Positions 1 to 64,000 of a stretch of 64,000 nt of DNA are shown piece by piece (position 1 is the stretch's first letter; each line of letters opens with the position of its first letter). A program made the position numbers and the translations under genes. The notes under the pieces were generated by a model that ran no database searches, had not been told where the DNA came from, and worked only from the letters and a program-made list of their open reading frames with translations. Source of the stretch: Candidatus Bathyarchaeota archaeon A05DMB-5 (GTDB lineage Archaea > Thermoproteota > Bathyarchaeia > Bathyarchaeales > Bathycorpusculaceae); NCBI GenBank assembly GCA_019685655.1, contig JABFQP010000002.1, positions 1-64,000 of the forward strand, in the 5' to 3' direction.

Positions 1-1
1 A

Positions 2-77
2 TGGTAGCCCGGGAGAGATTCGAACTCTCGTCGGCGGGTCCAAAGCCCGCTATGCTTGTCCGCTACACCACCGGGCT
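2..77 (-). tRNA. tRNA-Gln (anticodon TTG)
   Basis: Read on the minus strand the gene folds as a cloverleaf. A 7-bp acceptor stem pairs positions 71-77 with 6-12, the anticodon stem GCGGG/CCCGC encloses the loop CTTTGGA with anticodon TTG, and the T arm is GAGAG-TTCGAAT-CTCTC. The discriminator A is followed by a genomically encoded CCA (positions 2-4). No intron is present. The gene sits at the left edge of the window, about 20 bp downstream of the end of the nucleotidyltransferase gene on the same strand. Confidence 0.95.
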
Positions 78-99
78 TCTGTCAGGCAAAGTCTTTCAG

Positions 100-1215
100 C
101 TAACTCTTTCTTAAGTGATTTTTGATTAAAACTTTCCTATTTTGGCGTATTTTAAGTGTTATTTCTCGGGTTTTCTCGATAACTTGCTTTGCTTCACGTT
201 TGTCTATGTCAGTTAATCCAAAAAATTTTGTTATGTGCTCGTAGTTTTTCGGGTTTTTTTCTTCGAGGCTTCTCAAAGAGCGCATCATGGTTGTGTAGTC
301 AACTTTGACTTTTTCAATTAGTGATGCCAGCCAGACATAGTTTTCAACAATGTCAATAAGCACGTTGTTCAGGTAATGCGTTGTTTCAGCGAGTTTTCCG
401 TTTTCAATCAGAGAGCTTGCACGCAATACTATGCCATTAAGAAAAGCGGGAGCCAAATAGTAATTCAGTTTAGTCCTAACCTTGAAGTGTGCAGACTCCA
501 AAACTGGAATATTCTGCAAGGCTGTCGCTCTTGCCTCATCCCAGATAAGCTTGAAAAGACGCAGTTTTTCTTTGACACTTTCATTATCCACCTCCTTCAA
601 TCTTGACGTTTCCAAGTACTCTTTAAACAAATCGGACATTTTCAGCTTCGTCACTGAAGTTTCCAATCGCTCTATAAACCGGCTGTTCGAGAAAGGCTCA
701 AGAGCAATTTCAACCAAAACTTTCAAAATGCTTTCCAAGGCGACAGCAGCGAAAAGGTAAGCGCTTTCAAAATCTTCTCTTGAAAAGGCTGAAGTTGCAC
801 GGCTCAAGTAAATGTCTGAATCTATTACGTGCGTTTCTGTTCGAATGTCAACACGTTCTGCTGAATTGTAGAATTTAGTCATCAAAAGTTTAGTGTTTGT
901 TAAAGACCAATCTCTATCATAGAGGATTTGCATCTCGTAGAGTTTTTGGTCTATTTCAGGAGGAATTGGACCTTGAATCCATCGTTTCGGAACGTGGTCT
1001 AAGTCTATAAGTAAGCCAGCCGCATCGATTCTTTCTACATACTTGTAGTTGGAGCTGCTTTTGTCAAGAATTAGCAAGTCGACATCACTTGACGCTGAGG
1101 CTTCACCTCGGCTCCAACTTCCAAACAAGCCTATACCATAAACGTTTTCTCTAACCCGCAACTCAGCAACTGTTTTCTCCAGTATTCTTCGTATTTTTTC
1201 TGGAAGCTTCAACAC
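100..1215 (-). CDS. Nucleotidyltransferase-fold (MNT-type) protein with helical C-terminal region
   Basis: 371 aa. The N-terminal third carries the minimal-nucleotidyltransferase signature: a GS motif (FGSWSRGEAS, about residues 31-40) followed by the metal-binding DVD triad (SDVDLLI, residues 43-49). The remaining ~250 residues look all-helical and resemble HEPN-type or substrate-binding helical domains attached to such enzymes (inference from composition). The family transfers a nucleotide to a protein, RNA or small molecule; the substrate cannot be told from sequence. It is transcribed away from the TFB gene and has no toxin or antitoxin partner beside it, so a simple MNT/HEPN pair is not apparent. 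It is one of four nucleotidyltransferase-fold proteins in this window. Confidence 0.75.
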   Translation of the reverse strand: MLKLPEKIRRILEKTVAELRVRENVYGIGLFGSWSRGEASASSDVDLLILDKSSSNYKYVERIDAAGLLIDLDHVPKRWIQGPIPPEIDQKLYEMQILYDRDWSLTNTKLLMTKFYNSAERVDIRTETHVIDSDIYLSRATSAFSREDFESAYLFAAVALESILKVLVEIALEPFSNSRFIERLETSVTKLKMSDLFKEYLETSRLKEVDNESVKEKLRLFKLIWDEARATALQNIPVLESAHFKVRTKLNYYLAPAFLNGIVLRASSLIENGKLAETTHYLNNVLIDIVENYVWLASLIEKVKVDYTTMMRSLRSLEEKNPKNYEHITKFFGLTDIDKREAKQVIEKTREITLKIRQNRKVLIKNHLRKS

Positions 1216-1300
1216 TTAAACCACTCTCCTCCTTTTATAGTTAGTAGTTTGTGTAAGTATTCAAAATTTGTGAAATGGATACTCCTAAAAGAACCGTAAA

Positions 1301-1310
1301 ATTTATATAT
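1301..1310 (+). promoter_or_regulatory. TATA box of the TFB gene
   Basis: The A/T-rich stretch TTTATATA (1302-1309) is a good archaeal TATA element. Transcription would be expected to begin near position 1330, giving a leader of roughly 95 nt before the TFB start codon, unusually long for a window in which many genes appear nearly leaderless. Confidence 0.6.
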
Positions 1311-1427
1311 TAAAACATTTCATCTGAATAGGCACACGGGGCCGGATGTACTGATTTCTGTTCCCGAAGCATTTGATGAGGAACCCGAAAAAGTGACGGT
1401 TCTCCAGCAATATTGGAGTGAATAAAA

Positions 1428-2366
1428 ATGAGTAAAAAAGAAGGCGGAGCCCGTCAACGTCTAGTTGACAAATGCCCAGAATGCGGAAGCGCAAACCTTG
1501 TTCACGATTACGATACTGGCGAAACTGTCTGCGGCGACTGTGGACTTGTCTTGTATGAGCAAATGATGGACAAAGGACCTGAATGGCGTGCTTTCACCCA
1601 AGAAGAGAAAGCGTCAAGAAGCCGTGTTGGAGTGCCAACGTCATACTCAGTGCATGATAAAGGCTTGTCAACAGCCATAAGCCAAGTGGACAGAGATGCA
1701 TTCGGAAGAAAGCTTCCGTTATCTACACGTTTGCAGATGTGGCGCCTTAGAAAATGGCAAATACGCTCAAGAGTGCATTCTTCAGTTGACAGAAACCTTG
1801 CACAAGCAATGGCTGAGCTTGACCGTTTATCAGACAAAGTTTACATTCCACCGCCAATAAAGGAGAAGGCGGCGGTTATTTATCGCAAAGCCTTAGACAA
1901 GGGCTTGGTTCGTGGTAGGTCGATTGCGGCGATTGCAGCTGCTGCGTTGTATGCTGCGTGTCGTGGAAGTGGAACGCCTAGAACGCTTAGGGAAATCGCT
2001 GAAGCGAGCTTGGTTGATAAGAAGGATGTTGCGCGTTGTTATAGACTGCTGCTTCGTGAGCTTGATGTGCAGATGCCGATTGCTGACCCATTGACTTATA
2101 TCTCAAAGATTGCTGAGAGAACAGGGATTTCAGGTAAAACGCAGGGAATTGCCATACAGATTCTCAGAGACGCAAGAAAAAGACGGGCTGCGGCGGGTAA
2201 AGACCCTATGGGATTGGCTGCAGCGGCTTTATACATTGCTTGTCTGCAGAATAACGAGAAGAAAACGCAGAAGGACATTGCAGAGGCTGCAGGTGTTACG
2301 GAAGTTACCGTTAGAAACCGCTACAAAACCTTAAAGAAACAGCTTAACCTAGAGCTTCCAGACTAA
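1428..2366 (+). CDS. tfb: Transcription initiation factor IIB (TFB)
   Basis: 312 aa, the usual archaeal TFB length. The protein opens with a zinc ribbon (CPEC at 16-19 and CGDC at 35-38), followed by the B-reader/linker region (SRVGVPTSYSVHDKGL, about 65-80) and two cyclin repeats (about 115-205 and 210-305). TFB binds the TBP-TATA complex and the BRE and recruits RNA polymerase, setting the start site. The DNA-recognition helix of the second repeat is visible near the C-terminus (GVTEVTVRNRYKTL). It is a single-gene unit with its own TATA box; downstream genes lie on the opposite strand. Confidence 0.97.
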   Translation: MSKKEGGARQRLVDKCPECGSANLVHDYDTGETVCGDCGLVLYEQMMDKGPEWRAFTQEEKASRSRVGVPTSYSVHDKGLSTAISQVDRDAFGRKLPLSTRLQMWRLRKWQIRSRVHSSVDRNLAQAMAELDRLSDKVYIPPPIKEKAAVIYRKALDKGLVRGRSIAAIAAAALYAACRGSGTPRTLREIAEASLVDKKDVARCYRLLLRELDVQMPIADPLTYISKIAERTGISGKTQGIAIQILRDARKRRAAAGKDPMGLAAAALYIACLQNNEKKTQKDIAEAAGVTEVTVRNRYKTLKKQLNLELPD

Positions 2367-2380
2367 GCAACAATATTTGG

Positions 2381-2587
2381 TTAACTCTCTTCTTCTTTTT
2401 CAAGTTCCATAACTAAAATGCCAACGTAGCCGCAATCATCGCACACGTATTTTCTAGGAGTTAACCAATAATCAAGGCTGCTTGACAAATGAATCTTTGG
2501 ACTTCCGCATCTTGGACAAAAAATTTTCGCAGGTTTCCTACGCTTCAGTGTTCCGAATACCTCTCGTAGATTCTGCAACAGTTTCAA
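2381..2587 (-). CDS. Small zinc-ribbon protein
   Basis: 68 aa. Two CxxC pairs (C24/C27 in FCPRCGSP and C49/C52 in VCDDCGY) form a typical zinc ribbon of the kind found in archaeal ribosomal and transcription accessory proteins. The N-terminus is basic and the C-terminus acidic (ELEKEEES). It lies 29 nt downstream of the SUI1 gene on the same strand, so the two are probably cotranscribed, pointing to a translation-linked or nucleic-acid-binding role. No specific family was recognised. Confidence 0.7.
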   Translation of the reverse strand: MKLLQNLREVFGTLKRRKPAKIFCPRCGSPKIHLSSSLDYWLTPRKYVCDDCGYVGILVMELEKEEES

Positions 2588-2616
2588 ATTGGGCTTACTC
2601 CTTTACTATGCGGAAG

Positions 2617-2925
2617 TTACTGCAACTCTATATTTTCTGCGGGATATCCAAGCTTTATCAGATACTGGTGAACTTTCTCGCGGTGGTCTCCCTGTAGCAT
2701 TATCTGACCATTCTTTGCTGTTCCGCCACACGCGCAATGACTCTTCAGCTTCTGCGCCAAACTTGCCAAATTCGAGTTCTTGTCATTTATGCCGTCCACT
2801 ATGGTTGTTGGTTTGCCAAATTTGCGTGTCTCAAGCCGTATGCGAATGCGCTGTTGCTCCTTCTCAATTTCACTGCATACGCACAAGTCTTTGGGAAGCC
2901 CGCATGTCGGACAGATTTCAGCCAT
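2617..2925 (-). CDS. Translation initiation factor SUI1 / aIF1
   Basis: 102 aa from the chosen ATG; six upstream codons are open, but MAEICPTCGLPKDLCVC is the typical archaeal beginning. An N-terminal Cys cluster (CPTC and CVC) precedes the SUI1 domain, which contains the basic RLETRKFGKPTTIVDG strand, the CACGGT motif and the GDHREKVHQYLIKLGY helix. aIF1 binds the small ribosomal subunit near the P site and helps discriminate start codons. It heads a short minus-strand operon with the zinc-ribbon gene. Confidence 0.95.
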   Translation of the reverse strand: MAEICPTCGLPKDLCVCSEIEKEQQRIRIRLETRKFGKPTTIVDGINDKNSNLASLAQKLKSHCACGGTAKNGQIMLQGDHREKVHQYLIKLGYPAENIELQ

Positions 2926-3051
2926 GATGCTCAACCCTAACAATTACCGTGGGAGTATATAAGATTTTCAAATCAATCCTCTATAATTAGAATACATTTC
3001 AGACCTTTTTCTAGTAAGACTTTAATCTATTTAGCCCCTTCATAATGCCCC

Positions 3052-4194
3052 ATGAAAGCGCTTGTGTTAGGTTGCGGAAACATAGGCTCTGCTGCGGCAG
3101 AAGACCTTGCAAAAAGCCTAAGCTCACTCGAAATCGTAGTAGCTGACAAAGACGAAAACAGAGCCAAAAAAGTCGCAAAAAAAATAGACAAAACAAACGT
3201 CTCGTGGACTCAAATAGATGCAGCAAACCAAAACAAACTAGCCAGCTCCTTGAAAGGCTTCGACATAGTAGCAGGGTTTTTGCCAGCAACACTCGGCTAT
3301 CGTTTGGCAGAAGCCTGCATAAACGCCAAAACCAACCTAGTTGACGTGTCCTTCATGGAAGAAAACCCATTAACACTCAACAATAAAGCCATAGAAACCG
3401 GCGTAACCATCATTCCAGACTGCGGATTCGCTCCTGGAATAAGCAACATCCTCGTAGGAAACGCCGTAAGAAAACTGGATAGGGTTATAAACGTGCACAT
3501 AATGGTTGGTGGACTTCCAGAAAAACCTGTCCCACCATTGGGCTATACGATAACTTGGTCGCCTGAAAGCCTTATCGATGAATATACGAGAAAAGCCAGG
3601 ATTGTCAGAAATGGCAAGATTGAAGAGGTGGAAGCCCTAAGTGGACTGGAGCAAATCAAATTCCCAAATGTTGGAAAATTTGAGGCGTTCTACACTGACG
3701 GACTCAGAAATTTGCTGGACACCATAAAAGGCGTGGAAGAAATGTGGGAGAAAACGCTCAGATATCCCGGACACGTAGAAAAAATCAATCTACTACGAGC
3801 ATTAGGCTTCTTTGAAGAAGAACCAGTTGAAATAGAAGGCGTCCGATTGCCGCCGAGAAAACTTACAGCTAAACTGTTTCAACAGAAACTTTGGAAACCA
3901 GAAATCGGAGACATTGTAGTTTTGAAGGTGGAGGTTTCTGGCGTTAAAGGAAGCAAACATGTGCGGCGCATTTATCATTTGGTTGACCATTACGATTCTA
4001 TCCACAACGTGACGGCGATGGCGAGAACTACAGCTTATCCGGCTTCGATAATTGCGCAGTTGATACTTAAAGGCGCTATAAGAGAGAAAGGCGTTGTTCC
4101 GCCTGAGTTGTTAGGAATGAATGAAAGCGTTTTCCGAGAATTCCTGGCTGAGCTGGAGAATAAGGGAATACGGATTAAAGAGGAAATAGCTTAA
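3052..4194 (+). CDS. Saccharopine dehydrogenase-like NAD(P)-dependent oxidoreductase
   Basis: 380 aa. It begins with a Rossmann motif (VLGCGNIGSAAAEDL, residues 4-18) and has the saccharopine-dehydrogenase-type second domain (KFPNVGKFEAFYTDGL; PGHVEKINLLRALG). Related archaeal enzymes reduce or oxidise lysine or saccharopine-type imines, and some are annotated as L-lysine dehydrogenase. The true substrate cannot be decided here because no lysine-pathway gene flanks it. It starts 126 nt after the divergent SUI1 gene, and the ATG is immediately preceded by the CCC of a leader without a convincing Shine-Dalgarno site, so translation may be leaderless. Confidence 0.85.
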   Translation: MKALVLGCGNIGSAAAEDLAKSLSSLEIVVADKDENRAKKVAKKIDKTNVSWTQIDAANQNKLASSLKGFDIVAGFLPATLGYRLAEACINAKTNLVDVSFMEENPLTLNNKAIETGVTIIPDCGFAPGISNILVGNAVRKLDRVINVHIMVGGLPEKPVPPLGYTITWSPESLIDEYTRKARIVRNGKIEEVEALSGLEQIKFPNVGKFEAFYTDGLRNLLDTIKGVEEMWEKTLRYPGHVEKINLLRALGFFEEEPVEIEGVRLPPRKLTAKLFQQKLWKPEIGDIVVLKVEVSGVKGSKHVRRIYHLVDHYDSIHNVTAMARTTAYPASIIAQLILKGAIREKGVVPPELLGMNESVFREFLAELENKGIRIKEEIA

Positions 4195-4226
4195 GTTCGC
4201 TAGTAAAACCGCATGCTTCTGGAAAC

Positions 4227-4233
4227 TTTATAT
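4227..4233 (+). promoter_or_regulatory. TATA box of nrdJ
   Basis: TTTATAT at 4227-4233 sits about 32-38 bp upstream of the nrdJ ATG (4265). A start about 26 bp downstream of the box would leave a leader under 10 nt, so the mRNA is probably nearly leaderless; no Shine-Dalgarno site precedes the ATG. Confidence 0.55.
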
Positions 4234-4264
4234 CGAAATTAGCGCAATTCTGAGTTGACCACAC

Positions 4265-6355
4265 ATGGCTATCACTAAGATAAGGAAAAGAGACGGGAGA
4301 ATCGTTGATTTCGACGCTGGAAGAATCAAAAACGCTATTCACAAGGCTTTTGTCGCGGTTGAGCTTAAGGACGGCGAAAGAGCGGAAAACATCACAAGAG
4401 AAGTTGTTAGCCTTTTAGAGGAGAAATTCAAAGAGCAAATTCCTTCTGTGGAAGACGCTCAAGATTTTGTTATTGAAGTTTTGAGAAAGAGAGGTTACGA
4501 AAAGGTCGCAGTGGAGTATGAGGCTTACAGGAAGAAGAAGGAAGAATTAAGGGCGTTAAGAGAAGAGTTTAGAATAGAGCCAAAACTGACGGTTAACGCG
4601 TTAGAGGTTTTGAATCGGAGATATCTTTTGAAGGACGTAACTGAAAAGATTGTGGAAACCCCAGCACAGATGTTTGGCAGAATCGCGAGAGCCATTGCTA
4701 AGGTTGACAAGAAATATGGTGAAGACCCAAAGAAAAGCGAGAATATCTTCTATGAGATGATGACGAGATTGGAGTTTATTCCCAATTCGCCGACGCTTTT
4801 TAATGCTGGAACAAGGTTAGGTCAGCTTTCCGCTTGCTTCGTTTTGCCAGTTGAAGACTCTTTGGAGGGCATCTTCACCGCGGTGAAAAACACGGCTTTA
4901 ATTGAGAAAAGCGGTGGCGGAGTTGGGTTTGACTTTTCAAGACTGCGACCGAAGGGCGACATTGTCATGTCAACAAAAGGAGTCGCGTCAGGTCCTGTCA
5001 GTTTCATGCGCGTTTTTGACATGGCTACCGAAGTTATAAAGGCTGGAGGAAAGCGCAGAGGCGCTATGATGGGAATTTTAAGAGTTGACCACTCAGACAT
5101 TTTGGAATTCATAACTTCAAAGCAGAAACCAGGATTTCTTTCAAATTTTAACATTTCAGTCGCGGTTACTGACGATTTTATGAAAGCATTAGAGGAAGAC
5201 GGCGAATACTGGCTTGTTAATCCTCGAAATAAGGAGAAAACGGCGAAGCTTAAAGCCAGAGACGTTTGGGATTTGATGGTTAAATCTGCTTGGGCAAGCG
5301 GCGACCCCGGAGTCATTTTTATTGATGAAATTAACCGGCATAATCCAACACCAGAAGTTGGAAGGATAGAATCAACTAATCCCTGCGGAGAACAACCGCT
5401 ACTTCCATACGAATCTTGCAATTTAGGGTCTATAAATCTTTCAAGAATAGTTGAAGATGGAAAGATTAACTGGGAAAAACTGAGAGAGACCATAAGAAAT
5501 GCTGTTCATTTTCTCGATAACGTTGTAGACGCAAACAAATACCCGCTGAAAGAGACTGCGAAGATAACTAGAGCCAACAGAAAAATAGGTTTAGGCGTCA
5601 TGGGCTTCGCGGACATGCTCATAAAACTGAAAATTCCATACGATTCCAATGAAGCCTTGGAACTTGCTGAACGACTAATGAAATTCATCGAGGAAGAAGC
5701 ACACAAGAAATCCCAAGAGATTGCCGAGAAAAGAGGGTCGTTCCCCAACTTTGAAAAAAGCATATGGAAAAACAAGTATAAAGCGTTCAGAAACGCCACA
5801 GTAACAACCATAGCGCCCACCGGAAGCATAAGCATAATAGCCGGCTGCTCCTCGGGAATCGAACCAATATTTGCAATTTCCTTCATAAGAAACGTTTTGA
5901 GTGGAACAAGACTTTTCGAAACTAACCCTCTATTCGAGGCGATAGCAAAAGAAAGAGGATTCTACGATGCAAAGCTTCTCGAAGAAATCGCGAAAACAGG
6001 CTCTGTTCAAAAGATTGACAGAGTCCCAGAAGACGTTAAGAAACTCTTTGTAACAGCCCTAGACATCGAACCAGAATGGCACGTGAGAATGCAAGCAGCT
6101 TTTCAGAAATACACTGACAACGCAGTTTCAAAAACCGTCAACTTGCCAGCTAATGCCACCGTTGAGGATGTCAGAAAAGTGTATGATTTAGCTTGGAAAC
6201 TGAAATGTAAAGGAGTTACAGTGTTTCGTTACGGGAGCAAACCAGAACAAGTCCTCTACATAGGTGAAATAAAAACTCCGGAAGGAAAATTCATCTCAGC
6301 AGAATCAGAATATGCTGGCGGTTGCCCAACTCAAACTTGCCCGTTTCCAGGTTGA
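4265..6355 (+). CDS. nrdJ: Adenosylcobalamin-dependent (class II) ribonucleotide reductase
   Basis: 696 aa, within the usual range for archaeal NrdJ. Residues ~3-90 form an ATP-cone regulatory domain. The catalytic barrel carries C191 (SACFVLP) and C385 (ESCNLGSINL) as the reducing pair, and N372-P-C374-G-E376 as the thiyl-radical Cys with its Asn and Glu partners. The phosphate-binding motif APTGSISIIAGCSSGIEP follows. The C-terminus ends in a mobile redox pair, CPTQTCPFPG. The enzyme converts ribonucleotides to deoxyribonucleotides and needs B12 rather than oxygen or a separate radical activase, fitting an anaerobe. No intein or split was seen. It is a monocistronic unit. Confidence 0.97.
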   Translation: MAITKIRKRDGRIVDFDAGRIKNAIHKAFVAVELKDGERAENITREVVSLLEEKFKEQIPSVEDAQDFVIEVLRKRGYEKVAVEYEAYRKKKEELRALREEFRIEPKLTVNALEVLNRRYLLKDVTEKIVETPAQMFGRIARAIAKVDKKYGEDPKKSENIFYEMMTRLEFIPNSPTLFNAGTRLGQLSACFVLPVEDSLEGIFTAVKNTALIEKSGGGVGFDFSRLRPKGDIVMSTKGVASGPVSFMRVFDMATEVIKAGGKRRGAMMGILRVDHSDILEFITSKQKPGFLSNFNISVAVTDDFMKALEEDGEYWLVNPRNKEKTAKLKARDVWDLMVKSAWASGDPGVIFIDEINRHNPTPEVGRIESTNPCGEQPLLPYESCNLGSINLSRIVEDGKINWEKLRETIRNAVHFLDNVVDANKYPLKETAKITRANRKIGLGVMGFADMLIKLKIPYDSNEALELAERLMKFIEEEAHKKSQEIAEKRGSFPNFEKSIWKNKYKAFRNATVTTIAPTGSISIIAGCSSGIEPIFAISFIRNVLSGTRLFETNPLFEAIAKERGFYDAKLLEEIAKTGSVQKIDRVPEDVKKLFVTALDIEPEWHVRMQAAFQKYTDNAVSKTVNLPANATVEDVRKVYDLAWKLKCKGVTVFRYGSKPEQVLYIGEIKTPEGKFISAESEYAGGCPTQTCPFPG

Positions 6356-6430
6356 GATAATTAAAGTTCATGCGTCGGTAAGAAACTTTAAGACATGCTT
6401 AACGGAAACTTTGAAAAGGAGATGATATGC

Positions 6431-7822
6431 GTGAGCCCAAAGTTGGATTTTGTATGCGAAGAAGACATGAGCATGTTCACTGACTTATACGAACTAACAA
6501 TGTGTGCAAGCTATTTCGACAACAGAAAATTTGAGACTGCCACCTTCGACCTCTTCATAAGAAGACTGCCACCAAATCGCTCTTACTTTTTATTTGCTGG
6601 CTTAGAACAGGTTCTGGCTTATCTTGAAAAAGTAAGATTCAACGAGAAACAGATTGACTTTTTGAAAACGCAAGGGTTTAAGGATGATTTTCTCGGTTAC
6701 CTTAGAAAATTCAAGTTTACAGGCGAACTGTGGGCTGTCCCCGAAGGCACTGTGGTTTTTTCAAACGAGCCCTTGATTAGGGTTACAGCGCCCATAACAG
6801 AGGCTCAACTAATAGAAACCTTCATTCTCAACACTGTCAACTTGCAAACAACAATAGCCACGAAAGCTTCAAGAGTCGTTAACGCCGCAAAAGGCAGACC
6901 AATCATCGAATTTGGTTTAAGAAGAGAGCACGGCACAGATGCGGGAATGAAAGCAGCGAGAAGCAGCTACATAGCAGGCTGCAGTGGCACTTCAAACGTT
7001 CTCGCAGGAATGAGATATGGCATCCCAATTTTTGGCACTATGGCGCACTCGTTTGTAATGCTGTTTGATAAAGAAATAGACTCTTTCAGAGCTTTCACGA
7101 AAACTTTCCCAGACAAATCCACACTTCTGATTGACACTTTCGACGACATAAAAGGCGCAGAAAAAGCAATCATCGTTGCGAAAGAGCTTGAAGCGAAAGG
7201 ATTCAAACTTCGCGCAGTGAGACTGGACAGTGGAGACTTGGTGGAAATAAGCAAGAAGGTTAGACAGCTTTTAGACAAGAACGGCTTGAAATATGTGAAC
7301 ATTTTTGCAAGTGGAGACTTAGACGAGTACAAAATAGAAGAACTGTTAAGAAAAGGCGCGAAGATTGACGCTTTCGGCGTTGGAACTAAAATGGGAACAT
7401 CAGCAGACAAACCCTACGTGGACGTCATCTACAAACTGTCCGAAAAAATGAACGAAAATGGAGAGTTTTCGCCCATAATGAAACTGAGTAAAGGCAAGGT
7501 CACACTTCCAGGGAAAAAACAGGTTTTCCGACTCAAAGACGCTACGGGAAATTTTGTGAAAGACACAATCGCCTTGCACGATGAAAAAATAGAGGGAGAA
7601 CCGCTTCTCATGAAGGTTATGGCTAATGGCAAAATAGTTTGCAGTCTCCCATCGTTGGATGAGATAAGAAAAAGAGCCATGGAAAACGTTTCAAAACTTC
7701 CTGAGAAGTATAAGAAGCTGAAGAGAGCGCCACGTTACCCCCTCGTGCTTAGCCCAAAACTGAAAAGGTTGATGAGAGAGCTAAAGAAGCGAATAAAGGA
7801 AGAAGAAATCGTTAACTTTTAG
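6431..7822 (+). CDS. pncB: Nicotinate phosphoribosyltransferase
   Basis: About 463 aa from the proposed GTG. The frame is open to an ATG at 6395, but a strong Shine-Dalgarno AAGGAG (6416-6421) is correctly spaced only for the GTG at 6431, giving a protein beginning MSPKLDFVCEEDMSMFTDLYELTM. Diagnostic features are TDLYELTM near the N-terminus, GLRREHGTD, and the FGTMAHSFV segment with the histidine phosphorylated in this family. It makes nicotinate mononucleotide from nicotinate and PRPP in NAD salvage. Its TAG stop (7820-7822) overlaps the TAA of the convergent membrane-protein gene by two bases. Confidence 0.93.
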   Translation: MSPKLDFVCEEDMSMFTDLYELTMCASYFDNRKFETATFDLFIRRLPPNRSYFLFAGLEQVLAYLEKVRFNEKQIDFLKTQGFKDDFLGYLRKFKFTGELWAVPEGTVVFSNEPLIRVTAPITEAQLIETFILNTVNLQTTIATKASRVVNAAKGRPIIEFGLRREHGTDAGMKAARSSYIAGCSGTSNVLAGMRYGIPIFGTMAHSFVMLFDKEIDSFRAFTKTFPDKSTLLIDTFDDIKGAEKAIIVAKELEAKGFKLRAVRLDSGDLVEISKKVRQLLDKNGLKYVNIFASGDLDEYKIEELLRKGAKIDAFGVGTKMGTSADKPYVDVIYKLSEKMNENGEFSPIMKLSKGKVTLPGKKQVFRLKDATGNFVKDTIALHDEKIEGEPLLMKVMANGKIVCSLPSLDEIRKRAMENVSKLPEKYKKLKRAPRYPLVLSPKLKRLMRELKKRIKEEEIVNF

Positions 7823-8361
7823 CTTGCAGTAACAGCCAAAAGAAGATTTATGAAGCCAACTTCTATTATGGCTGCGATAAAGAATATGCCATAGATAAAA
7901 ACCAAATCTTTGATAGTCATTGTGCGGCTTAAAGTTTTCTTTAGGGTCAAGTATATGCCGTAGCCTTCAATAATGCCCATTGGCGTGCTTACCAACAAAA
8001 TCAGAGGCAAATCTTCAACGTACACTCTGCCATAGATGAGGATGGCTCCGCGCAAAATGCTCAAAAAGATAATCATTACAGTAAAGGCTATCGCGAAAGT
8101 TCTCGGATGTTCAATCACGATTCGCCCATGCTTTTCTCTCTTAAAAAAATCCAAAAGGACTAGGTTAACGTAGAACGTCATTCCAAGCAATATCAATGAC
8201 ACTACGAGAACATTATGAACAAAAAGCATGAGAACCGCTAAAAGCTGATTACGTGTAATGTCGCCGACTATGTTAAAGAAAAACAGGTTCTCATAATACG
8301 AAAGCGCCAAAAAACCTAAAAAGGCTAATCCTAGGAGCGCCGTTGTCTTTTTTGAATCCAA
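7819..8361 (-). CDS. Integral membrane protein, possibly SpoIIM/DUF95-like
   Basis: 180 aa with about five hydrophobic segments (near residues 8-25, 38-65, 90-110, 118-135 and 152-178). The segment STPMGIIEGYGIYL resembles the conserved G-x-x-E motif inside the fourth helix of SpoIIM-type membrane proteins (PHGIxE). This is a by-eye similarity and is not secure. The gene lies 15 nt downstream of another membrane-protein gene on the same strand, so the two may be cotranscribed and act together. Function unknown. Confidence 0.6.
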   Translation of the reverse strand: MDSKKTTALLGLAFLGFLALSYYENLFFFNIVGDITRNQLLAVLMLFVHNVLVVSLILLGMTFYVNLVLLDFFKREKHGRIVIEHPRTFAIAFTVMIIFLSILRGAILIYGRVYVEDLPLILLVSTPMGIIEGYGIYLTLKKTLSRTMTIKDLVFIYGIFFIAAIIEVGFINLLLAVTAS

Positions 8362-8376
8362 AGTATTTGAACGCTC

Positions 8377-8871
8377 CTAAAGAGAAAACACAAATGACGG
8401 AAACAGAAGTTTCCCTAATTCCCATATTTCTTTTATTATTCCGAAAATTATAGCAAGAAGTATGGCAACAACCAAGAAAATTATCATAGCCAACAAGCCA
8501 ACAGCAATTGCTCCAAGCCAACCAGTCTCATAAAGACTCTTAATAAGAAGCAGCCACACAAAAATGCTCAAAATCAGCGGGATGAACGGGTAAGGAATAA
8601 ACAAAAAGAAAACCGTTGACAAAACCGTTCCAAGAAAAGAAATCAGAAAGGCATCTCTAAAACGGGCGCGCCTTCCGCCAACAACAATTAGCCCTGCAAC
8701 ATAAAGAACCACGGACAGAACCAAAAGCTGAACAAAGAAGAAAATTAAGGGAAACAGAATCTGAAATTCTGATGGAATGAGGTTCCACCAGCCGCCTCTT
8801 CCATCGGCAGCCATAGCTACGAATGAAAAAATGAAAACTCTCAAGAGATGCGCGATTGCCATGTAAATCAC
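8377..8871 (-). CDS. Hypothetical multi-pass membrane protein
   Basis: 164 aa (the start could also be the Met three codons later). Four or five strongly hydrophobic helices are visible, with a short basic loop GGRRARFRD between two of them and an aromatic GRGGWWNLIP segment after the first. No enzymatic motif was recognised. It is the first gene of a two-gene minus-strand unit with the SpoIIM-like protein. A role in the membrane is all that can be said. Confidence 0.6.
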   Translation of the reverse strand: MIYMAIAHLLRVFIFSFVAMAADGRGGWWNLIPSEFQILFPLIFFFVQLLVLSVVLYVAGLIVVGGRRARFRDAFLISFLGTVLSTVFFLFIPYPFIPLILSIFVWLLLIKSLYETGWLGAIAVGLLAMIIFLVVAILLAIIFGIIKEIWELGKLLFPSFVFSL

Positions 8872-8887
8872 TCAATGCGTAGCCCTA

Positions 8888-9247
8888 TTAAGGGAACAAA
8901 ATAAAAAGTTTATGAAGCATACGACTAGATTTTTCCCGCTTTATTTCGAAAAGCACAGTTCCGCCGTCCGTGTAAGGTTTCCCAGGGTCCAAACATTGAA
9001 AATAGCCTTTCTCGCCTTCCTCTTTTGCTAAGCCCAACTGCTTAAAGCTTATTCCGTGGCTTAAGGGAACAACCATAGAAAGCATACAGCCTAAAGCGTG
9101 AATGCAAAGATTGTCAGTTTCACTAACGGCTATTCTGGGCGAATCCACAACTATTTGTTCTCCCACCTTATGAACCGGACAGTTTCCACGCACATCCTTA
9201 ACCGTAATAACCAGACGGTACCTACCAGTTTTGAACATGGCTTTCAC
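8888..9247 (-). CDS. TIGR04076-like small protein
   Basis: 119 aa. The pattern fits the TIGR04076 family of small archaeal and clostridial proteins: a short beta strand with a basic residue (YRLVITVKDVRG), the motif NCPVHKVGE, a CIHAL...L helix, and the closing GGTVLFEI. The family has no established activity. The last ~12 residues after the conserved GGTVLFEIKRE are probably disordered. The ATG lies head-to-head with the thiolase-like gene about 125 bp away. Confidence 0.65.
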   Translation of the reverse strand: MKAMFKTGRYRLVITVKDVRGNCPVHKVGEQIVVDSPRIAVSETDNLCIHALGCMLSMVVPLSHGISFKQLGLAKEEGEKGYFQCLDPGKPYTDGGTVLFEIKREKSSRMLHKLFILFP

Positions 9248-9371
9248 TCCATTACATTCAATATGCTTATTAGCATGAGTTATGAAGTTTTGGGAAACGC
9301 CGAAATGGCAAACACTTAAAAGTTATCATGAAAGGGATATTTGATAATTGAGAGAGAAAGGTGTAAAAGCA

Positions 9372-10568
9372 ATGCAGAATCGTCCAGCCATAGTTGCCGC
9401 TGGAAGAACCAAATTCGGGGAACATTACGAGAAAGAACCAGAAAAACTAATTGAGGAAGCGTGGCTTAAGGCTTCGGTGGAAGCTGACATAGAACGCAAA
9501 GACCTAGAAGCATGCTACCTATCAGACTATTTTCTTCCAATCACGAACAAGCTTGGACTCGAAGAGGGTTTCCTTTCAGAACTAACAGAACTACACGTGC
9601 CAATGGAAGTAACCCGCTCCTTCGGCTCCGCATTATCTAACGCTTGCAATGCAATCCAAGCTGGAAAATACGATGTGGTTCTAGTGGGCGGCATAGAAAA
9701 AATGACTGACAGATGGGACAAAATCCGAGACGACCTCATGCTTCTCGAAGACCCATGGAGCTACTACGCGGGATGCACGCCAGAAGCAAACCATGAGCTG
9801 ATGCTTCGAGCCTACATGAAGGAATATGGAATAGAAGGAGATGATGCAGAAAAACTGAACATTGCCCTAGCACAAATCGCAGTAAAAAACCACTTACACG
9901 GAACAAAAAACGAGTACGCACAGTACCAACGAAAAATAACCGTAGAGCAGGTCATAAACGCCAGAAAAGAAGCCCGAAAACCCTTGGGACTTTATGATTA
10001 CGCGCCAATCTCAGACGGCGCTGCAATCATTATCCTCACAAGCGAAGACGTTGCCAAAAAATTCACAGACAAACCAGTCCATGTTCTCGGCTCGTCTTCA
10101 GCAACAGATTACCTAACCTTTCCGGCAAGAGAAGATTTAACGCGTTTTCTTGTAAGCGAAATTGCAATGAAGAATGCTTTGAAAATGGCTGGAGTGAATT
10201 TGTGGGATATACAAATAGTGGAGCTTTATGACCAGTCCACGGTTATGGAGATGGTTTCGCTTGAAGATTTGGGATTCTGTGAACGTGGAAAAGCGTGGAG
10301 AAGCATTTACGAGAGCTATCAAGATTGTAAGGGCTATTATGAAATTGAGGGAAAGAAAATTTTTGTGAACATGAATGGCGGCTTAAAAGCAGATGGAAAC
10401 CCGCTCGGCGCCACGGGTGGAGCCCAAGTTTTTGAAGTTGTTAAGCAATTAAGAGGCGAAGCTGGCGAGCGACAAGTCAAAAGCGAAAAAGAACTCGAGT
10501 ATGGCTGTGTGCTGGAGCTTGAGGGATTCGGCACTAAAGGCTACGTTTACATTTTAGGGAGGGATTAG
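9372..10568 (+). CDS. Thiolase-like protein lacking canonical catalytic residues
   Basis: 398 aa from the ATG at 9372, which follows an A/G-rich GAGAGAAAGG tract; an in-frame ATG 24 bp upstream looks less likely. The thiolase fold is clear: AGRTKFGE at the start, GKYDVVLVGGIEKMTD (98-113), SDGAAIIIL (214-222), LEDLGFCERGKA and GGLKADGNPLGATGGAQ (336-352). Against archaeal acetoacetyl-CoA thiolases, however, the nucleophilic Cys position reads Thr81 (VTRSFGSAL), the oxyanion HDCF segment reads YDQS (286-289), and the catalytic His of GHP is Asn343. It lies 3 nt upstream of the HMG-CoA synthase gene, an arrangement typical of the archaeal mevalonate pathway, so a structural or modified role in that complex is inferred. 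Confidence 0.85.
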   Translation: MQNRPAIVAAGRTKFGEHYEKEPEKLIEEAWLKASVEADIERKDLEACYLSDYFLPITNKLGLEEGFLSELTELHVPMEVTRSFGSALSNACNAIQAGKYDVVLVGGIEKMTDRWDKIRDDLMLLEDPWSYYAGCTPEANHELMLRAYMKEYGIEGDDAEKLNIALAQIAVKNHLHGTKNEYAQYQRKITVEQVINARKEARKPLGLYDYAPISDGAAIIILTSEDVAKKFTDKPVHVLGSSSATDYLTFPAREDLTRFLVSEIAMKNALKMAGVNLWDIQIVELYDQSTVMEMVSLEDLGFCERGKAWRSIYESYQDCKGYYEIEGKKIFVNMNGGLKADGNPLGATGGAQVFEVVKQLRGEAGERQVKSEKELEYGCVLELEGFGTKGYVYILGRD

Positions 10569-10571
10569 TAA

Positions 10572-12080
10572 ATGAGCAGCGAACCCATAGAGAGAAGAGT
10601 TTCCTATCTTGGCGATAGGCTTAGAGGAAGACGTTGCCAAATATGCGGAAAAGAATATTTCGAATTTAGAGACTACTGCGGAAACTGCGGAAGAAAAAGT
10701 TTCGGAAAAATGGTTGACATAGACCTTTTCTATGAGAAGGGCAAACTTGAAATATGCACGCTTGTCAATGAGCCAACAAACAAATTTACAAAACTTGGAA
10801 GTTACATTTACGGAATAGTCTCATTTCACGATGGAAAAATACGGGTTCCGGGAAGACTAACTGACCGCATGATAAGGCAAGGAGAAAACATTGATTTTTC
10901 GGCTTTGGAAGGAAGAGAAGTCATTCCAAGGTTTAGAAGACGTTATTCAGTGGACAGAAGCGATGTCATCCCAACAATTTCTTTGGCTTTCACCTTTGCA
11001 GACGAATATTATCCCCATCAAGAATACACTGTGGCAAAGCCTAACAAAGAATACGATAACCCGGGAATAGTTGGCTACGGAGTTTACACATCAAGGTTTA
11101 GGATAAGAGAAGGAAACATTGAACGTTCAGTACCGTTCATTGACGAAGACTCCATAACTGCGGCTGTAGAAGCTGGAAAAACAGCACTGATTCATTCTGG
11201 CGTTGACAGTGCGCTTGTCGGCAAAATATATGTGGGCTCCGAATCTAACCCTTACGCTGTTAAGCCCATTGCTTCCAAAGTGGCGCAAGTGCTAAAATTG
11301 GGCGAAGAATGCGAAGACGTGCAAGGAGTAGACGCTGTAGACACGGAGTTTGCATGCAAAGCTGCAACAAGCATGTTTAAGGACGCGGCTTCGCTTGTAA
11401 GTTATCCCAAATCGAACATCCAATACGCCATGACCATAGGCACGGACAATTCTCAAGCGGCACCGAGAAATTGCCCAGGAGGCGAGTTAGACCTTTTCGT
11501 CGGCTTCGGCGCTTGCGCTTACATTTTCGGAAAACACGATGTCATAGCTGAAATTGAAGGATGGTATTCGTGCACTTCGGACACTCCGGATTTCTGGCGA
11601 AGAGACGGCGAGCCATACCCAATGCATGGCGGACGCTTTACCGGAGACCCAGCATACTTCAAACATATCAGAAAGGCGGCAAAAAAGTTAATGGAACGGC
11701 TTAACTTGCAAATCAACGATATCAACTATTTTGTTGCTCATCAGCCAAACGTTCAGTTTCCAGTACGCATCGCGAAGGAGCTTGGATTTAAAGAAGAGCA
11801 GTATTTGCCTTCATTGCAAGTGGCAAAGTTTGGCAACACGTATTCTGGCTCTTCGCCTGTTGGTCTTGCGGCAGTCTTGGATGTTGCTAAACCCGAAGAG
11901 CGCATTTTAATCGCGAGTTATGGTTCTGGTGCTGGAAGCGACGCTTACTCGCTTGTTACTACGAGCCAAATATTGGATAAACGGAAGCGGCAGAAGTTGA
12001 CTGTTAAGTATCAGGCGGAAAATCCGTTCTTGGAATATGTGGATTACACAACGTATAGAAGATTAAAACTTGGAATGTAA
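10572..12080 (+). CDS. DUF35 domain fused to hydroxymethylglutaryl-CoA synthase
   Basis: 502 aa. Residues ~18-130 form a DUF35 module: a rubredoxin-like zinc ribbon (C22, C25, C36, C39) followed by an OB fold. Residues ~165-490 form an HMG-CoA synthase with its catalytic residues intact: Glu224 in YVGSES, Cys262 in EFACKAATS and His390 in VAHQPN. The enzyme condenses acetyl-CoA with acetoacetyl-CoA to HMG-CoA for isoprenoid lipid synthesis. In well-studied archaea DUF35 is a separate subunit bridging thiolase and HMGCS; here it is joined to HMGCS in one chain. It is translationally close to the thiolase-like gene (3-nt gap). Confidence 0.92.
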   Translation: MSSEPIERRVSYLGDRLRGRRCQICGKEYFEFRDYCGNCGRKSFGKMVDIDLFYEKGKLEICTLVNEPTNKFTKLGSYIYGIVSFHDGKIRVPGRLTDRMIRQGENIDFSALEGREVIPRFRRRYSVDRSDVIPTISLAFTFADEYYPHQEYTVAKPNKEYDNPGIVGYGVYTSRFRIREGNIERSVPFIDEDSITAAVEAGKTALIHSGVDSALVGKIYVGSESNPYAVKPIASKVAQVLKLGEECEDVQGVDAVDTEFACKAATSMFKDAASLVSYPKSNIQYAMTIGTDNSQAAPRNCPGGELDLFVGFGACAYIFGKHDVIAEIEGWYSCTSDTPDFWRRDGEPYPMHGGRFTGDPAYFKHIRKAAKKLMERLNLQINDINYFVAHQPNVQFPVRIAKELGFKEEQYLPSLQVAKFGNTYSGSSPVGLAAVLDVAKPEERILIASYGSGAGSDAYSLVTTSQILDKRKRQKLTVKYQAENPFLEYVDYTTYRRLKLGM

Positions 12081-12131
12081 GCAAACTTTAATAGTGATAG
12101 AATAACAAGTTACCAGCGGAGTCTAAACTAA

Positions 12132-13295
12132 ATGTCCGCAAAAGAAGTGCTCAGAGTCATATACGCACCGCATAAGGCATTTAAAGAGATAATCCAAAAG
12201 CCCGGATACAAAGGACCAATAATAATCATGGGATTGTTTGTGTTGTCCTTTGCAATTTTTTATTATGTTCTTTCTTCTAGAGTTTATTATGACCAAACAG
12301 CGCCACAATTGTCATCAACAGAATTTGATAAATGGACAGAAGACGCTACCCTCTGGAGTTTAAGTGCGGCTGTATCAGAGAACAGCACGGACTACATAAA
12401 AGGCAGCTATTATGGAAACAAGAGTATTCAGTTCCATCTTGAAAATGAAACACAGATTTCTATGGAATTAAAAATTCCAACCTCCTTAAACTGTCTGGGC
12501 GCTGACGGTTATGCGAACGTATCGTTTAGAGTGAAAATAGTTGAACCAGAAACTAATCCATATAATTTGAGCATTTATTTGTTCTCGGCGAACACCACTG
12601 ATAATTACTTTTACCATTCCATAGCAGATGGCATCGCTGAAACAGGAATCTGGAACAACAAAACAATTCTGCTGAGCGAATTTACAAAGGTTAATAATGC
12701 CGACTGGAGCAACATCACTGGTTTAAAACTTGAATTGGCATGGACTAGCAATGAGAATATCACCGTTCTGGTTGATGGACTCTTCTTTCACGGCGTTTAT
12801 AAATCCGCACTTGAAATTAATGGAAGTGGAATCTTAGTTAATTCCGTAATAAGCGGGTTCATGCAGTTCACTATACAATGGACTATACTCGGCATCTTTT
12901 TATATCTACTTTCAAAATTGTTTAAAGCACAGCCCATTTGGAAAAGTATGCTTACGATATCCGGATTTGCCTTGATAACGTTCTTTCTGCAAAATTTAAT
13001 AATCACTGGAGTAGTTCTTGCTTATCCAGAAACGCACTTTTCTCTTTCAACCCTAGGCGGAGTCTCCGGAGAAGGATTTACAGTTGACGCCCAAAATTTC
13101 CAGTCCATTCTAATGATTCGATATGATATTTTAGATAGGATAGTGTACTATGTTTGGATTGTAGCTTTGTGCACTATTGCGCTTCATTTAATGTTTGCAT
13201 TTTCATGGACAAGGAGCATTTCTATCTCAATTCTGAGCAGCTTGATTAGCATGCTGATATTTCGCCTTATAATATATGGAACGGTCTGGCTTTAG
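12132..13295 (+). CDS. Yip1-type membrane protein with a large inserted extracytoplasmic domain
   Basis: 387 aa. The N-terminus (VIYAPHKAFKEIIQKPGYKGP, followed by a helix at ~30-48) is typical of archaeal Yip1-domain proteins. The remaining helices come only after residue ~235 (about 238-262, 275-300, 330-352 and 362-385). Between them lies a beta-rich domain of ~180 residues with many N-x-S/T sequons, which looks like a carbohydrate-binding-type sandwich outside the cell (inference). No function is established. It precedes an ABC exporter but is separated from it by ~90 bp with probable independent transcription. Confidence 0.7.
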   Translation: MSAKEVLRVIYAPHKAFKEIIQKPGYKGPIIIMGLFVLSFAIFYYVLSSRVYYDQTAPQLSSTEFDKWTEDATLWSLSAAVSENSTDYIKGSYYGNKSIQFHLENETQISMELKIPTSLNCLGADGYANVSFRVKIVEPETNPYNLSIYLFSANTTDNYFYHSIADGIAETGIWNNKTILLSEFTKVNNADWSNITGLKLELAWTSNENITVLVDGLFFHGVYKSALEINGSGILVNSVISGFMQFTIQWTILGIFLYLLSKLFKAQPIWKSMLTISGFALITFFLQNLIITGVVLAYPETHFSLSTLGGVSGEGFTVDAQNFQSILMIRYDILDRIVYYVWIVALCTIALHLMFAFSWTRSISISILSSLISMLIFRLIIYGTVWL

Positions 13296-13386
13296 TTTAC
13301 ACATGGCAGTTGACAACAGAATCCGATGACGTCAATAAGATAAAGTTAAATAGTTAAGCAAAATTTTTGAGTCTGCGTTGATACGC

Positions 13387-14091
13387 ATGAAAACTCTGCT
13401 TGAAGCTCATGATGTCAAGAAAGCTTATCGAATGGGCAAAGTGCATGTTCCAGCTTTGCGTGGAGTAAGTTTTGAAGTCAAGAAAGACGAATTTTTAACA
13501 ATTTTCGGGCCTTCTGGCAGTGGAAAATCAACTCTGCTACATTTGATTGGAGGGTTAGACCGTCCGGACGAAGGAAAAATCATTATCGACGGCTTTAACA
13601 TTCTTGAGATGAGCGGTGACAAGTTGGCTGAGCTTCGTTTGACCAGAATAGGGTTTGTTTTTCAATTTTTCAATTTACTACCAAGATTGACTGCATTAAG
13701 GAATGTTGAGTTGCCACTCTCGATTGCGGGTGTGCCAGAGAAGGAAGCGGTGGAAAAAGCAAAAGAAATGCTAACGCTTGTGGGACTGGAAACTCGCATG
13801 AATCATAAACCCACAGAGCTAAGCGGGGGAGAACAACAGCGAGTAGCAATTGCACGGGCTTTAATAAATAATCCAAAAATCGTGTTAGCAGACGAGCCAA
13901 CTGGAAATCTCGATACCAAAACGGGCTGGGAAATAGTCCAGCTAATGAAAAAGCTGAACGAAGAGAAAGGACAAACCTTCATAGTTGTCACTCACGACCT
14001 GCACATCGCAGAAACTGCAGACCGCATAATACACCTCAAAGACGGCTTAATAGAAGCAATAAAAGAAGCGCCGAGAGGGAATAAACGATGA
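13387..14091 (+). CDS. ABC transporter ATP-binding protein (MacB/LolD type)
   Basis: 234 aa from the ATG at 13387 (a TTG three codons upstream is also possible). All ABC ATPase motifs are present in order: Walker [11 protein letters not shown]-loop [22 protein letters not shown], signature [15 protein letters not shown], Walker [13 protein letters not shown] and the H-loop THD. The Q-loop and the NLD ending of Walker B are typical of the LolD/MacB/FtsE group that powers mechanotransmission-type permeases. Its last codons overlap the permease gene by 4 nt, so the two form one transporter. Confidence 0.95.
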
Positions 14092-15356
14092 GGCTGAACA
14101 AAATTTTAGCTATGGCATGGGAAAACATGACCCAGCGAAAACTACGCACCTCACTAACCACCCTAGGCGTTGTGATAGGCATAACAGCAATAATCAGTTT
14201 AGCTTCCTTAGGCGAAGGATTCAGATTAGGCGTAAAAGAACGCATGGAACAAGGATTTGAACTAAACGTGCTAATAGTAATTCCAGGAAGCTTCACATCA
14301 GGACTCATGGGAAGCTTTACACCACAAGATGTCGCAAACATTCGGGAAAACGTTACAGGCGTGGAAATTGTCACTCCAATAATAACGTTGCCACAAGTAA
14401 AATTGAATAACACACAAACGAATGAAGGCTTAAACGCCATAACAGTAGGCGCCGTGAATTTCTCAGAAATGCGCCAAATCTTCCCAGACAGGTTTATTCC
14501 ATTAGCAGGAGAATTACCAAGCCAGGAAGAAAACGACACAACTGTTTTGGGATTCAGAACTTGCTATTTGAATGATGTGACACCGATTGTCAATGTAGGC
14601 GAAAATGTAACTTTGCAAATTGACGTTTCTGGAATACCAATAAATAAAACTCTTCAAGTTGCTGCGATACTAAATAAAGGCGGGACTTCGGGAATCACAA
14701 ATTTTGATTACTGGGCATTTATACCATTAAATGCGGTGCCCGCTCCAATCAATGAAAAATACAATATAATTTTAGTCAAAGTTTCCAACCCGGAAAAATC
14801 AGAACAAATCGCGAGAGATATAGAGAACACTTTTGAAAATCCATATTCCATAAGCATACTTGTGCCGATAGCTTTCATGCGTCAAGTGGACCGAATTCTA
14901 AATTTTGTTCAACTGTTTCTGATGGCTATAGCTTCAATTTCTTTGCTTGTGGCAGGAATTGGCATAATGAACATCATGACGGTTTCAGTGATGGAGCGAA
15001 CCCGCGAAATTGGAATTTTGAAGGCTATCGGAGCGAAAAGTCGAACTGTACTAGGCATGTTTCTCGCTGAAGCTGTGCTGATAGGAATAATAGGCGGCTT
15101 GATAGGCATGTTTACTGGATATGGAATCTCCTACGGACTAGCCTATATGCTGTCAAGTTTTATGCAACCACAACAACAGCAAGACACTATTTTCAGAACA
15201 CCTGAAACCCATGGAATGAACATAAACCCAGCATTTTCACCAGAATGGACAATAATAGCCTTTGTCTTCGCAATCATCGTGTGCATAATCTTCGGTTTGT
15301 ACCCTGCCAGAAAAGCAGCCAAACTAAACCCAGTTGAAGCTTTACGTTATGAATAA
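14088..15356 (+). CDS. ABC transporter permease (MacB/FtsX family)
   Basis: 422 aa. Residues 1-20 hold the conserved amphipathic start (AMAWENMTQRKLRTSLTTLGVVIG), followed by TM1 (~22-42), a large extracytoplasmic MacB_PCD domain (~45-270) and an FtsX domain with three C-terminal helices (~278-305, 325-350 and 385-408). The coupling signature VMERTREIGILKAIGAKSRTV and the terminal YPARKAAKLNPVEALRYE are diagnostic. Such systems use cytoplasmic ATP hydrolysis to move lipoproteins, peptides or antibiotics outward; the substrate is unknown. The start overlaps the ATPase stop by 4 nt. Confidence 0.95.
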   Translation: MRLNKILAMAWENMTQRKLRTSLTTLGVVIGITAIISLASLGEGFRLGVKERMEQGFELNVLIVIPGSFTSGLMGSFTPQDVANIRENVTGVEIVTPIITLPQVKLNNTQTNEGLNAITVGAVNFSEMRQIFPDRFIPLAGELPSQEENDTTVLGFRTCYLNDVTPIVNVGENVTLQIDVSGIPINKTLQVAAILNKGGTSGITNFDYWAFIPLNAVPAPINEKYNIILVKVSNPEKSEQIARDIENTFENPYSISILVPIAFMRQVDRILNFVQLFLMAIASISLLVAGIGIMNIMTVSVMERTREIGILKAIGAKSRTVLGMFLAEAVLIGIIGGLIGMFTGYGISYGLAYMLSSFMQPQQQQDTIFRTPETHGMNINPAFSPEWTIIAFVFAIIVCIIFGLYPARKAAKLNPVEALRYE

Positions 15357-15369
15357 AAACTTAGCAAAA

Positions 15370-15376
15370 TTTATAT
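15370..15376 (+). promoter_or_regulatory. TATA box before the TRAM/OB gene cluster
   Basis: TTTATAT at 15370-15376 directly follows the permease stop codon. The predicted transcript would start near 15400 and carry about 95 nt of leader before the first TRAM gene. The leader holds a second, out-of-frame open stretch beginning at a GTG near 15458 that runs antiphase through the TRAM gene; I regard it as a shadow. Confidence 0.5.
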
Positions 15377-15493
15377 GGTTGAAGGACTTTTCTGCATGTA
15401 ACTGGCCAACAACCAAAAACTCAAGTGACCATCACAAAGGTATGTGAGTTTTAGGGTGAAAGGCTGGTTCCGCGATAAGGACGAAAACGCAAC

Positions 15494-15778
15494 ATGCCAA
15501 GAAGGCTGCCAGAAAAAACAAAAAATGCGCCAAGAAAACCAAGAAGATTTGGAAGCCAAAGAAGGTTCCGCCCAAGCAGACCGCTCTTTTCGATGGCGCC
15601 TGTCAAAGAGAATCAGGAAATAGAAGTTGTCATCGACGATATTGGAAGCAGAGGTGACGGAGTAGCTAGAATACAGAACTTTTTGATTTTTGTTCCAAAC
15701 AGCAAAATAGGCGAACGCGTTAAGGTCGTAATTCGCTCGGTTCATGAGAAATTTGCAGTCGCGGAAAGAATAGCTTAG
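15494..15778 (+). CDS. TRAM-domain RNA-binding protein with basic N-terminal tail
   Basis: 94 aa. The first ~35 residues are Arg/Lys/Pro-rich (MPRRLPEKTKNAPRKPRRFG) and probably disordered. They are followed by a TRAM domain (EIEVVIDDIGSRGDGVARIQNFLIFVPNSKIGERVKVVI), the single-domain form common in archaea. Single TRAM proteins bind RNA without sequence specificity and have been shown to act as cold-responsive RNA chaperones in methanogens. The gene heads a three-gene set with an OB-fold protein and a second TRAM protein. Confidence 0.85.
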   Translation: MPRRLPEKTKNAPRKPRRFGSQRRFRPSRPLFSMAPVKENQEIEVVIDDIGSRGDGVARIQNFLIFVPNSKIGERVKVVIRSVHEKFAVAERIA

Positions 15779-15791
15779 ACGGAGGACGAAA

Positions 15792-16082
15792 TTGAAAATA
15801 AAAGAATTGCGAAACGGCATGAAGAACGTTACAGTAGAAGCCAAAGTAACAGAAAAATCAGACCCACGCGAAGTTCTGTCAAGATTCAAAGACGAAACAT
15901 ACAAGGTTGCAACAGCAATAATCGCAGACGAAACAGGCACAATAAAACTGACGTTATGGAACGAACAAATCAACCAAGTAAACATCAACGACACAGTCAA
16001 AGTGGAAAACGGCTACATAACAAGCTTCCGAGGAGAAATCCAGCTGAATGTAGGAAAATACGGAAAACTAACAGTTGAATAA
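15792..16082 (+). CDS. OB-fold nucleic-acid-binding protein (RPA-like)
   Basis: 96 aa beginning at TTG 15792, preceded by the Shine-Dalgarno GGAGGA. The whole protein is one OB fold of the RPA/aspartyl-tRNA-synthetase-like class: NVTVEAKVTEKSDPREV, followed by ATAIIADETGTIKLTLWNEQINQVNINDTVKVENGYITSFRGEIQLNV. Short OB proteins of this type bind single-stranded DNA or RNA. It lies 13 nt after one TRAM gene and 42 nt before another, so it is probably cotranscribed with them. Confidence 0.85.
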   Translation: MKIKELRNGMKNVTVEAKVTEKSDPREVLSRFKDETYKVATAIIADETGTIKLTLWNEQINQVNINDTVKVENGYITSFRGEIQLNVGKYGKLTVE

Positions 16083-16124
16083 CCGCGAATCAAATTTTAT
16101 TTAACGCAATGAGAGGTGAAATGA

Positions 16125-16418
16125 ATGAGTGAAAGAAGAAGCTTCGGTCCGAGAAGAGGAGGATTCAGAGGAAGAGGCGGAGGAAGCAGATTCCCACCGA
16201 AACCAGTAGAAATCGGCAAAGAATACGAAGTTGACATACAAGAAACAAGCCGACGTGGCGAAGGAATAGCCCGAATTCAGGGCTTAGTGACTTTCGTACC
16301 GAACACTAAACCAGGCGAACACGTCACGATTAAAATAACAAGGATAAGCAGAAGATTTGCAGAAGCCGAAGTTGTTGGAAAAGGAGAAGCAGAAACCGAA
16401 GAAAAAGAAGAAGAGTAA
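16125..16418 (+). CDS. TRAM-domain protein with RGG-rich N-terminus
   Basis: 97 aa, starting at ATG 16125 behind GAGGTGA. The N-terminus is an RGG-like tail (PRRGGFRGRGGGSRFPPKP), the middle is a TRAM domain (YEVDIQETSRRGEGIARIQGLVTFVPNTKPGEHVTIKI), and the C-terminus is strongly acidic (GEAETEEKEEE). It is clearly a paralogue of the TRAM protein ~630 bp upstream, with a different tail chemistry. The mixed RGG and acidic tails suggest RNA chaperone activity or RNP assembly (inference). Confidence 0.87.
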   Translation: MSERRSFGPRRGGFRGRGGGSRFPPKPVEIGKEYEVDIQETSRRGEGIARIQGLVTFVPNTKPGEHVTIKITRISRRFAEAEVVGKGEAETEEKEEE

Positions 16419-16485
16419 CCAAAAAACGAAAGAATATTTCTTCTCGAAACTTTTTCCAATATCTGTTCTTTTCTACTTTTAACAC

Positions 16486-16926
16486 TCATTTCTTTTTGAA
16501 GAAAAGCCAGTTTTTCTGGTCTTTAAACCTCACCAGCACATATACGCCCTTCAGTTTGTTGCCGTTGATTTCCACAATGAGCTTGTCTTCTTTTTGGTCT
16601 ATCATTTTGTAGGTGCCTTTGTCCCAGATTTCCACCGTGCCAGCGCCATACTCGCCTTCAGGAATCGTGCCTTCAAAACTTGCATAGTCAATTGGGTGGT
16701 CTTCAACTTGGACGGCTAATCTTCGAACGCCAACCGTTAGAGGCGGCTCTTTAGGCACTGCCCAACTTTTCAGTACTCCATCCATTTCTAAACGTAGGTC
16801 GTAATGCAAATGTGTTGCAGCGTGCTTCTGAACAACGTAAATGTTTCCCTCGCTCATTTTTACTTCACCCTTCGGCTCGCTTGTTCTATTGAACCTCCGT
16901 TTTCTCTCATATTCTTTTAGGCTCAT
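16486..16926 (-). CDS. Stand-alone DNA 3'-phosphoesterase (LigD PE domain)
   Basis: 146 aa. The protein consists of the phosphoesterase domain found at the N-terminus of bacterial LigD. All catalytic residues are at matching spacings: H35, H41, D43 and R45 in [14 protein letters not shown]69, and H77 in VEDHP. The core is preceded by a ~25-residue basic leader. The enzyme trims 3'-ribonucleotides and 3'-phosphates to give clean 3'-OH ends for repair ligation. No Ku, ligase or LigD polymerase gene is adjacent, so it is a solo PE like those described in other archaea. Confidence 0.92.
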
Positions 16927-16977
16927 TTCCTACTCAATCTCTGCCAAGCGATACATTCACCATAGTTGAATTTAGTT

Positions 16978-19864
<2,887 letters not shown>

Positions 19865-19913
19865 CTTATATTCTCACCAACTTGAATTCTCTTAGGACAA
19901 AAAGGGTCAGTTT

Positions 19914-20051
19914 TTATCCGCCTGTGGCTTTGTCGGTACCTATGCTGCATTCGCAGTTAGTAGATTCTCCGCAGTAGGGGCACACGCATTTGCAATCATC
20001 AATTGAATAGCCACATCTTTCACATATAGGCTCCTTTTCTTCTGATTTCAT
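19914..20051 (-). CDS. 45-residue cysteine-rich metal-binding protein
   Basis: This short gene fills the gap between the oxidoreductase and bacterioferritin genes. ATG at 20051 to TAA at 19914 gives 45 aa with eight Cys at residues 10, 13, 20, 22, 24, 27, 33 and 35 (CERCGYSIDDCKCVCPYCG, then NCEC). The pattern is two CxxC knuckles interleaved with CxCxC, suggesting one or two bound zinc or Fe-S ions, metallothionein-like in density but not in recognisable family. Position beside a bacterioferritin suggests metal handling, although cotranscription is unproven. Confidence 0.6.
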   Translation of the reverse strand: MKSEEKEPICERCGYSIDDCKCVCPYCGESTNCECSIGTDKATGG

Positions 20052-20155
20052 TTGTTAATTCCCATTATAGTATATCATTTTCTGCGAAATTAAAACTTAT
20101 GTAAAAATGTGCAGAAGCTAAAGGGTGGATAAAAAAGGTGGGGGTATTTTTGGTT

Positions 20156-20578
20156 TTACCTTAGGTCTTCAAACAGAGTCGTGAATGTGTCGTGGTGTTC
20201 TTCTTCGTCTTTCAAAATGTTCATGAAGAGTATTTCGGTTGTTTGGTCCTTCTCTTTGCGCGCTTGCTCGATTATTTTCTTATAAAGCGCTATCGCGTTT
20301 TCTTCGTCCTTTATGTCGCGTTGTATCATCTGCTTAAGCGTTTTACCCACAACAATTTCAGTTGGCTTCGTCGTCGGTGTTTCACCTAAATAATAAAGTC
20401 TTTCAGCAATGGCTTCAGCGTGCTTCATCTCGGTTATCGCTATCTTCTTCAGCTCATCCTGCACCGCGAAGCCTTTAACGCCGCCCCATTGAACGTGCTG
20501 CCACATATACTGAATCGCAACTTGCAATTCTCTTGCTATACCGTCATTCAACATTTTCAACAATTCTTTAGAAGCCAA
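20156..20578 (-). CDS. Bacterioferritin-like ferroxidase
   Basis: 140 aa, slightly shorter than E. coli bacterioferritin (158 aa). All diiron ligands align one residue earlier than in E. coli Bfr: E17, E50, H53, E93, E126 and H129. Met51 occupies the position of the heme-ligating Met52. The protein should form a four-helix bundle that oxidises Fe(II) and may assemble into a 24-mer shell. It protects against iron and peroxide stress. It is followed ~100 bp downstream by the tiny Cys-rich protein on the same strand. Confidence 0.88.
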   Translation of the reverse strand: MASKELLKMLNDGIARELQVAIQYMWQHVQWGGVKGFAVQDELKKIAITEMKHAEAIAERLYYLGETPTTKPTEIVVGKTLKQMIQRDIKDEENAIALYKKIIEQARKEKDQTTEILFMNILKDEEEHHDTFTTLFEDLR

Positions 20579-20700
20579 TTTTCTTTCACCTTATTTTGAC
20601 AGATTGAATTACAGTTTTTGTCGTTCTTCTTATATTAAATTTTCTTAAATCACGCGGAAAAGGCTGAAAAATTAAACGTTTGCAAACTTGATAAAGAAAA

Positions 20701-21447
20701 TTAGAGCACATATAATTTAGAAACTGAAGAAACAACCACGTCTGCTACTTGCTCAAGCTTTTCTTGAGAAGTAAAACCAGTCAAAACGCCAATACACGCC
20801 TTTAGCTTCGCGTTTCTACCCATCTGCATGTCCGACACGGAATCTCCAACAATAACAGTGTTGCTTGGCTTAGATTCTGTCTTTTTTAAGATTTCAAGCA
20901 CCATGTCAGGTGAAGGCTTCCCATTCATAACGTCGTCACTTCCAACTACCGCATCAAAAAAGTGCGCTATCTCCAAGGTTTTGAACGATTCCACCGTGCG
21001 CTTGTGAGTGTCTGTGGAAGCAATTGCAAGTTTTAAGCCGCTTTGCTTTAACCGTTTAAGAGCCTCCGCTACGCCTTCTAAAAGAACTGAACCATAAGGA
21101 GACTGGATTGAACCGTCAGCCTCATCATAAGCTCTCTGAGCCGACTGCTTAGCTTCACTCCACGAATAGCCACTCAGATAGAAAGCTTCAGCCGCAATCA
21201 AAATCTCTTCACGTCTTGGAGCAGTTCCCAAAGGTCCACCGTGGTCTATTTTCTCATTCTTCAAATCAACACCGACAATTCTCTCCCATAACTCAGAAAC
21301 GGTCTTTCCACCATGTTTTTCAATTGCGTTTTTGCGTGCTTTAGCCAGTTCCAACAACAACAAATGCTGATTGACAAGAGTGCCGTTCTTGTCAAAAATT
21401 ACCAACTTGCATTCTATTATTTTGTCTCCTGCAACTAACTTTTCCAT
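20701..21447 (-). CDS. HAD-superfamily hydrolase with altered motif I
   Basis: 248 aa. The HAD signature is present: motif I VIFDKNGTLV (D19, N21), motif II AIASTDT, the Lys of motif III, and motif IV VIVGDSVSDMQMGRNAK. A helical cap lies between motifs I and II. In most HAD phosphatases the residue two after the nucleophile is Asp (DxD); here it is Asn21, which would weaken general acid/base catalysis. The fold otherwise resembles phosphoglycolate-phosphatase-like enzymes. It is divergent from the DUF3795-like gene. Confidence 0.85.
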   Translation of the reverse strand: MEKLVAGDKIIECKLVIFDKNGTLVNQHLLLLELAKARKNAIEKHGGKTVSELWERIVGVDLKNEKIDHGGPLGTAPRREEILIAAEAFYLSGYSWSEAKQSAQRAYDEADGSIQSPYGSVLLEGVAEALKRLKQSGLKLAIASTDTHKRTVESFKTLEIAHFFDAVVGSDDVMNGKPSPDMVLEILKKTESKPSNTVIVGDSVSDMQMGRNAKLKACIGVLTGFTSQEKLEQVADVVVSSVSKLYVL

Positions 21448-21517
21448 ATGATATTCTCCACGATTCTTTATTCTCGCCTTAAACGAGTAGCTATGGCAAG
21501 AGTCATCAAGAAAACTA

Positions 21518-21523
21518 TTTATC
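21518..21523 (+). promoter_or_regulatory. TATA box setting a leaderless start at 21547
   Basis: TTTATC at 21518-21523, within AAAACTATTTATCC, is centred 27 bp upstream of the ATG at 21547. That is the spacing expected for a transcript starting at the A of the start codon, and it argues against the in-frame ATGs at 21448 and 21493. Confidence 0.45.
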
Positions 21524-21546
21524 CTTTAACCTACCATGCCCTAAAC

Positions 21547-22008
21547 ATGATTGACAAAAATTCGCTCCGTTTTGTAACCTATTGTGGCTTATACTGCAGA
21601 CTGTGCGCTCAGCACGCTCGCATAACACGCCAAGCAAGCCAACTCCAACAAACGCTACAAGAAGAAGGGTATGGGGATTTTTACCAACACTTTCCAGAAA
21701 TGAAAAATGCCTTTCCACAATTCTCGCAATTTCTGGAGAAACTTGCAAAGTTCGATTGCACATGCAGGTCAGGTAAAGGTGGACCTTCAAATTGTGAAAT
21801 CCGCAAATGTGCCCGACAAAGGAGAATTACTGTTTGCCCACGGTGCAGAGAATACCCATGCCAGCACATTCAGAAACTGGCAGAATGCTATCCGACTCTC
21901 ATTCAAGACGGAAAACGCCTGCAAAAGATAGGCGTCCACAAATGGATGGAGGAACAAGAACAAAGAGTCAAACGAGGCATAAGCTATTCCGACTGGAAAG
22001 CTAAATAA
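21547..22008 (+). CDS. DUF3795-like cysteine-rich protein
   Basis: 153 aa from the proposed leaderless ATG at 21547. The frame is open to 21448, but the first ~33 codons lie on the wrong side of a TATA box. The protein starts with TYCGLYCRLCAQH and continues with CTCRSGKGGPSNCEIRKCARQR and CPRCREYPCQHI. This is the Cys arrangement of DUF3795 proteins, which are thought to bind zinc or an Fe-S cluster. Molecular function unknown. Confidence 0.7.
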   Translation: MIDKNSLRFVTYCGLYCRLCAQHARITRQASQLQQTLQEEGYGDFYQHFPEMKNAFPQFSQFLEKLAKFDCTCRSGKGGPSNCEIRKCARQRRITVCPRCREYPCQHIQKLAECYPTLIQDGKRLQKIGVHKWMEEQEQRVKRGISYSDWKAK

Positions 22009-22095
22009 TCTTTTCAAAAATATTGTACTCTAAATTCACAAAAATTTTAATAATCCGCTTCATTTGATGGTTCAATAGTTTGGGAGCGCATAGTA

Positions 22096-22913
22096 ATGAC
22101 CAAGAAAGATACTGCTAAAACTGGTTTGCCGCCTTTGCACACACTTATTTTTCTCGAAGGAAAAAAGCATTAATTACTGGTTCAGCCGCGGGCATTGGCA
22201 AAGCCATAGCCTACAGGTTTGCTGAAGCAGGCGCTGATTTGGAACTCGTCGACATCAGCGAAGAGGGCTTAAACGCTGTAAAAGAAGAGCTTAAACAGTT
22301 TAAGGTGCACATAAACATTCACAAAGTTGACCTTTCTAAGAAAGAAGAGATAGATGCTTTATGGAAGAGGTTGGAAGGCAAAGAACCAGATATATTGGTC
22401 AATAACGCGGGCATTTACCCTTCCAAGTCTTTTCTCGAAGTGGACGAAGCCTTTCTGCAGAAGGTGATGGATGTTAATTTGAATTCGGTTTTTTGGATGT
22501 GCCAGCACATGATAAGAAGTAGATTGAAAAAGGGCGGAGTAATAATAAACGTTGGTTCTATTGAGGCTGTAATGCCTCTGAAAGAAGAGCTTAGCCACTA
22601 TAGCATTAGCAAGGCTGGAGTCATGGTGCTTACGAGAGCCTTAGCAAGCGAATACGGCAAACACGGGTTCAGAATAAACGTGCTTGTGCCGGGTGGAGTT
22701 TGGACGCCAGGAACAAAAAGTTTGGCAAAAGAAGCGTTGCAGTTCAAGTTTAAAGTGGTGAAAACTGGCATAGAATATGGCATTAGGAACCCGCTGGGCA
22801 GACTTGTTAAGCCAGATGAAATTGCACGTATGGCTTTGGTTCTTGCAAGCGATTTATCCAGTTACGTGCATGGCACATTAATAACTGTTGACGGAGGATT
22901 CCTATCCGCATAA
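22096..22913 (+). pseudogene. SDR-family oxidoreductase interrupted by a -1 frameshift at A-AAA-AAG
   Basis: The full-length short-chain dehydrogenase needs two frames. From ATG 22096 the first frame reads MTKKDTAKTGLPPLHTLIFLEGKK and stops at TAA 22171. The second frame continues exactly there as KKALITGSAAGIGKAIAYRF, the SDR cofactor motif, and stays open to 22913 with NNAG, catalytic Ser, YSISKAG (Tyr and Lys) and VDGGFLSA. The junction is A-AAA-AAG (22161-22167), so one missing A or a ribosomal -1 slip would restore the protein (~271 aa). It may be a real lesion, a homopolymer sequencing error or programmed frameshifting. The product would be an NAD(P)-dependent oxidoreductase of unknown substrate. 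Confidence 0.75.
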
Positions 22914-23066
22914 ACTGAACACAGTTTTTCCGGTTCGAATAGCATAGACGCCCTAGGACTTCATCGATTCAAAAGTTCTCAGTTTAAAACGTTTAGAGAC
23001 ACAGCCACGTATAACAGTAACGATTTAACATAAAAAAGAGAAGATGTTGATTTTTGCAGTTAGAGT

Positions 23067-23750
23067 TTATTCTTTTGGTTTTTCTGAGGGTGGAGGCGGT
23101 TCTAGAGTTTTCGTTGGCGGTTTTCGCTTGAGCAGTACAAGAGCGGCTACAACTACAACGACACAAACAACAGCTGCAACTGTTATTATGAGCCACAAGT
23201 CTCAACCTCCAGTGCTCCACATGTTTGTTTCGACAACTTTCATCAAAGTTGTTGAGCCTCCATAGGAGCTATAGAATTCCAGAAGCACGCCCTTCTCTCT
23301 ATCCCAGTAGTATGTGCTTGTTCCAATCATTGGAACAGAAACATTAAGATAAGCAGCATCTCTGCCATCTTTTGTTGTCGTTCCCGTTATTGGAAATGTC
23401 ATGCCATAGACAAGATCGCCAGTGCTTAGGTTTGCCGAAACAATAAGTGGCACACTGGAGATTGTTGTGAACCCTGAACCTGTAGCGACATCTATCGTGA
23501 AGTCTCTGGGAGTGGTAGGCCATCCTGGCTGATTTCCCTCATATTTTCCGCTTACTTGTGTGCCGCTAACGTTTTGGATGGTGATTTTTATCCATGTCGT
23601 GACTGATTGCCCTTGGGCAGTAACCTTAATTTCCCATTTTATCCATTCATTTTCTTTGACGCCTACTGTTGCGACTGCAATTGTTGGCGTTACAGAGAGT
23701 AGGATAAGGCAAAGTACTATGGGTATCGCTATTTTCGTCATGTCAAGCAT
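23067..23750 (-). CDS. Signal-peptide surface protein whose C-terminal membrane anchor follows an in-frame TGA
   Basis: From ATG 23750, preceded by GGTGA, the frame encodes a signal peptide (MLDMTKIAIPIVLCLILLSVTPTIAVA) and a ~155-residue beta-rich exterior domain, and stops at TGA 23204-23202. The same frame continues for another 44 codons: a transmembrane helix (LWLIITVAAVVCVVVVAALVLL), a KRK stop-transfer signal and a proline-rich tail, ending at TAA 23069-23067. Without read-through the product (182 aa) would be secreted; with it, anchored. TGA is used as an ordinary stop elsewhere in the window. A nonsense mutation (TGG to TGA) or sequencing error is the simplest alternative. Function of the exterior domain unknown. 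Confidence 0.7.
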
Positions 23751-23896
23751 TTTTTCACCATGAGCCAGCACTTAGAATTCTCTTGTTATTTATGCCTTAC
23801 GAAAGTATTTTCTAGCTTACAGTAAGTTAGGGAGTAAAACTTTAGTGTCGCATAGAACGAAATTATTGCAGTTCCCATATCTTCTAGCTTTTGAAT

Positions 23897-24370
23897 CTAT
23901 GAAGATTGGGGCTGAAGCGTTTCAGCGACTGTTTGTGCCCACTTTTTCGTCTTTTCCAACTCTCCTTCTTTCAGTCGCATTTGGTTCATTTTGCCTTCAA
24001 CGTAAGCAATCAACGGAGTTGTTATCAGCTTAAAGCCTAATTTTTTAAGCTTGCCTTCTATGCCCTTTACTGCGCTTCCGCTTATTCTTGATTGCACTTG
24101 CGTGTCAAAAGCCGCCGCGAGTTTACTGGAAAAATCTTCATTTTGCAAGCTATCCAGAAACTTTCTCATGTCGTTCGAAGCTCTGAAGGCCATGGTGGGT
24201 GCGCCAACAATCAAACAATTATAATCTTTTATAACTGTCGCGTTGGCATTGTTAACATAGAAAGAGTCAACTTCGATTCCCTTTTCTCTTAACACTTCGC
24301 CGATTGTTTCGGCAACCTTTTCCGTTAACCGCATAGGAGAAACTGTATCATAGACAATTAGAACCTTCAT
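23897..24370 (-). CDS. Flavodoxin-domain protein
   Basis: 157 aa from the ATG at 24370; a further ten upstream codons are open but the domain starts here (MKVLIVYDTVSPMRLTEKVAETI). The phosphate-binding loop of flavodoxins is recognisable but degenerate at the start (YDTVSPMRLT rather than TxTGxT). The strand-turn CLIVGAPTMAFRASNDM and the FDTQVQ segment match the FMN-contacting loops. It may be an FMN electron carrier or a flavodoxin-fold subunit. It has no redox-partner gene next to it. Confidence 0.8.
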   Translation of the reverse strand: MKVLIVYDTVSPMRLTEKVAETIGEVLREKGIEVDSFYVNNANATVIKDYNCLIVGAPTMAFRASNDMRKFLDSLQNEDFSSKLAAAFDTQVQSRISGSAVKGIEGKLKKLGFKLITTPLIAYVEGKMNQMRLKEGELEKTKKWAQTVAETLQPQSS

Positions 24371-24583
24371 TGAAGTCAGCCTCAATTCACCCTTAAACAT
24401 GCATGTTACTTTTAAACATTCTCAAACGTGCCAAAACACAGAACTTATGCAAAACGCAAGCGTGTTAAGTCAACAACACTGAGCATGTAAGAACCCCAAA
24501 CAATATTCAAAGAAATAACAGAAAAGAAGCATCATCATCTTTGGTTTGAGTATTGGTGGGGCTGGTCGGATTTGAACCGACGA

Positions 24584-24612
24584 CCTTTCCCCGGAGACAG
24601 CGCTTGGCTGTT
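24584..24612 (-). other. Intron 2 of tRNA-Trp (variable loop)
   Basis: About 29 nt separate AGG from TC of the expected 5-nt variable loop AGGTC, and the insertion ends with a repeated AGG. It folds into a hairpin (ACAGC-CAAGC-GCTGT), and CCCG of the adjacent exon can pair with CGGG inside it, as expected of a bulge-helix-bulge substrate at a noncanonical site. Such extra introns are known in Thermoproteota tRNAs. Confidence 0.6.
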
Positions 24613-24621
24613 CCTACGGGT

Positions 24622-24688
24622 TTCTCTATGACCGCTCCAGAACTTCTTCATTCCGCTTCGGGCGGTCCGCAAACCCGTTTGTTGCATT
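24622..24688 (-). other. Intron 1 of tRNA-Trp (anticodon loop, 37/38)
   Basis: About 67 nt inserted after position 37, the canonical archaeal site. It contains TTCTGGAG (24642-24635 on the minus strand), which is perfectly complementary to the anticodon-loop sequence CTCCAGAA, and a GACCGC/GCGGTC pair. A weak C-box-like ATGAAGA precedes the complementary element. I did not identify a clean D box, so a C/D guide function, known for euryarchaeal tRNA-Trp introns, is only a possibility. Confidence 0.65.
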
Positions 24689-24872
24689 CTGGAGCCCGTC
24701 GTCATACCTTCCTAGACTACAGCCCCGTTGTGTTTGTGGCATTAAATTTACTGTAGAGGATAAGATATATGCGTTATTCCTACGTCCTTTCTAGAATAAC
24801 TAGAGAAGCTTATGCGTTAGATGCGTGAACATCTAATTATCTTAAAGTATTTATGATCGATTCCGGTAACGT

Positions 24873-25991
24873 GTGTGTTTGTGGAGGGCGTTTATAACGG
24901 GAAACGAGTTAAGCAGAGATGTACGAAAGAAATGTGTTCTTTATCAAGAGATAGACGGCACTTCTTACGAAGTGGATTTGCCGTTAACTTCCAACGTTGA
25001 CCCAGATGAGTTAAGAGAAAAAATAGGTTTGCCCTCCTACATCGACCTCAACTATTTTCCATTAAAAAGTGCCATGGTAACCCTTTGGGCGACTATAAAC
25101 GCGCCTAAACTTCACGAGTTATACCCCGAAGCTTTCGAGAAAAAAATCAGCGACAACCCTATTCCCGCCTTGCTGTTTGGAGGAGCAGCAGTCAAAATTC
25201 TCTGCAAGAGCGCAAATGCTGGCGGTCCACTGGCAAGAGCGATAAAGGATACAGATTTTATCATCCCCAAGAAACAAGGAATGAGCTTTTGCAAGCTTCT
25301 TTTGAACATGGACAAGGCTTTTGGAACACAGTTTAAGTATTTTCGGACAAAAGGCGACGTGCTTTTCAATGCTATGAGACAGGGTCAAAGATATCGGATT
25401 AGAACAATAAACGGCATAACTGAAGAAGGTCTTCCCACAGTTACCGTGCTGGATATTTTCTGTGATTACATAGAACTGCGCCACCGAATAGAAATTAAAG
25501 ACTCCTTTGAAAACTGCAGAGAAAACTTGTGCACAATCGGTTTGGAAAACTTGATACTTTCTAAGTCACAGTTTATCATGGACTATCCCAAATCAGACGC
25601 GCACGTGCTGAAAGAGTACAAGCAAGAATTCAGAATCTTACCATATGAACACTATGCTTCAGACAAGATTGTTTTGGGAATGGAAGAAAAAGACACGAAA
25701 GATGTCTGCGCAATTTTCTTAGACCATTCTATAGGTGAAGAAAAAGACGAAATCAGTCCTACCAAGATGAGAAAGGCTTTGGAAAGAGATAAGAAACTCA
25801 CGTTAACCGTAACACTCAATCTTCAAAATTTAGCGAATAGAACTGAGCTTATGGAAAGATGGCTGAAGAAAAACGACGTCGCAACCGTCTCCAACAGAAT
25901 AAACGAGTTGTTGAAGTATTTGCCTAAGGTTGACAAAAAATGGGACAAGCCATGGTGGAATACCGCTGTGGAAACACCAATGATTGAATAG
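24873..25991 (+). CDS. Nucleotidyltransferase-fold (AbiEii-like) protein
   Basis: 372 aa if initiated at GTG 24873; a TATA-like TTTATGA at 24850-24856 supports a nearly leaderless start there. A nucleotidyltransferase-type active-site motif is visible in the middle: LLFGGAAVKILC and then IKDTDFIIP, corresponding to the GG/GS loop and the D-x-D metal site. Downstream is a region rich in charged helices ending with KWDKPWWNT. The same general architecture occurs in the protein at 29.8 kb. No abortive-infection partner gene is adjacent. Substrate unknown. Confidence 0.65.
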   Translation: MCLWRAFITGNELSRDVRKKCVLYQEIDGTSYEVDLPLTSNVDPDELREKIGLPSYIDLNYFPLKSAMVTLWATINAPKLHELYPEAFEKKISDNPIPALLFGGAAVKILCKSANAGGPLARAIKDTDFIIPKKQGMSFCKLLLNMDKAFGTQFKYFRTKGDVLFNAMRQGQRYRIRTINGITEEGLPTVTVLDIFCDYIELRHRIEIKDSFENCRENLCTIGLENLILSKSQFIMDYPKSDAHVLKEYKQEFRILPYEHYASDKIVLGMEEKDTKDVCAIFLDHSIGEEKDEISPTKMRKALERDKKLTLTVTLNLQNLANRTELMERWLKKNDVATVSNRINELLKYLPKVDKKWDKPWWNTAVETPMIE

Positions 25992-25996
25992 TAAGG

Positions 25997-26887
25997 CTAT
26001 TTCTTGCGTATCAGCTGTTTTATTGTGTTGTAGGCGTCTTTTCTGGACATTCCAGCTCTTGAAATCGGTAGCTCCACCGTCTCTTTTTCCGAATACAGTT
26101 TTATGCAAACTTCACGTTTTGGAGTAACATACATTGTTGCATCCTTGAAATTTGACCACTTGCCTTCTCTCACCGTTTTTCCTTCTTGAATAGTGAATCC
26201 TTGACTGTTCAACAAAAGGATAGTGTGGTAGTTACTCTTGTAAAGACGATAACCTCCCACCAAAGATAAACCCGTAACTACCAGAAGGGTTAAAGGATGA
26301 ATGGCTTGAGGCCACCCAGCGAGAGCAATTGCCACTAAAAATAGAACGCCCAATCCAAGAAGGATAATGAAGCTTTTCATATAGTTGGGCACGTCGAAAA
26401 TTTCAAACTTTGCTTCTGTCAATTTGAGGTGTTTAGCAAGTCCTTTTCCGAGAACGTTGTTGGACGTGACATTTTCTTTAGATGCAAGACTAAAGGCGGC
26501 AACACCAATATTTTTGTCAACCAAATCGTTTATTGCGTTTTTCAATGTTTTGTCGAATGGTTGACTTTGGACCAATCCTAGAAAAATCCATTCGTCTTCG
26601 CCAAACTTGCTCTTCAACGAGATAATCATTTCTCTAAAAGATTTAGTATCCATTGCTGGAGATGTGTAAATGAAAAAGTTAATCTTGTATTTTGGGGTCA
26701 CCAAGGCTGAGAATATTTTTGAAAGGAAGAATCCTTTCTCCTGAAGGCTTCCTGAAGCATAAATTGGAAAAGTAACGTTGCCGATTTTATAGTCTCTATA
26801 GATTTCGTTGAAATTAGCCAGCCATCTTAAATGTCCTTTGGCTATTTGTTCTTCCACCATGTCAACGACAAAGTTAAGTTCATACAA
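25997..26887 (-). CDS. Uncharacterised membrane protein with two central helices
   Basis: 296 aa. Residues 1-165 are soluble and alpha/beta-like (INFFIYTSPAMDTKSFREMIISLKSKFGEDEWIFLGLVQSQPFDK). Two adjacent transmembrane helices follow (~170-190 and ~195-213) with a short turn, and then a C-terminal beta-rich PH-like domain (~220-296, HTILLLNSQGFTIQEGKTVREGKWSNF). The hairpin topology places both soluble domains on the same side. No known family was recognised. It is convergent with the nucleotidyltransferase gene, with only 5 nt between stops. Confidence 0.65.
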   Translation of the reverse strand: MYELNFVVDMVEEQIAKGHLRWLANFNEIYRDYKIGNVTFPIYASGSLQEKGFFLSKIFSALVTPKYKINFFIYTSPAMDTKSFREMIISLKSKFGEDEWIFLGLVQSQPFDKTLKNAINDLVDKNIGVAAFSLASKENVTSNNVLGKGLAKHLKLTEAKFEIFDVPNYMKSFIILLGLGVLFLVAIALAGWPQAIHPLTLLVVTGLSLVGGYRLYKSNYHTILLLNSQGFTIQEGKTVREGKWSNFKDATMYVTPKREVCIKLYSEKETVELPISRAGMSRKDAYNTIKQLIRKK

Positions 26888-26939
26888 TTTCTAAGCACCA
26901 ATGACAATGTAAAAATAAAAAGAGGGAGGATATTTAAGG

Positions 26940-28649
26940 CTATTCTGGTGGGATGCTGAGGTACAGCGTCCGCATGTCAACGCCCTTTGTTGTGTTGCGA
27001 TACATGAACCCTAGATACAACAGTATTCCCGCGATTATGCAACCGAAGAACCCAATTGCGCTTATAATGTCTGCAGTTTCTGCTCCGGTTGTAAACAGAG
27101 ACCATATCCACGGTGACTCTTTTATGAAGATGTAAAGACAGAAGGCTCCGCCAAGTGTCGCAACAAATCCTAAAGTGACAACTGCGCCTATCGAATGCTT
27201 GACAGCTGCACGGTCGTAGATTTCCTTTCTTTCTAGCGGAAGCAACATGCAAGATATACAGAACATTGTTAGGAAGAACGCGTCAAAAATGTCTGTTCCG
27301 ACGACACCTGCAAAAGCCAAATAGCTCGCTGCTCCTGCTGGAAAGTCAGCCTCTGCCATACATGCTGGAATGGCAAAGATAGCTGTGATTAATATTGCCC
27401 ACACTGGGGCGTGCCATCTTTCGCTGACGTAAGAGAACTTTTCGGGCATCATTCTGTCAAACGACATGGCAAAGAAGGTTCTAGAAGCAACAAGCAGGAA
27501 TGGTGGAATGTCATTGGCAACCCAGAGTACAGCACCTATCGCTATGAGCATTGGAAGCCAGCTTATACCCATGCCATTAGCAATTATAGATGCAAGACCA
27601 GTGCTCCACGCACCTTTGAAATTGGGTATGGCAGCATCTCTCGCGGCTACAACAGTACTTTTAATGCTGCTTGGTGGGTAACTTAGCCAAGCGTATGCTT
27701 GGAAAAAGCTCCATTGATGTCCTTCAGCATCCGTGTAAGGTTCTACATTCATTGCTGCAATTGCTGAAAGCGATGAGGCCAACAGATAAACTACCATTAT
27801 GAGGAGCCCCGCGACCAAAAGCACTTGAGGAAGTTTTTTGTTCGCTTCTTTAACTTCGCCAGCCAAGAACGTTGTGGCATACCAACCCATGTAAGCCCAA
27901 AAGGCTCCACCAAGCGCAACTGAGAAGGCGTCAAAGAAGCCGACGGGGTTGGCTGTCATACCTGTGGCATTTGCAACTGCCTCGAACGTAGTTGGCGGGG
28001 CACCCATCACATTTTCAACGCCAGTTGCGATTGCTGTAGGATTCATTGCACCAGCTATCCACATCGCAAAGAATATGATTGTAATTGCTGCGGGTATATA
28101 GAATATGACTTCCATCAATCGTCCATACAGCTTTGTTCCTAGAAGCGCGATTACTGCAAATATCCAGACTATCACGAGACCCCCAAGGAAACGCCCAGCA
28201 ACACCGAAATCAAAGGCTGTTGGAGCCATTGCAATGCCGAAGAATGTTTCGATTCCCTCGAAAACCGCGACACCAATTAATCCGTAGCTAAACGCTTCTG
28301 CAAGGAACATCAGCCATCCAGACATATAGCCTATCGACGGGTGGATAACTCTCGATATAGTAACATAGCCACCGCCCGACCTTGGCATCGCCGCCGCAAC
28401 GTAGCCTGCTGCGTATCCAGTGATAAGCACGATGAAGCCGCAGATGAGGAATGCCCAGAATATTGCAGGAAGTCCTAATGGCATCCAATCCGTTGGCATT
28501 GGCATTGGTCCGGTGAATTGGAATGCGCGTTTCTGCCATCCTAAGCCGATGACATGGCTAAGGATGATGATGACACCCAAAGTGAATCCAATTTCTCTTA
28601 CGAGTCCAGTTGCTTCCCTAGCAAAAAGTCCAGGCTTACTTGAGGCCAT
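26940..28649 (-). CDS. APC-family amino acid permease
   Basis: 569 aa with about 12-13 transmembrane helices. The beginning matches APC transporters (GLVREIGFTLGVIIILSHVIGLG), as do the motif MPRSGGGYVTISRVIHPSIGYMSGW in helix 3 and the GGAFWAYMGWYATTFLAGEVKEANKKLPQ segment. The segments between helices are longer than in the bacterial archetypes (e.g. ~70 residues between ANKKLPQ and the next hydrophobic core), perhaps extracellular loops. It likely imports amino acids or a related amine. Transcribed alone, divergent from the metallophosphoesterase; TATA-like sequence occurs in the shared A/T-rich intergenic region. Confidence 0.92.
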   Translation of the reverse strand: MASSKPGLFAREATGLVREIGFTLGVIIILSHVIGLGWQKRAFQFTGPMPMPTDWMPLGLPAIFWAFLICGFIVLITGYAAGYVAAAMPRSGGGYVTISRVIHPSIGYMSGWLMFLAEAFSYGLIGVAVFEGIETFFGIAMAPTAFDFGVAGRFLGGLVIVWIFAVIALLGTKLYGRLMEVIFYIPAAITIIFFAMWIAGAMNPTAIATGVENVMGAPPTTFEAVANATGMTANPVGFFDAFSVALGGAFWAYMGWYATTFLAGEVKEANKKLPQVLLVAGLLIMVVYLLASSLSAIAAMNVEPYTDAEGHQWSFFQAYAWLSYPPSSIKSTVVAARDAAIPNFKGAWSTGLASIIANGMGISWLPMLIAIGAVLWVANDIPPFLLVASRTFFAMSFDRMMPEKFSYVSERWHAPVWAILITAIFAIPACMAEADFPAGAASYLAFAGVVGTDIFDAFFLTMFCISCMLLPLERKEIYDRAAVKHSIGAVVTLGFVATLGGAFCLYIFIKESPWIWSLFTTGAETADIISAIGFFGCIIAGILLYLGFMYRNTTKGVDMRTLYLSIPPE

Positions 28650-28773
28650 TTCTTATAATGCACCCAATCTCAAATGTTTTAATGCTGAGAGCATTTAAAA
28701 CTTTCCATGGTAACGTATATTTTAAATAACTCGGCGATATTAAAAATAGTTGAATTTGATGGAGTATGCGTAA

Positions 28774-29748
28774 TTGAGCTTTCTGTTTGGAAGGAAAAAA
28801 GAGGAAACGACTAAGATACTTTTTGCCACAGACATGCATGGGTCAGAAGGGTCTTGGAGAAAATTTCTAAACGCTTCTGCTATGCTCAAGGTTAATGTGG
28901 CTATTTGTGGCGGAGATTTAACTGGGAAAATGATTGTTCCGATTGTTGAGCAGAAAGACGGAAAGTACACTTATTACCTTATGGGTGGAACACACACTAC
29001 AGACTCAGCTGGTCTAGAGAAAGCGTTCAAAGACATTAGAGGAATAGGCTACTATCCACACGTGACCAACGAAAGCGAATACGAAGAAATGACCAAGAAC
29101 CCCAAAAAAGTGGACGAAGTCTTCCATGACGTTATGATATCAACACTGAAACGATGGCTCGACCTCATACCAGAAAAAGTTCCAAGCGAAACAAAAGTGG
29201 TTGTTTGCCCCGGAAACGATGACAGATTTCCAGTGGACAAGCTAATCGAGAAACACAAGAGCGTAATCAACGGAGAAGGCAAAGTAATCAAAATAGATGA
29301 AACTCACGAAATGGTAAGCTGCGGCTGGGTTAACCCCAGTCCATGGAAGACGGCTCGCGAAGAAGAAGAAGAAAAGCTTGAGGAAAGACTTGAAAAGTAT
29401 ATTTCACAGCTGACAGACGTGAAAAACGCCATATTCAACTTTCACGCTCCGCCATTTGAGTCCAAAATTGATGAAGCGCCACTGTTGGACAAAGATTTGA
29501 ATCCAATCATACGAAGCGGAAGCGTCGTGATGGTTCCAGTAGGCTCAAAGGCTGTAAGAAAAATGATAGAAAAATATCAGCCCTTCTTGGGCTTACATGG
29601 TCACATACACGAATCTGCAGGTTGCATAAAAATAGGCAGGACGCACTGCGTTAACCCAGGAAGCGAATACGCCGAAGGAATAATCAGAGCGTTCTTCATA
29701 GAATTTAAAGGAGACAAACTCACTAGGTTGCAGAGAATAGAAGGTTAG
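28774..29748 (+). CDS. Calcineurin-like metallophosphoesterase
   Basis: 324 aa from a TTG with GGAG nine bases upstream. The five metallophosphoesterase motifs appear in order: ATDMHGSEGSW (D-x-H), CGGDLTGK (GGD), VVCPGNDDRF (GND), FNFHAPP (H) and GLHGHIHES (GHxH). A helical region rich in glutamate (REEEEEKLEERLEKY, ~190-205) lies between motifs. It hydrolyses phosphoester bonds with a dinuclear metal; the substrate is unknown. The next gene starts 12 nt downstream, so it is probably cotranscribed with the nucleotidyltransferase-fold protein. Confidence 0.9.
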   Translation: MSFLFGRKKEETTKILFATDMHGSEGSWRKFLNASAMLKVNVAICGGDLTGKMIVPIVEQKDGKYTYYLMGGTHTTDSAGLEKAFKDIRGIGYYPHVTNESEYEEMTKNPKKVDEVFHDVMISTLKRWLDLIPEKVPSETKVVVCPGNDDRFPVDKLIEKHKSVINGEGKVIKIDETHEMVSCGWVNPSPWKTAREEEEEKLEERLEKYISQLTDVKNAIFNFHAPPFESKIDEAPLLDKDLNPIIRSGSVVMVPVGSKAVRKMIEKYQPFLGLHGHIHESAGCIKIGRTHCVNPGSEYAEGIIRAFFIEFKGDKLTRLQRIEG

Positions 29749-29760
29749 AGGCAGTGCCTG

Positions 29761-30690
29761 ATGGCTTGGCTGTTGGACAAAGAAATTAAAAGAGAATTAC
29801 CGGCAGAATGGAAAGATGTAGTTCCAACCGAAGTTTTCATGCAAGAAGCAGAAAAGATAGTTGAAAAAGCCAACCAAAAAGACATACCTTTAAGAATCAT
29901 GGGCGGGTTGGGAATAGCCATACGCTGCCGAGAATTCAGAGACTTTGCAATTAAGCTGGGAAGAGTTGGAACAGGCGTTGTCCAAGGGCAAGAATACAGC
30001 GACATAGACTTTATGTCGTACGGCAAACATAGAGAAAAAGTGAAAGAATTTTTTGGAGAAATCGGCTACGCAAAACGAAGAGCAACACTTTCTTCAGCAG
30101 CCTCTGACAGACAAATATATTACCATCCCAAAGGTTGGTTTTATGTTGACGTTTTTTTCGACAAACTAATGGTGGCAAACCACCCAATAGACTTCAAAGG
30201 AAGACTTGAGTTAGAATACCCCACAATCACGGCAACAGACATGCTTCTTGAAAAAATACAAATGTGGGAAGCCTTCAGCATCAAAGACCTAAAAGACTGC
30301 ATGCTTCTGTTGAAAGCACATGACGTTAAAGAAAAAAACGAAAAAGAATGCATAGACTCTGCATACATAGCCAAAACCCTATCACAAGACTGGGGATTCT
30401 GGTACACAGCCACAACCAACCTTAAAAACCTCAAAAAATTCTTAACAGAAATAGACAAACTCGGACCAGAAACAGACATCGACCCCAAAAAAATCGAGGA
30501 AAAAGACCGACAAGAAATAACCAAAAAGATTGAAGCAATCTTGCAAGCAATAGAGAAAGAACCGAAATCTTTCGGATGGAAAATGCGGGCAAAAATTGGT
30601 ACGAAGAAAACATGGTACAATCCTGTCGAGCGCCCCGAAACTGTAGGCGGATTCGGCATTTGGGAAGCTATAAGAAAAGAGGAAAGCTAA
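29761..30690 (+). CDS. Nucleotidyltransferase-fold (AbiEii-like) protein
   Basis: 309 aa. The active-site pattern is IMGGLGIAIRC (GG loop, ~45-55) followed by YSDIDFMSYGK (D-x-D, ~77-87), and a later conserved WFYVDVFFDKL strand that supplies the third acidic residue. The C-terminal half is helical and highly charged. It lies 12 nt downstream of the metallophosphoesterase, suggesting a pair that adds and removes a nucleotide or phosphate from the same kind of molecule (inference). It resembles the nucleotidyltransferase at 24.9 kb in organisation. Confidence 0.7.
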   Translation: MAWLLDKEIKRELPAEWKDVVPTEVFMQEAEKIVEKANQKDIPLRIMGGLGIAIRCREFRDFAIKLGRVGTGVVQGQEYSDIDFMSYGKHREKVKEFFGEIGYAKRRATLSSAASDRQIYYHPKGWFYVDVFFDKLMVANHPIDFKGRLELEYPTITATDMLLEKIQMWEAFSIKDLKDCMLLLKAHDVKEKNEKECIDSAYIAKTLSQDWGFWYTATTNLKNLKKFLTEIDKLGPETDIDPKKIEEKDRQEITKKIEAILQAIEKEPKSFGWKMRAKIGTKKTWYNPVERPETVGGFGIWEAIRKEES

Positions 30691-30820
30691 AAGTTAATGA
30701 AGTTTGCTTATGAAACCCTAATTCTTCATGAAATTCGAAGTATGTAGACGTTATTCTCTGCTTATAATTGATTGTATGCTGTAGAGACATTGGTGTCGTT
30801 GTTTTTATTCAGCCATAAAG

Positions 30821-30828
30821 TTTATAAT
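30821..30828 (+). promoter_or_regulatory. TATA box of the 30.9-kb membrane-protein gene
   Basis: TTTATAAT at 30821-30828, within AAAGTTTATAATATATC, lies 34-43 bp upstream of the GTG (30855) and ATG (30864) start candidates. It is the only strong promoter-like element in the 164-bp gap after the nucleotidyltransferase gene. Confidence 0.5.
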
Positions 30829-30863
30829 ATATCACAGAAAATAACTAAGTTTTTGTGGTTCCC

Positions 30864-31262
30864 ATGGAAATGAAAGAAATAACGAGATACGTGTACATTG
30901 CTTTTGTTGCTATAGCAATCATAATGGGACTGGTCGTCGGCTATATGGCATACACTGCAGAGCTTCATTGGCTTGACAAAAGTGTTAGCGACACCAACGG
31001 ATGGGTTATTTTAATAATGCTAATATTAGGAGTTATCACAGGATTGACTAGTATAACAGAGAAAGAAGTCACTCCATTCCTCATTGCAACAATTGCCTTG
31101 TTGGTAGCAGCCGTTGCAGACGTCTGGAGCCCATTAAGCAACATTCATGAGTTACTTTACTACTGGGCAAAAGCAATTCTAACCTATATCGTAGCATTCG
31201 CAGCTCCCGCCGCAGTCATAATAGCAGTTAAATCCATGCTTCCCATGATAAAAGAAAAGTAA
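30864..31262 (+). CDS. Hypothetical membrane protein, four helices
   Basis: 132 aa from ATG 30864 (GTG 30855 would add three residues). Four hydrophobic segments are visible: YVYIAFVAIAIIMGLVVGYMAY, WVILIMLILGVITGL, FLIATIALLVAAVADVW and AILTYIVAFAAPAAVIIAVKSML. Short loops with conserved-looking charged residues separate them. No family was recognised; small four-helix proteins of this kind are frequent in archaeal genomes. Confidence 0.65.
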   Translation: MEMKEITRYVYIAFVAIAIIMGLVVGYMAYTAELHWLDKSVSDTNGWVILIMLILGVITGLTSITEKEVTPFLIATIALLVAAVADVWSPLSNIHELLYYWAKAILTYIVAFAAPAAVIIAVKSMLPMIKEK

Positions 31263-31372
31263 AGCAACAACTTCTTCCTTTTTTTGTGTAGACAAATTCC
31301 CACCTAAGAAAATTGTTGATTCGATGCCCTTTAAAGCGAAAAGTTAATGAGCATAAGCTTAACGTGTATTCT

Positions 31373-31498
31373 GGGGTTTGCCGGTCATAGGGCGCGGGAC
31401 CCACCCGATCCCATTCCGAACTCGGAAGTTAAACCGCGCTCCGTTCTCGGCTGTAGTGCGGTCTTCGGCCACGCGAACCCGGGAAAGCTGGCTGCCCC
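31373..31498 (+). rRNA. 5S ribosomal RNA
   Basis: The conserved archaeal 5S core is present: a loop-A/helix-II region with GATCCCATTCCGAACTCGG followed by GAAGTTAAACC, then the helix IV-V region and a closing helix I in which GGGG (31373-31376) pairs with CCCC (31495-31498). The gene is about 126 nt. It is not linked to 16S or 23S genes, which is common in archaea. The flanking genes are membrane proteins unrelated to the ribosome. Ends are estimated from helix I. Confidence 0.9.
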
Positions 31499-31538
31499 TT
31501 TCATTTAATCTGTTAATTTGGAGGAGAATTACCTAAAA

Positions 31539-31544
31539 TTTATA
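31539..31544 (+). promoter_or_regulatory. TATA box of the DUF1512 gene
   Basis: TTTATA (31539-31544) within AAAATTTATAAC lies 37-42 bp upstream of the GTG at 31581. It argues that the open frame extending back to 31518 is not the translated start, because those codons lie upstream of or across the promoter. Confidence 0.5.
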
Positions 31545-31580
31545 ACTAAGCGTTTGTTAGTCTTTTCGAAAGGTGAGCAT

Positions 31581-32720
31581 GTGAACATATTCGCAGTGAT
31601 TTCAGGTCTGCAAAATACGGTTACGCAGGAACCGTTTGGAGAATTCTCCTGGATTCTTAACTTACTTTTCTATGTCGTCTTCATAATTTTCATTTTTTAT
31701 GGACAGAGAATTCAAATGTATGTTATGATTAGGGAAGTTGAAGGTTCACTTTATAAATTGAAGTACATAAAGGATGAAGGACGAAAAACTGCAATAGAAA
31801 CGATAAAAGAAATTGGAAAGCCGCAAGTAGACCCAACCGTGAGAGTTGACAGATTTCTGGAATACTTCACGATATCGCCTCAAAGCCTCGACCCAGCTGG
31901 CGTTGTTTGGAAGCTTGAGCATATACTTGACGTTAGGGATGTCCGGTTTAAGGACGAAGTGAAGTTTATGGCTCCAGCCGCAGACGAAACGCAAGTCAAT
32001 AATTTAGAAAATACTCTTGAAGCGGCAATGGCGTTAAACTACATTTACAAGGTGATAAGGCACTATTACTTGCTTGGCAAAAAGACGCTAAGCCTATACA
32101 TTATAATGCAGTTGCAAATGATACTGCCCCTCATCATGCGAGAAGCAGAGGCCTACGCAAGCGCGTTAAAGGCATTCGCCTACGGACAACCAATCGGCGA
32201 CGGTGCTGGCGCATTAGTGGCTGCAAAACTCATGTATGGACATGAGAAAAGGAAAATACCTAAAGATTGCGTTGTTGCAACCGTGCCAATAGAGGGACGC
32301 ACAGCCTACGTGATAAAAGCTGAGGGGCCAGGTGGAAACGTCGGCAAAATTGGAGATGGAATAAGGACGGTTATTGAAGAGAATGAAGGAAAAATTGCAA
32401 CGGTAATAATGATTGATGCCGCTATGAAGCTGGAAGGGGAAGAAATTGGCGAAGTTGCTGAAGGAGTCGGCGCAGCGATAGGCGGACCAGGCGTTGACCA
32501 ATTCAAAATTGAGGAGTCACTTTTGAAGTACCGAATCCCAATAAACGCAGTAATAGTGAAAGAGGACATCGGCGATGCAGTTTCGCCCATGCGCAAGGAA
32601 ATCTTTGAGGCTGTGGACAAGGCTATTGAGAGAATAAAGCAAGTCATTCTGGAGAAAACCAAAGAGGGCGACAAGGTTATAATCGCGGGTGTTGGCAACA
32701 CGATAGGCATTGCACAATAA
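31581..32720 (+). CDS. DUF1512 family membrane-anchored protein
   Basis: 379 aa from GTG 31581, which has an AAGGTGAG Shine-Dalgarno directly upstream. There is one N-terminal membrane segment (WILNLLFYVVFIIFIFYGQRIQMY), followed by a large cytoplasmic region that contains the archaeal DUF1512 pattern. The second half has glycine-rich loops (GPGGNVGKIGDGIRTV, GVGAAIGGPGVDQFK) and an alpha/beta core suggestive of a nucleotide- or metal-binding domain, but no catalytic motif is known for the family. It is followed by a small membrane zinc-ribbon protein 13 nt downstream and is probably cotranscribed with it. Confidence 0.85.
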   Translation: MNIFAVISGLQNTVTQEPFGEFSWILNLLFYVVFIIFIFYGQRIQMYVMIREVEGSLYKLKYIKDEGRKTAIETIKEIGKPQVDPTVRVDRFLEYFTISPQSLDPAGVVWKLEHILDVRDVRFKDEVKFMAPAADETQVNNLENTLEAAMALNYIYKVIRHYYLLGKKTLSLYIIMQLQMILPLIMREAEAYASALKAFAYGQPIGDGAGALVAAKLMYGHEKRKIPKDCVVATVPIEGRTAYVIKAEGPGGNVGKIGDGIRTVIEENEGKIATVIMIDAAMKLEGEEIGEVAEGVGAAIGGPGVDQFKIEESLLKYRIPINAVIVKEDIGDAVSPMRKEIFEAVDKAIERIKQVILEKTKEGDKVIIAGVGNTIGIAQ

Positions 32721-32733
32721 GGAGGCAAATGGA

Positions 32734-33135
32734 ATGAGTAGAACACCACAAAACTCTGCAACTAAAATTTCGTCGTTCGTGTTAATAATAATCTTTATAG
32801 GATTAGCGTTGTCTTTGAGCGCGTTAATGGTTGCTCTTGCTTATTTTGGAAGTGGCAACGAAGTTTTGGCTGGATACTTCTTGTTGGTGGGTTTCTTGGG
32901 AGTAGCTTTATCTACGTATGTGTTGTTTCAGACAAGGAGGCGAATCATGCGTTTAAAAATTGAGATTCCCCCAGTGACGACCACAATTGAATGTCGAAAG
33001 TGCGGTTTCAAAAGTGTAAGAGAATTCCAGCGTGGCGATTACATTTTCAAAGAAGTTGAGCCTTGCCAAAAATGCAATGACAAGATGTTGATAACGGCAA
33101 TTTATAGAGAAGTCAAAGAAAAACTGGGTCCTTAG
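32734..33135 (+). CDS. Small membrane protein with a C-terminal zinc ribbon
   Basis: 133 aa from ATG 32734, which follows AAGGAGG. Two transmembrane helices (about residues 13-35 and 40-62) are followed by a soluble tail containing a zinc ribbon: ECRKCGFKSVREFQ and CQKCND (CxxC...CxxC). Such membrane-tethered ribbons occur next to DUF1512 in archaea; partnership with the upstream protein is inferred from the 13-nt gap. The stop overlaps the convergent methionine aminopeptidase stop. Confidence 0.75.
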   Translation: MSRTPQNSATKISSFVLIIIFIGLALSLSALMVALAYFGSGNEVLAGYFLLVGFLGVALSTYVLFQTRRRIMRLKIEIPPVTTTIECRKCGFKSVREFQRGDYIFKEVEPCQKCNDKMLITAIYREVKEKLGP

Positions 33136-34046
33136 GTTAGGACGACACAGCCACTTTGCACTATTAAGACAGTGTGTTCTGCTTGAGCCACGGGTTTTCT
33201 GCTTATTTCAACAAAGATTGGATAGCTCATGATTGCTTTTGAAGCTAATAGTTCTCGGAACGCGTCTCGATGATGCTCATTTGGCACTACGTCTTTTAGC
33301 CAACGTTCAGCGAAGGGTAAGGTTCTGAAGTTTTCCTCGATGTATTTCATAAGTTGCTTTGCATATGGGTTTTTTACAGATTTAGATTTGAGAAAACGGA
33401 AAATTGTGGCTTCATCTCCATCTTCAACGCGTCCCACAGCGTCTGACAAAGTCACGAATGGCTCAATGGCGTAAACTCCGCCCAACTTGATTTTTGAAAA
33501 AGACAATTGTGAAACATTCGGCACAGAAGTGCCAGCATGCACCAGGTATCGTCCTACTGAGTGCCCCGTCAAGTTTGAAATCGGTTTTAAGCCGCGTGAT
33601 TTTATAGTTTTTTCAATAATTTCGCCTAATTTGGATGTGGGCATTTCTGGGCGAATGTTATCTATGGCTACTTTTAAGGCTTGTTCAGCCGTTTCTACAA
33701 GGATTTTATATTCTGGGTTGAAGGATACTGTGAATGCGGTGTCGGTTACGTAACCATCCACGTGAACGCCGATGTCTACTTTAACAATAGAGTTTCTGGG
33801 AATTTTTGTGGTGTCGTTTCGCGGCGACGTGTAATGCGCGGCTATTTCATTCACTGAAACATTGCATGGAAACGCTGGTTTTCCACCTTTTTCTCGTATA
33901 AGCGCTTCGGCTTTTTCGCAGATTTCTATTATTGGCATGTCTTCGCGAACGAAGCTTATCATTTCTTCTCGTGTTTCGCGGAGGATTTTTCCAGAAAGTT
34001 GAAGCTTTTCAAGGGCATCTTTATCGTGATTATTCATTAATTTCAC
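33132..34046 (-). CDS. map: Methionine aminopeptidase, type II
   Basis: 304 aa (GTG at 34046; an ATG three codons later is an equally possible start). The type II (eukaryote-like) archaeal form is recognised from its helical insertion and from the metal ligands in order: the Asp of VKVDIGVHVDGY, the Asp of TDTAFTV, the His of TGHSVGRYLVH, the Glu of YAIEPFVT and the Glu of QAEHTVLI. It removes the initiator methionine from nascent proteins. It is convergent with the zinc-ribbon membrane-protein gene and divergent from the UPF0173 gene. Confidence 0.93.
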   Translation of the reverse strand: MKLMNNHDKDALEKLQLSGKILRETREEMISFVREDMPIIEICEKAEALIREKGGKPAFPCNVSVNEIAAHYTSPRNDTTKIPRNSIVKVDIGVHVDGYVTDTAFTVSFNPEYKILVETAEQALKVAIDNIRPEMPTSKLGEIIEKTIKSRGLKPISNLTGHSVGRYLVHAGTSVPNVSQLSFSKIKLGGVYAIEPFVTLSDAVGRVEDGDEATIFRFLKSKSVKNPYAKQLMKYIEENFRTLPFAERWLKDVVPNEHHRDAFRELLASKAIMSYPIFVEISRKPVAQAEHTVLIVQSGCVVLT

Positions 34047-34111
34047 ACTTTACTTTTAATAACGCTAACAGTGTTATAATTTAAAAGGGTTTAGTGGTGA
34101 GGTGAAAATGG

Positions 34112-34783
34112 TTGGCTAAAGTAACGTGGTTTGGGCATGCTGCATTCAAAATTGAAATTGCCAACAAAATTGTATTGGTTGACCCGTGGCTTGATGGAAA
34201 CCCAACATCGCCAGTTAAGGCTTCAGAAATTACTAAAGCAGACATAGTTTATGTTACGCATGACCACGGCGACCATTTAGGTGATGCAATAAACATCTGC
34301 AAGAGAACAGGGGCGACTTTCGTGGCTAACATTGAACTTGGCGATTTTGCAAAAGAAAACGGTGTCAAAACCGTGGAAGGATTGAATATTGGCGGAAACG
34401 TGGAAGTCAAAGGAATAAGGCTTCTGGTAACTCAAGCCTTGCATACGGACTCGCGTGGTGCACCGACCGGTGTTATAATTGAGGGTGAAGGAAAAAGAGT
34501 TTATCATGCTGGAGACACGGGGCTTTTTGGAGACATGAGCCTAATCGGCGAGTTATACAAGCCTGATTTGGCTTTGATTCCGATAGGCGGTTACTATACT
34601 ATGGGTGCTAAGGAAGCAGCGGAAGCTGTTAAAATGCTTAAACCTAAGGCGGTCATTCCGATGCATTATAAGACGTTTCCGGTTCTGGCGCAGTCAGCTG
34701 GTGAATTCGCAAAGATTGTTAAAGAGAAAGTGCCGAAAGTGAAAGTGGTGACGCTTAAGCCTGGCGAAAGCTACCAGTTCTAG
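34112..34783 (+). CDS. UPF0173 metal-dependent hydrolase (metallo-beta-lactamase fold)
   Basis: 223 aa from TTG 34112 with GAGGTGA six bases upstream. The fold is recognised from WFGHAAFKIE, VDPWLDGNP, YVTHDHGDHLGDAI (HxHxDH), VYHAGDTGLFGDM and VIPMHYKTFPVL. It belongs to the archaeal and bacterial UPF0173 hydrolases. The substrate is not established; the sequence lacks features of RNases J or glyoxalase II. It is transcribed alone. Confidence 0.92.
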   Translation: MAKVTWFGHAAFKIEIANKIVLVDPWLDGNPTSPVKASEITKADIVYVTHDHGDHLGDAINICKRTGATFVANIELGDFAKENGVKTVEGLNIGGNVEVKGIRLLVTQALHTDSRGAPTGVIIEGEGKRVYHAGDTGLFGDMSLIGELYKPDLALIPIGGYYTMGAKEAAEAVKMLKPKAVIPMHYKTFPVLAQSAGEFAKIVKEKVPKVKVVTLKPGESYQF

Positions 34784-34796
34784 CTTAGCAATGCTT

Positions 34797-35354
34797 TCAA
34801 AGTTTAGGCGTTAAGACTTTAGGGTCAATTGTTGCGAATTCGTTTCCGCCTAGGTGGAACACCATTTTTACTTTTTCTAGGTTATATGTTTCAGCGAAAG
34901 CATCAGCATCTACGTAGGCGTCGAGTATTTCGCCAATGAATATTGTGTGGTCGCCAGCTGTGAATTGACTGTAAAGTTTGCATTCCAAATGTGCTACGCA
35001 TTCTTTTATTGCTGGCGACTTCACTTTTTTCGCTGGTAAAGGCGTTAAGCCGGATTCTTTGAATTTGTCATGGTCTCTGCCGCTGACTCTACCGCAGAAC
35101 AGTGTCTCTCTTAGGATGTCAACTGTCGGGATATTCACAACAAACTCTTTTGTTTCTTCAATTAGGCTGTGTGAGTGTCTTCGTGGTGAGATGCTTATTG
35201 CGACTAATGGCGGGTTAATTGACGTTGGCATTGCCCACGCTAAGGTTATAATGTTTGGTTTTCCACTTTTGCCGATGCAGGAAACAAGCACTGTGTGCAT
35301 GGGATGTAGCAGTCTGGAAGCTGAGGAAGGATTAACGTTAACCTTTTCAGACAT
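34797..35354 (-). CDS. Flavin reductase-like / FMN-binding split-barrel protein
   Basis: 185 aa. The split-barrel flavin-binding pattern is evident: PMHTVLVSCIGKSGKPNIITLAWAMPTSINPPLVAISIS, SHSLIEETKEFVVNIP, and HLECKLYSQFTAGDHTIFIGEIL. Members transfer electrons from NAD(P)H to free flavin or act as small oxidoreductases with FMN. No partner oxygenase is encoded nearby. It is convergent with the UPF0173 gene, separated by 13 nt, with its start facing an unrelated gene. Confidence 0.88.
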   Translation of the reverse strand: MSEKVNVNPSSASRLLHPMHTVLVSCIGKSGKPNIITLAWAMPTSINPPLVAISISPRRHSHSLIEETKEFVVNIPTVDILRETLFCGRVSGRDHDKFKESGLTPLPAKKVKSPAIKECVAHLECKLYSQFTAGDHTIFIGEILDAYVDADAFAETYNLEKVKMVFHLGGNEFATIDPKVLTPKL

Positions 35355-35509
35355 GGCTATTACCTCAAACAGGCATATCTGAAGTTTACGTTTTATTGGT
35401 ATTTTTAGACATCTATTAAGTTTTGTTATGACGTTTTCGTGCAGTTGACAATTTCCCTAATCGGAAGCGCTCATAAGATTCAAATATCCCATGCCCTAAC
35501 AAGACACAC

Positions 35510-35968
35510 ATGTCATTCAAGTATGAATCTCCAGAATTTTCAGACGAGCTGAAGAAAAGAATAAACGCTAACGTGGAGTATCGTGAAAAAGCCAAGGGAA
35601 TGAACTGGAAAACGCTGGTTATCGTTAAAGAATTGCCTTTTGCTACGTTTTCAAAGTTTCAGAATGGAGAGCTTATCGAAAGAAAGCATGTGCCTTCCAG
35701 CGAAATTGAAGAACATCGAAAAATAAGCGATTTTGTTGTGGAAATTCCCACTTATGAATTATCTATTGAGGTAGTTACGGGTAGAAAATCTTTGGAGTCG
35801 CTTTACTTCAACAAAATTGTGAAGTTGGATGGTTCGCTTTTTAAGGTGTTGCAGTATAGAGGCGCCATGGAAATGGTCAGCAAAATAACTGCAGAGCTGG
35901 TTAAGGATTCCGTGATTCCTTCAAAGGAAGAGTTCGCCGAAATGTTGCGAGAGCGTGGTTTGCTCTAA
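35510..35968 (+). CDS. SCP2-like small protein
   Basis: 152 aa. It starts with a YESPEFSDELKKRINANVEYREKAKGMNWKTLVIV segment and contains alternating hydrophobic strands (DFVVEIPTYELSIEVVTGRKSLESLYFNKIVKLDGSLFKVLQYRGAMEMVSKI) that look like the sterol-carrier-protein-2 fold. The SCP2 assignment is by pattern only and not certain. It is a single gene with little promoter information. Confidence 0.5.
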   Translation: MSFKYESPEFSDELKKRINANVEYREKAKGMNWKTLVIVKELPFATFSKFQNGELIERKHVPSSEIEEHRKISDFVVEIPTYELSIEVVTGRKSLESLYFNKIVKLDGSLFKVLQYRGAMEMVSKITAELVKDSVIPSKEEFAEMLRERGLL

Positions 35969-36139
35969 ACAAGTCAACGTGTGGAATATTCTTCCAGAAA
36001 GTTTAAACGTCGCTTGAGAGCATTTTTAATGGGGAATGCGTTGGACTGGCATTAACCCTTGCCAAAATTCTCTCTGTTTTTGTAGCGTATGCACTTAACT
36101 TTAAAAACCTTCTAGCCTTTATATGCTCCTTTAACGTCT

Positions 36140-37264
36140 ATGGAGGAGAAACTCTTGCAACAAGACCCTAGCAAGAAAACGGTGCTTGACCCCTTTGGAA
36201 CAAGCGTAATCGCTGACTACGAACGCCTATACAAGGAGTTTGGAATTGAGCCGTTTAAGCCGTTCTTATCGAAAGTGTCTAATCCTTCGCTTTACATGAG
36301 ACGCGGCGTGGTTTTTGGGCACCGTGACTTCGAAAGAATACTGAATGCAATGAAGAAACATGAGGAATTTGCAGTTTTAAGCGGCATAAAACCTTCCGGC
36401 GAGTTTCACCTTGGCACGTTAATGACTGCGAAGGAAATCATTTATTTCCAGCAGCAAGGCGCACAGACGTTTTATTGCATTGCAGACATTGAATCCTACG
36501 AGGACAACAAGGTTCCGTTTGAAAAAAGCGAAAAAATAGCCGTTGACAACGTGGCGGATTTGCTTGCGCTTGGATTAGACCCGAAAAAAGCGTACATTTA
36601 CCGTCAATCCAAAGAAAATCATGTAAAGGATTTGGCAATAGTTTTCGGAAGAGCCGCAACATTAGCTACGATGAAGGCAATCTACGGTGAACGAAACATA
36701 GGCTTATACTTGGCTGCTTTAATACAAGCTGGAGACATTCTTTTGCCTCAACTTGAAGAGTTTGGAGGACCAAAACCCACAGTTATTCCAGTCGGCGTTG
36801 ACCAGGACCCACACATTCGCTTCACTAGAGACCTTGCCCAAATATTCTACAAGAAATACGGTTTTATTCTTCCATCATCGACTTATCACAAGCTTATGAA
36901 GGGTTTGGATGGTTCTCCGAAAATGAGCAAACGCTTGATGAACTATTTCACTTTGCATGACAAGCCTGAAGTGATTGCGCAGAGAATCTCAAATGCCTTT
37001 ACTGGGGGGAGAGCAACAATCAAAGAACAACGTGAGCTCGGCGGAGTTCCCGAAATTTGTCCTGTTTACGAAGTTTGCATGTTCCACTTTGTCGAAGATG
37101 ATGAAGAAATCATAAGGGTTTACAATGATTGTAAAACTGGAAAACTTCTCTGTGGCGAGCATAAGAAACAAACAATTGACATTGTTACGAGGTTTGTGAA
37201 GGAGCATCAACGCAAAAAGAAGCAGTTTATCGACAAAGCGAAGGAAATTCTGAATGTTGAATGA
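36140..37264 (+). CDS. trpS: Tryptophan--tRNA ligase
   Basis: 374 aa, archaeal/eukaryote-like class I TrpRS. The ATP-binding signatures are PSGEFHLGTLMTAKEI (HIGH-like, ~95-110) and GSPKMSKR (KMSKS-like, ~263-270). VDQDPHIRFTRDLA and the C-terminal helical anticodon-binding region are also present. A possible leaderless or short-leader start is suggested by A/T-rich sequences at 36100-36124. The cognate tRNA-Trp gene lies in the same window at 24.6 kb. It precedes PheRS on the same strand, separated by ~190 bp. Confidence 0.97.
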   Translation: MEEKLLQQDPSKKTVLDPFGTSVIADYERLYKEFGIEPFKPFLSKVSNPSLYMRRGVVFGHRDFERILNAMKKHEEFAVLSGIKPSGEFHLGTLMTAKEIIYFQQQGAQTFYCIADIESYEDNKVPFEKSEKIAVDNVADLLALGLDPKKAYIYRQSKENHVKDLAIVFGRAATLATMKAIYGERNIGLYLAALIQAGDILLPQLEEFGGPKPTVIPVGVDQDPHIRFTRDLAQIFYKKYGFILPSSTYHKLMKGLDGSPKMSKRLMNYFTLHDKPEVIAQRISNAFTGGRATIKEQRELGGVPEICPVYEVCMFHFVEDDEEIIRVYNDCKTGKLLCGEHKKQTIDIVTRFVKEHQRKKKQFIDKAKEILNVE

Positions 37265-37456
37265 TAAGAGGGCGAAATAAACATTAAATAATTCTTTGTA
37301 TATTCCGTTATGTGCGGTGAAGTGATGCCTCGCCAATTTATATAAGAAAGCGAATGTTTTCTAACCGAAAAACAGCGAGGACCACGCATACTTTTATTAA
37401 AACAATAACAACTACATTACAAACTTCACTTAGCCACGTTCATGAAGGGGAAAAGC

Positions 37457-38983
37457 ATGGTTGACCTCAGAGAGCACGAACGTAAAACGCTTCTGGCTTT
37501 AGAAAAGCTTGGAGGAAAAGCCTCAGTTGAGCAACTAATAGCCGAAAGCGGATTGTCAAACGCTGCAGTAATGCGTGCAGCACTGACAATGCAAGAAAAA
37601 AAGCTCACTAAAATAAACGAGAAGAAGCAGACAATTGCAAAGCTTAGCAAAGAAGGGGCATTATATGCCAAAAAGGGATTACCGGAACGCAGAATCTTAA
37701 ACGTTCTTTATAACAAAGGCTGCGAAACTGCAATTTCTACCATTGCGAAGGAAGCAGACGTTCCTTCCGACACAGTTTCTGTAGCGTTAGGTTGGCTTGT
37801 GCGGAGAAAATGGGCTGTAATAAACCAGAAGAACCATACGCTTGCCATCGCCCAAGACATTTTAGCTCAGAAACCATCCAAAACTGATGAAGAAAAACTT
37901 CTCGAGATTCTAGCGGAAAGAAAATCGGTGGTTGTTGAAGAGTTGGACAAGCGGCTTCAAGATGCTGTTGCCTTGCTGAAGCGTCGTAAGCTTATGGAAA
38001 CAAAGGAGAAGTCAATTTACGAGTTGGAGCTAACGGAAGAGGGAAGGAAGCTAGTCAAAAAAGGATTAGAAATTATTAAGGAAGAAGTAACTCAGCTAAC
38101 GCCTGAACTTATTATTACTGGAAAGTGGCGCGAAACAAAACTGAGAAAATTCGACGTTACCGCGCCTGGACCGGTTGTTTATCCGAGCAAAAGTCATCCG
38201 TTGCAGCAGATTATAAATCGTGTCCGCGAAATCTTTCTAGAAATGGGTTTTACAGAAATCCGTGGACCATTAGTTGAAACTGCCTTCTGGAACTTTGACG
38301 CTTTATTCCAGCCTCAGGACCACCCAGCTCGCGAGATGATGGACACTTTCTATTTGGCTAATCCTAAAGCTGGGAAACTGCCTTCAAAAGGCATAGTTAA
38401 CGCGGTTGCTAAAACGCATGAAAATGGTTGGACAACGGGTTCTAAGGGTTGGCATTACAAGTGGAGTCATGCAGAAGCGAAAAGGCTTGTTTTGCGAACG
38501 CATACGACAGCTGAAACAATAAAGTATCTTTCTCAGCATCGAAAACCGCCAATAAAAGTGTTTTCTGTAGATAGGGTTTACCGCAACGAGCAAGTCACGT
38601 ACAAGCATCTTCCAGAATTTTATCAAGTAGAAGGCATAGTCATGGATAAGAGCGTGACACTTGAAGATTTGATGGGCACGTTAAAGGCGTTTTACGCGAA
38701 AATGGGACTGAAAAAAGTGGAGTTTTGGTCATGCTACTTCCCATACACTGAACCTTCAGCTCAAGCAATGGTTTACCATCCCAAACTTAAGCGGTGGATG
38801 GAACTGTGCGGAATGGGCATTTTCAGACCAGAAGTCACTGCTCCCGTCGGCGTCAAATATCCAGTGCTCGCGTGGGGCGGTGGATTAGAGCGTTTAGCGA
38901 TGATTGAGCTTGGCGTGGATGATATTAGAACACTTTATGGTAATCGCCTTGAATGGCTTAGGAGGACACCACTATGCCAGTGA
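37457..38983 (+). CDS. pheS: Phenylalanine--tRNA ligase, alpha subunit
   Basis: 508 aa from the ATG at 37457 preceded by GAAGGGGAA (37442 would add five residues). As in archaea and eukaryotes the N-terminus carries tandem winged-helix DNA/RNA-binding modules (~1-210), and the catalytic core follows with motif 2 (VYRNEQVTYKHLPEFYQVEGIV) and motif 3 (LAWGGGLERLAMIELGV). It attaches phenylalanine to tRNA-Phe as part of an alpha2-beta2 complex. The gene overlaps pheT by 10 nt. Confidence 0.97.
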   Translation: MVDLREHERKTLLALEKLGGKASVEQLIAESGLSNAAVMRAALTMQEKKLTKINEKKQTIAKLSKEGALYAKKGLPERRILNVLYNKGCETAISTIAKEADVPSDTVSVALGWLVRRKWAVINQKNHTLAIAQDILAQKPSKTDEEKLLEILAERKSVVVEELDKRLQDAVALLKRRKLMETKEKSIYELELTEEGRKLVKKGLEIIKEEVTQLTPELIITGKWRETKLRKFDVTAPGPVVYPSKSHPLQQIINRVREIFLEMGFTEIRGPLVETAFWNFDALFQPQDHPAREMMDTFYLANPKAGKLPSKGIVNAVAKTHENGWTTGSKGWHYKWSHAEAKRLVLRTHTTAETIKYLSQHRKPPIKVFSVDRVYRNEQVTYKHLPEFYQVEGIVMDKSVTLEDLMGTLKAFYAKMGLKKVEFWSCYFPYTEPSAQAMVYHPKLKRWMELCGMGIFRPEVTAPVGVKYPVLAWGGGLERLAMIELGVDDIRTLYGNRLEWLRRTPLCQ

Positions 38984-40647
38984 TAACACTTTACAAGGAA
39001 AGATTTTCCAAATTCATGGGCAAAAAAGTCACGATTGAGGAATTAACAAAGAATTTGCCATGGATTGGCTTCGACTTGGAAGAGATAACTGAAGATTACG
39101 TGAAAGCCGAGTATAACCCCAACCGCATCGACTTCTGCAGTTACGCGGGCGTCGCTAGAGCCTTGAAAGGATTCTTGGAATTGGAAACTGGAATGCCAAA
39201 ATACACTTTGAACGCTCCGAAAACCACGCTTGTCATAGACAAAGCTGTCGCCAATGTTAGACCGTACATGCTCGCGGGCGTAGTTCGTAACATAAAGCTT
39301 GACGAAGACGCTGTTGTCGAGTTGATGGAGATTCAGGAAGACCTTCACTGGGGAATCGGCAGAGACCGCAAAAAAGCGTCTATTGGCATTCACAACCTAG
39401 ACGTAGTCAAGCCGCCTTTAACTTTCACGGCTGTTGAACCTAAAAGCGTGAAGTTTGTTCCTTTAGGCAAGACTGAAGAGATGGATTTGAAGGAGATTTT
39501 GGAGAAGCATGAGAAGGGAATGGATTATCGCCATCTTGTGGACTGGTCGTCAACGTATCCATTGTTAATTGACAAGGACGGCGCTGTTCTTTCGATGCCT
39601 CCAATAATAAATGGCGAATTAACGAGAGTAGACGCTAACACGCGAAACTTGTTTTTGGATGTTACTGGCACAAGCTATGAGGCTGTTGAAAAAAGCTTGA
39701 ATATTTTAGCTACAGCTTTAGCGGACATGGGCGGCACGCTTGAAAAGGTTAACGTGAAATACTCTGACCGCACTGTGGTTTCGCCAAACCTTGACGCTGA
39801 AAAAATGAAGTTGAGAGTTGATTATGCAAATGAGCTTCTCGGTTTGAAGCTTTCTGAAGCAGAAACTATTAGGTGCTTGCGAAAATGCAGATTGGACGCA
39901 AAGAGAATGAGCAAAGGCGTCTTGGAAGTTTATTATCCCGCTTATCGAATTGACATACTTCACGAAGTGGATTTGGTTGAAGAGGTCGCCATAGGCTACG
40001 GATATTACAAGCTGAAGCCAACAATTCCTAAGGCTGTAACAGTCGGCGAACAGCATCCAGCCCACAGACTGGCGAACACTGCGCGTCAAATAATGATAGG
40101 CTTAGGCTTTTTGGAAGCCATGAATTTCACACTTACAAACGAACGCATCCACTACGAGTACATGCGAACCAAACCAGAAAACCCAATAAAACTTGCCAAT
40201 CCAGTCTCCATGGACTATACAATAATGCGGCAATCCCTATTGCCTGGACTGATAAAAAATTTGGCTGACAACAAAAGCGAAAGCTTTCCACAGCGATTGT
40301 TCGAGGCGTCGGATGTTGGAAAAATAAATAAGCGAACAGAAACCATGTGCGAAAGGAGACTTCACGTAGCCGCAGTTTCATCACATTCCACAGCGAACTT
40401 CACCGAGATAAAATCAATTGTTGAGGCTTTTCTTGCGAATTTGGAATTGAAATGGCAAATAAAAGAGGCTAAACACCCAAGCTTCTTAGAGGGCAGAACC
40501 GCCGCCATAATCATCAACGGCAAACAGCTGGGCGTCTTAGGCGAGATTCACCCGCAAGTCCTAAACAACTTTGAACTTGAAAACCCAACAGCAGCATTCG
40601 AAATAGACCTAGAACCACTAATAAAAAAAATGAAACATAGCCTATAA
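38974..40647 (+). CDS. pheT: Phenylalanine--tRNA ligase, beta subunit
   Basis: 557 aa, the short archaeal/eukaryote-type beta subunit without the bacterial N-terminal EMAP domain. The editing B3/B4 region (VRNIKLDEDAVVELMEIQEDLHWGIGRDRKKASIGIHNLD) and the catalytic-like B6/B7 region (VDLVEEVAIGYGYYKL; FLEAMNFTLTNE) are recognisable. It overlaps pheS by 10 nt, implying translational coupling of the two subunits. The stop is followed by the 40.6-41.1 kb intergenic region with the candidate RNA. Confidence 0.96.
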   Translation: MPVITLYKERFSKFMGKKVTIEELTKNLPWIGFDLEEITEDYVKAEYNPNRIDFCSYAGVARALKGFLELETGMPKYTLNAPKTTLVIDKAVANVRPYMLAGVVRNIKLDEDAVVELMEIQEDLHWGIGRDRKKASIGIHNLDVVKPPLTFTAVEPKSVKFVPLGKTEEMDLKEILEKHEKGMDYRHLVDWSSTYPLLIDKDGAVLSMPPIINGELTRVDANTRNLFLDVTGTSYEAVEKSLNILATALADMGGTLEKVNVKYSDRTVVSPNLDAEKMKLRVDYANELLGLKLSEAETIRCLRKCRLDAKRMSKGVLEVYYPAYRIDILHEVDLVEEVAIGYGYYKLKPTIPKAVTVGEQHPAHRLANTARQIMIGLGFLEAMNFTLTNERIHYEYMRTKPENPIKLANPVSMDYTIMRQSLLPGLIKNLADNKSESFPQRLFEASDVGKINKRTETMCERRLHVAAVSSHSTANFTEIKSIVEAFLANLELKWQIKEAKHPSFLEGRTAAIIINGKQLGVLGEIHPQVLNNFELENPTAAFEIDLEPLIKKMKHSL

Positions 40648-40683
40648 CACATTACCTTGGAAGAGAGTAGACTAACGGGTCAA

Positions 40684-40697
40684 CCTATATATAAGGG
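40684..40697 (+). promoter_or_regulatory. Strong TATA box of the intergenic RNA candidate
   Basis: CCTATATATAAGGG (40684-40697) is the best TATA-like sequence in the window and stands 37 bp beyond the pheT stop. No protein gene begins within the ~390 bp downstream, so it most plausibly drives a noncoding transcript beginning near 40714. Confidence 0.6.
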
Positions 40698-40711
40698 AGG
40701 GCTAGTCACAA

Positions 40712-41010
40712 AAAAGAACCCATTTTTTCCAACAACCACTCAACAGTAGACAGTAATGCTTAACTTTTCAAAAACCCACCTAATCCTTTGGCGATGACAA
40801 ATTCTGGAGCTTCCCAAATCCCACCGGCAAATCCATGAAGACGGACCCAACAAAGGCGACAAGCCAATGACGAAGGGTTTACCCAAACATGGGACACGGT
40901 GGGCGCGGGCGCAAAAATCCCACGCCGAGAGAGCTTAACCTAGAGGAGCGCAACGCTCCACAATGAAGTTAAGTGATAGGTTACGTGGGAAACAAACGCC
41001 CGCGAAAACA
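40712..41010 (+). ncRNA. Unidentified structured RNA candidate
   Basis: This 443-bp gap between pheT and the methyltransferase has no protein reading frame of note but extensive complementarity. A 7-bp helix CCCACCG (40820-40826)/CGGTGGG (40897-40903) is followed at once by a long imperfect hairpin: CGCGGGCG (40904-40911)/CGCCCGCG (40997-41004), CCCACG (40919-40924)/CGTGGG (40984-40989), TAACCTA (40936-40942)/TAGGTTA (40977-40983) and GGAGCG-CAA-CGCTCC (40945-40959). Internal loops are A-rich. It has its own strong TATA box, and the following gene has a separate one. It does not match RNase P RNA (present elsewhere), SRP RNA, tRNA or rRNA as I know them. Ends are estimates. Confidence 0.55.
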
Positions 41011-41056
41011 ATCATCACTTTCCAGTCACACCTATAACATTTGAAAAATTCATTAG

Positions 41057-41066
41057 CCTTATCTAA
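41057..41066 (+). promoter_or_regulatory. TATA-like element of the methyltransferase gene
   Basis: CCTTATCTAA around 41057-41066 lies 25-34 bp upstream of the ATG at 41091. The spacing suits a leaderless mRNA for the methyltransferase and argues that the structured RNA upstream is not its 5' leader. Confidence 0.4.
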
Positions 41067-41090
41067 CTGGACATAAACAAATTAGTTAAC

Positions 41091-41858
41091 ATGAAAATAT
41101 ACCGGCACCCTCTCTACTACGAAATAGCATTCAGCTTCATCGACCCCAAAGAACAAGTCGACAATTTCGAAAAAATAATCCGTAAATTCAGTAAGATAAA
41201 AGTTAACCGATTCTTGGATATAGCTTGCGGACCAAGTCTACAGCTGAGAGAAATAGCCAGAAGAGGCTACAAAGCAATCGGGTTAGACTTGTATCCCGAA
41301 ATGTTAGAGTATTTGAGAAAGAAAGCAAAAGAAGAAGGAGTGAAAATAGAAACAGTACAAGCAGACATGTACAATTTTAGATTAAAAAAGAAAGCAGACT
41401 TCGCGTTTATCATGATGGGCTCCTTGGATGCAGAGTCAAACGAAAAATTCCTATCACACTTGGATTCTGTAGCGGCTTCTCTAAACAAAGGAGGACTTTA
41501 CTTCATCCAGAATATGACTATTGACTGGACACAGAGTGCAAAACAAAGCTGGAGCATGGAAAGAGATGGGATTTCGGTGGAAGCAACCTTCGAAACCCAT
41601 CTTAAAGATGTTCTCAATCAGATTTACACTGAAGAAATAACTCTTGTAGTTAACGACCATGGAAAAGTGAAAAGATTTACACAAAGAGAAAATCTAAAGT
41701 TCATATTTCCACAAGAATTCAAAACACTCATAAAACTAAACGGCAAATTTGAGTTCTTGGGTTGGTGGAAAGGAAACTGTAACACATGGCATTTAGACCA
41801 ACCTCTCGAAAAGGCCGAAAATTTGAATGACAACATGGTTCTTCTCAGAAGAAAGTGA
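41091..41858 (+). CDS. Class I SAM-dependent methyltransferase
   Basis: 255 aa. Motif I FLDIACGPSLQLREIARRG (~47-65) binds S-adenosylmethionine; motif II is seen at VIGLD-like AIGLDLYPEMLEYLRKKA and motif IV at ADFAFIMMGSLDA. The C-terminal half is beta-rich with no recognisable substrate motif (FIQNMTIDWTQSAKQSWSMERDG). It may methylate a small molecule, lipid or protein. Its own promoter precedes it, and the TyrRS gene follows on the same strand 92 bp later. Confidence 0.9.
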   Translation: MKIYRHPLYYEIAFSFIDPKEQVDNFEKIIRKFSKIKVNRFLDIACGPSLQLREIARRGYKAIGLDLYPEMLEYLRKKAKEEGVKIETVQADMYNFRLKKKADFAFIMMGSLDAESNEKFLSHLDSVAASLNKGGLYFIQNMTIDWTQSAKQSWSMERDGISVEATFETHLKDVLNQIYTEEITLVVNDHGKVKRFTQRENLKFIFPQEFKTLIKLNGKFEFLGWWKGNCNTWHLDQPLEKAENLNDNMVLLRRK

Positions 41859-41950
41859 GCACAGATAGAGTCAAGAAAAAGATTTTACCTTAATCTTTAT
41901 GTTTTACTTATCTATAACTGTAAAGGTCAACACGCTGGCTGGATAAATAT

Positions 41951-43027
41951 TTGGACATAGAAACAAAAATCGACCTAATCAAGAAGCCGCCAACAGAAGA
42001 AATCTTAACAGAAGAAGAACTAAGGCAACTTTTGCAAACGAATGAGCATCCTGGGCATTACCAAGGCTTCGAAATCTCCGGCTTACTACATTTAGGAAAC
42101 CTAATAATTTCTGGTTTTAAAATAAACGATTTTCTCAAAGCTGGAATAAAATGCCAAGTCTACCTCGCCGACTGGCACAGTTTCATAAACAACAAGTTCG
42201 GCGGTGACTGGAACAAAATCCTCTCCGCATCAAAATACTACGCTGAAGCCTTCAAATTCTTCTGCCCCGGAGCAAAAATCGTCGTAGGCTCAGAACTTTA
42301 CCACAACAACGACGAATACTGGCGAAACCTACTAAAATTCGCGAAACACATGACGCTCAGCAGAAGCCTCCGTTGCCTAACAATAATGGGAAGAAGCGAA
42401 AACGAAAAACTCGACTTATCCCAATATTTCTACGCGCCAATGCAAGCAGTTGACGTGAAAGAAATAGGCGCCGACATACCACACGGCGGAATGGACCAAA
42501 GAAAAGCCCACGTACTCGCCAGAGAAATCTTCCCAAAAATGGGATGGACCAAGCCGGTCGCAGTTCACCACCACGTGCTCATGGGCATAGCAGAACCCGT
42601 CAAACTCAAAACCAAAGACAAGCTCGAACAAGTTATCGCAAGCAAAATGAGCAAATCCAAACCATGGACCGCCATATTCATCCACGACACAGACCAACAA
42701 ATAAAAGAAAAACTACGCAAAGCATGGTGCCCAGAAAAACAAGTAGACATGAACCCCATTTTAGACATGGCCAAACACGTAGTATTCCACGAAACAAAAA
42801 CATTCAAAATAGAACGCCCAGCAAAATTCGGCGGCACAATTGAATTTGAAAACTACGAGGAACTAGAAAAAGCCTACGCGCAAGGCAAATTGCACCCGCA
42901 AGACCTCAAAAACGCAGTGGCAGAAGAACTCTCCAAAATCATCAGTCCCATCAGAAAATACTTCGAAGCCAACAAACAAGCAAAAGAATACTTAGAAGTG
43001 CTGAAAAAAGCTCAAATAACAAGGTAA
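41951..43027 (+). CDS. tyrS: Tyrosine--tRNA ligase
   Basis: 358 aa starting at TTG 41951. Archaeal class I TyrRS with a HIGH-like GLLHLGN, the tyrosine-binding YFYAPMQAVDVKEIGADIPHGGMDQRKAH and the KMSKS-loop ASKMSKSKPW. It lacks the bacterial S4-like C-terminal domain. It charges tRNA-Tyr. The Toprim gene follows after 5 nt, so the two may be cotranscribed. Confidence 0.96.
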   Translation: MDIETKIDLIKKPPTEEILTEEELRQLLQTNEHPGHYQGFEISGLLHLGNLIISGFKINDFLKAGIKCQVYLADWHSFINNKFGGDWNKILSASKYYAEAFKFFCPGAKIVVGSELYHNNDEYWRNLLKFAKHMTLSRSLRCLTIMGRSENEKLDLSQYFYAPMQAVDVKEIGADIPHGGMDQRKAHVLAREIFPKMGWTKPVAVHHHVLMGIAEPVKLKTKDKLEQVIASKMSKSKPWTAIFIHDTDQQIKEKLRKAWCPEKQVDMNPILDMAKHVVFHETKTFKIERPAKFGGTIEFENYEELEKAYAQGKLHPQDLKNAVAEELSKIISPIRKYFEANKQAKEYLEVLKKAQITR

Positions 43028-43032
43028 ACACC

Positions 43033-43449
43033 TTGTCAACACGCCTAAAAGAAAAAGAAGAGAAAATTCTGCAAATTCTATCATGCCTAGCTGAAGAATC
43101 AGCGAAAGGAATTCCAATAGTGGTGGAAGGCAAAAAAGACATTGAAGCATTAAGAAACATGGGCATCAAAGGAAAAATGCTCTCAGCAAAAACCGGCGGA
43201 AAAACACTCCTTGACGTAATTTCAGAAATAGAAAAATGTAGAACACGAGAAGTTATTCTAATGTTGGATTTTGACAGACGCGGAGAAGAATGGACCAAAC
43301 GCCTAACACAGATACTTGAAAAAACCAAAATAAAAGTCAACACTGAATATCGCCATGCCCTCTTAAACCTCATAGGCAAAGACATAAAAGATGTAGAAAG
43401 CCTAACAACTTACATGGAAACGTTAAAGAGCAAGATTTGTAATTCATAA
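43033..43449 (+). CDS. Small Toprim-domain protein
   Basis: 138 aa from TTG 43033. The Toprim metal-binding pattern is IVVEGKKDIEALRNMG (Glu, ~27-42) and VILMLDFDRRGEEWT (DxD, ~72-86). Small solitary Toprim proteins of this kind are widespread in archaea (UPF0292-like) and are suspected of nucleic-acid cleavage or maturation; their substrate is not known. It lies between TyrRS (5-nt gap) and the DnaG primase. Confidence 0.88.
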   Translation: MSTRLKEKEEKILQILSCLAEESAKGIPIVVEGKKDIEALRNMGIKGKMLSAKTGGKTLLDVISEIEKCRTREVILMLDFDRRGEEWTKRLTQILEKTKIKVNTEYRHALLNLIGKDIKDVESLTTYMETLKSKICNS

Positions 43450-43477
43450 AGCTAATAAAGAGTTAGAATAATAATCT

Positions 43478-43510
43478 CGTGAATTGAGAGCAAGATTCTC
43501 TCATAACACG
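43478..43510 (+). promoter_or_regulatory. Hairpin in the leader between the Toprim gene and dnaG
   Basis: CGTG-AAT-TGAGAG-CAAGATT-CTCTCA-TAA-CACG forms a 10-bp stem with one symmetrical 3x3 internal loop and a 7-nt loop. It lies 28 nt after the Toprim stop and ~30 nt before the GGAGG of dnaG. It could be a transcript-end or regulatory structure; no run of T follows it, so classical termination is uncertain. Confidence 0.4.
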
Positions 43511-43553
43511 GTGAAACTAACCCTTACATAAAATAATCTGGAGGTGCACGTTT

Positions 43554-44699
43554 ACGGGTTCATCACAAACGTTTACCATAAAGTATGTTATACACGCAAA
43601 ATTCGAAATAGAAGGAGTAGTTGAAAAGCCAGACGTTATAGGAGCAGTTTTCGGACAAACAGAAGGCTTATTCGGACCAGAACTCGACCTCAGAGAACTA
43701 CAAAAATCAGGCAGAATCGGAAGAATCGAAATCGAATTACACTCGAAAAACGACAAAACCACAGGCAGCATAACAATCCCAACAAGCATGGACCGCGTCT
43801 CCACAGCCCTAATCGCCGCAAGCATAGAAAGCATAAACAGAGTCGGACCATGCGCCGCAAAAGTCACACTCGAAAAAATCGAAGACGTAAGAGAAGCAAG
43901 AAGAAAAGTGATAATCGACAGAGCCAAAGAAATTCTCCACAAATGGACCATCGAATCCATGCCATCCGTAGACGAAGTATTCAAAGAAATCGCAGAAACA
44001 CTAAAAATAGCCAAAGTCGAAAAGTACGGACCAGACGAATTATCCGCAGGACCCGAAGTTGACAGCTCCAAAGAAATAATCGTCGTAGAAGGAAGAGCAG
44101 ACGTAATAAACCTAATGCGATGCGGACTACTCAACGTCATAGCCCTAGAAGGAGCAAAAGTTCCAGAAACAATCAAAAAACTAACTCGAGAAAAAGAATC
44201 CACAGCCTTTTTAGATGGCGACAGAGGCGGAGACCTAATCCTAAAGGAACTCTTGCAAGTTGCAAACATAAAATACGTTGCCAGAGCGCCGAGAGGCAAG
44301 GAAGTTGAAGAATTAAACTGTAAAGAAATTTTTGACGCTTTAGAAGCAAAGGTTCCAATAGAGGAAGTATACAAGCCCCCGAAAAGAGAGAAACCAAAGA
44401 TTGAAGTTCCCAAAGAGATAGCTCAAATTGCGAAAGAATTAGAGGGCACTTTGGAGGCTGTGCTTCTCAACGAAAAGCTGGAACAAATAGAGCGGTTGCC
44501 AGTTAGTCAACTAGCTGAAAAACTTCAGCAAATTGAAGGAGTTGACACAGTAGTCTTCGACGGCATAATAACACAGAGAATAGTCGACATGGCAAGCGAA
44601 AAAAACGTAAAAAACATAATCGCCTCGCGCATATCTGAAGCTGTGAAATCACCATTAAACGTTCAATTAATGACCTTTTCAGAAATTAAAGAAGGCTAA
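43554..44699 (+). CDS. dnaG: Archaeal DnaG-type primase with a non-standard start (ACG?)
   Basis: The protein starts upstream of the first Met codon (43788). The 72 codons before it encode conserved archaeal DnaG sequence (IKYVIHAKFEIEGVVEKPDVIGAVFGQTEGLFGPELDLRELQKSGRIGRIEI), yet the frame, open from the stop at 43518, has no ATG, GTG or TTG there. GGAGG (43540-43544) is spaced for ACG at 43554 (then GSSQTFTIKY), giving ~381 aa. The Toprim residues are VVEGRADVINLMRCG and DGDRGGDLIL. This DnaG is an exosome-associated RNA-binding primase in archaea. Its stop overlaps polB convergently by 4 nt. Confidence 0.85.
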   Translation, partial: TGSSQTFTIKYVIHAKFEIEGVVEKPDVIGAVFGQTEGLFGPELDLRELQKSGRIGRIEIELHSKNDKTTGSITIPTSMDRVSTALIAASIESINRVGPCAAKVTLEKIEDVREARRKVIIDRAKEILHKWTIESMPSVDEVFKEIAETLKIAKVEKYGPDELSAGPEVDSSKEIIVVEGRADVINLMRCGLLNVIALEGAKVPETIKKLTREKESTAFLDGDRGGDLILKELLQVANIKYVARAPRGKEVEELNCKEIFDALEAKVPIEEVYKPPKREKPKIEVPKEIAQIAKELEGTLEAVLLNEKLEQIERLPVSQLAEKLQQIEGVDTVVFDGIITQRIVDMASEKNVKNIIASRISEAVKSPLNVQLMTFSEIKEG

Positions 44700-47080
44700 C
44701 TCCCGAAAAAGTCCGTGAGTTTTCGAGTTTCCTTTTCTCCAACACTGGGCGTCAGCAACTGTTCCTCGGTTATGCCGAAACTCTCGAGAATTCTAGCTGC
44801 TGCCGGCACTACTTGTTTTGACACGTAATAATCCACGTCTATTTCGTCATAAGAAGCAAAAATGTACGGTTTAACCCTCTCATATAAACGTCCAGTCCCA
44901 ACCACAACCACATAACCTATCTTGTCACTCACCGCAAGCTCCCAACCCTTTTCCCTCAGCATTTTCGCTGCTTCCACATGAGAAGCCTTAATCTCATACT
45001 CTTCCGCAGGTTTTGTCAATGTTTTCCAAATTATAAGGTCGCGAAATGGTACTTGTTTCTGGCGAAGCCCATAAATGCACTGCTGCACAAAAGCGGCTGC
45101 CTTCTTTGGAGACTGCTCTTTAAGGATTATTTCCAAGACTTTCTCCTGCACTTTCTTGGCTATGGCAGCCCAATCTCCACGTATAACCTCTAAACCCACA
45201 ATATCAAGACGTCCATCAGGCAGAAGCCCAGCATAACGTTTCTTGGCTTCAGTGAAGAAAATGCGCATGTAAACCTTGTCTGGTTTGATTTCTAACCCAA
45301 ACTTTTCCTCAATTCCCCTTGAAAGTTTTTCCACTTTTTCCGGCTCGTACTTCACGAACATGCTGTCTGTGTCGCCGTAGATAACCCTCAACCCAATCTT
45401 TTTTGCCAAATCCACCGCGTTAAGTATAGTGTATCTTCCCCAAGCAGTGGCAGCCTCAGCTACGGGCTTAACATACCATCTTGCACCTATCCAACCCGCA
45501 TACCCATAAGAAGCGTTGGTTATTACCTTCACAGCTTTTTGGCGTGCGTCCAAAACACGGTATTCAACACTTTTAGGATTCAACGCTTTCATTTTTCTGC
45601 GAACTTCGTCCCGCACGTTGATAAGATACGACAATACTTCCTTATAGAAGCCCACTGGTTCTTTCCTAAATCGATGCTTGACTTCTGGAGCTTCATAAAC
45701 TCCGGTTTTTGGAATTGGCTCTTTCGGCGACACATACGTGTCTGGAGACAAGTTGTAAGTTATCATCAAGTTTGGATACATCGCCTTAAAATCTAAAACA
45801 GCAATGTTCTCATGCAGTCCCGGTTCTGGCTTAAGCACTATCGCGCCTGCATAGGGTCTATAGGGTTGTTCAATCCTTCTGGGCACAAGCTCGCCGATTT
45901 TTTGAGCATGTTTTATTAAGAACCATTCAACGCGGAAGCCTACCGCTGCTGTTCCAACATGGTCTAAGGGTAAGCTTACAAGATTTGAAAGCTGCATTGC
46001 AAAGTCTAGTATGGCTTCGGCTATTCCCATAACGCAATAGGTGTTATCTGAAGAAAATTTTTTCAAGATTTCACGCTTGTCTTTGTTGTCCCAGTAATCC
46101 GCAAAATCTATTTCGTCGATTAACGTGCGGTTTTCAAGTTTCATAGCTCCCAAATAATCGGCTAGATTCTCCAACGTCTTAACTTTAACTTCTGGAAACT
46201 CATCAGCATAATCCGATAGGTCTATGTTGATTCTTCCAGTTAACGAAACGTGCCCGTAAACACTTGTGTGAGGTTCAGTTCCAACTCTGTCAACAGTTAA
46301 TCGCAATCCAAGCTTTTTGCATCTTTCATTGAGATATTGCCAATCTTTCGCGTTTGTGCCATAACCCACGATTATGTCTGGGTCATAGTTCCGCACATAA
46401 TTCATGAAGGCGTGCAAGGCTTGCTTATCATTCTTATTTTCATCTGCCAAAAACTGTCTCTCTTCGCCGCTGTTTGTTGCGGTTGAAATAATGATTATGG
46501 GGTTTCTGTCTGGTTTGGGTGAACCTTCACGACTGTAACATATTACAAAGAAACCCAGAACTCTTAATTTGGGAACATCTGTCTTTTCTAGGAGCGTGGG
46601 CGAAGATTTTGCTGCATAAATCTTGTCAGCTTGAACATGAAGCGTGTTCTTTTCTTCGTCTACTTCTACCTCGTGCCAACCGCACGGTGCGATGTTGTTA
46701 TCGATTAAGTAGCGCATAGAATGGCGAATGTCATCTTCGAAGCAGTCTTTTACGCCTTCGAACTTTCGAAAAGCCTTAGCATACTTTACTATATCGTCGG
46801 GATTTCTGCAGAAAATTTTCACAGCTTTAATTGGCTTTCCAAAAAGTTTGCGTTCAACAACCTCAAGTTTAGTAATTGCCGCTTGACCCTCTTTCTCAAT
46901 TTCTTCAACAACCTTTTCTGGGTTCACGCCTTCTTCAACAACAGCATAAAAGTAAGTAACAAAATTCTTGTCAATAACGAGCACTCGATTTCCAGAATCA
47001 TCAACACCCCAAAGCCAAATCTCAGGCGTGTTATTGCGAACTTCATAGTTCAAGTCTAAAAGCCAAAATGTAATCTTCAT
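44696..47080 (-). CDS. polB: Family B DNA polymerase with degenerate exonuclease motifs
   Basis: 794 aa. Polymerase motifs are intact: motif A DFKAMYPNLMI (D430), motif B RQKAVKVITNASYGY (513-527) and motif C YGDTDS (D570, D572). The 3'-5' exonuclease motifs are not. Exo I DIE is replaced by FVI (178-180), the Asn of Exo II is G241 (YGTNAKDW; D246 remains), and Exo III reads FSSDN (F342, N346) where Tyr and Asp are expected. A PIP-box-like tail (KLTDFFGS) ends the protein and may bind PCNA. It should extend primers without proofreading. It is convergent with dnaG. Confidence 0.93.
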   Translation of the reverse strand: MKITFWLLDLNYEVRNNTPEIWLWGVDDSGNRVLVIDKNFVTYFYAVVEEGVNPEKVVEEIEKEGQAAITKLEVVERKLFGKPIKAVKIFCRNPDDIVKYAKAFRKFEGVKDCFEDDIRHSMRYLIDNNIAPCGWHEVEVDEEKNTLHVQADKIYAAKSSPTLLEKTDVPKLRVLGFFVICYSREGSPKPDRNPIIIISTATNSGEERQFLADENKNDKQALHAFMNYVRNYDPDIIVGYGTNAKDWQYLNERCKKLGLRLTVDRVGTEPHTSVYGHVSLTGRINIDLSDYADEFPEVKVKTLENLADYLGAMKLENRTLIDEIDFADYWDNKDKREILKKFSSDNTYCVMGIAEAILDFAMQLSNLVSLPLDHVGTAAVGFRVEWFLIKHAQKIGELVPRRIEQPYRPYAGAIVLKPEPGLHENIAVLDFKAMYPNLMITYNLSPDTYVSPKEPIPKTGVYEAPEVKHRFRKEPVGFYKEVLSYLINVRDEVRRKMKALNPKSVEYRVLDARQKAVKVITNASYGYAGWIGARWYVKPVAEAATAWGRYTILNAVDLAKKIGLRVIYGDTDSMFVKYEPEKVEKLSRGIEEKFGLEIKPDKVYMRIFFTEAKKRYAGLLPDGRLDIVGLEVIRGDWAAIAKKVQEKVLEIILKEQSPKKAAAFVQQCIYGLRQKQVPFRDLIIWKTLTKPAEEYEIKASHVEAAKMLREKGWELAVSDKIGYVVVVGTGRLYERVKPYIFASYDEIDVDYYVSKQVVPAAARILESFGITEEQLLTPSVGEKETRKLTDFFGS

Positions 47081-47203
47081 TGCTAAATCCCTTTTGACCG
47101 TTAATAAGTAGAGAAAAAGTTGCTTATAAAATACAACTTTAACTGTTTATTGAGAAAATTTTTAAGCACTAACGAATAAAGTAGCAGTCTGGTGGAGGAC
47201 TGT

Positions 47204-48289
47204 ATGACTGAAGAAGTTAGCACTGTTTCGCCTTTGGAGAAACAAGCCAGAAACGCCGGATACTATGCCGCACTTGTTTTCGGCGCCGGTTACTTGTTAA
47301 CCTTTATTGGGATAATCGTTGTAGCCATAGAGGTCTTGATTCGCGCCCTACCATATATTGGACCATACATATCCACTATTCCACCATGGCTAATAGCGGG
47401 TCTAATCTGCTATTTGATAGCGGTGATTTTTGGCGCTATATTGGGCGGAGCGATAATAAGAAATGCTAAATCTGCAAGAGATTTTGACATAAGCCTTGAT
47501 ACAATCTCGTCTTCAGTTTCAGCGTTTTCATGTATGATTCTATTCGCTGGAATAGGCAGCATAATTCTAATCAACGGAATTTCTAGCATTTCCTACCCCT
47601 ATGGCTATTATCCAACACCTGGGTACTATCCAATAATTGGGTCTTCTTATCTTACATATCCAATAATTGAGATTGTTGGAGCAATCCTGCTGTTGATAGG
47701 TTTTAGGGCTTATCGCGGCAAGCAATCCGATTCAAAACTTGTCGGTGCAATTCTCATGCTGATCTCCGTTATTCTAATATACATTGTTGCATACGCGCCA
47801 TTACGGGACTCTTACGCTGTTTATTCCAATATATTACACACAATAGGCACTGTTCCCTATGGAACTCCAATCTTTTTAGTTTCTTTGCCTCCTCTCCCTG
47901 GAATACTTTTGTCCGAGGCAACTCTTGAGACGGTGACGTTAATGATAGCGTCGATTTGCGCTATTCTCTTTGCATTTCTAACACGAGAAGGCGAAGCGAA
48001 ACGTTCAATTGTAAGCGTCATATTGTCTGTTGGAGGCATATTATTTTCTGTAGGTCTTTTGTACTTCAACTTTTCAACCGTTTCGCTACTAAGCAAACTT
48101 CTACCTTACACGGGTTCTATGATGGCTACTCTCTGGATAATGTTCCTCGGATTTCTAATACTCGGCATATCAGGGATAATCATTCTAATAGCAGCGTCCT
48201 TAACCATTGCCGTTTCAGTCAAACAGCTTTCCACACAACCACCGAAACCAACTGTTCCGCCGCCTCCACCACCGCCCCCACCAACATAA
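47204..48289 (+). CDS. Multi-pass membrane protein with polyproline C-terminus (DUF973-like)
   Basis: 361 aa from ATG 47204, which follows GGTGGAGGA (GTG 47192 would add four residues). About eight transmembrane helices are visible, with an extracytoplasmic loop rich in Tyr/Pro (YPYGYYPTPGYYPIIG) between helices 3 and 4. The C-terminal tail (QPPKPTVPPPPPPPPPT) is cytoplasmic or exposed. The helical part resembles archaeal DUF973 proteins. The polyproline tail would need aIF5A to translate well. Confidence 0.7.
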   Translation: MTEEVSTVSPLEKQARNAGYYAALVFGAGYLLTFIGIIVVAIEVLIRALPYIGPYISTIPPWLIAGLICYLIAVIFGAILGGAIIRNAKSARDFDISLDTISSSVSAFSCMILFAGIGSIILINGISSISYPYGYYPTPGYYPIIGSSYLTYPIIEIVGAILLLIGFRAYRGKQSDSKLVGAILMLISVILIYIVAYAPLRDSYAVYSNILHTIGTVPYGTPIFLVSLPPLPGILLSEATLETVTLMIASICAILFAFLTREGEAKRSIVSVILSVGGILFSVGLLYFNFSTVSLLSKLLPYTGSMMATLWIMFLGFLILGISGIIILIAASLTIAVSVKQLSTQPPKPTVPPPPPPPPPT

Positions 48290-48400
48290 AATACACATTC
48301 TTTCACTGCTTGCAAAAATCTTCAAATCGCCATTCACACTTTTTAATAAGAAAACTCTGATTAGTACACGTAACCAAAAGGTCGAAGAGGCTAAGCAATT

Positions 48401-49480
48401 TTGAAAATCTTGGAAAAAAACATGAAAAAAGGCTTTGTTAAGGTTATTCCTGAAACTTATGATGATTTTTGGCATTTATACAATATTATCTACAAAAATG
48501 ACAAGGTTTACGCTTATACTTCCCGAGAAATCAAGCCTGATGAGGGAGGATATGCAAGACCTAAACGTGGCGAACGAGTCTCGGTATTCTTGGGTGTGAA
48601 AGTTGAATCTGTCTCATGGGACAAGCTTTTGGGCAGGCTTAGGATTCATGGAACCATATGCGAAGCGCCAGAAATAGTTCCAAATGGCGCACATCATACG
48701 CTGAACATTGCGTTAAACACGCCATTAACAATCGTGAAGAAGGAATGGGCAAGGCATCATCTTGAAAGGTTAGAGAGAGCAAGCCGAACCTCTGAAAAAC
48801 CAATAATAATAGTTGCCATCGACGACGAAGGCTACGCAATAGCCGTTACCGCCCAATACGGCGTAGAAGTGAAAGTAGAGCAAAGCGTGAAACTTCCCGG
48901 AAAGCTTGAAGCCGAAAAACGAACTGTTGCGACAAAGGAATACTTTCAGAAAGCGTTAGACAGTCTACGCCAAATATGGGCGACTATGCACAGTCCAATT
49001 GCAATTATTGGTGTTGGTTTTGTGAAAAACGAGTTTGTAAAATTCTTGAAAAACGAAGCGGCTGACATCGCTAAATCAGTTGTGGACGTGAAAAGCGTCA
49101 ACAATGGCGGTGTGGCAGGAATACATGAAGCTTTGCGTTCAGGCGTTTTGCTGAAAACTATGAAGCGGCTTCGAATTTTGGAAGAAGCAGAAGTTGTAGA
49201 AGAAATTCTGAGAAGGCTTGGAAAAGGCGAAGCAAACGTTACCTATGGCTTTACAGAAGTTTCTAAAGCAGTGGAAATGGGCGCCATTGAAAAACTTGTC
49301 TTGGCTGACACGATGTTGCGTGAATCTTCCGACAAGAATCGCTTGTTAATTGAAGATTTGATGAAGAATATTGAACAAAAAGGCGGAAGCATAATTGTCT
49401 TAAGCACAGAGCATGAGGCTGGCGAAAAACTTTTAGCATTGGGAGGAATAGCTGCTCTACTACGATTTGTAATACGCTAG
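48401..49480 (+). CDS. pelA: Pelota (Dom34) mRNA surveillance protein
   Basis: 359 aa from TTG 48401. The three Pelota domains are recognisable: an SmD-like N-domain (KILEKNMKKGFVKVIPETYDDFWHLYNIIYKNDKVYAYTSR), an eRF1-like central domain (IIVAIDDEGYAIAVTAQYGVEVK) and a C-terminal L7Ae-like domain (KNRLLIEDLMKNIEQKGGSIIVLSTEHEAGEKLLALGGIAALLRF). With aEF1A/ABCE1 it recognises stalled ribosomes. It is convergent with a nucleotidyltransferase gene (4-nt overlap). Confidence 0.96.
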   Translation: MKILEKNMKKGFVKVIPETYDDFWHLYNIIYKNDKVYAYTSREIKPDEGGYARPKRGERVSVFLGVKVESVSWDKLLGRLRIHGTICEAPEIVPNGAHHTLNIALNTPLTIVKKEWARHHLERLERASRTSEKPIIIVAIDDEGYAIAVTAQYGVEVKVEQSVKLPGKLEAEKRTVATKEYFQKALDSLRQIWATMHSPIAIIGVGFVKNEFVKFLKNEAADIAKSVVDVKSVNNGGVAGIHEALRSGVLLKTMKRLRILEEAEVVEEILRRLGKGEANVTYGFTEVSKAVEMGAIEKLVLADTMLRESSDKNRLLIEDLMKNIEQKGGSIIVLSTEHEAGEKLLALGGIAALLRFVIR

Positions 49481-50184
49481 ACAGTTTTCATTCGTCTGCG
49501 AACTGCGGGATTCTGGTCCGCAAGCCTTTTCAGAGCCATCTCAAAAGTTTCGTCACTAGAAAGTTCTTTTTCAACAAAAACTCCTGTTCTACCTACTTCG
49601 TCTCTTCTCAGCAAAGCATGAACGCGGTCCAAAACAGTTTCAACAGATATCCCAAGCAGTTTAGCGATTTGTTCCTCTCGCCCAATAATAGTGCTTTCTC
49701 TGTGTCCTTCCTTGGTAGGTTCAATCAGCATCAAACGCTTGTCCACACCGCAAACTCGCATGTTATCTCTCAAGTTTTCTATTGATGCCTCACCACCGAA
49801 TTTGTAAAATTCTCTCTCCACCGTGCGCATTTTCATCAAAGGAAAGGAAACGCTTGTGTTTTCGTCTATTTCAATGTAGGCTTTCATGGCGTATGTTGGC
49901 GTAGCTTGGACAACCATGCGCCTATTAACTAGTATGCCCGCTTTTTCCAGTGCCGTTTCCACGGTGAAAGATGAAACTTGAGAGGGAATGAAAACGTCAA
50001 CATCGCTTTTTTTGTTCACGTCTCCGCGTGCAATGCTTCCATGCACCACGGATTTCAAATGAAAATTCTCTAAAGCCTCCATTAACTGCATGGCTTTCTG
50101 CCTAAAATCTTTAAGCAGACTCCAACGTTCAGCGTCATAAACTATTTCTCGGTACTCTACGTGTCTTTTGGGTTTGGTAGCCAT
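49477..50184 (-). CDS. Nucleotidyltransferase-domain protein with C-terminal HTH-like region
   Basis: 235 aa from the ATG at 50184, which follows AAAAGAGG (the frame is open to 50286). The nucleotidyltransferase signature VVHGSIARGDVNKKSDVDVFIP (GS and DxD, ~50-70) is clear. The C-terminal part includes HRESTIIGREEQIAKLLGISVETVLDRVHALLRRDEVG, which looks like a helix-turn-helix. Together these suggest a nucleic-acid-linked nucleotidyltransferase. It is convergent with pelota. Substrate unknown. Confidence 0.75.
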   Translation of the reverse strand: MATKPKRHVEYREIVYDAERWSLLKDFRQKAMQLMEALENFHLKSVVHGSIARGDVNKKSDVDVFIPSQVSSFTVETALEKAGILVNRRMVVQATPTYAMKAYIEIDENTSVSFPLMKMRTVEREFYKFGGEASIENLRDNMRVCGVDKRLMLIEPTKEGHRESTIIGREEQIAKLLGISVETVLDRVHALLRRDEVGRTGVFVEKELSSDETFEMALKRLADQNPAVRRRMKTV

Positions 50185-50306
50185 TTCTTTGCCTCTTTTT
50201 AAACGACAAGTGCCCTGACTTATTTTAGTAATTTGCTGATAATTATTATAAGCGAAAAAAAGCAACACAATATGAATAGCAAGCATATTTGCAGATTAGG
50301 AGTTGA

Positions 50307-50912
50307 ATGCGAAAATTGAATCCTTCGAAATGGCCGATGAGCTGTATTGCTGGCATAGCGGTCATTGTTCTTTATTGTGTATTCACGTTTTCCTCGTGGG
50401 CTCTCTTTCCGACGCCTTACAACCCAGTCGACAATTGGCTTAGCGATTTAGGAAATTCAAGCTATAACCCGTCAGGTGCAATTCTATATAACTTGGGCTG
50501 TGTTCTCACGGGAATAGCACTTTTCCCATTTTTTGGCGGTTTATACAAGTGGTATACGGATAAAAAGTGGCGAAAAACCTTGTTGATAGGTACGCAGATA
50601 GTAGGGTTTCTTGCTGCTTTGTCTCTGATTATGATTGGCGTCTTCTCCGAGGATTACGGTAGTCTTCACAGTTTGTGGTCTTCCATTTTCTTCTTTCTTA
50701 ACCTAACAGTTCTTGTTCTATTAGGCGTGGCATTGTTTACTCATCCGAAATACATGAAGCCGATTGCTTTTTATGGCTTCATAGTAGCTGCAATTAACTT
50801 GCTTTTCGTGTTGGTTTATCGCAATCCAATATTTGAGTGGTTCACGGTTTTCACGGCTTTAGGCTACGTTGGCTTGCTCGTCTACAACATGTTTAAAGCA
50901 GAATTCAGCTAA
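50307..50912 (+). CDS. DUF998-like membrane protein
   Basis: 201 aa with six hydrophobic helices. The start MSCIAGIAVIVLYCVFTFSSWALFPTPYNPVDNWLSDLGNSSYNPSGAILYNLGCVLTGIALFPFF matches the DUF998 pattern (PxxNxxSxLG.....G..F) of six-helix membrane proteins. Function is unknown; some members are suspected to handle lipids or stress. It precedes the TtuA-like gene by 18 nt and may be cotranscribed. Confidence 0.75.
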   Translation: MRKLNPSKWPMSCIAGIAVIVLYCVFTFSSWALFPTPYNPVDNWLSDLGNSSYNPSGAILYNLGCVLTGIALFPFFGGLYKWYTDKKWRKTLLIGTQIVGFLAALSLIMIGVFSEDYGSLHSLWSSIFFFLNLTVLVLLGVALFTHPKYMKPIAFYGFIVAAINLLFVLVYRNPIFEWFTVFTALGYVGLLVYNMFKAEFS

Positions 50913-50930
50913 TTAATATGTGAAACAACC

Positions 50931-51923
50931 GTGAACTCCAATACAGTTATCTGCACCGCCTGTAACCGCAAAGAAGCCTTTTTCTCAAGACCTTACTCTG
51001 GAGAGAAACTCTGCAAAAAATGCTTCACTGAATCAATCGAAACAAAAGTGAAAGCAACAATCGCCAAGTACCAAATGCTCAATTTTAATGATAAAATAGC
51101 AGTGGCTGTTTCCGGCGGAAAAGACAGCGTAAGTCTTCTTCATATTTTGGCTAAATTGGAACGGCGATATCCGAAGGCTTCGCTTGTTGCGGTTACGGTG
51201 GACGAAGGAATCAAAGGTTACCGTGACGAAGCTTTGAAAATAGCCGCTGAAAACTGCAGAAAACTTGGCATCAAACATCACGTAGTTTCTTTCCAAAAAC
51301 TTTACGGTTGCACACTTGACGAAATTGTTAAACATTTAAAATTAAAAGGTAACAGTGGACCCACACCATGCGCTTTTTGCGGTGTAATGCGAAGAAGAAC
51401 ATTAAACACAGTAGCTAGAAAACTCAAAGTCGACAAGCTTGTAACTGCTCACACATTGGATGATGAAACGCAAACAATCCTATTAAACATCTTTCACGGT
51501 GACGTTTTGCGTATAGCCCGAGAAAAACCAGTCACGGATGAAGCATACCCAAAACTTGTACAACGCGTAAAGCCCTTCTGCGAAATTCCAGAAAAAGAAA
51601 CAGCCCTATACGCGTATGTTAAAAAGATAAAGTTTCAAAGCATCCCATGCCCATATGCGCCGGAAGCCCTAAGAAACGATGTCCGAGTAATGCTAAATAG
51701 AATGGAAGAGAGGCATACTGGAATAAAGTTCACAATATTCAAATCAATCGAAAAAATCCGACCAGCATTGGAAGCTATTGCAGAGAAAGAAGGAATAGGC
51801 GAATGCAGTGAATGCGGAGAACCAACAACTGAAAAAGTGTGCAGAACCTGCCAAATGCTTAAGCAAATACACAAAAAGACCGATATTCATATAAACAAGA
51901 AGAGTTTGAACAAAAAGCAATGA
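50931..51923 (+). CDS. TtuA/Ncs6-type tRNA sulfurtransferase (TIGR00269 family)
   Basis: 330 aa from GTG 50931. An N-terminal zinc ribbon (C8, C11, C28, C31), a PP-loop ATP pyrophosphatase motif (VAVSGGKDSVSLLHIL, ~57-72), the inner Fe-S Cys pair (GPTPCAFCG) with a third Cys in IPCPYAPEA, and a C-terminal zinc ribbon (CSECGEPTTEKVCRTCQ) fit TtuA-like enzymes. They adenylate and thiolate tRNA wobble or T-loop uridines. The stop overlaps the ZIP transporter start by 4 nt. Confidence 0.9.
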   Translation: MNSNTVICTACNRKEAFFSRPYSGEKLCKKCFTESIETKVKATIAKYQMLNFNDKIAVAVSGGKDSVSLLHILAKLERRYPKASLVAVTVDEGIKGYRDEALKIAAENCRKLGIKHHVVSFQKLYGCTLDEIVKHLKLKGNSGPTPCAFCGVMRRRTLNTVARKLKVDKLVTAHTLDDETQTILLNIFHGDVLRIAREKPVTDEAYPKLVQRVKPFCEIPEKETALYAYVKKIKFQSIPCPYAPEALRNDVRVMLNRMEERHTGIKFTIFKSIEKIRPALEAIAEKEGIGECSECGEPTTEKVCRTCQMLKQIHKKTDIHINKKSLNKKQ

Positions 51924-52657
51924 ACGAGTTATTTGCAATTTTGGCTTCAGTAACCACGGTAAGCCTAATAGCATTTGTAGGAATAATCTTTATAGGCGCT
52001 AAAGAAAACTGGCTAAAACATATTATGATGGCACTGGTAGGTTTTTCTTCAGGAACTCTCATTGGCGGGGCATTTCTCCATTTACTGCCCGAAGCTTACG
52101 AAACAAATGGAGCAAACACTTTTTACTACGTTATCTTAGGCATCGTCGTCTTTTTTGCCTTGGAAAAATTCTTTTATTGGCGTCACTGTCACGAAGAAGA
52201 ATGCCCCGTTCATATGTTTGTATATCTCAATCTTATTGGAGATGGAGTCCACAATTTCATTGATGGAGCCTTGATAGCAGCCACGTTCATGTTTCGTTTC
52301 GACTTAGGTTTAACTACAACGCTAGCTGTGATTTTCCACGAAATACCACAAGAAATAGGCGATTTCGGAGTTCTAGTCTATGGAGGTTTGAGTAAGAGGA
52401 AGGCGCTAATTTACAACTTTATCTCTGCTCTAACCGCAATATTAGGCGCAATAACAACTTACTTCTTGGTATATCTACAGAACATAACGGCTTTGCTGGT
52501 TCCATTTGCTGCAGGCGGATTCATCTACATTGCAGCCACAGACCTCATGCCTGAGCTTCACAAAAAGTTTCGTGCCTTTGAATCACTAGTCCAGTTAATA
52601 GTCATTCTGTTAGGAATAGTGTTGATGGCGTACCTTAAAATCGCTATAGGTGCTTAA
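51920..52657 (+). CDS. ZIP family metal transporter
   Basis: 245 aa with eight predicted helices. The ZIP signature is in helices IV and V: GDGVHNFIDGALIAATF and VIFHEIPQEIGDFGVLVYGG, which contain the metal-binding His, Asn, Asp and Glu residues. A cytoplasmic Cys/His-rich loop (YWRHCHEEECPVH, ~95-107) precedes them. It takes up Zn2+ or a similar divalent ion into the cytoplasm. The ATG overlaps the end of the TtuA-like gene, so they are cotranscribed. Confidence 0.92.
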   Translation: MNELFAILASVTTVSLIAFVGIIFIGAKENWLKHIMMALVGFSSGTLIGGAFLHLLPEAYETNGANTFYYVILGIVVFFALEKFFYWRHCHEEECPVHMFVYLNLIGDGVHNFIDGALIAATFMFRFDLGLTTTLAVIFHEIPQEIGDFGVLVYGGLSKRKALIYNFISALTAILGAITTYFLVYLQNITALLVPFAAGGFIYIAATDLMPELHKKFRAFESLVQLIVILLGIVLMAYLKIAIGA

Positions 52658-52838
52658 CACTTTTTATCTTGCGCAAAATTGCAGACGCCTCGTAGGCAGT
52701 TTTCGCTGAAGCCACTTTCTTAGCTTTTTTCAACTCAACTTTAAAGCCACAGTATGGGCATGTTCTTGTTTTCTGTGCAGCTTTAGCTAATAAAAAGCCT
52801 CCGCATTTACTACAAACAACTATTAGGAACGGCTCCAT
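52644..52838 (-). CDS. Zinc-ribbon protein (DUF1922-like)
   Basis: 64 aa. A zinc ribbon is formed by CSKCGG (C9, C12) and CPYCGF (C27, C30), followed by a basic helical tail (KKAKKVASAKTAYEASAILRKIKSVKHL). The layout is that of the archaeal DUF1922 ribbon proteins. The gene overlaps the end of the ZIP transporter gene by 14 nt on the opposite strand. A nucleic-acid- or ribosome-associated role is likely but unproven. Confidence 0.75.
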   Translation of the reverse strand: MEPFLIVVCSKCGGFLLAKAAQKTRTCPYCGFKVELKKAKKVASAKTAYEASAILRKIKSVKHL

Positions 52839-52903
52839 GATTGCATCATCCGAAAACCTTTTCCACTTACGACTAAATAACGCTTAATGCACGAGGAGAA
52901 CAA

Positions 52904-53266
52904 ATGAACAGCGAAGAGAAGACAAAATCGCCATCTAATCTAGCCAAGCTTGCAATGCGCTATTTCATAAAAGCAGGCTACAAAATAAAACAGGAAACAG
53001 CCGCCCTCGAAGGCTACAGTGGAATCTCAAGAAAATTCGACCTAATAGTCCAGAAAGGACGCACAGCCCAAGGAGTTTGGATAAGAGACTGGAACCGAAC
53101 GATAGGCATAAATGTTGTAATAAACTTGGACAAGGCTTCTGAGGATGCAGGGCTGTCAAATCCAATTTTGATTGGAGAAAACTTCAGTGACCACGCAAAA
53201 GCTTACGCAAACAGAAGAAAAGTCACACTGCTGACAAGACAACAGATTTCGCTTAGTTTGAGATGA
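52904..53266 (+). CDS. Hypothetical protein, possible nuclease-like fold
   Basis: 120 aa from ATG 52904 preceded by GAGGAGA. The N-terminal half (LAMRYFIKAGYKIKQETAALEGYSGISRKFDLIVQKG) has the look of a restriction-endonuclease-like core: helix, then strand with a conserved Asp. The next strands GVWIRDWNRTIGINVVINLDKASEDAGL resemble endonuclease-like archaeal DUFs. I could not verify a PD-(D/E)xK triad, so the nuclease idea is weak. It has no methyltransferase partner. Confidence 0.6.
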   Translation: MNSEEKTKSPSNLAKLAMRYFIKAGYKIKQETAALEGYSGISRKFDLIVQKGRTAQGVWIRDWNRTIGINVVINLDKASEDAGLSNPILIGENFSDHAKAYANRRKVTLLTRQQISLSLR

Positions 53267-53271
53267 AAACG

Positions 53272-53859
53272 TCAGATTTTCAGAAACTCGTTCAATAAGC
53301 CTTCACTTTCTAACTTTCCTATCCAATCCACAATGCCCACACGGCATTTTTTGCGTTTCTCCAAAACTTCTAGGATTTCTTCCACAACCTCTTCTACGCT
53401 TTTACCAGACACATTTAACTCGCAAACCTTTCTCTTTTCAAGCGCGTTTAAAGCGTCGACCAAACAAACATCCAAAATTTCAGCTGCTAAATTTTCCCAC
53501 AGTTTGCGGCCGGAGAACCCGCATTTCTCCATGAGCTTGTGCAGCTCAACAGGGTCTCGCCTCAAAACAAAAACATGAGTTATAAGTTCTTTGGGAGCGA
53601 CATTCACGGCGTAATGTCCATCAATGATAATGTTATCTTCCGCGGAATTCTTAACGATTTCATCAATTTTCCGTCGCATTTTGCTTTCGTCAACAATTAT
53701 GGAGTTTCGCTGTTCATCTTTTCCTAGAACAAGATTTTCACGCGCAGCTAATTCGGTCAAATTAATATACAAAGCATTAAGCTTGGAAGTAAGCAAGTGC
53801 GCGACTGAGGTTTTTCCAACGCATGGAGTGCCCGTCACCAAAATAACACGTTTACACAT
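53272..53859 (-). CDS. AK6/Fap7-like adenylate kinase (ribosome biogenesis)
   Basis: 195 aa. The P-loop is GTPCVGKTSVAH (~9-20), the LID/NMP-binding regions follow (DEQRNSIIVDESKMRRKIDEI; IIDGHYAV), and VFVLRRDPVELHKLMEKCGFSGRKLWENLAAEILDVCL is the Fap7-type core. Fap7/AK6 proteins are atypical adenylate kinases that assist small-subunit rRNA maturation. It is convergent with the hypothetical protein and adjacent to the RNase P RNA gene. Confidence 0.9.
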   Translation of the reverse strand: MCKRVILVTGTPCVGKTSVAHLLTSKLNALYINLTELAARENLVLGKDEQRNSIIVDESKMRRKIDEIVKNSAEDNIIIDGHYAVNVAPKELITHVFVLRRDPVELHKLMEKCGFSGRKLWENLAAEILDVCLVDALNALEKRKVCELNVSGKSVEEVVEEILEVLEKRKKCRVGIVDWIGKLESEGLLNEFLKI

Positions 53860-53950
53860 ACCTTAGCCGTCCATTAGCACTATTAAGTCGGACTTAGCGA
53901 AATTAAGGTTTCCAAAATTCTTATTGAGCAGTGTTTGCCTATCATATTTT

Positions 53951-54265
53951 GGGCTGGCGAGTTGGTGAGTGGCTTTCGAGCCTTGCAACAGAAGGCTTGA
54001 GGAAACTCCGCCCACACGTAGAATTGCAATATCCGCAAGGGTGTAAGGCGAGAGCCTTGGCTTCGGAGCAGAAACGAAACGTCCACCCGCAAGTGCCAAT
54101 GATGCATGCTAAGTTGTTGAGAATGCGGGTTGGAAGCGGTGAAACGGCCGTCCTGCAAGTGGAAAGGGCAAACAGACGCTGATGCGGAATCTACCCAAGG
54201 CGCGGGTAGCCCGATTAGTCGAATGCCACATAACAGAAGGCGGGTTACAGCCAACACGCCAACCC
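53951..54265 (+). ncRNA. rnpB: RNase P RNA (archaeal type A)
   Basis: About 315 nt. Conserved region I appears as GAGGAAACTCCGCCCA (54000-54015), the CR-IV/V side as GAATGCCACATAACAGAAGGCGGGTTACAG (54220-54249). The ends pair as P1: GGGCTGGCGAGTTGG (53951-53965) with CCAACACGCCAACCC (54251-54265), which is 13 of 15 positions paired. It is the catalytic RNA that cleaves the 5' leader from pre-tRNAs. It lies alone between the AK6 gene and a membrane-anchored OB-fold protein. Ends were set at P1. Confidence 0.95.
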
Positions 54266-54365
54266 TATAACGAAAAACGCCAAGCATGGATTGTTCTAAA
54301 ATGTAGTATTATAAGGTTCATTTAGAACTCAGTTTTTTGAGAAGAACTGTGGAGCACGCAAAAAG

Positions 54366-54773
54366 ATGGTATCGAAAAAAGGTGTGTTGTTTATCTTAGC
54401 TTTCTTAGGTACTGCTATTATTATTGGAGTGGTTATACTTTTCCAGAGCTTCCTCAGCGATTCTTCTGTCTACAGAATCACGATCTCGGAAATCGCATCT
54501 GACCCAGCAGCCTGGGAAAACAAGATAGTGAGAGTCGATGGAACCATGCAAACGCCAGCGTTAGGAATAATTCTGCCATTCAATTATTGGCTATATGACA
54601 CAGAAAACCACACAATGCGCATCGGTGTAAAATGGACTTCAGAGACAGATTTGTCTGGAAAGAACTTAACGATCGTTGGAGCCGTCAGGAAAGACTACGC
54701 ATGGGTTCATCCCGACTATCCCGGTTGGCGGGTCTACTTCATCGAAGCAAGTTCAATCTATGAGATGCCATAG
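54366..54773 (+). CDS. Membrane-anchored OB-fold (CcmE-like) protein
   Basis: 135 aa. One N-terminal helix (GVLFILAFLGTAIIIGVVILFQSFL, ~5-30) anchors a beta-barrel domain outside the cytoplasm. TISEIASDPAAWENKIVRVDGTMQTP ... NLTIVGAVRKDYAWVHPDYPGWRVYFIEASSIYEMP resembles the CcmE/NrfJ OB folds, but the heme-attachment HxxxY motif is not obvious, so a cytochrome role is uncertain. It is a single gene; the 187 bp after it hold no recognisable gene. Confidence 0.6.
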   Translation: MVSKKGVLFILAFLGTAIIIGVVILFQSFLSDSSVYRITISEIASDPAAWENKIVRVDGTMQTPALGIILPFNYWLYDTENHTMRIGVKWTSETDLSGKNLTIVGAVRKDYAWVHPDYPGWRVYFIEASSIYEMP

Positions 54774-54960
54774 GAAGACAAAGACATATGCGCTCTCTCC
54801 ATCACCAACAAGTAGCTTGTGGAATGTTTGGAGAGATACATGTAACCTAAGTTCAATTGGCAAGCTTGTTCTCAATAGACATTTCCAAAAGAGAAGAGGG
54901 GGTTTGTGGGAGACTTCTATGCATTTGATGAAGTTACAGCTCTAATACAGCAGTTCTTTT

Positions 54961-55515
54961 TCATTGGAGAATTTCTTTTGCTGTGTTCTTGTAAACTTCA
55001 AAGTCATGCGTAGAAAAGAGGACGAATACAACCTTAGCAACGTTGTCTTCTTTTTCTAAAAATTCTTTAACAGTTGCTAAAGCTATTCGGCATGCCTTTT
55101 CTATCGGGTAGCCGTATGCACCCGTGCTTATGGATGGAAAAGCTATAGTCTTAAGTTCCTTAACTACTGCAAGTTTCAACGAGTTACGGTAAGCGTCTGC
55201 TAAAAGTTCTGGTTCGCCGCTGTTTCCGCCACGCCAGATTGGCCCAACTGTGTGAATGACATATTTAGCTTTTAAATTGCCTCCAGAAGTTATGACTGCT
55301 TTTCCTGTTGGAAGCCCTTCTGGCCATTCAGTAGTTCTTACTCGTTTGCATTCTTCTAGGATTTTTGGTCCGCCTTTGCGGTGGATTGCGCCGTCCACGC
55401 CTCCTCCACCCATAAGTGTTGAGTTTGCAGCGTTAACTATAGCATCAGTGTCCATGTCAGTTATGTCTCCTTGGACGAGGCAGACCTTTGCTTTGCCAAT
55501 TTGAAATTCAGTCAT
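54961..55515 (-). CDS. Macro-domain ADP-ribose-binding protein
   Basis: 184 aa from the ATG at 55515 (seven upstream codons are open). The MacroD-type signature DTDAIVNAANSTLMGGGGVDGAIHRKGG and the second loop PSISTGAYGYPIEKA are complete, including the Asn and the glycine-rich loop that cradle the distal ribose. Members remove O-acetyl-ADP-ribose or ADP-ribose from acidic residues. No ADP-ribosyltransferase is adjacent. Confidence 0.93.
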   Translation of the reverse strand: MTEFQIGKAKVCLVQGDITDMDTDAIVNAANSTLMGGGGVDGAIHRKGGPKILEECKRVRTTEWPEGLPTGKAVITSGGNLKAKYVIHTVGPIWRGGNSGEPELLADAYRNSLKLAVVKELKTIAFPSISTGAYGYPIEKACRIALATVKEFLEKEDNVAKVVFVLFSTHDFEVYKNTAKEILQ

Positions 55516-55591
55516 AGCCAATTTCGCTCCCAACACTCCATATTTTTCATTATGTTTATTCTCTTAAAATTTTCAGCAAAAAGGCTAATAT

Positions 55592-56212
55592 CTAAAACAT
55601 CGCCGTGAGGATAAACCATAATCCAAATCCAGTCAACACTACGAAGCAAAAGCCAAAAACTATCCTACGCGTTTTTTCTGTCCAGAAACGTCTCGATTTA
55701 AAGACAACCAACGACACAAACGTGTCCCATGCAAGGTCACATGACCAATGAGCTATAGCCAAAGCCAAAAAGCCAGCAAATCCAAAAGCCAAGGTAGTTA
55801 ATATTAAATTTGCACCAATTGTCGCCCACCAAAGAAAAAAGTAAGGATTGGCGATAGTTGCGAGAAAACCGGCAACAAAAGAGCTGTGACTAAAAGTTCC
55901 ATAGTTTTCGCTTTTTTCCTTTCGAGCTTGAAATATTTGAAAACCCATAAAAATGAGGATTAAACCTCCAACTAACCCCATAATCTTCTGAACTATGGTG
56001 GAAGCAAAAAACCATGTAAAACCAAAATAAATCAGAAACATTAACGGAAATTCCACTGCGCCGTGTCCCAAAGCGATTAAGGCTCCGGCAATTTTATTCT
56101 TGTATCCTTTCGCGATTATTACGGCAAAAACTGGTCCAGGCATCATAACCCCGGACAAAGATAATAAAATTACTGAAAGCAAGAAATAGAGAAAACTGAA
56201 GACAACATCCAT
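55592..56212 (-). CDS. LysE/RhtB family amino acid exporter
   Basis: 206 aa with six helices. The family pattern is visible in MMPGPVFAVIIAKGYKNKIAGALIALGHGAVEFP near the N-terminus and FLATIANPYFFLWWATIGANLIL in the middle. These transporters export amino acids, homoserine lactones or related small molecules. It is the middle gene of a series of single minus-strand genes; a 76-nt gap separates it from the macro-domain gene. Confidence 0.88.
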   Translation of the reverse strand: MDVVFSFLYFLLSVILLSLSGVMMPGPVFAVIIAKGYKNKIAGALIALGHGAVEFPLMFLIYFGFTWFFASTIVQKIMGLVGGLILIFMGFQIFQARKEKSENYGTFSHSSFVAGFLATIANPYFFLWWATIGANLILTTLAFGFAGFLALAIAHWSCDLAWDTFVSLVVFKSRRFWTEKTRRIVFGFCFVVLTGFGLWFILTAMF

Positions 56213-56316
56213 TTATTTCACTGAAACTAACGTTACACGTGCTCGCTTAAATTTCTCACTATTATTAAGTATTCATGCCTCAAAAATCGAAAAAGTGTAC
56301 ATTTAGAGATACGTTT

Positions 56317-56814
56317 TTAAACGATTAAAAATGTTAAGGCAATAGTTAAAGACAGAAACACCAAAGCAAGCACAAACGACAAGAAGACGGAACGCCGCAG
56401 AACCTTCCATGTTTGTTTTAGAAGGTTCAAGTCCCCTACGCCGATTTTTGAAGGTTTATATTTTGTGAAGTCTTTTGCAAAATCTAATAATTCATAGTCG
56501 CTTATCCGAGTTATAATGTAAAGCCCAGTTATAATTATCAATATTGGAAATGCAGAAACAATGGACCATATGATTACGAAAACCCATGTTAAGAAAAGAG
56601 GCGGAGCGAAAGCTATTCCAGCTAAGAATATTAGGTTGTGAAATATTTTTCTTGGTTTTCCATAAGGGTTCCAGATAAAATATGTTCGTGTAGATTCAAT
56701 GGTGAAAGAGGTTTTATTGTAAAGTGAGGAAAATTTCTTCCATCGCAGGAAAAACGTAAGGCAATTTGCGGTTGCTATAATGAACACTATTAGGCTGGCA
56801 ATGTTTTCGTACAC
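56317..56814 (-). CDS. Hypothetical membrane protein with four helices
   Basis: 165 aa. Hydrophobic segments occur at about residues 4-23, 58-95 (two helices) and 138-163. The first loop (KKFSSLYNKTSFTIESTRTYFIWNPYGKPRKI) is basic and aromatic. No family was recognised. It is transcribed on the minus strand between the LysE exporter and Tsr3, without tight spacing to either. Confidence 0.55.
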   Translation of the reverse strand: MYENIASLIVFIIATANCLTFFLRWKKFSSLYNKTSFTIESTRTYFIWNPYGKPRKIFHNLIFLAGIAFAPPLFLTWVFVIIWSIVSAFPILIIITGLYIITRISDYELLDFAKDFTKYKPSKIGVGDLNLLKQTWKVLRRSVFLSFVLALVFLSLTIALTFLIV

Positions 56815-56894
56815 TGTGTACCGCGCACCTTTGCACTTAAAACTATAAAGGAGATATTTTAAAGTCTGTCGGAGCTGTTTACAATGTTGATAAC

Positions 56895-57413
56895 TTAAAT
56901 TTCCATGAAACGCTTTTGTAGTTGTACTACGTCTTTGCTGTCTTTCGCGTTTGCGTAGCCTTCTAATTGGTCATGGTTTATTTCAAGAAAGGTGTGTCCC
57001 CACTTGAAAACTGAAAGCAACTGTTCAGCTTCGTTTTTGAACCCAGCGATGTACAAAGCTGCAGCTAACGCTTCCACGGTGCTAAGTTTTGTGGGTTTTC
57101 CAAAATTAACAGGGTTTCCAGCGATTAAGTAAGGCAAGCATCTGGAGGTTCCTCTAACATTTTTCAGCAAAGCCTTCTCCGCGTGTTCCCAACTGAAGTC
57201 TAAAGCAACTAACCCAAATTTCTTGATTCTTTCTTTGTCGGCTGGTGAAAATGCAATTTTAGACAAGGGATTAAGTACAATTGCTCTTCTCGGCAAAAAT
57301 TTTATTTGGTGAACTACACGAACGAGTCCGTGGCGTTTAAGCTTTAAAGCTGTACATTTTTTGGGGTCGCATTGTTTGGCATGGTATACAATGATTTTAA
57401 GTTGTTTTTGCAC
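56895..57413 (-). CDS. tsr3: Tsr3-like rRNA aminocarboxypropyltransferase
   Basis: 172 aa. The archaeal Tsr3/DUF367 signature is present: YHAKQCDPKKCTALKLKRHGL, LNPLSKIAFSPADKERIKKFGLVALDFSWEHAEK, the SAM-binding RCLPYLIAGNPVNFGKPTKLSTVEALAAALYIAG and FKWGHTFLEINHDQLEGY. The enzyme adds the 3-amino-3-carboxypropyl group to a small-subunit rRNA nucleotide late in ribosome biogenesis. The start overlaps the end of the NAD(P)HX-repair gene by 17 nt, implying cotranscription. Confidence 0.95.
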   Translation of the reverse strand: MQKQLKIIVYHAKQCDPKKCTALKLKRHGLVRVVHQIKFLPRRAIVLNPLSKIAFSPADKERIKKFGLVALDFSWEHAEKALLKNVRGTSRCLPYLIAGNPVNFGKPTKLSTVEALAAALYIAGFKNEAEQLLSVFKWGHTFLEINHDQLEGYANAKDSKDVVQLQKRFMEI

Positions 57414-58929
57414 TTGTTTTGCGCACCTTTAAGTGGCTCATCGGGTCGTTTAGGACCTGTGGAATCCATTCCAGTAGGTCTGTAGAAATCATGTGATGAC
57501 CCTTTTCTTCTGAAACAAAGTCTCCGGCGGCTCCGTTGACAAAAGCTCCGGCAGTAGCAGCTTCAAATGGGTCAGTCTTCTGAGCGAGAAGGGCGCCAAC
57601 AACGCCAGAGAGCACGTCTCCTGTTCCGCCAACTGTCATGCCTGGGTTGCCTGTGAAGTTGAGTTTGAAACGTTTCTCGTCTGCGATTATGTCGACTGGT
57701 CCCTTAAGTAGTATCACTGCGCTTAGTTCTGCCGCAGTTTTTTGCACTTCAAGAATTTTTTCTTTCAAAACTTCTGGCAATTTTTTACCAGTTAATATGG
57801 TATATTCTCCGGCGTGAGGCGTCAATACGAGAGGTGTTTTCAGTTTTCTTTTGAACTCTGCAAAAGCCTTTAAGCCGTCTGCGTCCAAAAGCAAAGGCTT
57901 ACCTGCATTTTCGGCAATTTCAATTATGGCTTTGACAGTTTCTTTGGTTTCTACGTGTAATCCCAGACCTGGTCCCAGCACGACGGCGTTAACAGTTTCT
58001 ATGTAGGTTTTTAATGTTGGCAGGTTGGTTATGTTCAGGTGTTTTCCTTCAAGCTTTATCGTTATTAAGTCCGGCGTCATGGAGGAAACTGCATGCGCGG
58101 TTTTTTCTGGAGCCGCAACATAAGCAAGGTCTACGCCTGTTCGTAAAGCAGCTAAAGCCACAAGTGTAGGCGCGCCGGAGTATGTTTCACTTCCGCCAAT
58201 GATTAGTAAGCGTCCGAAGTCTCCTTTATGAGATTCTTTTGGTCGTGGTTTAGAAACAAGTATTACGTCTCCTGGTCCAGCGAAATTTTCGAGTTCTTTT
58301 GGTAATCCTATGTCTTTTACGATTAATTCTCCAATGTAATCTCTGGCTTTTTCAAGTCCTTGTTTCGTTCTGTGAAATGTGATTGTTAGGTTTGCTTTTA
58401 CTGCTTCGCCTAAGACTTCGCCTGTGTCTGAGTCTATTCCTGTTGGCACATCTACTGCTATTCTAAAGGCGTTCATAGCGTTGATTTTTTGAACCAATTG
58501 CAGAATAGGCGGCTTTAGTTTTCCTTTTGTGCCAGTTCCTAATAACGCGTCAACGACTATGTCTGCGGTTATTTCTGGTATGAGTGCGCTGTCGTATACT
58601 TCATGAATGATGATGTTTTCTTTCAAAAACTGTAAGGCATTCCAATTTTCTAAAGCCGCTTTATGGGAAATCTCCTTTGCTTTGCCAGCGAGAATGGCTG
58701 TGACCTTAAAATCTAATGCGGAGAGATGTCGCGCTGCGACGAAACCGTCACCGCCGTTGCCGCCTAAACCGCAGAAAATGGCAACGGTTTTGTCTTTTGG
58801 AAATTTCGATGCGATTTCTAGGGCGATGTTGTGTCCAGCATTTTCCATGAATTGAAGCTGAGAGACCCCGAAATATTCAGCGTTAAGCTCTAAAGCACGC
58901 ATTTCGCGGCTTGTGATAGTGGTTGACAT
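57397..58929 (-). CDS. nnr: Bifunctional NAD(P)HX epimerase / ADP-dependent dehydratase
   Basis: 510 aa. The N-terminal YjeF domain (~1-215) carries ENAGHNIALEIASKF, the CGLGGNGGDGFVAARHL loop and the VDVPTGIDSDTGEVLG loop; the C-terminal kinase-like domain (~225-500) carries GGSETYSGAPTLVALAALRTGVDL, LDADGLKAF, LTPHAGEYTILTG and the catalytic NPGMTVGGTGDVLSG. Together they repair hydrated NADH and NADPH. Fused epimerase-dehydratase is the usual prokaryotic form. It lies upstream of tsr3 in the same operon. Confidence 0.96.
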   Translation of the reverse strand: MSTTITSREMRALELNAEYFGVSQLQFMENAGHNIALEIASKFPKDKTVAIFCGLGGNGGDGFVAARHLSALDFKVTAILAGKAKEISHKAALENWNALQFLKENIIIHEVYDSALIPEITADIVVDALLGTGTKGKLKPPILQLVQKINAMNAFRIAVDVPTGIDSDTGEVLGEAVKANLTITFHRTKQGLEKARDYIGELIVKDIGLPKELENFAGPGDVILVSKPRPKESHKGDFGRLLIIGGSETYSGAPTLVALAALRTGVDLAYVAAPEKTAHAVSSMTPDLITIKLEGKHLNITNLPTLKTYIETVNAVVLGPGLGLHVETKETVKAIIEIAENAGKPLLLDADGLKAFAEFKRKLKTPLVLTPHAGEYTILTGKKLPEVLKEKILEVQKTAAELSAVILLKGPVDIIADEKRFKLNFTGNPGMTVGGTGDVLSGVVGALLAQKTDPFEAATAGAFVNGAAGDFVSEEKGHHMISTDLLEWIPQVLNDPMSHLKVRKTSAKTT

Positions 58930-59062
58930 GCTTAAACCTAATAGTTATTATCTTAAACAGAAGATAAGAGTATCTTTCCAAATGGAGTGCGCTTGTTCAT
59001 TTCTGTTTTTATAGCAAAATATTTTAATGTACAACGTTAAACATTAAGTGAGGAGATTTAAA

Positions 59063-59302
59063 ATGCCTACAGCGTTTGTGCTGATAAATACGGAAATAGG
59101 GTCAGAAGCAGATGTTCTGAAGGATTTGAAGAAAGTTGAAGGCGTAGATGAAGCCTATGCAGTCTATGGAGTCTACGACATAATTGCGCGGGTTAAAGCA
59201 GATACAATGGATAAACTGAAAGAAATTGTGACATGGCGTGTCAGAAGGCTTGACAAGGTTCGCTCAACATTAACAATGATAGTTGTCGAAGAAACAAAAT
59301 AG
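59063..59302 (+). CDS. Lrp/AsnC ligand-binding domain (RAM) protein without DNA-binding part
   Basis: 79 aa from ATG 59063, which follows GAGGAGATTTAAA. The whole protein is a single RAM/AsnC ligand-binding domain (AFVLINTEIGSEADVLKDLKKVEGVDEAYAVYGVYDIIARVKADTMDKLKEIV), lacking the N-terminal helix-turn-helix. Such stand-alone domains bind amino acids or small effectors and form oligomers that may tune full-length Lrp regulators. The regulated partner cannot be identified here. Confidence 0.88.
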   Translation: MPTAFVLINTEIGSEADVLKDLKKVEGVDEAYAVYGVYDIIARVKADTMDKLKEIVTWRVRRLDKVRSTLTMIVVEETK

Positions 59303-59393
59303 CACACGCTTCCTCTTTTTTCATTCACACCAAAACAACACTTTTAGCATACGCTCCGCTATTCTCTAAATCGTAAAGAAAAGGTTGCCATAG

Positions 59394-60734
59394 ATGACCA
59401 CAAAAACAATGCACATAGGATTCGACGATACCGACTCCATAAGAAAGGGATGCACAACCTACGTTGCCGCTCTTCTCGTGGAAAAACTGCAAAAGCTAGG
59501 CGCAACTTTTATTGATTATCCAAACTTGGTTAGGCTGAATCCTAACGTGCCGTGGAAAACCAGAGGAAACGGAGCCTTATGCCTAAGAATACGATACGAT
59601 GAGCGTGTGGAAAACGAAATTAAAGAAACAGTGATGAGCGCTGTGGAAGAGCAAGCAGACCTTGAGTTTAAGGGAACAGACCCCGGCATAGTTTTCTTTA
59701 AAAGAGCCAACATTCCAAAATTGGTTAAGAGTTTTGCCAAAAATGCCATAACGGGAATTGTAAGTTTGAAAGAGGCGTTAAATCTTCTGAGATTATTTAG
59801 AGCAGAAGCAGTGGGTTTCAAGAATGGCAGAGGAATCATTGGCGGTTTGGCTGCCGTTGGCGAGCCACTTCAAGGAGACCACACGTACGAAATCATTGCG
59901 TATCGGGTTCCAGAAAATTATGGTTCAAAAAGACGCATAGATGAAGCTTCAATTTTTGAAATGGACAAGGCTACGGCGCCATACACTTTTAACAATGTTG
60001 ACCTTGAGAAAAAGCGAGTTATTATAACGCCGCGGGGACCCGACCCAATACTTTTTGGTATCAGAGGAGAAACTCCGGAAATTGTGAAAAAGGCTTTTTT
60101 TATGGTTAAGCCTCTTGAGCTGGTTGAGCGGTGGGTCATTTTTCGCACGAATCATGGCACGGATGCGCATCTTAAACGGGTTAAAAGTCTTAGCGAGATT
60201 AAGCCTTATCATCCGGTTATTGCGAGAGGAACAGTGGCGTCAAATCCCATTGTAATTCCGAGAAGACACGTTGTTTTCGCGATAAAGGATGACAGCGCGC
60301 AAGTTGACTGTGCAGCCTACGAGCCAACCGGGGCTCTTAGGAAGGTTGCGGGAAAACTGTTAGTTGGAGATTTCGTGGAAGTTTATGGCGGCGTAAGAGC
60401 GCCGTCGAAGGATAAACTGTTGACTGTGAATCTTGAAAAAATTAGACTGTTGAAGCTTGCGCCGAAAATTATCAGTCACAATCCGCTTTGTCCAAAATGT
60501 GGCAAACGCTTAGAGTCTATGGGGAAGAATAAAGGGTTTAGATGTAAAAAATGCGGTTCAAGATACGCGGACTTCAAAAAAATTCAGACTCGCGTGAAGC
60601 GTGAAGTTAAAAGAGGTCTTTACATTACATCAGCTAGGTCTCAGAGGCATTTGACGAAGCCTTTTAGGCGTTATGGAATGGAAAAACACAGCAAAGAGCA
60701 TGGAGAAATGATTGAGGGGTGGCGTTTTCCTTAG
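59394..60734 (+). CDS. tiaS: tRNA(Ile2) agmatidine synthetase TiaS
   Basis: 446 aa. The N-terminal signature is HIGFDDTDSIRKGCTTYVAALL, and the conserved central segments are TRGNGALCLRIRYD and FKNGRGIIGGLAAVG. A C-terminal OB fold (IARGTVASNPIVIPRRHVVFAIKDDSAQVDCAAYEPTGALR) and zinc ribbon (CPKCGKRLESMGKNKGFRCKKCG) complete it. TiaS attaches agmatine to C34 of tRNA-Ile(CAU), so that it reads AUA. The stop overlaps a convergent small gene by 4 nt. Confidence 0.97.
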   Translation: MTTKTMHIGFDDTDSIRKGCTTYVAALLVEKLQKLGATFIDYPNLVRLNPNVPWKTRGNGALCLRIRYDERVENEIKETVMSAVEEQADLEFKGTDPGIVFFKRANIPKLVKSFAKNAITGIVSLKEALNLLRLFRAEAVGFKNGRGIIGGLAAVGEPLQGDHTYEIIAYRVPENYGSKRRIDEASIFEMDKATAPYTFNNVDLEKKRVIITPRGPDPILFGIRGETPEIVKKAFFMVKPLELVERWVIFRTNHGTDAHLKRVKSLSEIKPYHPVIARGTVASNPIVIPRRHVVFAIKDDSAQVDCAAYEPTGALRKVAGKLLVGDFVEVYGGVRAPSKDKLLTVNLEKIRLLKLAPKIISHNPLCPKCGKRLESMGKNKGFRCKKCGSRYADFKKIQTRVKREVKRGLYITSARSQRHLTKPFRRYGMEKHSKEHGEMIEGWRFP

Positions 60735-60994
60735 GTTTTCTTGTTTTCGTCGACTTTGAAGATTTCGCATAGCATTTGGTAGAGTTCGTCGCCGCCTTCC
60801 ATTTTTGAGAATAGGTCTTTTTCTGCTTTCAGTATGCGCTCCATGGTTTGGTATGTTCTTCGCCATTCCATTTCTTGCCACATCATGCGGTAATGTTTCT
60901 GTTCAACCCATGCTCTAAAAATTAAAACGACAAACATGCCTATGGTAACCAGAAGGTTCAATATGTATATGTCTAGCAACTCCGTGTTTTTCAC
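60731..60994 (-). CDS. Small single-pass membrane protein with helical tail
   Basis: 87 aa if the GTG at 60994 is used (a GAGGAG sits directly against it, so a TTG five codons later is also possible). One hydrophobic helix (~8-28, IYILNLLVTIGMFVVLIFRAWV) precedes a highly charged amphipathic, likely coiled-coil region (EQKHYRMMWQEMEWRRTYQTMERILKAEKDLFSK). No family recognised. It faces tiaS convergently with a 4-nt overlap. Confidence 0.55.
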   Translation of the reverse strand: MKNTELLDIYILNLLVTIGMFVVLIFRAWVEQKHYRMMWQEMEWRRTYQTMERILKAEKDLFSKMEGGDELYQMLCEIFKVDENKKT

Positions 60995-61084
60995 CTCCTC
61001 ACTGCAAACATTTTTTTATTCTTAATAACAAAACGCATTTAAATCAAACTTTTCATAACACACGCCAATAAAGAGGAATATTGA

Positions 61085-61393
61085 ATGAGCGAGTTAGTTA
61101 CTCCCCTTGTTTATCAATTGGGCGTAGGCGCCGTAGGCGGCTTCATCTGCGGATACGCTATTAAGAAAATTAGCAAGCTCATAGTCATCTTGATAGGCGT
61201 CTTCCTAATAGCCCTCGTATACTTGAGCACTCAAGGAATAATCAACATAAACTACAGTGCACTTTGGGACGCTGTAGCCGGATGGCTTGGTGGCGCCCAG
61301 CAAGCTGCATCGTGGCTTGTTGGCGTAATATCGGTTTTACCGTTCATCGGAAGCTTCGCCGTGGGCTTTCTGTTAGGCTTCAAACTTGGTTAG
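61085..61393 (+). CDS. FUN14-domain-like membrane protein
   Basis: 102 aa. A glycine-rich hydrophobic start (LGVGAVGGFICGYAIKKISKLIVILIGVFLIALVYLSTQGIININY) is followed by another hydrophobic helix pair (WLVGVISVLPFIGSFAVGFLLGFKLG). The GGFxxGYxxKK...K motif fits the archaeal FUN14-like small membrane proteins. Function unknown. It ends 75 bp before alaS, which has its own start. Confidence 0.75.
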   Translation: MSELVTPLVYQLGVGAVGGFICGYAIKKISKLIVILIGVFLIALVYLSTQGIININYSALWDAVAGWLGGAQQAASWLVGVISVLPFIGSFAVGFLLGFKLG

Positions 61394-61468
61394 CGAAATA
61401 GTTTAAATGTTTGCTGTCCGTTAACCTTTTGAAAACTTAAATTACACATTAATTGGAGCGCTTAAGAG

Positions 61469-64000
61469 TTGGATAGGTTTCCCGCAGAAGAATACAATAT
61501 TCCATTTTTTAAGGAGACAGATTACGTTAGGAAATTGTGTCCTAAGTGCGGAAAATATTTTTGGACGCAAAACCATAGCCAAGAAACTTGTGGTGAAGCG
61601 TCTTCAGACGAGTGTGCATGTTACACGTTTATAGATAATCCGCCTACTCGGAAAAGTTATGGTTTGCGTGAGATGCGTGAGGCGTTTCTTTCGTTTTTTG
61701 AGAAGAATGGACATACACGTATAAAGCCTTATCCTGTCGTGGCGAGGTGGCGAGATGACATTTACTTGACGCATGCGAGCATTATTGATTTTCAACCTTA
61801 CGTAACGAATGGTATTGCTCCGCCGCCTGCGAATCCGCTTGTGGTTTCTCAGCCTTGCATAAGATTGGTGGACATAGCAAATACTGGACCAACGTTTGGC
61901 AGGCATTTGACGATTTTTGAGATGGGTGGGGCGCATGCGTTCAATTATCCGGACAGGGAGGTTTACTGGAAAGATGAGACTGTTCGGTATCATCATCGAT
62001 GGGTTACGGAAGTTTTGGGTGTAAAATCTGACGAGGTTACCTACAAGGAGGAAGTGTGGTCTGGAGGCGGAAACGCTGGACCTTGTTTAGAGTCTATTAT
62101 TCGAGGTTTGGAGGTTGCGACGCTTGTTTTCATGCAATACAAAGTTGTTGATGACGAATTTGTTAAATTGCCAATACGGACAGTTGATCCTGGTTATGGT
62201 ATGGACCGTTATGCTTGGCTTTCGCAAGGCGCTCCAAGCGGCTTCCATGCGGTTTATGGCGACTTGCTTGACAGATTGTTTAGAATGGCGGGTTTGGCTA
62301 AAATTGACGTTGAATTGTTAAAGAAAGTGGCTAAGTTTTCCAGTTTGGTTAATTTGGATAAGACTGCGAGTAGATTGGAGACTCGTAAGAGGGAAGCGGC
62401 TCTTGTTGGCTTAAGCGTGGATGAGCTTGACAAGTTTTTGGTTCCTATTGAGAATGTTTTCGCGGTTGCGGACCACACTAAATGCCTTAGCTTTTTGCTT
62501 GCTGAGGGTGTTGTTCCATCCAATATTCAAGAGGGTTATTTGGCGAGGCTCATGTTCAGAAGAGTCTATAGGCTTTTGAGGATGCTTGGTATTTCAGACA
62601 AGCTTTATGACATTGTCGATTTGCAGATTCGTCTTTGGGGTGAGGATTTCCCGCATCTTAAGGAAATGCAGAACGAGATTATTGATATGCTACAGGTGGA
62701 AGAGGAGAAGTTTGGAGACACGCTTAAACGAGGCGAAGGAATGGTTAAGCGGATTTCAGCAGAGTTAAAAGCGAAAAGGAAAAAGGAGATTCCAGTAGAA
62801 ACTTTAACTGAACTTTATGATTCGCATGGGCTTCCGCCTGAGATTGTTAAAGAAGTTGCAGAAAAAGAAGATTTGCAGGTTGCGATTCCAGACAATTTTT
62901 ACACTTTGATTGCTCAGAGGCACATGCAAGCTGAGAAGCATGTTGAGGAAGAGGTTAAACCAGAAGAACGGTTGGAAACAGCGGTTTCAGGTTTGCCGGA
63001 AACTGAGCAGCTGTATTATAAAGACGCTTACATGCAAAGCTTCGATGCTAAAGTTCTCAAGGTATTGTTTGGCGAATACGCAGTTTTAGATAAGACATGC
63101 TTTTATCCTGAAGGCGGTGGACAACCAGCTGACACCGGCTTTCTTGAGTTTGACGGGAAGAAAGTTGAGGTTCTTGACGTAAGGAAGGTTGGCAGAGTCA
63201 TCGTTCACAAAGTCAAAAGCAAGGTTCTTCCAAAAGAAGGCAGCAAAATCACTGGCGTTATTAATTGGGATAGACGTTATGGTCTAATGAAGGCTCATAC
63301 GGCTACGCATTTGATTAATGGTGCTGCGCGGCGTGTGTTGGGGCAGCATGTTTGGCAGTTTGGAACGCAGAAGGGCATTGAGAGTTCTCGATTGGATATT
63401 TCGCATTATCGGAGGCTTACGCCTGAAGAGGTTCATAAAATTGAGATTTTGGCGAATCAGGCGATTTTGCAGAATATGATAGTTACGACTGTTTGGATGC
63501 CGAGAAGCGAAGCGGAAAGCCGTTACGGTTTTAGGCTTTACCAAGGCGGAGCGGTTCCAGGCAAGGAAATCCGTGTTGTGGCTACTGGTGATTGGGATGT
63601 TGAAGCGTGTGCGGGAACGCATTTGAGAAGCACTGGTGAGATTGGTTTCATAAAGATAATTCACACGGAACGAGTGCAGGATGGCGTTGAAAGGCTTGTT
63701 TATTCTGTTGGGATTCCCGCTTTGAAGTCTGTGCAGGAAAATGAGCGGTTGTTGTGGCGTGTCTCAGAAATATTGAATGCGCCTTTAGAGAAGCTGGACA
63801 AAACTGCGGAAAGGCTTGTTAAAGAGTTGAAGGAAGCGAATGCGGAGAGAAGAAAACTCATTAAAGAATTGGCGGAACGTGAAAGCGCTGGAGTAGGCGT
63901 GGGAAAGGCTGAAGAAGTTAAAGAAGTAGGTGGGATAAAGCTTGTTTTTCGTGATTTTAAGGAAGAAATTGATGTTGACCGCATGGTTCAAACTGCAAGC
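61469..64000 (+). CDS. alaS: Alanine--tRNA ligase (5' part; runs off the window)
   Basis: 844 codons from TTG 61469 are in the window, with no stop before the right edge. The start is archaeal (MDRFPAEEYNIPFFKETDYVRKLCPKCGKYFWTQ), with an extra N-terminal zinc ribbon (CPKCG...CGEASSDECAC). Motif-2-type sequence (YPVVARWRDDIYLTHASIIDFQPYV) and the class II core are followed by the editing domain with the metal site HTATH (63298-63312) and CAGTH. The last residues read VDRMVQTAS. It aminoacylates tRNA-Ala and hydrolyses Ser-tRNA-Ala. Confidence 0.97.
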   Translation, partial: MDRFPAEEYNIPFFKETDYVRKLCPKCGKYFWTQNHSQETCGEASSDECACYTFIDNPPTRKSYGLREMREAFLSFFEKNGHTRIKPYPVVARWRDDIYLTHASIIDFQPYVTNGIAPPPANPLVVSQPCIRLVDIANTGPTFGRHLTIFEMGGAHAFNYPDREVYWKDETVRYHHRWVTEVLGVKSDEVTYKEEVWSGGGNAGPCLESIIRGLEVATLVFMQYKVVDDEFVKLPIRTVDPGYGMDRYAWLSQGAPSGFHAVYGDLLDRLFRMAGLAKIDVELLKKVAKFSSLVNLDKTASRLETRKREAALVGLSVDELDKFLVPIENVFAVADHTKCLSFLLAEGVVPSNIQEGYLARLMFRRVYRLLRMLGISDKLYDIVDLQIRLWGEDFPHLKEMQNEIIDMLQVEEEKFGDTLKRGEGMVKRISAELKAKRKKEIPVETLTELYDSHGLPPEIVKEVAEKEDLQVAIPDNFYTLIAQRHMQAEKHVEEEVKPEERLETAVSGLPETEQLYYKDAYMQSFDAKVLKVLFGEYAVLDKTCFYPEGGGQPADTGFLEFDGKKVEVLDVRKVGRVIVHKVKSKVLPKEGSKITGVINWDRRYGLMKAHTATHLINGAARRVLGQHVWQFGTQKGIESSRLDISHYRRLTPEEVHKIEILANQAILQNMIVTTVWMPRSEAESRYGFRLYQGGAVPGKEIRVVATGDWDVEACAGTHLRSTGEIGFIKIIHTERVQDGVERLVYSVGIPALKSVQENERLLWRVSEILNAPLEKLDKTAERLVKELKEANAERRKLIKELAERESAGVGVGKAEEVKEVGGIKLVFRDFKEEIDVDRMVQTAS

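Follow-up and report, generated by a model that had tools for sequence, protein, structure and literature searches.

A conserved two-hairpin RNA gene of Bathyarchaeia is a predicted H/ACA pseudouridine guide for two regions of 23S rRNA

By the criteria in the literature, a productive archaeal H/ACA guide has a ten-layer GA stem, a kink-turn or K-loop, and an ANA box 14–15 nt (up to 16 nt) from the pair that closes the pocket (PMC4652768). In Haloferax, hairpin HP1 has been assigned to U2621 (E. coli 2586) and HP2 to U1956/U1958 (E. coli 1915/1917) (PMC2584109); in Haloferax volcanii these hairpins are the Hvo1/Hvo2 of PMC4652768. The homologue of HP2 in Pyrococcus has L2016, which corresponds to 1915, as its target (PMC2584109). 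L2016 is the target of the third hairpin of HgcG/Pab40/Pf7 (RF00064), a multi-hairpin H/ACA RNA of the Thermococcales. Within Thermoproteota, the Pyrobaculum H/ACA-like sRNAs sR201–sR210 are pseudouridine guides with a kink-turn (PMC4652768).

We analysed a stretch of 64,000 nucleotides (the window) from the 1.5-Mb genome of an archaeon, and found in the intergenic gap downstream of pheT a gene for a structured RNA (Table 1). Judged by its sequence and fold, we are highly confident in predicting that this RNA is a two-hairpin H/ACA pseudouridine guide. In its plan it is like the HP1/HP2 pair of H. volcanii, with two H/ACA hairpins (D1 and D2) predicted to address the same two target regions. 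The haloarchaeal hairpins are separated by a long spacer, whereas those of the Bathyarchaeia RNA adjoin through the clamp helices P1 and P5. The RNA shares with HgcG a multi-hairpin H/ACA plan, but has two hairpins rather than three, and the Rfam structure of HgcG is drawn without outer clamp helices. Most of the Pyrobaculum sRNAs lack the full lower stem; in the window RNA the lower stem is complete and is followed by a further helix.

Table 1. Features of the RNA locus and its surroundings. Positions are those of the window, except for copies of the ~25-bp block, which are given as source genome (G000), contig and position.
Feature	Position	Strand	Basis or remark
pheT	38974-40647		upstream neighbour of the gap
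Intergenic gap with the RNA gene	40648-41090		
Upstream TATA of the preliminary description, CCTATATATAAGGGAGGGCTA	40684-40704	+	extra promoter-like element of the genus; further copies in the genome
Conserved BRE + TATA promoter of the RNA, CAGTAATGCTTAACTTT	40751-40767	+	
H/ACA guide RNA gene (predicted), transcript of ~216 nt (predicted)	40790-41005	+	conservation, covariation, conserved promoter spacing
5′ mini-hairpin RGC-RAU-GA-N(3-14)-GA-GCY, kink-turn/K-loop-like	40790-40811	+	pattern in ~35 relatives
Hairpin domain D1, closed by clamp helix P1 (40820-40826/40897-40903)	40820-40903	+	pairing, compensatory changes
D1 H/ACA hairpin	40832-40893	+	
D1 lower stem P2	40832-40838/40887-40893	+	
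D1 5′ guide GACGG	40840-40844	+	pairs with 23S CCGUC, E. coli 2590-2594; invariant in 38-39/39
D1 ten-layer upper (GA) stem	40845-40854/40869-40878	+	
D1 kink-turn U-GA	40868-40870 opposite 40853-40854	+	
D1 3′ guide ACCCA	40881-40885	+	pairs with 23S UGGGU, E. coli 2580-2584; invariant in 39/39
D1 ANA box (ACA)	40894-40896	+	15 nt below the pocket; invariant in 39/39
Hairpin domain D2, closed by clamp helix P5 (40904-40911/40997-41004)	40904-41004	+	pairing, compensatory changes
D2 H/ACA hairpin	40919-40989	+	
D2 lower stem P6	40919-40924/40984-40989	+	
D2 5′ guide GAGAGAG	40927-40933	+	pairs with 23S helix 69 flank CUCUCUC
D2 ten-layer upper stem	40933-40942/40965-40974	+	
D2 apical stem P8	40945-40950/40954-40959	+	
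D2 kink-turn U-GA	40964-40966	+	
D2 3′ guide GUUAC	40980-40984	+	pairs with 23S GUAAC, E. coli 1910-1914
D2 ANA box (AAA; ACA or AGA in relatives)	40990-40992	+	14-16 nt below the pocket
Methyltransferase gene	41091-41858		between the gap and tyrS
tyrS	41951-43027		after the methyltransferase gene
Copies of the ~25-bp block	G000:C5:75889, C1:455655, C5:109516, C4:127673, C6:51736, C6:7555, C1:433863, C1:251936		

The gap contains no convincing protein frame (the longest open reading frame inside it encodes 48 amino acids, on the minus strand), and the region folds better than its shuffles (z = −3.0; 0/100). A preliminary description of the locus had proposed a real structured RNA gene here, without a credible protein frame and with helices that relatives might keep by covarying pairs, and in all of this it was borne out. 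Covariation analysis of a 39-sequence alignment defined eight helices with 48 pairs; 92% of cells were paired, 28 of the 48 pairs showed double-sided changes, and the covariation score was 0.239, compared with 0.139 for shuffled alignments and 0.05–0.08 for slid partners. Among 33 class-level sequences that lay outside model-building, 89% of cells paired, 44/48 pairs were double-sided, and the score was 0.613 (0.227 shuffled, 0.06–0.11 slid); because this alignment was fitted to the covariance model, the figure leans towards the model, although the slid controls were far lower. Each hairpin runs through a clamp helix, lower stem, internal loop, upper stem, U-GA/GA kink-turn and apical stem, and its descending strand returns through the internal loop and lower stem to an ANA box and the clamp helix. 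The 7-bp helix that the preliminary description reported is P1, and its long bulged hairpin, capped by GGAGCG-CAA-CGCTCC (40945–40959), is D2; the inner helices P2–P4 of the first hairpin had escaped it. Folding the single sequence suggested that the 5′ GATGA pairs with a downstream TCATC; relatives do not keep this pairing, and it was discarded.

A DNA search at E ≤ 1 gave matches in 54/61 genomes; in a few of these the match is no more than a short chance or promoter-like one. The core of the RNA (40817–41008) could be aligned across the whole order, and the genomes that hold it are named Candidatus Bathyarchaeota or Bathyarchaeia. A covariance model built from the 39-sequence alignment found the RNA in 103/121 genomes of the class and in 83/300 of the phylum. 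The RNA is present in two diverged copies in a few genomes (G034:C120:17421 with G034:C108:16161; G238:C2; G315:C1). We also considered whether D1 and D2 arose by recent duplication, and rejected this: tandem matches elsewhere consist of D1 followed by D2, and the likeness of the two is that of a shared H/ACA design.

Both hairpins have the stem, internal loop (pocket) and stem of an H/ACA unit, supported by covariation. The ANA box keeps its distance from the pocket in 39/39 sequences for each hairpin; the D2 box reads ANA in most of the 39. A GA stem of ten layers, counted on the 5′ strand, was present in both hairpins in 39/39, and the U-GA of the kink-turns was invariant or nearly so. A descriptor of the H/ACA features matched 11 places on the two strands of the 64 kb; D2 ranked first and D1 shared third place. 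Because the descriptor was written with the fold of D1 and D2 known, this ranking shows rarity rather than independent discovery.

One feature departs from the customary picture. The ANA box is usually described at the 3′ end of the H/ACA motif. Here neither box lies at a 3′ end outside any further helix; both sit in loops closed by P1 and P5. We read the enclosed boxes as a variation, the published working criteria being the hairpin, the kink-turn and the ANA spacing, and not a free tail.

Might the family be genuine H/ACA RNA and the window copy inactive? Its first kink-turn has AA in place of GA on one strand and its second ANA box is AAA, as decay might leave them. However, AAA is a permitted ANA box, and the RNA is single copy in its genome, is 97% identical to that of a same-genus genome and has all guide bases intact, so that we give degeneration hardly any credence and regard the window copy as a predicted working guide.

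The partner genes Cbf5, Nop10 and Gar1 are all encoded in the genome. In cbf5 the reading frame breaks in two at profile position 70 (G000:C7:8887-9872; L134, L135), with ~25–30 nt at the junction lying within a strong hairpin resembling a bulge-helix-bulge. Introns with such hairpins are known in cbf5 from Crenarchaeota (PMC2738675), and the split is likely to be a very short pre-mRNA intron, or else a frameshift.

Potential targets were sought in 16S plus 23S rRNA, 4.5 kb together, with a strict test devised once the fold was known: a site had to contain a short gap with a U in it, flanked on either side by a Watson-Crick run. The 23S model RF02540 found nothing in the window's own genome, and therefore the 23S of the same-genus genome was used, fetched by pattern; E. 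coli numbers were placed on the bathyarchaeal 23S by us, through conserved sequence. Results showed exactly one strict site for each pocket. For D1 this was UGGGU[UUAGA]CCGUC in the peptidyl-transferase loop (E. coli U2585/U2586), and for D2 it was GUAAC[UCUGA]CUCUCUC in helix 69 (E. coli U1915/U1917). Shuffled guides equalled the match at the fixed sites in 19/20,000 trials for D1 and 6/20,000 for D2. A more permissive scan, which allowed wobbles and a single mismatch, did not discriminate: random sites came out as high as shuffles, and the strict matching took its place. The complementarity is thus in two parts, but five target bases are left unpaired in each predicted duplex. In the canonical H/ACA duplex there are two, sometimes three. 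The uridines named at each site are thus candidates for modification.

An Rfam search of the gap, at the gathering cut-off and at E ≤ 10, returned only junk, in keeping with the absence of a family match expected by the preliminary description. That description had also set aside RNase P, SRP, tRNA and rRNA, correctly: the SRP RNA and RNase P RNA models did not match the RNA locus, and these RNAs, tRNA and 5S were all found elsewhere (SRP RNA on another contig, RNase P RNA at 53957–54259) and were rejected as identities for the RNA. A separate Rfam match of 42.5 bits at 24557–24726 on the minus strand, 170 nt long and not called by ARAGORN, is probably an intron-containing tRNA gene.

The further claim of the preliminary description, that the RNA was unidentified, gives way to the H/ACA anatomy, the predicted targets and the link to HgcG. 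Six divergent Thermoproteota members, found by the covariance model, matched RF00064 at E values from 2e-5 to 0.6, the best scoring 30.5 bits against a gathering cut-off of 77 bits. That cut-off was reached by neither the window RNA, nor any of the relatives (0/61), nor any of 14 control genomes, and RF00064 is therefore a narrow model. Common descent with HgcG is likely rather than demonstrated, because the likeness may partly come from guiding the same target.

These matches bear on a rival reading, in which the structured RNA is of a new class (a regulator, say, or an RNP scaffold that guides nothing) and its H/ACA likeness is due to chance. The window RNA does go without an Rfam match even at E ≤ 10, and its clamp helices and 5′ element are foreign to the usual description of H/ACA RNAs. 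Chance likeness would nevertheless have to account for H/ACA geometry in both hairpins across 39 sequences, for two pockets each uniquely complementary to a known pseudouridine site, and for divergent relatives that match HgcG. We consider a new class very improbable, and an H/ACA guide remains our reading.

The gene has its own promoter. The block CAGYAAYRYTTAAYTT is kept ~28 bp upstream of the RNA 5′ end in nearly all relatives, and that end is itself conserved (GGCGATGA at 40790; RGCRATGA across relatives). From this spacing we placed the RNA at ~40790–41005, and not from near 40714, where the preliminary description had its start. The strong TATA on which that start depended, TATATATA at 40686–40693, does exist, but it is kept at the RNA locus in the same-genus genome only and not outside the genus, and the conserved promoter lies ~70 bases further downstream. 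A second, longer transcript from the upstream TATA is possible, and would not be the conserved arrangement. The upstream TATA falls in a block of ~25 bp, TTCAACCTATATATAAGGG(A)GGGCTA (40679–40704), that recurs across the genome, its sister and other genera. Copies 79–100% identical occur in at least eight other places in the source genome and also in its sister, and at least two copies directly precede an apparent protein start; conserved beyond a plain TATA box, the block is perhaps the promoter of a regulon.

In many relatives the RNA locus is flanked by pheT and tyrS. The methyltransferase gene that separates the RNA from tyrS in the window (class I, PF13649) is missing at this place from the same-genus genome and most relatives, where tyrS comes next after the RNA. 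That the RNA lies upstream of tyrS in most relatives is what one would expect if it acted in cis on the downstream gene, as a leader or riboswitch. Against such a role, the RNA is served by a promoter of its own at a fixed distance, many relatives have a separate TATA-like AACTTTTAAGTT after it, and in the window the RNA is unchanged despite the methyltransferase gene between it and tyrS. Moreover, D2, the helix 69 guide, matches the covariance model alone in some orders and families of the class (L207–L212, L216). We therefore consider a leader exceedingly unlikely, and favour the independent non-coding RNA that the preliminary description had also proposed.

The clamp helices P1 and P5, both outside the ANA boxes, were ~97% and ~95% paired in the 33-sequence set and are among the best-covarying helices. 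Because they adjoin without a spacer, the two hairpin units are probably stacked end to end through P1/P5. Judged against the Rfam HgcG structure and the usual H/ACA description, the clamps are unusual; they mark one lineage's version of an RNA of known kind, ordinary in its predicted function. The 5′ mini-hairpin, a possible L7Ae site from its sequence pattern, is absent from six loci (L011, L025, L026, L028, L044, L049), and in relatives without the RGCRATGA element the TATA stands correspondingly nearer to P1. Tentatively, and with somewhat more doubt than belief, we suggest that Bathyarchaeia have a variant guide in which the clamps enclose the ANA boxes, two H/ACA RNPs form a rigid tail-to-tail pair and the 5′ element adds a third site of L7Ae type, so that a single particle could coordinate modification of the peptidyl-transferase centre and helix 69.

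We infer from these features that the gene is expressed and its RNA assembled into an RNP. In the proposed mechanism, a small independent gene would yield an RNA of ~216 nt that forms two tandem H/ACA hairpins. Each would be bound by Cbf5 together with Nop10, Gar1 and L7Ae, with L7Ae on the kink-turn and Cbf5 on the ANA box. The D1 pocket would pair with 23S rRNA around the peptidyl-transferase uridines U2585/U2586 and the D2 pocket around U1915/U1917 of helix 69, and Cbf5 would convert the uridines presented in the pockets to pseudouridine. P1 and P5, closing the hairpins below the ANA boxes and abutting, would allow the units to stack end to end. Since descriptions normally put the ANA box at the 3′ end of the motif, the clamps are a structural departure that deserves attention in reconstituted H/ACA RNPs.

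An RNA gene present throughout a major archaeal class, conserved and so far without annotation, is here given a likely function. Rfam is blind to this guide in Bathyarchaeia, and the lineage's version with clamps is uncatalogued in the resources that we searched. Our prediction is that functionally central uridines of 23S rRNA would be modified under RNA guidance in Bathyarchaeia.
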